20,006 bases of DNA from a virus. The position numbers and the translations under genes were made by a program. Positions 1 to 20,006 of the stretch are shown in pieces (the first letter of the stretch is position 1; the number at the start of each line of letters is the position of its first letter). Below the pieces are notes generated by a model that was not told the DNA's origin, did not search any database, and saw nothing but the letters and a program-made list of their open reading frames with translations. The stretch is from the IMG/VR virus record IMGVR_UViG_3300032883_000035, positions 1 to 20,006 of that record; one strand, 5' to 3'.

Positions 1-1206
1 CCAATTGCGCCCTTTCAGTCGGCTAATCCACGGAACGTTCTTTCTACTACAGTGCCACCGCCAACCACTTTGCACGAGATCTTAGGACGGATACCCACTT
101 TGGCCAGTGGCTTAGGATCAGACGAACTAGGCCCTGTCGTTGACATGCAGCAGGCGCTTAGGGATGCGGGGTATGCTACCAACGTATTTTCAAATAAGCA
201 GCTTTTAGCTATTGCTTCAAATGAAAATGAACGTCAGCGGTTTATAGATGACCCGTCGTCTTTTGTTGCAGCTATTGCTAAACCGACTTCGTCTGTAGCC
301 CCGGCTGCCGCTGTAATTCCTAAAGCAGCTGATTCAAGCGCGACCCCGGCCGATAACACGCAAGGACCACCCGGAGGACCAAAGCCAACTACACTGGCGG
401 ATGTTACGGGGCAGGCTCCGAAGCCTCTTGATTACCAAGCGATGATGGATGCTGCGGTTGCGAAGGCACCGAAAGCTGATTCTTCGGACTTGCAAAAGCA
501 GATTCAAGATGTTACAATAGATAAGCCGACCTTTGATTCGGGGACTTCGACTCCGTTTGGTGAAATCCCGAAGGGTTATGCTTTGATGAAAGCCGGATTC
601 GAGACACTCGGCAAGGGCACCGGCGCGGCTCCGTTGGCGGCTATCGGCCAAGGTGCTGCGGCTGGTATCGATGAATACGGTCAGGAACGAAAGACTGCCT
701 TTGAACAGAAATCCCAGATGCTCGCAGCCAACCAAAAATACTCCGAGCAACTTATGAGCAAGGCAGGCAAGCTCTATGAGATGCACCGCGGCGACGATGA
801 AATCACTCTTAAGAATCGCCAGCTTGCCCAAGAGGCGGTTCGGGATATTATCAACGGCAACAACCAAGCGGCACAGATTAAACTCGGCTATGGTGAGTTC
901 GCACTTAAGGTTCGGCAAGATCCAGCTAACATGCTTCAGTATGCCCGGGAGTTGGCTAAGACGGATCCTCAGATGGGGCAGGCTCTGGTCATGCTGTCGG
1001 GACTCGATAAGACTGCAATCGCAGCCGTGTCTCCGTCGTTGGCTTCTTGGCGGTTGACTCAAGAGGGCATGAACGCTACCTCCGATCAGATTGCTAAATT
1101 CATAGCCGAGCAGGTGACTGGTATGCAGGCCGCTCAAGGCGTGGCGGCTAGACAATTCTTAAACACTCCCGGGGCCTCAGGCGGTCCTCCTCAGGCCCGG
1201 TTTTAA
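1..1206 (+). CDS. Putative internal virion protein, 5' end outside window
   Basis: The reading frame is open from the first base of the window to the TAA at 1204-1206. A GTG at 52 could serve as a start, but no ribosome binding site precedes it and the frame continues upstream, so I treat the gene as truncated by the window edge. About 400 residues are visible. The first third is rich in Ala, Pro, Ser and Thr with linker-like stretches. The second half is predominantly helical and charged (Gln, Lys, Glu, Ala), and the tail is Gly/Pro rich. I see no catalytic motif, signal peptide or membrane segment. It sits 19 bp upstream of the giant virion-type gene, a position resembling that of the smaller internal core/ejection proteins in T7-like gene order. 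The function is inferred from position and composition only; a scaffold or tail-associated protein is an alternative. The 5' half uses more AT-ending codons than the genes that follow. Confidence 0.6.
   Translation, partial: PIAPFQSANPRNVLSTTVPPPTTLHEILGRIPTLASGLGSDELGPVVDMQQALRDAGYATNVFSNKQLLAIASNENERQRFIDDPSSFVAAIAKPTSSVAPAAAVIPKAADSSATPADNTQGPPGGPKPTTLADVTGQAPKPLDYQAMMDAAVAKAPKADSSDLQKQIQDVTIDKPTFDSGTSTPFGEIPKGYALMKAGFETLGKGTGAAPLAAIGQGAAAGIDEYGQERKTAFEQKSQMLAANQKYSEQLMSKAGKLYEMHRGDDEITLKNRQLAQEAVRDIINGNNQAAQIKLGYGEFALKVRQDPANMLQYARELAKTDPQMGQALVMLSGLDKTAIAAVSPSLASWRLTQEGMNATSDQIAKFIAEQVTGMQAAQGVAARQFLNTPGASGGPPQARF
1169..1204 (+). terminator. Candidate hairpin terminator overlapping the end of the first gene
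   Basis: CCGGGGCCT (1169-1177) can pair with AGGCCCGG (1193-1200), leaving one bulged G and a 15-nt loop. TTTT follows directly at 1201-1204 and overlaps the stop codon. A GC-rich stem followed by a short U tract fits a weak intrinsic terminator. It would reduce, rather than stop, transcription into the giant gene that starts at 1226. The U tract is short and the loop is long, so the call is tentative. Confidence 0.35.
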
Positions 1207-1225
1207 TTGATACAAGGCTAAGTAA

Positions 1226-4200
1226 ATGGCTGACCAAGTTCCGGCCGTCTGGGAATGGGATCCAACTACCAAAGATTGGGCCCCGCATTCAGGCGCTACT
1301 GATCGAATTCTCGCTCAGCAAAATCCGAATACCGGCGCGTGGTCCTATAAGCATCCGGAAACTCCCGGCCCTCAAGGCGTTCTTGGACATATTGCTGCGG
1401 CGGTTCCGGGGCACGCTTTCGAGCGCGGAATTCTTTCCACCCAGGAAGCATTAGCCCTCGGACAAAAAGGGCTGGGCGGCGATCCTAACGAAGCTGCACG
1501 TGACATCTCCACATTGGAACGTCGCCGGGCAGCCATTACTCCCCAAGGTCAAGAAGGCGAAGATATAGCCAAGCTCGGAACTCAGGATTCGCTCCTAGGC
1601 GAGATTGGTTTTTTTATGACGCATCCGTCGGCGGTGCTCAGCACCTTGTCCCAAGGGTTGGGCGAGATGCTTCCGTCTCTGGGTGTAGGTTCTGCCGTCG
1701 GTGCGACTACTGGTGCCGTGCTGGCTGCCACAGGCGTCGGCGCAACAGTCGCGGCTCCGGTTGCTGCGGTTGTCTCCGATCTTATGGGTGGTGCCAGCTT
1801 CGGTGCTCAAACCTACGGCACCTCGATTCTCGGTTCTCTAGCCCAGCGCGGCGTAAACATCCAGGATGCGACTTCTCTGGCTGCGGCACTCAAAGATCCG
1901 GCGATGATGGAAGCCGCCAAGAATGACGCCGTCAATCAAGGACTTGCGGCTGGGGCCACGTTCGCTGCAATGAATTTCCTAGGCGGGAAGGTTGCTCCGT
2001 TGGCGGCTCGGGCCCTCCCGAAAGATATCGGCGGATTCACGCGCGGGGCCGTTGGTCTCGGCGGCGAGGCGGCTACTCAGGCTGGCGTCGGCGCTGCCGG
2101 ATCGGTTGCCGGTCAGATGGCTTCGGGCGACGGCGATGTAAATAATCACGATGTCTGGACTCAGGCTTTGGGCGCGGCTGCGATGTCCCCGTTGATGCTG
2201 CTTCATGGCCGTAGCAAACCCCCCGAAGAGAAGCTTCCTCCAGGACAGGAATCTCAGGGCCGGACGACTTTCCCGGATCGAGATTCGGCCATCAAATGGC
2301 TCGCGGACAACGGGCACCTCCATAATGACATGGATGCTGCGCCCGACCTGCTGGTTATTCAACACGCCGAGCGCCTTGCCAACAAGGAAGAACTCGGCGG
2401 GCTTTTGGCTCCTCCATCAGCCCCGACTACGCGCGAAGTTCCCGGACTTGGAAATCTAACCGATGCCCAAATCGATCAGCATCTGGCGACCAACAACCAC
2501 ATTCCCGGAATGTCCGATATCTTGGGGGCCACGGAAGTCGATCCGAATGCCCGCCGCCAGGCCGGATTGGATTTGTTGCAACGACAACAAGGCAATACGG
2601 AAGCTACGGCCGTCAACATGGAGCATCCGGGCGGGACTCCTGTTCCGGGCGAGGGCGAGCCTTGGACGTTCACCGCGGGGAATCCATATGCACCTCCCGG
2701 GCTGGGTGTTCCTCCCAAAGGACTACATCAGGTAGCGCGGGCAGCTGTCGACCAAATTGCGGCCGGGACGCCTGTTACGCCGACACCGGATTTGATTAAG
2801 GCGGCGCGGGCTTCCGGCATCAAGGGGATCACCAAAGCGACCTCCGGTTCGGAGCTGGCTGATATGATCCTTAAGCAGCACGATCAACACTTGAAGGACC
2901 AGGCTGCACACTTGCAGGCCCGGGAGTGGGAACGTACCGCCGGGCAGTACCGACCGAGCCCGCTGGAGAATGCGCCTGTCATGGCTGTGTCTCCGGGCGG
3001 TCAGGATTTTACGGCGGCAACTCAGCCACTCAAAGTCGGATTCCGGGTGGGCGAGGCGGCTCCGGCGGCGACCACGATGGAAGAGCATCTCGACCGGATA
3101 GCTAAATCCCGCGAAGAGATCGGCAATATGAAGCCGGGCGATACAGTAGATAATACACAGTACTCGCCCGCGATCCTTAAGAAGATGGAAGGCGAAGGAC
3201 TTCTTCAAGAAATTCCAGGTATGGGAGTTTCCGTTAAGGGCAAGCCTACGGGCGAATTGACTTCCTACATACGGCTTCCCGATAAGGCTCCGAAAACAAG
3301 AGAGCCGGAAGTTTTCAATACGGTTGAGGAAGAACGGGCTGCTAATGCGCGGGACCGGGCTGCCCTCGAGAAGACGTTCGCACTTAACCATGAAGCTAAA
3401 GCTATCGTCAATGAAGTGGCAGCTGCTCCGGCAGAGGCGGGTAAGCCCGCTACTCAGGCCGAGAAAGCTGTGGCTAAGACTCACGGCGTAGTTCTTCCGG
3501 ATTTTCCGACCAAGGGGGCTGTGGCCGCCGGGCTGGATAAGGTCGAGGGCAACGCTAAGCTTCGGAAAGCACACGAGAAAGTAGCCAAGGGCCACGTCGA
3601 AATAAAGCCGGTGACCCGCGAAGAAGTCAACAAGGGCAAGCAAGCCTTAGCTAAAACTCCGGAGAAGACACCGGCGCTATCGACTGGTGAAAAGAATATT
3701 CTAGCCAAGCTTAAGGAACGCGGATCCTGGGTTGACGTTACGGGCACTTGGGTTCACGGAGCCAAACCTGTAATGCGTACTGTGTTAGCCGGGTTGGCTC
3801 GTCGGGGACTTGTCGAGCGTGGCTTTGATGCCAAAGGTAACGACGTATGGCGGCCCAAAGGGGAAAGCCCAGCTCCCAAGAAGATTAACGTTCCTGCGGG
3901 AAGGACTCTTCCGGCCGCGGTCGAAGCTAAGAAGATTGCCGAGGCAGTAGCCGCCGGTAAGGTTACTAAGGTGGAGGCTCCTACCAAAGAAGCCCGGACT
4001 ACGTTGTCTCCGGAAGCTAAGGTTCTGCTGAAGGCTATCGATGAACGTGGTGTTCCCGGATCATTGCAGATGTCGGATCGGCTTCGACAGATTGCCGACG
4101 ATCATGGAATCAAGTCCAACGATCCGCACGATATCTTGGCGGCACTTCAGAATATGCGTCCGAAAGAAGCTCCTACGCCAGAGGCTCCTGCGGGACTTAA

Positions 4201-7200
4201 GGCTAAGCTCGAGGGAACACCTCCTAAGTTGGCTCCCCGGTTGACTCCCGATGAGATGGGCACTCTTGAACTATTGAAGCGGGTCAAGCTTTGGCACGAA
4301 GGCAGCAAGGACAGCTGGGGCGAACCTAAGCATACCCTCATGGCGTTGAGTTCCCTGGAGAAAAAGGGCCTCGTTACTCGCTACGAAGCTGCTGGGAAAT
4401 CGGTTTGGAAGATTACTCCGCCGCCCGAAAAATCCGTAGGCTGGGCCCGCGAAGGCAAGCTGACTGTGTACTCCGGGATGCCTCCGAAGATGGAGCGCTT
4501 TACCAAGAACTTACTTAAGATGGTGGGACTTGGTAATCATAATTTGACGTTGGTCCCGATGTCGGAACTTATAAAGGATCCGGTGGGACTTGCCCGGCGT
4601 ATGAGTGGCGATGCCCGGACCGAGGCGCTTCTCCAAGAGATGGCTCTCAAGTACGCCGACAAGAATACTAATGGACTTTACCGAAATCTCGACGGGTCTA
4701 ACCACGTAATAGCCATTAAGGATTCGTTGCTCGATAAGGGCCCGGCAGTCTTTATCCCGACGCTGGCTCATGAGATCGGCCATATGGTAATGAGGGTGCA
4801 TTACGATCACGCGCCCGAAAGCATCAAGGCAGCTCTGGCTGAACAACACGCCAAAGATACGGCCGGAATTGGTAAGCCTGCGGGCTTTGTGAAAGACGAT
4901 CTCGCTAAGTTTTATAATCCGCTACACTACGGAGAGAACACACATCAGCTTCCCCAAGGCACTCGCTGGATGGAACTTGAGAACTCCGCAGAACACGCCA
5001 AGTACTTTAGAAGCTTTAACGAGTGGTTCGCTGAGAACGTCTCTAAGTGGGCCACTACCGACGAGAAGCCGCGTTCGCTGGTGGAGAGATTCTTCTCCGA
5101 AATCGCCAATCATATTCGCAAGTTAGCCCAGGCGGTTTTCGGCACCGAGCAAGGTCCGGCTGAGGCCGTTACCCGATTTATGCGGAATCTTCAGGACCAA
5201 CATCCGGTAGACGTTACGACAGGGCCCGGGCATTCGATGGCGGCCGAGTCGGCCAGTCGAGGCGTAGCTCGGGTAGCTGATCCGGTCCGGGAGCAGGCTA
5301 ATAAATTTGCGGTCGAGGCTAAAGACGGGGCGGAGATTGCTCCGGAACTCTCCAAGAATATGGCCCAGGCTGCGGAAGACTTTAAGCGCCAGGCCGAAAT
5401 CGACGCCGAGTATCCGCCATTTACGGATGTGCCTGAGCGGGCAATCAGCGTCAATGAGTTGTTGAAACGAATTCCGGGCGGCGATCCCCGCACACAGCCG
5501 GGCGACGTTGTAAACGATATAAGCCGGACGATGTATCATATCCTGTCCGTGGATCATATCATAGGTAATTTTAAATCCAAGCCAGGCATCAAGGAAATTG
5601 GGGCGGCTATTTTCGGGCAACAGGACATGTCGGCTAAGATTCGTCGCGAGTCTCTCGATGCTACTGTAGCTACGCGCCAGCTTAATAAAGTACACAACAA
5701 GATTGTTACCGATGGGCTGGAAGCGGCCGATGCTCTCGGGAAAGCTGCCGTCCTCCGGGACAACGTGGATGGAAGCCTTACGGTGGTGGGCAAGAAGGCC
5801 GACCTTAAGATGCCGCTCCGGTCCGGGGAACACGACGTTAATATTACGATCCCGAAAGAGGCAGTGGCCGGATTCAAGGCTGCCCGGGCGATGTTCGATA
5901 AGATGTTCGAGGAAAAGAACCGGTCTCTTCTGGCCAAGTTCGGGCTGGATGCCACCACCGATGTGAAGGGTCTCGATGCCCACATTAAGGATCTCGAGAA
6001 ACAACTGGAAAAGGCCGGTCGCGGCAGCGATGAAGCTAAGGGTCTTCGTGAGGACATTACGAAAGTCAAGGGCCTTCAAATGTACTTGGATACGGCAGGC
6101 GGGTTCCGGGATAACTACTTGCCGCGTATACGTCTTTCGGGCTGGGGTGCACTCGCACTGAAGATGACCGATCCGACGGGGCGGGACTGGGTGGGGAACT
6201 TCTCAAATCCGTTGCCGTTCCGTTCGAGGCAGATGGCCAACTCATTCCGGGAGGAGAAGCTGGCTCAAGGCTGGACCAACAAGGGAATTGTCAAGGCGGA
6301 CTCGACGCATTTGATTCGAGAAATCCGGGCCAAGGGAGACTCGTTCGATACTATCGAGCAGTTATCGCGGCTTCTTCTGGACGGGAATGACTCGATAATC
6401 AAGGATGAAAATGGCAAGCCCAAGAAGGACTTCCGTGGTCGTCCGGTGACTGAAGCCGACGAGATCATAAAACACTTGGGAGAGCTTCGTCAACTGTTTT
6501 TGGCCAATAAGATTGCCGGTGGGCGCTTCGCTAAGAGTCGCGATGTCCCTGGCTACTTACACAAATATAACGAGGCTAATTATCTTCAGGGGGCCATCAG
6601 TAGCTACGGGGCATCCGGTGCACAGTATATTGCGGCTAATACTTTTGCGCGGGCTAAGGCTGATGGTATGGCAGCTCTTGCGGCCGATCCGACGAGTCGC
6701 AGGCTCTACCAGTACTTTTTGGAACATGAAGTCGAAATGCGTACTCCAGGAGCCGGGGCGTCGATGCTGCGGGCTCTCGGGTTTCATTCGACGCTCGGGT
6801 TCAATCTGGCAAGTGCGTTCGTCAACACGTTCCAGATCATCCAGGCAACGTTGCCTTACTTGTCGCGCTTTGGTCCAACGGCATCCGCGACTAAACACAT
6901 TTCGACGGGCATGAAGGACGCGATGCGTCTGGTAGACTTCCGGCGCGGATACCAGGGCGGTGCCGATGAATTGTTTAACTTAGGGCCTAAGATGGACAAG
7001 ATACTTTCGCCGGAAGAAGCCGCGCTCTTGAGGCGGGCCCGGTATTCGGGAGACGCTGACCCGATTTTGACCGGCGAGCTTTCCGGTCACCAGGGCTCGC
7101 TGGGTAGTGCTAGTCCGTGGGAACGGGCACTGGGTCACGGGCTGGCTAAAGTTGGAGTCTGGTCCACGTTTGCGTTCTCGGCTACGGAACAGGCAACTCG

Positions 7201-8518
7201 CATCGGGGCTCTCTTGGCGGCGCATAGGTTCTTTACAGAACATCCGGAAGCCGCGACCAAGGCCATGGAATACATGAATACCCGGACTGCCTGGAATCCA
7301 AAGAACCTTGAGGATTTGGCACTTTATTCGTCTCGAGAAACCATGGGGTACTTTAATAAGGCGAACCGGCCAAGATTTCTCCATGGAATGGAGGGCGTTG
7401 CCCTTCAGTTCTCGCAGTACCCTTTGATGATGATGCAGCTTATGTTTAGGATGGCGGGCCAGGGTAAGGGCGCTATGAAGAACGAGGGTGGATTCAAGGC
7501 TCTTGGGCTCATGACTCTCGGCGTCTGGTTTACCGCTGGTCTAATGGGACTTCCTGGTGTTGGGCATATTTCAGGATTGTTTCAGGCGGGCTCCAACATT
7601 CTGGCCCCAGCTTTCGGGATGTCGCCTGTGGATGTGGATGTCGAGCTCCGGAAGGGCCTGGCTTCGGTGTTGCGCGAGATCGACATGCCGGACGACGCAG
7701 CCGCGCTCAATGTGATCCTGAAGGGTGGGTTCCGGCAAATGACCGGGATGTCTACAGAAGGCCGTACGGCGCTCAACTGGCCCCCTGAGAGTATGATGTC
7801 GGGCGATGCCCTTGATATCCTTGGACCTTTCGGAAGTGTGCTGTCGGGCGGGGTCGAGTCGGCCTATCGGTACAATGCTCAAGGACAAACGGGGCTGGCT
7901 ATCGCGTCGTTGTTCCCGAGCTTGGCGTTCCGCAACGTGGCGAAAGCCACCTACGCGCATCCCGGCCCGGCCGCTGGCGTTCTTGGAATTCCTGAGACTG
8001 GTATTGGGTTGCCGTCTGGGGAACGTGGGGCCAGTATTATCAAGCCGAGCGGGCCTGCCGGAGAAGGCCAGGGTCCGATGTCGGAATATGAGCATATGAT
8101 GTCAAGCCTAGGCATGACTCCGGCTCGTGTGGCAGATCTTCGAGAAGCCAATTACAACGAGAAACAAATTAACGAGCGCATGAAGGAAGTCCGGAATAAC
8201 TTCTCGACCAAGCTGGCCAATTACCAGGTCCAGTCGATTCTATTCCGGAACTCGGGGGATGTCGAGGGGGCCAAAGATATGCAGCGGAAGTATCAAGTTG
8301 CGCTCCAAGAAGCCATGGCTCACGATAAGCAACAACAAGACGCTCGCTATCGGTACATACTTAATCCGGGAGAACTTCAACGGTCTGTGCAAGAGAAGAC
8401 AAAGGTCTATTTGACAGGTCCGGCTGGTATGCCCGCTCTCCAGAAAATCCCGGCGCTCGAACGTCCGGCGGTTGTTCAGGAACGAAAGAAACTATTTGGA
8501 ATCGATATCGGATCTTAA
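1226..8518 (+). CDS. Giant internal virion / polyvalent protein with HExxH metalloprotease domain
   Basis: This is a 2430-residue protein with an ATG start, preceded by AAGG (1214-1217) at 8-nt spacing. Visible parts in order: a Gly/Ala-rich hydrophobic stretch at about 153-192 and a second Gly/Ala-rich stretch to about 330; long Pro/Ala/Lys linkers; two similar 60-residue segments at about 818-878 and 1006-1064 that read like winged-helix modules, with a third weaker unit at about 927-977; a zinc-peptidase motif HEIGH with H1182, E1183 and H1186; an acidic FNEWFAEN segment at about 1264-1271 offering a third ligand (E1266 or E1270); a coiled coil at about 1575-1620; a late NRPRF segment at about 2047-2051 followed by a hydrophobic helix, resembling the PLxRG region of large phage polyvalent proteins; and hydrophobic stretches at about 2090-2135. 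No lysozyme or transglycosylase motif was seen. Length and position suggest an ejected core protein comparable in role to T7 gp16. That role is inferred; the HExxH motif is directly visible. Confidence 0.8.
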   Translation: MADQVPAVWEWDPTTKDWAPHSGATDRILAQQNPNTGAWSYKHPETPGPQGVLGHIAAAVPGHAFERGILSTQEALALGQKGLGGDPNEAARDISTLERRRAAITPQGQEGEDIAKLGTQDSLLGEIGFFMTHPSAVLSTLSQGLGEMLPSLGVGSAVGATTGAVLAATGVGATVAAPVAAVVSDLMGGASFGAQTYGTSILGSLAQRGVNIQDATSLAAALKDPAMMEAAKNDAVNQGLAAGATFAAMNFLGGKVAPLAARALPKDIGGFTRGAVGLGGEAATQAGVGAAGSVAGQMASGDGDVNNHDVWTQALGAAAMSPLMLLHGRSKPPEEKLPPGQESQGRTTFPDRDSAIKWLADNGHLHNDMDAAPDLLVIQHAERLANKEELGGLLAPPSAPTTREVPGLGNLTDAQIDQHLATNNHIPGMSDILGATEVDPNARRQAGLDLLQRQQGNTEATAVNMEHPGGTPVPGEGEPWTFTAGNPYAPPGLGVPPKGLHQVARAAVDQIAAGTPVTPTPDLIKAARASGIKGITKATSGSELADMILKQHDQHLKDQAAHLQAREWERTAGQYRPSPLENAPVMAVSPGGQDFTAATQPLKVGFRVGEAAPAATTMEEHLDRIAKSREEIGNMKPGDTVDNTQYSPAILKKMEGEGLLQEIPGMGVSVKGKPTGELTSYIRLPDKAPKTREPEVFNTVEEERAANARDRAALEKTFALNHEAKAIVNEVAAAPAEAGKPATQAEKAVAKTHGVVLPDFPTKGAVAAGLDKVEGNAKLRKAHEKVAKGHVEIKPVTREEVNKGKQALAKTPEKTPALSTGEKNILAKLKERGSWVDVTGTWVHGAKPVMRTVLAGLARRGLVERGFDAKGNDVWRPKGESPAPKKINVPAGRTLPAAVEAKKIAEAVAAGKVTKVEAPTKEARTTLSPEAKVLLKAIDERGVPGSLQMSDRLRQIADDHGIKSNDPHDILAALQNMRPKEAPTPEAPAGLKAKLEGTPPKLAPRLTPDEMGTLELLKRVKLWHEGSKDSWGEPKHTLMALSSLEKKGLVTRYEAAGKSVWKITPPPEKSVGWAREGKLTVYSGMPPKMERFTKNLLKMVGLGNHNLTLVPMSELIKDPVGLARRMSGDARTEALLQEMALKYADKNTNGLYRNLDGSNHVIAIKDSLLDKGPAVFIPTLAHEIGHMVMRVHYDHAPESIKAALAEQHAKDTAGIGKPAGFVKDDLAKFYNPLHYGENTHQLPQGTRWMELENSAEHAKYFRSFNEWFAENVSKWATTDEKPRSLVERFFSEIANHIRKLAQAVFGTEQGPAEAVTRFMRNLQDQHPVDVTTGPGHSMAAESASRGVARVADPVREQANKFAVEAKDGAEIAPELSKNMAQAAEDFKRQAEIDAEYPPFTDVPERAISVNELLKRIPGGDPRTQPGDVVNDISRTMYHILSVDHIIGNFKSKPGIKEIGAAIFGQQDMSAKIRRESLDATVATRQLNKVHNKIVTDGLEAADALGKAAVLRDNVDGSLTVVGKKADLKMPLRSGEHDVNITIPKEAVAGFKAARAMFDKMFEEKNRSLLAKFGLDATTDVKGLDAHIKDLEKQLEKAGRGSDEAKGLREDITKVKGLQMYLDTAGGFRDNYLPRIRLSGWGALALKMTDPTGRDWVGNFSNPLPFRSRQMANSFREEKLAQGWTNKGIVKADSTHLIREIRAKGDSFDTIEQLSRLLLDGNDSIIKDENGKPKKDFRGRPVTEADEIIKHLGELRQLFLANKIAGGRFAKSRDVPGYLHKYNEANYLQGAISSYGASGAQYIAANTFARAKADGMAALAADPTSRRLYQYFLEHEVEMRTPGAGASMLRALGFHSTLGFNLASAFVNTFQIIQATLPYLSRFGPTASATKHISTGMKDAMRLVDFRRGYQGGADELFNLGPKMDKILSPEEAALLRRARYSGDADPILTGELSGHQGSLGSASPWERALGHGLAKVGVWSTFAFSATEQATRIGALLAAHRFFTEHPEAATKAMEYMNTRTAWNPKNLEDLALYSSRETMGYFNKANRPRFLHGMEGVALQFSQYPLMMMQLMFRMAGQGKGAMKNEGGFKALGLMTLGVWFTAGLMGLPGVGHISGLFQAGSNILAPAFGMSPVDVDVELRKGLASVLREIDMPDDAAALNVILKGGFRQMTGMSTEGRTALNWPPESMMSGDALDILGPFGSVLSGGVESAYRYNAQGQTGLAIASLFPSLAFRNVAKATYAHPGPAAGVLGIPETGIGLPSGERGASIIKPSGPAGEGQGPMSEYEHMMSSLGMTPARVADLREANYNEKQINERMKEVRNNFSTKLANYQVQSILFRNSGDVEGAKDMQRKYQVALQEAMAHDKQQQDARYRYILNPGELQRSVQEKTKVYLTGPAGMPALQKIPALERPAVVQERKKLFGIDIGS

Positions 8519-8519
8519 G

Positions 8520-8801
8520 ATGGCTAACACAGATATATTGGAGCGACTTATCGAGCGATTGGAGCATGCCTGCGATACGCTGGAATCTCGGGTCAGTTCT
8601 TTGGAATTGGATTCGGCTAAAAGGGCTGAACGATTCGAGGCTTTCTCGACCAAGATAGATGCCCTAATGGCCGAGACGGAGGAACTATCGGGGATCGTGG
8701 GCAAGTGGCGGGCCGGAGCCGTGATCCTGTTCTTCCTGGGGGCATTCGCCGTGTGGGTTTTCGATAACGCCGCCACGGTTAAGAAGTTCTTTTTCGGATA
8801 A
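8520..8801 (+). CDS. Small coiled-coil protein with C-terminal membrane segment
   Basis: I chose the ATG at 8520, one base after the giant gene's stop, which gives 93 residues. An in-frame TTG at 8472 would lengthen it inside the upstream gene and lacks a better ribosome site. Residues 4-60 have a clear heptad-like pattern of Leu/Ile with many Glu, Arg and Lys, so a coiled coil is likely. Residues 66-81 (AVILFFLGAFAVWV core) form one membrane helix, followed by a short Lys/Phe tail. The topology would be a long cytoplasmic N-terminus with a C-terminal anchor. It is the last gene before the promoter at 8808 and probably closes the virion transcription unit. Possible roles are a haemolysin-XhlA-like or holin-associated protein, or an accessory virion membrane protein. 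The family is not recognised. The 61-aa protein at 14437 shares the same architecture. Confidence 0.7.
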   Translation: MANTDILERLIERLEHACDTLESRVSSLELDSAKRAERFEAFSTKIDALMAETEELSGIVGKWRAGAVILFFLGAFAVWVFDNAATVKKFFFG

Positions 8802-8807
8802 ATTTCC

Positions 8808-8836
8808 TTGACTTAGCGCCCCCCTCGGGGTAAAAT
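8808..8836 (+). promoter_or_regulatory. Sigma70-type promoter for the glycosyltransferase cassette
   Basis: TTGACT (8808-8813, 5 of 6 consensus) and TAAAAT (8831-8836, 5 of 6) are separated by exactly 17 nt. It lies in one of the few non-coding gaps, directly downstream of the coiled-coil/TM gene. The predicted transcript start is about 8842-8843, which falls on the ATG of the following small ORF. It would let the host RNA polymerase express the accessory cassette independently of the virion genes. The spacer contains CCCCTCGGGG, which could form only a 4-bp hairpin. Confidence 0.7.
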
Positions 8837-8841
8837 AGCTT

Positions 8842-9006
8842 ATGGATAATAGTCCAGAGATGCGCTTTCGTTTGCTCATGTTCAACCTGGAATGCTTGAT
8901 ATGCTATGGGGCTTTGAGTGGACGGGATCCGGCCATAGTTGCTCACTGGATACTGCCCATACTGGACAAGCATAAAAAGCTAAGTAGGAGCTTCCTATAT
9001 GATTAA
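8842..9006 (+). CDS. Hypothetical 54-aa protein, possibly translated from a leaderless mRNA
   Basis: An open frame of 54 codons begins with ATG six bases after the -10 box at 8831-8836, so its first base is close to the predicted transcription start and there is no room for a leader or ribosome binding site. The stop TAA (9004-9006) lies 8 nt into the glycosyltransferase gene, a coupling-type overlap common in this window. The product is moderately hydrophobic with two Cys and a basic C-terminus (HKKLSR). Internal ATG codons at 8860 and 8878 also lack good ribosome sites. No family is recognised. The alternative is that 8842-8998 is an untranslated leader of the glycosyltransferase mRNA. The overlap and the absence of stops favour coding, but only moderately. 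Confidence 0.45.
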   Translation: MDNSPEMRFRLLMFNLECLICYGALSGRDPAIVAHWILPILDKHKKLSRSFLYD

Positions 9007-9745
9007 CGTATTCGTTGGTTGGGATAGCCGAGAAGTTCCTGCCTTTGAGGTAGCTAAGTATTCGTTGCAGCGGCGTAGTTCCCAGCCCGTCCGGTTCTTT
9101 CCTTTGGTGCGAAAGTCCCTCGAGTGGTCCGGTCTGTACCGTAGAGCATTCACCGAGGCCGACGGTCAACTCATTGATACTATTGACGGAAAGCCGTTCT
9201 CAACCGAATTTTCGTTTAGCCGATTCCTGACGCCCCTCATTGCCAAGAAGCACGGGCTGACCGGGAAGGTGTTGTTTGTGGACTGCGACTTCATGTTCCT
9301 GGATGACGTTGCCCGGCTTTTCGATTCGGAGTTTAACGATCCGGTCGCCGTAGTCAAGCACGATTTTACGCCGCGGAATTCCCACAAGATGGACGGCCGA
9401 GCCCAGCAACCCTATCCGTGTAAGCTTTGGTCGTCCCTAATGTTGTTCAATCTGGATCATCTGGGTTGGGATAAGCTAACGGTCGATGCGGTCAATGAGC
9501 GTCCCGGGTCCTGGCTGCACCAATTCCGGTGGGCTTCTTCGGTGGGGGAACTCGATCCGGCGTGGAACTTTATACCGGGGCACTCTAAAGGAAAGCCGAA
9601 GGCGGTCCACTACACGGAGGGCGTTCCCATCTTCAATGGTTATGAAAAGAAACCGTGGGCCGCGGAGTGGCTACTCGAGCAGCAATGCTTCGAGGCTTCA
9701 ATTGGAAAACTAAGTGAACGTGGAGTTACTTACGATGTTGTCTAA
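8999..9745 (+). CDS. GT8-like glycosyltransferase
   Basis: A 248-residue protein with an ATG start and a strong AGGAG site at 8986-8990 (8-nt spacing). The N-terminus (INVFVGWDSRE) begins like GT-A-fold transferases. VLFVDCDFMF at 91-100 supplies the D95-x-D97 metal and nucleotide-sugar motif. The C-terminal HYTEGVPIF...KKPW segment (204-220) resembles the HxGxxKPW region of GT8 family enzymes, including a likely metal-ligand His204. It would transfer a sugar from a nucleotide-sugar donor in the cytoplasm; donor and acceptor cannot be read from the sequence. Its gene overlaps the next by 11 nt and shares the promoter at 8808, so the two probably act on the same target, such as a host surface glycan, a phage structural protein or a small metabolite. 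I am confident in the GT-A fold and less so in the family number. Confidence 0.8.
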   Translation: MINVFVGWDSREVPAFEVAKYSLQRRSSQPVRFFPLVRKSLEWSGLYRRAFTEADGQLIDTIDGKPFSTEFSFSRFLTPLIAKKHGLTGKVLFVDCDFMFLDDVARLFDSEFNDPVAVVKHDFTPRNSHKMDGRAQQPYPCKLWSSLMLFNLDHLGWDKLTVDAVNERPGSWLHQFRWASSVGELDPAWNFIPGHSKGKPKAVHYTEGVPIFNGYEKKPWAAEWLLEQQCFEASIGKLSERGVTYDVV

Positions 9746-11972
9746 ATACCGGATATTGTCTTGCATGGGACCGGGCGGCTATGATCTGTACGGGAAACGC
9801 TTTCTTGAAATGTTGACTGCCTTCTGGGCACCGGACATCCAGCTTACGATGTTTTACCATGACTGTGAGCTTCCGGAAGATGCCAAACGATTCGAGGATC
9901 GGGTTCAGTTCGTACATCTCAACGAATACGACGGGGACTTTGTAGCGTTCTCGGCCAAAGCTAAGCACGCGAACGGGATCCAGTCCGACGGGACGTATGC
10001 ATTCCGGTTCGACGCGAAGAAGTTCTGCGCCAAAGTGTTTGCCACCTCGATGACCATGACCCAGTCCGAGGAAGAGTGGTTGATCTGGCTGGACGCGGAT
10101 ACCTTCACGCATCAGCCGGTCAGTACGGAGTGGTTGGACGAGACGTTGGACCAAAGTGCGGACATCGTCCACCTGGGCCGTACGGGTGCTTCCTACTCGG
10201 AGACTTCCTTTGTGGCATTCCACCGACCGGGCGACAAGGCTAAGGTCCTCCTACAGGACATGCGTGATATGTATGTGGACGGGGAGATCTTCTTCTACAC
10301 CGAATGTCATGACGGGTTTGTGTTCGAGCGCCTACTTTACATGCATAAAGCCCACGGAATGAAAACTCAGTCGCTGACTATCGACGGGTACGATGGGCTC
10401 GAGGCATTCGAAAACTCGCCGTTGGTGCGGAAGATGCATCACCTTAAAGGCAATCGTAAGAACGAGAAAGACCTTCCGCTGATTTCCCGGTACGATCAAT
10501 TGACGGAAATCGTGAAGCATTATGCGCACCTCAAGGATAAGTTTGTACTTCTGGAGACCGGGACAAACGGTGGTACACGGGCTATCGAGATGGCCAACGC
10601 TGCGTTCGCAATGGGAGTTAAGGAAGTAACTTATTCGGGATTCGATCTCTTCGAGGATGCTACCGCGGAAACCGATGCGCGGGAATTCAATACTAAGAAT
10701 CACTTCACGGTCGAAGAAGTTACCAAGAAACTTCAGGACTATGCAGATCAAGTTGGGAGGAACGGCCGGAAGTTTAAGTTCAATCTGGTCAAGGGCGATA
10801 CCACGAAAACGTTGGGGCCACAAGAAGCCGATCTGGCGTTTCTGGATGGCGGGCATTCTCCCGAGACCGTGGCTTGGGATTTCGCTCAATGCTCCGGGGT
10901 GGACGTTGTGGTTCTGGATGACTACATTGTTCCCGATAAGAGCGGCGACTGTCCGGGCCCGGAACATCTGGGGACGAACCTTCTGGTGGATTCGCTGACG
11001 TGCCGGAAGACGGTATACGAATCCAAGGACATGGTTGCTAAGGGCGGGATTACAAAGATTGCTGCGGTGCTACAGCATCCGAAAACGAAAGACTTTCCCA
11101 AATTGGGAACTACCGTCGGGAGCATGCGCCAGCTACAGATTAATCCGCATGATTGCGTGGAGCAGCCGGAGCTTATTCAGAACGTCGAAGAGAATCTAAA
11201 GCTGATTAAAGACTGGCTGCCTACGTGTAAGCCGCATGCCCGGGAGATGGTGATCGTCGGGGGCGGGCCGAATGTCCGTAAAAACTTTGAGGATATCCGG
11301 AGACACCAGCGGAACGGGGCTTTCATTGCGGCCGTTAAGCATGCGGTACCGTTTATGCACGAGGCCGGGATCCATGTTGATGCCGTAGTGGTACTTGACC
11401 CGCGTCCGATCAAGGGGGTTTCGACTCACGGAGTTGTTCGGGAAGAACTGTTCGGGATGGTGGACTTGGATACGCGGGTGTGGGTTGCTTCCATGACCGA
11501 CCCTACGGTAACTAAATACCTTATTGGCCGGGGCGTCCGGGTGCAGGGTTGGCATGCCTTGACAAAGGGACTTGCCGAGTGGACTGGTTGGCCTAAGGAG
11601 GCACGTCTAATCGCGGGTGGAACGTGCTCGGCATGGCGGACTGTCGGCCTGGGAAATATGCTGGGATTCCAGACGTTTCACATCTATGGCCTTGACTTAT
11701 GCTACGATCCTGCTACAATCAATGTTGACGAAAAGGATGAACAGGGCCGTCCGAAGTATCTGAAAGTATCATTGGACGAGGATGCGATCAAGTACCATAC
11801 GACCGGGGAATTAGCGGCGGCGGCCCAGGACATCAAGACCATTATGGAGATGGCCACTATGTTTGGGCTCGAGCTTTATGTTCACGGTGAAGGACTCGGG
11901 CCGGACGCTTGGCGTAAGGCTTACGGTGGGTTAGCCCAGAAGAAGCACAACTTTGAGAAAGATGTAGTCTGA
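9735..11972 (+). CDS. Three-domain fusion: glycosyltransferase-like, class I methyltransferase-like, DUF115/MptE-like
   Basis: I start at ATG 9735, preceded by GGAG at 9722-9725; an in-frame GTG at 9714 is less likely. The product has 745 residues. Residues 1-240 resemble a GT-A glycosyltransferase, with WLIWLDADTF at 115-124 carrying D120-x-D122. Residues 250-440 resemble a class I SAM-dependent methyltransferase of the Methyltransf_24 type: ETGTNGGTRAIEMA at 274-287 (SAM loop), GFDLFED at 302-308, FLDGGHSPETV at 369-379, and VVLDDY at 392-397. Residues 500-735 match the DUF115 / MptE-like pattern: VIVGGGPNV at 506-514, a VVVLDPRP strand at 551-558, and GGTCSAWRT...IYGLDLCY at 628-657. DUF115 proteins include flagellin-modifying Maf proteins and archaeal hydroxymethylpterin diphosphokinase. 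One chain may therefore add and modify sugars. It overlaps its neighbours on both sides, indicating coupled translation. The substrate is unknown. Confidence 0.75.
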   Translation: MLSKYRILSCMGPGGYDLYGKRFLEMLTAFWAPDIQLTMFYHDCELPEDAKRFEDRVQFVHLNEYDGDFVAFSAKAKHANGIQSDGTYAFRFDAKKFCAKVFATSMTMTQSEEEWLIWLDADTFTHQPVSTEWLDETLDQSADIVHLGRTGASYSETSFVAFHRPGDKAKVLLQDMRDMYVDGEIFFYTECHDGFVFERLLYMHKAHGMKTQSLTIDGYDGLEAFENSPLVRKMHHLKGNRKNEKDLPLISRYDQLTEIVKHYAHLKDKFVLLETGTNGGTRAIEMANAAFAMGVKEVTYSGFDLFEDATAETDAREFNTKNHFTVEEVTKKLQDYADQVGRNGRKFKFNLVKGDTTKTLGPQEADLAFLDGGHSPETVAWDFAQCSGVDVVVLDDYIVPDKSGDCPGPEHLGTNLLVDSLTCRKTVYESKDMVAKGGITKIAAVLQHPKTKDFPKLGTTVGSMRQLQINPHDCVEQPELIQNVEENLKLIKDWLPTCKPHAREMVIVGGGPNVRKNFEDIRRHQRNGAFIAAVKHAVPFMHEAGIHVDAVVVLDPRPIKGVSTHGVVREELFGMVDLDTRVWVASMTDPTVTKYLIGRGVRVQGWHALTKGLAEWTGWPKEARLIAGGTCSAWRTVGLGNMLGFQTFHIYGLDLCYDPATINVDEKDEQGRPKYLKVSLDEDAIKYHTTGELAAAAQDIKTIMEMATMFGLELYVHGEGLGPDAWRKAYGGLAQKKHNFEKDVV

Positions 11973-12754
11973 TGGATATCTTGATCGTTCCGGATGGGCA
12001 TGCCCGAAAAGGCGTTAGTAATCAACGGTTTACCTGGCTGGGCCGGGCGGCTGTGGATCTGAAGCCTGACGTGCTGCTCTGCCTGGGCGATCTATTCGAC
12101 ATGCCGTCGCTGAGTTCCTACGATGGAAGTACGCTGACTGGGGGCGGTAAGAGTAAACTCTCGTTTGAAGGAAGGCGTTATACCGATGACATTGCCGCCG
12201 GAGTTGAAGCCCTCGACCGAATCCAAACCGAGTTTAACAAGGCAGGTAAGACACGTCCGCGTCGGATCTTTCTTACTGGGAATCACGAAGACCGTGTTTC
12301 TCGGGCGACTAACAATGTATCGGAGCTTATGGGTGTCCTCTCCCACAAAGACTTTCAGCTTGATGGTTATGGTTGGGAGACCGTACCTTTCTTGGAACCC
12401 ATTGACGTGGGCGGGTTTGTTACTCAACATTACTTCGTCTCGGGGCTACTTGGACGACCGATAGGCGGAGAGACCCACGCGAGATCATTGTTGGTTCGGA
12501 CGCATGAAAGCGCCATCCAGGGACATACGCACCTTTGGGATTGTCATCAGCATACTACCCCGCGCGGGATTCGGAAACAGGCTTTTGTGTGTGGCTGGTT
12601 CGGGGATCCGGGACAAAAGGAAAGTTACGCTGCACCGTCGCAACACATGTGGTGCGGTGGGCTTACGCTTCTTAGAGGAGTTGAGAAGGGATGCGCGACC
12701 GGCGGCTTCCAATTTATACCCACCAAGGAAATAGCAAATGAATACGGAAACTGA
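11972..12754 (+). CDS. Calcineurin-like metallophosphoesterase
   Basis: A 260-residue protein whose ATG overlaps the preceding stop by one base (TGATG at 11970-11974). The full set of dinuclear metal motifs is visible: DGH at 8-10 (the usual DxH), GDLFD at 39-43, GNHED at 103-107, H153, and GHTH at 184-187. These are characteristic of the calcineurin-type superfamily, which hydrolyses phosphomono- or diesters. There is no signal peptide, so it should act in the cytoplasm. It is the last large gene of the cassette that starts at 8808. It could process a phosphorylated or nucleotide-linked intermediate made by the two upstream enzymes, or act on nucleic acid or cyclic nucleotides. The fold assignment is secure; the substrate is not. 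Confidence 0.85.
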   Translation: MDILIVPDGHARKGVSNQRFTWLGRAAVDLKPDVLLCLGDLFDMPSLSSYDGSTLTGGGKSKLSFEGRRYTDDIAAGVEALDRIQTEFNKAGKTRPRRIFLTGNHEDRVSRATNNVSELMGVLSHKDFQLDGYGWETVPFLEPIDVGGFVTQHYFVSGLLGRPIGGETHARSLLVRTHESAIQGHTHLWDCHQHTTPRGIRKQAFVCGWFGDPGQKESYAAPSQHMWCGGLTLLRGVEKGCATGGFQFIPTKEIANEYGN

Positions 12755-13052
12755 AGTTAAGAAGTCCCGGGCTAAACGTAAGACCGATCTTACGCATGCT
12801 CACTATAAGGGCCCGTATGTCGTTGAGTGGATCGATCCAGTTTCAAATTATGGGCGCGGTCCATGGCGACAGTTGGCCGAAGTCAAGAATACCAAACCGG
12901 CCATGGTCAGGTCGCTCGGCTACATTATAGCTGAGACCGAGGATCTGATTGTATTGGCATCGCACATCGCTACTCACGAGGGCGACGAAGAGGTCGGTGG
13001 GGATGTTAGTATTCCGAAGGCCAACATCAAGAAGCAAAGGGAATTAAAATGA
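12738..13052 (+). CDS. Hypothetical 104-aa phage protein
   Basis: ATG at 12738 with AAGGAA at 12725-12730 (7-nt spacing), overlapping the phosphoesterase gene by 17 nt and the next gene by 4 nt (ATGA). The N-terminal 20 residues are basic (KKSRAKRK). The middle (GPYVVEWIDPVSNYGRGPWRQL) looks like a compact beta-rich fold with conserved-looking Trp residues, and the C-terminus is polar and charged. No membrane segment or catalytic motif is seen. I do not recognise the family. The tight overlaps on both sides and good ribosome site support real coding. Confidence 0.75.
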   Translation: MNTETEVKKSRAKRKTDLTHAHYKGPYVVEWIDPVSNYGRGPWRQLAEVKNTKPAMVRSLGYIIAETEDLIVLASHIATHEGDEEVGGDVSIPKANIKKQRELK

Positions 13053-13315
13053 CTGAGGTTGTAAATCTGTTTCCGGGTGCGCCCAAGGAACAACCGAAGA
13101 ACCGGGAAGCGCTGGCAGCCACCCTGGACGATCTATCGAAGTGTCTGGCTGAACAGAAGGACAAGATGCGGGCCGCGGCCTTTGTGATCTTCACCGATGA
13201 CGACGATGTGAAGGTTAGTTATGGCGGGGAATTCTCGTCGCACGAACTGATCGGAATTCTTGAAACCATCAAGATGGAACTTATGTTGCGTGGTTACATG
13301 GAGGCTCCGCGTTGA
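13049..13315 (+). CDS. Hypothetical 88-aa phage protein
   Basis: The ATG lies in an ATGA overlap with the preceding stop, with AAGGG upstream. The product starts with a short hydrophobic/Pro segment (VVNLFPGAP), followed by a Lys/Glu-rich helix (about 18-42), a beta-like stretch ending in FTDDDDVKVSYGG, and a final helix. The pattern of a VVNLFPGA-type start, a helix, then a short strand with acidic residues is seen in small phage proteins of unknown function. No enzymatic motif was found. Its stop overlaps the TTG start of the next small gene by 4 nt, and its last codons contain that gene's ribosome site. Confidence 0.75.
   Translation: MTEVVNLFPGAPKEQPKNREALAATLDDLSKCLAEQKDKMRAAAFVIFTDDDDVKVSYGGEFSSHELIGILETIKMELMLRGYMEAPR
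13300..13304 (+). promoter_or_regulatory. GGAGG ribosome binding site that supports a TTG start at 13312
   Basis: A GGAGG lies 7 nt upstream of TTG 13312, inside the last codons of the preceding gene. This near-ideal Shine-Dalgarno spacing is the main reason for calling the following 59-codon frame as a gene. Confidence 0.65.
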
Positions 13316-13491
13316 GCTGGCTTAAGCTTGAACGACGACAGGCCGCCCGAAAGAAACTAAGAGAGTCCGGCCATCAGTTGGATCTGTTTTTCCTGCTGTT
13401 ACCAACGTCTAAGTTAATTTCGGGAGCTAAGCGTTCTCTGCGCGTGACCAGTATCTTTAAGTGGCTTTGGATCTCTTTAGGTGGACGATGA
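13312..13491 (+). CDS. Small basic/hydrophobic protein with TTG start, upstream of endolysin
   Basis: A 59-codon frame starts with TTG 7 nt after GGAGG, overlaps the previous stop by 4 nt (TTGA) and the endolysin start by 4 nt (ATGA). It fills exactly what would otherwise be a 172-nt gap. The N-terminal 20 residues are strongly basic (KLERRQAARKKLRES). A hydrophobic LDLFFLLLP segment follows at about 24-32, and the last 20 residues alternate basic and aromatic residues (FKWLWISLGG). This composition suggests a small membrane-associated protein. Being inserted before the endolysin, it may have a lysis or regulatory role. No family is recognised. Confidence 0.6.
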   Translation: MSWLKLERRQAARKKLRESGHQLDLFFLLLPTSKLISGAKRSLRVTSIFKWLWISLGGR

Positions 13492-13940
13492 CATTTAACA
13501 CAAAGATTATGATTGCCGAACTTACGGCCGACGAAGGACTTCGACTCGAGCCTTACGATGATGCCACAGGGCATACGCACAAGCAAGGAGTTCCGGTCGT
13601 CGGGTATCTTACGATTGGGATCGGCCGAAATCTGGATACCAACGGCATCACGAAGGACGAGGCCGAGTATCTGCTAACCAACGATATTAATATGGTGGCC
13701 GGATGGTTGAACGTTAAGCTCCCGTGGTGGACCGGCATGACCGATGGCCGACAGCGGGCCCTCATTAACATGGTGTTCAATATGGGGACCGGCGGGATTC
13801 TTAAGTGGCCGATGTTCCTGTCGCAACTCCAATCGGGGAACTACGAGGCCGCCGCGGCGACAATTAAGAATTCGCTTTGGTATACTCAAGTCGGGAACCG
13901 GGCTGCCCGGATTGCCAATTTAATTCAATACGGAGATTAA
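13488..13940 (+). CDS. Endolysin, GH24 (T4-type) lysozyme
   Basis: I chose ATG 13488, which overlaps the previous stop (ATGA) and follows AGG at 13479-13481; an in-frame GTG at 13461 is less favoured. The product has 150 residues. The family's catalytic triad is visible: E16 in ADEG, D25 in DDATG, and T42 in LTIGIG. An insertion between D25 and T42 matches the longer lambda/P21-style variants of GH24. The C-terminal part (residues 88-142) carries the usual helix-rich MVFNMGTGG...NRAARIANLI pattern. The enzyme cleaves the MurNAc-GlcNAc bond of peptidoglycan. There is no signal or SAR anchor at the N-terminus, so release should depend on the holin encoded immediately downstream. Confidence 0.92.
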   Translation: MTFNTKIMIAELTADEGLRLEPYDDATGHTHKQGVPVVGYLTIGIGRNLDTNGITKDEAEYLLTNDINMVAGWLNVKLPWWTGMTDGRQRALINMVFNMGTGGILKWPMFLSQLQSGNYEAAAATIKNSLWYTQVGNRAARIANLIQYGD

Positions 13941-13941
13941 A

Positions 13942-14427
13942 ATGCCGGTGTGGCTAACTAACTTTATTGGCGGCCCGATCATCCAGAAACTGCTGGACTT
14001 CATTCCGGACCCGGCGTTGAGGGCTCAACAGGCTTTCGAACTCCAGAAGGCGGCCGAGGAGGAGTGTGCTAAAGCCAACGCCGACCAGCGCGAGATCAAC
14101 AAGACCGAGGCGGCCAGCGCTAATTGGTTTGTGGCTGGGGCCCGACCGGCCTGTATGTGGCTTTGTGTGACCGGGCTGGCGTGGCAATTCTTCGTGGCCC
14201 CAATGTTGACGTGGCTGTTGACGGTAGTCTTTCTAGTGGTCGGTGTTATCACCGGGCATCACTACGTGATTCCGGCACTGCCACTCTTAGGGGATGCTAC
14301 TCTGACGGATTTGTTGTATGCACTACTCGGGCTTGGGACTATGCGGTCGCTCGATAAGAAGATGGGAGTTGACACTAAGGAAGTTGGTGGTATACTCCAG
14401 GGCGTAACGTCAATCTTCAAACGATAG
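13942..14427 (+). CDS. Holin, 3-TM gene-transfer-agent type
   Basis: A 161-residue protein with an ATG start after GGAG at 13932-13935 (6-nt spacing), one base downstream of the endolysin stop. The N-terminal half ends in an amphipathic, charged helix (Gln/Glu/Lys-rich, about 28-55) with REINKTEAAS, then FVAGARPACMW. This pattern is characteristic of the Pfam family GTA_holin_3TM. Three membrane segments are visible at about 62-81, 84-104 and 120-136. The family forms inner-membrane lesions that release a cytoplasmic endolysin. The adjacent GH24 gene fits that role. The call rests on pattern memory plus context. Confidence 0.85.
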   Translation: MPVWLTNFIGGPIIQKLLDFIPDPALRAQQAFELQKAAEEECAKANADQREINKTEAASANWFVAGARPACMWLCVTGLAWQFFVAPMLTWLLTVVFLVVGVITGHHYVIPALPLLGDATLTDLLYALLGLGTMRSLDKKMGVDTKEVGGILQGVTSIFKR

Positions 14428-14436
14428 GAGGTCCGT

Positions 14437-14622
14437 GTGGATACGATTAGGGGTATTTCGATAGCTGAGGAGGCCGTTGCCCGCGAGCTGGAAGCTGCCA
14501 TCGAGGAGGCCCGCCGGGTCGAGCGCTTACTGGAATCTCACGCTCAGACGTTTGTCTGTGGGGTTGTACTGGCGTTCATTTTTGGGATGGCCACTGGCTG
14601 GCTGCTCTGGATTGTGTTATGA
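14437..14622 (+). CDS. Small single-TM protein of the lysis region
   Basis: GTG start at 14437 with AGGAGG at 14426-14431 (5-nt spacing), giving 61 residues. Residues 9-35 form a charged amphipathic helix rich in Glu, Ala and Arg. Residues 38-61 are a strongly hydrophobic membrane helix reaching the C-terminus. The gene lies 9 nt after the holin and overlaps the next gene by 4 nt (ATGA). The likely role is a second holin, an antiholin, or a spanin-like accessory, but there is no lipobox or periplasmic domain to support a spanin call. Its plan (cytosolic helix plus C-terminal anchor) resembles the 93-aa protein at 8520. Confidence 0.75.
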   Translation: MDTIRGISIAEEAVARELEAAIEEARRVERLLESHAQTFVCGVVLAFIFGMATGWLLWIVL

Positions 14623-15056
14623 AGACTGAAGAGATTCTAGCCCGCGCAATCGACATTACCACAGGTAGTCGACAGGAACAGTACGGGCCCAAGAAGAAGA
14701 ACCACGAGAACATTGCAGCGCTTTGGAATGCCTATTGGATGAACCGGAAAAATCCGGGAGCACCTCTGGGGGCCTCTGACGTGGCGACGATGCTGGGACT
14801 CATGAAGGTTGCCCGGACGTTACTGGGCGGCGGGACCGAAGACAGCTACGTGGACGGAGCGGCGTACTTTGCTATGGCCGGAGAACTATCCGAGACTGTG
14901 GCAAGCCCAGTAGCTGGCGGAGGCAAGATCGGGACTGTCAAGCCCGTCGAGATCGGTCAGCCGAGACGTGAGGGTAAGCCGGTTGCGAACGGAACGGAAC
15001 ACCTGAACGGCCACGACCTTCCGCTTTTTACTCACTCCAAGGGCCGTGCGGAGTAA
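14619..15056 (+). CDS. DUF6378-like phage protein
   Basis: The ATG overlaps the previous stop (ATGA); with no clear ribosome site, translation is probably coupled. The product has 145 residues. The first 90 residues show a pattern I associate with the phage family DUF6378: ILARAIDITTGSRQEQYG at 6-23, NHENIAALWNAY at 28-39, ASDVATMLGLMKVAR at 52-66, and EDSYVDGAAYFAMAGE at 74-89. This resembles an all-alpha, MazG-like arrangement, but a nucleotide hydrolase function is not shown. Residues 95-145 are low complexity (Gly, Pro, Lys) and are encoded opposite the C-terminus of the minus-strand nuclease gene. It is the last rightward gene in the window. Confidence 0.75.
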   Translation: MKTEEILARAIDITTGSRQEQYGPKKKNHENIAALWNAYWMNRKNPGAPLGASDVATMLGLMKVARTLLGGGTEDSYVDGAAYFAMAGELSETVASPVAGGGKIGTVKPVEIGQPRREGKPVANGTEHLNGHDLPLFTHSKGRAE

Positions 15057-15380
15057 GGGCACGTACAAGCGCAGTAGCTTACGTTCGGCATGTGGCCGGT
15101 GACTAAGCTTTACTTCCACTACAACGATAGGAAGGCACTCGTTCTCCGGGATAATTAAGATGTCCGGTTGGGCGTAGTGTCTTCCCGTCGAGTCCTCGTA
15201 GATAATCCATTGACCGTGCAGAACTCGACCGGCCGGGTATAGGGCCGCAAGCTTTTGAGCTATCTTTTTTTCATAGGAAAGCCCCCGCTTCTGGGCGGAG
15301 GTGAACGTCTGTGGCGAGAAGGTCGGGGCTTCTTCAGTGAACTTGGCCCACCGAAGGCCCCGGACCGCGGTCTTTCTCAT
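14886..15380 (-). CDS. PD-(D/E)XK superfamily nuclease, small phage type
   Basis: A 164-residue protein read leftward from ATG 15380, about 25 nt downstream of a predicted promoter start. RGLSYEKKIAQKL (32-44) provides the helix with the conserved Glu. GQWIIYED (56-63) and QPDILIIP (71-78) supply the first strand with Asp73, and VVVEVKLS (86-93) gives E89-x-K91. Together these are the PD-(D/E)XK core, which cuts DNA using divalent metal ions. A basic RKLLRLYVPLL...KRKVVAVQVF segment (100-128) follows and looks conserved. The biological substrate (host DNA, recombination intermediate, Holliday junction) is not known. The last 57 codons overlap the rightward DUF6378-like gene in antisense; the core motifs lie outside that overlap. 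Confidence 0.8.
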   Translation of the reverse strand: MRKTAVRGLRWAKFTEEAPTFSPQTFTSAQKRGLSYEKKIAQKLAALYPAGRVLHGQWIIYEDSTGRHYAQPDILIIPENECLPIVVVEVKLSHRPHAERKLLRLYVPLLRTALGVSKKRKVVAVQVFRSVRNRLTLTSRLTDLDGLDSPDLASASYWACHSLG

Positions 15381-15411
15381 GAGGTCCTATAGGAGAATAG
15401 CTGCCCCTACA

Positions 15412-15440
15412 AGTATAGCAACAATTACCGCTGGATGCAA
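15412..15440 (-). promoter_or_regulatory. Putative sigma70-type promoter for the leftward nuclease gene
   Basis: On the minus strand TTGCAT (15440-15435) is followed after 17 nt by TATACT (15417-15412), a 5-of-6 match to the -10 consensus; the -35 matches at 3 of 6. The predicted start near 15405 leaves a roughly 25-nt leader before the nuclease ATG at 15380. It lies in a 198-nt gap in an otherwise packed gene array, which supports it. Confidence 0.45.
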
Positions 15441-15544
15441 GGAACTATCTCCCAGGTTGAGTTGCTGATTTGGTGCATGACCGCAACACCGGTCTTGAAG
15501 TTAATCGGGGTCCTCCAGGACGGATCCTTCTTCATAGCGGCCAT
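15425..15544 (-). CDS. Possible 39-aa small ORF between TSCPD and nuclease genes
   Basis: A leftward frame from ATG 15544 (a second ATG is at 15535) to the TAA at 15425-15427 lies in the 198-nt gap downstream of the TSCPD gene. The residues (KKDPSWRTPINFKTG...NSTWEIVPC) have ordinary protein-like composition with three Trp. No Shine-Dalgarno site is visible and there is no overlap with either neighbour. The frame continues open upstream into the TSCPD gene without another good start. It could be a short gene, a remnant of a longer one, or chance. It also overlaps the -35 region of the promoter called at 15412-15440. Confidence 0.25.
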   Translation of the reverse strand: MAAMKKDPSWRTPINFKTGVAVMHQISNSTWEIVPCIQR

Positions 15545-15578
15545 CCAGGAAGCAAGGGCTCTTGTTTTCCAGGCAATG

Positions 15579-15896
15579 TCACCCGGGCTGATTATTAATT
15601 CTTTTCGAGCATTCGTGGATAACGGCACCGAACAAATCAGCTGGGGATCCGTCGTCAAGCTTGCTCGTTGTGTGGTCGATTTCTTCGAGCGGGACCCCGT
15701 GCTGGAGAGCGATGGATAACATAGCTGTAACCGAGGCGAGGGCTGAATCAGTCTCACTTCCCACCTTGGCTCCCCGAGCGAACACTTCGTATAGGTGGCC
15801 GTCATAACCCAGGTAGGAAACATGGTACCGGTTTGAGCCGTACCAGAAGTCGAAGGTCTCGGTCGGGCGGCGATTAGGGAGTTTGGTTCTGGGCAT
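15579..15896 (-). CDS. Stand-alone TSCPD-domain protein
   Basis: A 105-residue protein from ATG 15896, three bases after the stop of the gene upstream. The order LPNRRPTETF (6-15), a short beta hairpin, DGHLYEVFARGAKVGSETD (32-50), then SIALQHGVPLEEI (61-73) matches the TSCPD domain. That domain is known as a C-terminal part of some ribonucleotide reductases and also as stand-alone small proteins in alphaproteobacteria and phages. Function is unproven; a nucleic acid or nucleotide-related role is usually assumed. No reductase gene is visible here, though it sits in the replication/nucleotide block. Another frame of the same DNA is also open, but it lacks this domain pattern. Confidence 0.8.
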   Translation of the reverse strand: MPRTKLPNRRPTETFDFWYGSNRYHVSYLGYDGHLYEVFARGAKVGSETDSALASVTAMLSIALQHGVPLEEIDHTTSKLDDGSPADLFGAVIHECSKRINNQPG

Positions 15897-15899
15897 AAT

Positions 15900-16130
15900 T
15901 TACTCATCGATGTTGGGGCCTTTCAAGTTGGGGCGACACCGGAACTTGATGTCGGAGCGTACCACATAAGTTGAAGTTCGGCTAAGACTTCTTCCGGTCG
16001 GGGTAACAATTTCCAGTGTCATGGGCTCAGCAGTAACCGTGTAGTTGAAGCCGCGGACCTTCCAATAGGTTTGAATTTTCCGGGCGAGGGCTTCGGCGTT
16101 CTTGCGCTCTAACCAATCGGTTTGTTTCAT
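15900..16130 (-). CDS. Hypothetical 76-aa protein downstream of DNA polymerase
   Basis: The start ATG (16130) overlaps the polymerase stop by 3 bases in an ATGA arrangement; GGAGG lies a few bases upstream (CCTCC on the plus strand at about 16136-16140). The N-terminal 30 residues form a charged helix (WLERKNAEALARKIQTYW), followed by a beta-rich part (YTVTAEPMTLEIVTPTG...STYVVRSDIKF). The alpha-then-beta layout, with many basic residues, is common in small phage DNA-associated proteins. I recognise no family. Its tight coupling to the polymerase gene suggests coordinated expression. Confidence 0.75.
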   Translation of the reverse strand: MKQTDWLERKNAEALARKIQTYWKVRGFNYTVTAEPMTLEIVTPTGRSLSRTSTYVVRSDIKFRCRPNLKGPNIDE

Positions 16131-17590
16131 AACGTCCTCCCAATTTTAATGTGATCGTTCCAGGGCATAAGCCCTAATGGATTTTCCACGGTTCCGTCTT
16201 TAAGGGTGATTCGCTTCCCCCAAGACAGCCCAATGGAAGCTTCCCAAGGGACAACCATTTGGCGAACTGTACCAGAGATATCGGTGACGGACAAGGGCGT
16301 GGTGAGCCCCGCCAGGATCTTATCTTTCCAGGCCAGCTCATCTCCCTTCGGAACCTGTAGGATGGCCGCGTCGTGTCCGTTCGCCAGCAGTTGTAGCTCG
16401 GGGTCATAGAGCCTCCATAGGTTGAGCATCCCGGTTAACGTTAAGTCGGAGACCGTCGATTGCGGGACGTAGGCAATTGCGGCCCTAATAGTTGCGTCAT
16501 CCCAGGCTCGGTTCCACACGTAACGCCGCCGACCGAAGGGAGTGGTAAGGCAGCCTTTGCTTTGGATTTCGAGCGCTGTCCACTCTTGCCACTTCCGGAT
16601 TTTCGGGAAGGCTTTGAAGTACTTTGCTTGGAACTCTTCGATGACCGCGGTTTCGACTTTGAGCACTTTAGCAATTGTTCGAGCGCTTCCATTGTAATTA
16701 CTGCCATGGGCTGCCCGCTTGGCAATATCGCGATACGACATGTCACGATAGTACTTCCTTTCAGCCAAGGCTTTATCAGGGGCGAATCCAAACACCATAC
16801 TAGCGACGATTGTGTGAACATCTCCGGCCTCCAACGCTGCAATGTAATTAGGATCTCCAGATAGATAGGCTACGGCCCGCGCTTCTGCGCCCTGCTGGTC
16901 ACAGGAATACAGTACGTGCCCGGGATCTGCGACGAAGGCGCGTCGGATGTAGTCGTCAACGTTTTGTATATTCGCGCCGATACGTAACGGATGTTCAGAC
17001 GACGACAGCCGCCCCGAATCGGTTCCGCCTATATTGTAGGAGCAGTGCCAGCGCTGGTTTTTAAGTGTCGTTGAAAGTGCGTCGATCACCTTTTGCTCAT
17101 CGCGCAGAAGCAGGATCATGTGTGCAAACGGTTCAGCCCGCGGATACTCCTTGCCAACTCGCTCGAGGGCATCCCGGTCCAGGGAAGTTTTAACCTTACC
17201 CTTCTTGCTGGAGATCTGCTCGGGAATTAACAGCCTTCGGTAAAAGAGTTCTTGAAGTTGCAGGTTCGACCGATAGTTAAAATCCGGTTTCGGCCACACC
17301 ACCTGCACAAAATCCACAAGTGCTTTCTGATAGAGTGTAACCTTGGCCGTCAGCTCAGCTATAACCTTCTGCTTCATATCTTCATCAACGAGGAAGCCGC
17401 GATTCATCATGGATAAAATCGGGCCGAGGTTGGACCGCTCGAACTCGTAGGTCTTACGAGCGACGGAATCCATGCGGCCGTTGAGGGCGTCTTCGATTTC
17501 GACCGTCAACATCGAATCCAACGAGCAGTAGACTAGCTGCTGGGTGTGGTCGTCCATCTTAGGAAGATTGTCAGTTACGTAGGTCTTCAT
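16127..17590 (-). CDS. DNA polymerase A catalytic chain with residual Exo III segment
   Basis: A 487-residue protein; the ATG at 17590 overlaps the upstream stop (TGATG) and follows GGAG. A TTG at 17593 would add one residue. Residues 17-30 (QQLVYCSLDSMLTV) carry Y21-x3-D25, the signature of proofreading motif Exo III. Polymerase motifs: TDSGRLSSSEHPL...NIQN at 190-210; motif A SCDQQGAEAR at 229-238 with D231; motif B RDIAKRAAHGSNYNGS at 287-302 with R287, K291 and Y299, but His295 where Pol I has Phe762 and T7 has Tyr526; motif C GHDAA at 405-409 with D407. In motif C the Glu usual after Asp is Ala. The chain lacks Exo I and II; these are in the gene at 18407-19435. It replicates phage DNA; the family assignment is secure. 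Confidence 0.93.
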   Translation of the reverse strand: MKTYVTDNLPKMDDHTQQLVYCSLDSMLTVEIEDALNGRMDSVARKTYEFERSNLGPILSMMNRGFLVDEDMKQKVIAELTAKVTLYQKALVDFVQVVWPKPDFNYRSNLQLQELFYRRLLIPEQISSKKGKVKTSLDRDALERVGKEYPRAEPFAHMILLLRDEQKVIDALSTTLKNQRWHCSYNIGGTDSGRLSSSEHPLRIGANIQNVDDYIRRAFVADPGHVLYSCDQQGAEARAVAYLSGDPNYIAALEAGDVHTIVASMVFGFAPDKALAERKYYRDMSYRDIAKRAAHGSNYNGSARTIAKVLKVETAVIEEFQAKYFKAFPKIRKWQEWTALEIQSKGCLTTPFGRRRYVWNRAWDDATIRAAIAYVPQSTVSDLTLTGMLNLWRLYDPELQLLANGHDAAILQVPKGDELAWKDKILAGLTTPLSVTDISGTVRQMVVPWEASIGLSWGKRITLKDGTVENPLGLMPWNDHIKIGRTL

Positions 17591-17982
17591 CAATCCGTCT
17601 CCGGTTTGCGGCCATAGACCATCTCAGATACCACCTCCCTCTTGATGCGGCGGCCTTCGGAGATTGCCCGCTTAGTGATAGCACGAATCAAGTCGGGATT
17701 CAAGTCCGCCAGGACGCATATGTCTACGTAGTCCGTGGCCGTTGGTTCCGACGTCGAAAAAATGTAGGAGCGGGCCTTGCGTTGAATGTAGGCCGGGCTG
17801 TCCTCGCTGGTATCTTTAGAGCGAGCAACAACCTCGTCCGGGATGGTAGCGTCCGCCAGGAGCTGGCCTACGACTTCCACCCATAAGACGGCTTCCGGAG
17901 CTATGGTAGTTCCTACTGTTAAGTGCGTTTCTTGATATTCAATTTCATCAAAGCCCGGGTCGACCGCTGAGACTGTCGGCAT
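17590..17982 (-). CDS. Hypothetical 130-aa phage early protein
   Basis: Starts at ATG 17982, overlaps the previous gene by 35 nt and the polymerase start by one codon. The segment PEAVLWVEVVGQLLADAT (29-46) followed by IQRKARSYIFSTSEPTATDYVDICVLADLNPDLIRAITKRAI is similar to a small conserved protein found in rhizobial prophages and phages, as I remember it. That pattern has a first helix with LW..V..Q...DA, then an arginine-rich helix, then DF..VC.LA..DPD..R. I cannot name the family. The last 25 residues are basic. It lies between the two halves of the polymerase, and its codon use looks like the surrounding genes. Confidence 0.75.
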   Translation of the reverse strand: MPTVSAVDPGFDEIEYQETHLTVGTTIAPEAVLWVEVVGQLLADATIPDEVVARSKDTSEDSPAYIQRKARSYIFSTSEPTATDYVDICVLADLNPDLIRAITKRAISEGRRIKREVVSEMVYGRKPETD

Positions 17983-18202
17983 TACTTAAATCCCTATAAT
18001 GTTGAGACACTTCTTGCATTAAATTAAAATAATAATTAACCATTCCCGAGCGAGTATATTGCTGAGGAGTAATACTTAGACGATACAATAATGTGTAAAT
18101 ATGTTTCTGGATTAGATCTGAGTCTACAGAGTCGGTCACTCCGAACATAGCATTCAAACCGGAGCGTAGAATCTCACTATCATACTTACTTGCTAGTGCC
18201 AT
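17948..18202 (-). CDS. Hypothetical 84-aa AT-rich small protein
   Basis: ATG 18202 is preceded on the minus strand by GGAG with 7-nt spacing, a good site inside the end of the upstream gene (17-nt overlap). The product is mostly helical (SEILRSGLNAMF, LIQKHIYTLLYRL, MVNYYFNLMQEVSQHYRDL), with no catalytic motif or membrane helix. The DNA between about 17985 and 18180 is clearly richer in A and T than the flanking polymerase genes, which suggests recent acquisition. The C-terminus overlaps the next gene by 35 nt. No family is recognised. Confidence 0.65.
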   Translation of the reverse strand: MALASKYDSEILRSGLNAMFGVTDSVDSDLIQKHIYTLLYRLSITPQQYTRSGMVNYYFNLMQEVSQHYRDLSNADSLSGRPGL

Positions 18203-18407
18203 AAGCCATCTCCTTGGAGAGCCGGTGAAGTTCTCGAATCATGATTGAAATACACGGGTGCGGGTAACCCTTCTGGAGGATGGCTCGGCAAAGGCTGCGT
18301 ACAGTATGGATATTTCTCGGCGCATAGATTGACTGGTAGCTGGTCCAGCCGAAGGAATGACGCTCGGTAGCTTTGAATATTAGGTCAGCCGATCCCAATC
18401 CGAACAT
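18186..18407 (-). CDS. Hypothetical 73-aa protein following the UDG-exonuclease gene
   Basis: ATG 18407 overlaps the preceding stop by one base (TAATG), and its stop overlaps the next gene by 17 nt. The ribosome site is weak, so translation is likely coupled. The product has a short hydrophobic start, aromatic residues around 19-30 (SFGWTSYQSIY), and a basic C-terminal helix (ISIMIRELHRLSKEMA). No membrane segment, Cys/His cluster or known motif is evident. It is the first of the three small genes that separate the exonuclease domain from the polymerase. Confidence 0.65.
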   Translation of the reverse strand: MFGLGSADLIFKATERHSFGWTSYQSIYAPRNIHTVRSLCRAILQKGYPHPCISIMIRELHRLSKEMAYGTSK

Positions 18408-19435
18408 TATTCGTCTGCCTTGTTGAGGTCTTTGACAAGCCCTGTGCGCATCAGTTTCCAGGCGGCCTCATTGCAGTAAATGCTGCCGAGGAAGCCGAGG
18501 GATTTTGGCCACTCGATCTGGTAACTGTGGGACATAAGCATTGTGTCATCTACTTGACCTGCAACGATAATATCATGCTCGCGGCAGTAGGTCAAGTCAT
18601 ATGTGGCGTTGTGGGCGAGCTTTCTGATGGCCGGATCCTCGAGAATGAGGGCCAGCCGGGTCCAGATTTCGACCTCTATTGGGGCCACGAATTGGTGGTA
18701 GCCGGGCTTCTGATAGTTCCAGAAGGGAATTACAAACGATTCCAAGGGGTTAGCGGCCAGTGAAATGCAGGTGATCTGGGAGTGCGCGGTCTCGACGTCG
18801 AAGGCACAAAATCCGGCGGCGGTGATTTGGGCGACGGCCCGATCCATATCGGCTACGTTCTCGACGATGTTGACGGTGCGGGACTTGCGCCGGACTTCGG
18901 GAAACTGAAGCTCGACGGTGGCCTTGACAAGGTCTGAGCTGACGATGGGCCGAAGCGACCAGTCGTTCCGGATGCTGTGCGGGTGGTGCGTTGGGATAAG
19001 CTTGGCCGGGCCGTGAGTGAGGACGGTGCCGCGATAGTCGTTGATCTTATCGAGGCCAGCCAGGGCCCAAAGGGCAAGCCCACCGAAGGCAATGATGATC
19101 CGGGGGTTAGCTTCCTTAAGCTCGTCGTCCAGGCGCTGTAGGTCCCCTTCAAAGGCAGGGAGGAGGTAGCCGAACTTGGGGTGCTTGGGGGTACCGCTGC
19201 CGGATTTCGAAAAGTAACCGGCCGGTTCGAAGCGGGAGACCGGGGACGTAAATACGTTACCGACCCAACAGGCTTCCCGGTCGATCCCGGCGAAGGCCAA
19301 CAGACTGTCCAGCATCTTGCCCGTCTGGCCGGTCAGGGGTTTCTTGTCTATGACGGAGTCGGCATCCGGGAAGTCCCCTAGGAGGTAGATCCCGTTTGGG
19401 GCCACTGAGGGGCGTTCACTCTGAATGGTTGCCAT
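18407..19435 (-). CDS. Uracil-DNA glycosylase-like domain fused to 3'-5' exonuclease motifs I-II
   Basis: I chose ATG 19435 (342 residues). An in-frame TTG at 19504 would overlap the upstream stop but has no ribosome site, and its added residues precede the domain. Residues 14-180 follow the UDG superfamily (family 4/5-like) order: GIYLLGDFPDADS (15-27; GDFP for the usual GEAP), TGQTGKMLDSLL (35-46), VGNVFTSP (58-65), PRIIIAFGGLALWAL (111-125), RGTV (135-138) and THHPHSI (149-155). The paired N-terminal Cys of family 4 [4Fe-4S] enzymes are not seen. Residues 205-330 are a DnaQ-like proofreading domain with AFDVET (D213, E215; Exo I), AHNATYD (N276, D280; Exo II) and DDTML at 296-300. The gene stops before Exo III, which is found instead in the polymerase gene. 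The protein probably works with that polymerase and scans for uracil. Confidence 0.8.
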   Translation of the reverse strand: MATIQSERPSVAPNGIYLLGDFPDADSVIDKKPLTGQTGKMLDSLLAFAGIDREACWVGNVFTSPVSRFEPAGYFSKSGSGTPKHPKFGYLLPAFEGDLQRLDDELKEANPRIIIAFGGLALWALAGLDKINDYRGTVLTHGPAKLIPTHHPHSIRNDWSLRPIVSSDLVKATVELQFPEVRRKSRTVNIVENVADMDRAVAQITAAGFCAFDVETAHSQITCISLAANPLESFVIPFWNYQKPGYHQFVAPIEVEIWTRLALILEDPAIRKLAHNATYDLTYCREHDIIVAGQVDDTMLMSHSYQIEWPKSLGFLGSIYCNEAAWKLMRTGLVKDLNKADE

Positions 19436-19500
19436 CGATGAAAGTCCCGCTGATGTAGTGAAGAGCGTATAAATTAGACCAAAATCTAAGGTTGCCCACC

Positions 19501-20006
19501 TCAACTGGGGTGGTTGGTCTCGGGGGGATCAAAGACAGTCTCCTTCTTGTTGAGAGGATCGGCGTTCCATTGGGAGCAGAAGCCGGATCGACCGACCGCA
19601 CAATAGGAAGCGCAGCGGATAGCTTCACCGGGCCGGGATTGGGTGTAGAGCTTACCCTTGTCGGCCTGGGCAGAGAGGAAAGATTCGGCCTCGGCCTGGG
19701 TGTCGAAGAGCTTGACCGCGGTCTTCCGACCGTCCTTCATTACGGCAACCTTGCTGGGCTTGAGCCACCGATCTTCCGGGGAGCACTCGGGGAGATTGAT
19801 TCGGGCCTCTTGCTGGAGGCGGACCTGGGCCCGGATTTTGGTCTCAGCATCCTCGGGAGTCCAGAGGGGGAGATCGACTGTGACGATCTGGGATTGCGGG
19901 TAGGTAGAATCCATCTGGGCTGAGCGCATGTTCCAGTCCCGGAGGACGGCATGAACCCGGAGCCGGTTGACGGTGTGTCCGGCGTGTCGAAGCAAGTGTG
20001 CATAGG
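19501..20006 (-). CDS. RecB/Cas4-like PD-(D/E)XK exonuclease, C-terminal part only
   Basis: The frame is open through the right edge of the window, so the N-terminal part with the nuclease active site lies outside. About 167 residues are visible. They begin NxYAHLLR-like, then VHAVLRDWN...YPQSQIVTVDLPLW, as in the C-terminal part of phage exonucleases of the Cas4/RecB type. Cysteines in LPECSPED, IRCASYC and SGFCSQW form a four-Cys set that in relatives ligates an iron-sulphur cluster. In other phages such enzymes recess DNA ends for recombination or degrade host DNA. Its stop is 65 bp before the UDG-exonuclease ATG, within one leftward operon. Confidence 0.75.
   Translation of the reverse strand, partial: YAHLLRHAGHTVNRLRVHAVLRDWNMRSAQMDSTYPQSQIVTVDLPLWTPEDAETKIRAQVRLQQEARINLPECSPEDRWLKPSKVAVMKDGRKTAVKLFDTQAEAESFLSAQADKGKLYTQSRPGEAIRCASYCAVGRSGFCSQWNADPLNKKETVFDPPETNHPS

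Follow-up and report, generated by a model that had tools for sequence, protein, structure and literature searches.

A family A phage DNA polymerase encoded by two genes, with a proofreading site that is probably completed between the two proteins

Family A DNA polymerases are among the best studied enzymes and Klenow-type proofreading is taken to be a property of a single chain. In phages such as ctMlz233 (MW202489) and Microcystis phage Mel-JY34 (PP438425), a UDG-like domain, the 3'-5' exonuclease domain and the polymerase domain are found in one open reading frame (PHROG_17). Other phage enzymes are known to be encoded in pieces. The NrdA of Aeromonas phage Aeh1, an essential phage enzyme, is divided into NrdA-a and NrdA-b by the HNH homing endonuclease MobE, with the break in a functionally critical region, and the split enzyme is fully active (PMC2988022). 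Gene 43 of Aeromonas phages 25 and 44RR, which encodes a family B polymerase, is split into 43A and 43B at another break point, and the two products of phage 25 co-purify with polymerase activity (PMC2988022). A split family A polymerase was described for the OM43 phages MEP401/MEP402 and relatives, for which an intron was proposed (PMC10580990). There the break lies inside the polymerase domain, so that one piece holds the whole exonuclease and the N-terminal part of the polymerase and the other its C-terminal part; Vibrio phage VS-ABTNL-3 resembles this type. Literature searches for a split family A exonuclease domain found none, although only open-access papers were covered and this does not prove absence.

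In this paper we looked at a stretch of 20,006 nucleotides (the window), positions 1 to 20,006 of the IMG/VR virus record IMGVR_UViG_3300032883_000035. The original prediction was that the proofreading exonuclease of a family A polymerase is split here between two genes by a three-gene insertion, giving either a two-subunit polymerase or a loss of proofreading.

The two polymerase genes and the spacer between them

The division of the exonuclease motifs over two genes is confirmed. All features lie on the minus strand:

18407 to 19435, minus: chain 1, 342 aa, ATG at 19435 and stop ending at 18407; UDG-like domain (residues 16-161) and the N-terminal part of the 3'-5' exonuclease domain, with Exo I (D213-V-E215) and Exo II (N276-A-T-Y-D280); the chain ends in WKLMRTGLVKDLNKADE followed by the stop
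17590 to 18407, minus: spacer of 816 bp between the two polymerase genes, filled by three overlapping small ORFs
18186 to 18407, minus: small ORF 1, 73 aa, no family match, no homologue in the spacers of relatives
17948 to 18202, minus: small ORF 2, 84 aa, no family match, no homologue in the spacers of relatives
17590 to 17982, minus: small ORF 3, 130 aa, member of a family found in the spacer of 33 of about 100 split loci, all in the subclade of the window
16127 to 17590, minus: chain 2, 487 aa, ATG at 17590 and stop ending at 16127; Exo III (Y21-C-S-L-D25) at the N-terminus, followed by the thumb, palm and fingers of a family A DNA polymerase (catalytic D231 and D407, motif B R287-K291-H295-Y299)

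The genes overlap by TAATG at 18407, by 17 nt, by 35 nt and by TGATG at 17590. Pfam finds UDG (8e-10) and DNA_pol_A_exo1 (5e-5) on chain 1 and DNA_pol_A (PF00476, 6e-43) on chain 2. The phage DNA polymerase profile PHROG_17 runs on from chain 1 (profile 482-783) to chain 2 (profile 807-1240), so that almost nothing is missing at the break. The summed length of 829 aa compares with about 780-810 aa for fused relatives. The polymerase domain is whole on chain 2, which differs from the MEP401 type. D231 and D407 are invariant in 54/54 rows of the alignment and the R-x3-K of motif B is present, but the residue at the position of E. coli Phe762 is His instead of F/Y/L, as it is in the fused relatives, which have the same domains in the same order and all exonuclease and polymerase residues. 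The motifs of a DEDDy exonuclease (Exo I DxE, Exo II D and Exo III YxxxD) are all present but, in contrast to the fused relatives, not on one polypeptide. It was asked whether an Exo III already exists on the 342-aa chain and none was found: the only near-invariant acidic columns after Exo II are the D of the DTML motif and the E of the E-W-P-K/P-E-x-x-K stretch. The junction aligns with a loop of fused relatives, just before the Exo III helix, with the break between WKDEGKDWDAKTGED and QLWFYNCKD. Fused relatives have about 17 residues between WK and the Exo III tyrosine, against about 35 shared by the two new termini in the window.

Conservation and origin of the break

The same break occurs in 109 distinct loci, which are 107 IMG/VR sequences including the phage of the window, the isolate Caulobacter phage Kuura (OQ067476), and the locus L190, which was split independently. 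In Kuura the exonuclease chain (Kuura_029) and the polymerase chain (Kuura_026) are separated by two other small genes; they are annotated only as 'hypothetical protein' and 'DNA polymerase', and no split is mentioned in the paper on this phage (PMC9959647). A scan of genome contigs gave only five weak MAG hits. D213, E215, N276 and D280 are kept in 109/109 exonuclease chains and Y21 and D25 in 109/109 polymerase chains. Both chains are under purifying selection, with a dN/dS of 0.07-0.35 for the exonuclease chain and 0.06-0.29 for the polymerase chain, and the distances between loci correlate between the chains (r=0.86). The motif columns were each checked in the alignment used; an earlier MAFFT alignment of 114 rows, in which all exonuclease fragments were misplaced, was discarded.

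The spacer varies from -4 bp (overlapping genes) to about 5 kb, with different and unrelated content, and eight split loci have no spacer gene at all. L145 has about 5.05 kb between the genes on a 44 kb contig. In L156 the polymerase gene is inverted relative to the exonuclease gene, which looked like decisive evidence against joining in cis, but this contig is only 5.8 kb and may be chimeric, and L145 is used instead. Of the three ORFs in the window, only the 130-aa ORF is an old resident of this site in the subclade, and the other two have no relative in the neighbouring loci. The 130-aa ORF was considered as a third subunit or as a displaced piece of the exonuclease. Yet, it matches no Pfam or PHROG family, is confined to one subclade and is absent from the eight loci without spacer genes, and we treat it as cargo.

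In the FastTree tree the split sequences other than L190 (99/99) form one clade (SH 0.93) beside the one-gene relatives, which are the sister group; an interim IQ-TREE tree also placed 99/99 of them together. L190 is nested among fused phages (0.999 for the three-sequence node) and carries an HNH endonuclease gene (phrog_3377, 9e-28) at the same junction, whilst its relatives L184, L185 and L187 are fused. HNH endonucleases also lie in the spacers of three other split loci (L049, L081 and L085), but none remains in the window, and for the old split only more distant fused relatives exist. The case of L190 suggests how the old split arose. The overlap of a start codon with the upstream stop (UAAUG) is as found at T4 mobE/nrdA (PMC2988022). 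The Aeh1 example regards a different enzyme and a single phage, whereas here the break is old and clade-wide and the endonuclease is mostly gone.

The original interpretation is partly supported. It was right that the exonuclease domain is divided between Exo II and Exo III, and the two-subunit reading is the better of its two alternatives. It was wrong or too narrow in regarding the break as the result of a three-gene insertion in this phage, since the break is ancestral to a large clade and the spacer content turns over freely and may be absent altogether.

A predicted two-subunit replicase and its alternatives

AlphaFold2 was used to model the natural read-through of both genes, with 272 unrelated residues as a disordered linker. 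The model has a pLDDT above 90 over nearly all of both chains and a pTM of 0.76, and it superposes on Klenow as one body (1kfs_A, Z 31.7, 555 of 601 residues, rmsd 4.9, model 185 to 1090), which is more residues than the 487 of chain 2. A second model, from split, unpaired sequences only and without fused homologues in the alignment, gives a pTM of 0.72 and the same match (6vdd_A, Z 31.4, 541 residues). These models are tethered in one chain and AlphaFold2 knows the Klenow family, so they show compatibility and not affinity.

The explanation that we hold with good confidence is that the two genes encode the two subunits of one family A polymerase. In this view the chains are translated separately from one operon and associate in trans, so that D25 (and Y21) of chain 2 would complete the proofreading site built by D213, E215 and D280 of chain 1. 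The break most likely began when a free-standing homing endonuclease gene inserted between the Exo II and Exo III codons; after the endonuclease was lost the boundary would have stayed, and other small genes would have come and gone there. The division of the motifs, its conservation, its single main origin plus one independent origin with an HNH endonuclease in place, and the purifying selection are shown by our analysis, whereas the binding of the two chains and their reassembly into an active enzyme, the proofreading activity and the endonuclease as cause of the old split are inferred from sequences, models and precedent. The conserved K(K/R)DE tail of chain 1 (KRDE or KKDE) is not excluded as a binding element. 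However, its codons also spell a Shine-Dalgarno sequence before an overlapping start (AAGAGGGATGAATGA in the loci L170 and L161), so that it may serve the next gene, and we do not use it as evidence of assembly.

One alternative option is that the two genes are joined before or during translation, by a group I/II intron, an intein or a programmed frameshift. The 816 bp between the chain 1 stop and the chain 2 start are a multiple of three, introns are common in phage polymerase genes, and inteins do occur elsewhere in these polymerase chains. Yet, no Rfam intron match was found in the region at E up to 1, the spacer is filled with overlapping ORFs, most relatives have spacers that are not a multiple of three, the shortest (-4 bp) have no room for an intron, and frameshifting cannot cross the long ones. 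Splicing or frameshifting is thus very unlikely on this comparative evidence, which does not include transcripts. An artefact of sequencing or assembly, conceivable for a metagenomic contig, is refuted by the same architecture in over 100 independent contigs and in an isolated, sequenced phage.

Another hypothesis is that proofreading is lost and the polymerase chain works alone, with the exonuclease chain as a remnant or with another job, for example as a UDG-like DNA-binding protein. Family A polymerases without active exonuclease exist, such as Taq or divPolA1 (PMC11348598), and in several relatives the UDG-like part has lost the usual motifs, so that domains of this protein can decay. This is unlikely, as it is contradicted by the invariant catalytic residues in 109 loci and by selection on the exonuclease chain that is as strong as on the polymerase chain, and Exo III has no purpose on chain 2 unless it meets chain 1. 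Residue conservation could also reflect an exonuclease chain that completes its site with another partner, such as host Pol I or a spacer gene product, since small genes often sit between the two and one family recurs in a third of loci. We consider this very unlikely too, because that family is confined to one subclade, eight split loci have no spacer gene, and the models dock the exonuclease part onto chain 2 as in Klenow without further parts.

A more speculative possibility, which our data do not exclude but which we regard as doubtful, is that the break is not just tolerated but useful. If the proofreading site exists only when the two chains are together, the phage could run its replicase with or without proofreading, or exchange exonuclease subunits, so that fidelity or strand displacement would be set by the supply of chain 1. 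This would be a family A replicase with a separable proofreading subunit, in function like the epsilon subunit of Pol III but with a shared active site.

What differs here from the described split polymerases is that the break lies inside the exonuclease site, so that the catalytic carboxylates of one active site are encoded by two genes. This arrangement explains why the exonuclease genes are annotated as hypothetical proteins, and it warns that surveys of phage PolA will score these polymerases as exonuclease-less. The natural split point is also a practical lead for engineered split polymerases. A clade of over a hundred phage sequences of this kind, with one isolate (Kuura) in culture, makes it directly testable whether a composite proofreading site can be stable over long evolution, how split enzymes persist after the mobile element that cut them is gone, and whether separating the subunits tunes fidelity.

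The two genes in the window and their relatives

In this work we looked at the minus strand of the window, in which the parts of one predicted family A DNA polymerase follow each other in order of transcription:

19435-18407, minus strand, UDG-exonuclease gene, 342 aa (chain 1), with Exo I (D213, E215) and Exo II (N276, D280)
between 18407 and 17590, minus strand, three small ORFs of 73, 84 and 130 aa that overlap one another and both neighbours (TAATG at 18407, 17 nt, 35 nt and TGATG at 17590)
17590-16127, minus strand, polymerase gene, 487 aa (chain 2), with Exo III (Y21, D25) and the complete polymerase domain

One PHROG profile (phrog_17) is matched at positions 482-783 by chain 1 and at positions 807-1240 by chain 2, so the two chains are consecutive parts of one enzyme. 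The original prediction had placed the exonuclease motifs on two genes, and its coordinates and residues are right. Its interpretation, a three-gene insertion that leaves either a two-subunit polymerase or a polymerase without proofreading, is only partly supported, as the break is not a local insertion and the loss of proofreading is contradicted by the data described below.

By searching IMG/VR with each chain and with alignments of both, about 150 loci were collected (numbered here with the prefix L), and all of those with both hits encode them in separate frames. After removal of identical exo domains there are 109 split loci: 107 IMG/VR sequences including the window's own phage, Caulobacter phage Kuura, and L190. 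These counts are of distinct exo sequences and not of species, and many of the contigs are fragments. The first chain always stops 8-20 residues after the conserved WK, whilst the second starts about 20 residues before the Exo III tyrosine. The space between the genes ranges from -4 bp (an ATGA overlap, in L073, L087, L155 and L170) to 2.8 kb (L071), and to about 5.05 kb in L145, where the polymerase was found further along the 44-kb contig. In L018 (Vibrio phage VS-ABTNL-3, MF497422) the UDG-exo-polymerase is broken at another place, inside the polymerase domain, with a 184-aa ORF between the halves.

Outside the polymerase locus, the window encodes at 9714-11972 a 752-aa protein with a methyltransferase-like domain (Methyltransf_24) and a C-terminal MptE-like domain (PF01973, 4e-19), next to a GT8-like glycosyltransferase (8999-9745), which is unusual cargo near the lysis genes. 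A 2430-aa protein (1226-8518) shows a weak partial match to phrog_11358 (unknown function) and is probably a large virion protein.

Residue conservation and the predicted structure

In 109 of 109 exo chains D213, E215, N276 and D280 are invariant, and in 109 of 109 polymerase chains Y21 and D25 are invariant. For close pairs, dN/dS is 0.07-0.35 for the exo chain and 0.06-0.29 for the polymerase chain. Pairwise distances of the two chains correlate (r=0.86), which shows common inheritance but not, by itself, contact between the chains. The UDG-like domain of chain 1 (within 18407-19435) has lost the usual GExPG motif, with GDFPDAD in the window and LLDYPS in loci L002-L010, while fused relatives keep GEFPG or GEAPG; this domain may be a structural or DNA-binding relic. 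In the polymerase chain (16127-17590), the motif B residue H295, which is equivalent to E. coli Pol I Phe762, is His in 104/104 split and 17/20 fused relatives tested. A 2026 preprint on viral PolA names only Tyr, Phe and Leu at this position (PMC13228545). The His may affect nucleotide selection and marks the whole UDG-exo-pol group.

The chain 1 stop and the chain 2 start are in the same frame (816 = 3 x 272), and the natural read-through, with stops read as Gly, therefore gives both chains tethered by 272 unrelated residues. An AlphaFold2 model was predicted from 94 rows, including 13 fused relatives, and shows pLDDT above 90 for nearly all of both chains, a disordered linker and pTM 0.76. 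Superposition of this model by VIA-align on the Klenow structure 1kfs_A covers 555 residues (Z 31.7, rmsd 4.9) and spans model residues 185-1090. As 555 exceeds the 487 residues of chain 2, exo residues of chain 1 are in the same superposition. To remove the help of fused relatives, a second model was created from split, unpaired rows only, which resulted in pTM 0.72 and the same match (6vdd_A, 541 residues, Z 31.4). These models support a composite Klenow-like enzyme, yet the chains were tethered and AlphaFold2 has learned the Klenow family. The division of the motifs, its recurrence and the invariance of the residues are seen directly in the sequences, whereas the association of the two chains and a proofreading activity of the composite site are inferred from sequence and prediction alone.

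ALTERNATIVES

One possible option is that the two genes are joined by splicing or frameshifting, but this is rejected by the range of spacers and by the lack of intron matches. Another option is that proofreading was lost, which is contradicted by the invariance of the exonuclease residues and by the selection on the chains. An artefact is excluded by the recurrence of the break in over 100 contigs and in an isolate.

Split phage replication enzymes have already been described: NrdA of Aeh1 and gp43A/B of Aeromonas phages are both functional in pieces (PMC2988022), and family A polymerases of OM43 phages are cut inside the polymerase domain (PMC10580990). A family A polymerase that is cut inside its exonuclease active site, with the break kept over a large clade, was not found in the papers searched, which were open-access only, and the paper on Kuura itself does not mention it.

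Origin of the break and turnover of the spacer

In the polymerase tree, the 99 split sequences usable for it form one clade (SH 0.93) with no fused member inside, next to a fused clade (SH 1.0) of ctMlz233-like phages, and the same grouping is seen in an interim IQ-TREE tree. L190 lies within the fused clade (0.999) and is split on its own. Its chain 1 ends in ...WKPDKTTWKVGG, followed by an HNH endonuclease gene (phrog_3377, 9e-28) and then by a polymerase chain that starts just before YNCLD. So the same loop was cut twice, once recently with the endonuclease still in place. HNH genes are also found in the spacers of L049, L081 and L085. Furthermore, intein-like insertions lie in the polymerase chains of L126 (6363-8732), L140 (6336-8786) and L171 (7737-10190), at three different conserved sites (before SNYGG of motif B, before TNLQN and before SGDLHT); they start with Cys and end in VTGN/ITGN, and L171 has a LAGLIDADG match. 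Taken together, these data make a homing-endonuclease origin of the old split likely, though only moderately so, and for that split it remains an inference.

The spacers carry unrelated small genes, and their 201 ORFs fall into 15 clusters and about 100 singletons. They include HNH endonucleases, nucleoside deoxyribosyltransferase-like proteins, ThyX, MazG-like proteins and a DNA ligase. The window's 130-aa ORF belongs to a family that is found in the spacer of 33 loci, all in the window's subclade (SH 0.97), whilst the other two ORFs have no relatives in other spacers. Even very close relatives differ: L155 has overlapping genes and L159 has a 318-bp insert at the same place. Spacers of many split loci carry nucleotide-metabolism genes (deoxyribosyltransferase-like, DUF7768, DUF1937, MazG-like and ThyX; observed for window positions 16206-16130 and the spacers of relatives), so the break acts as a site where such genes are exchanged.
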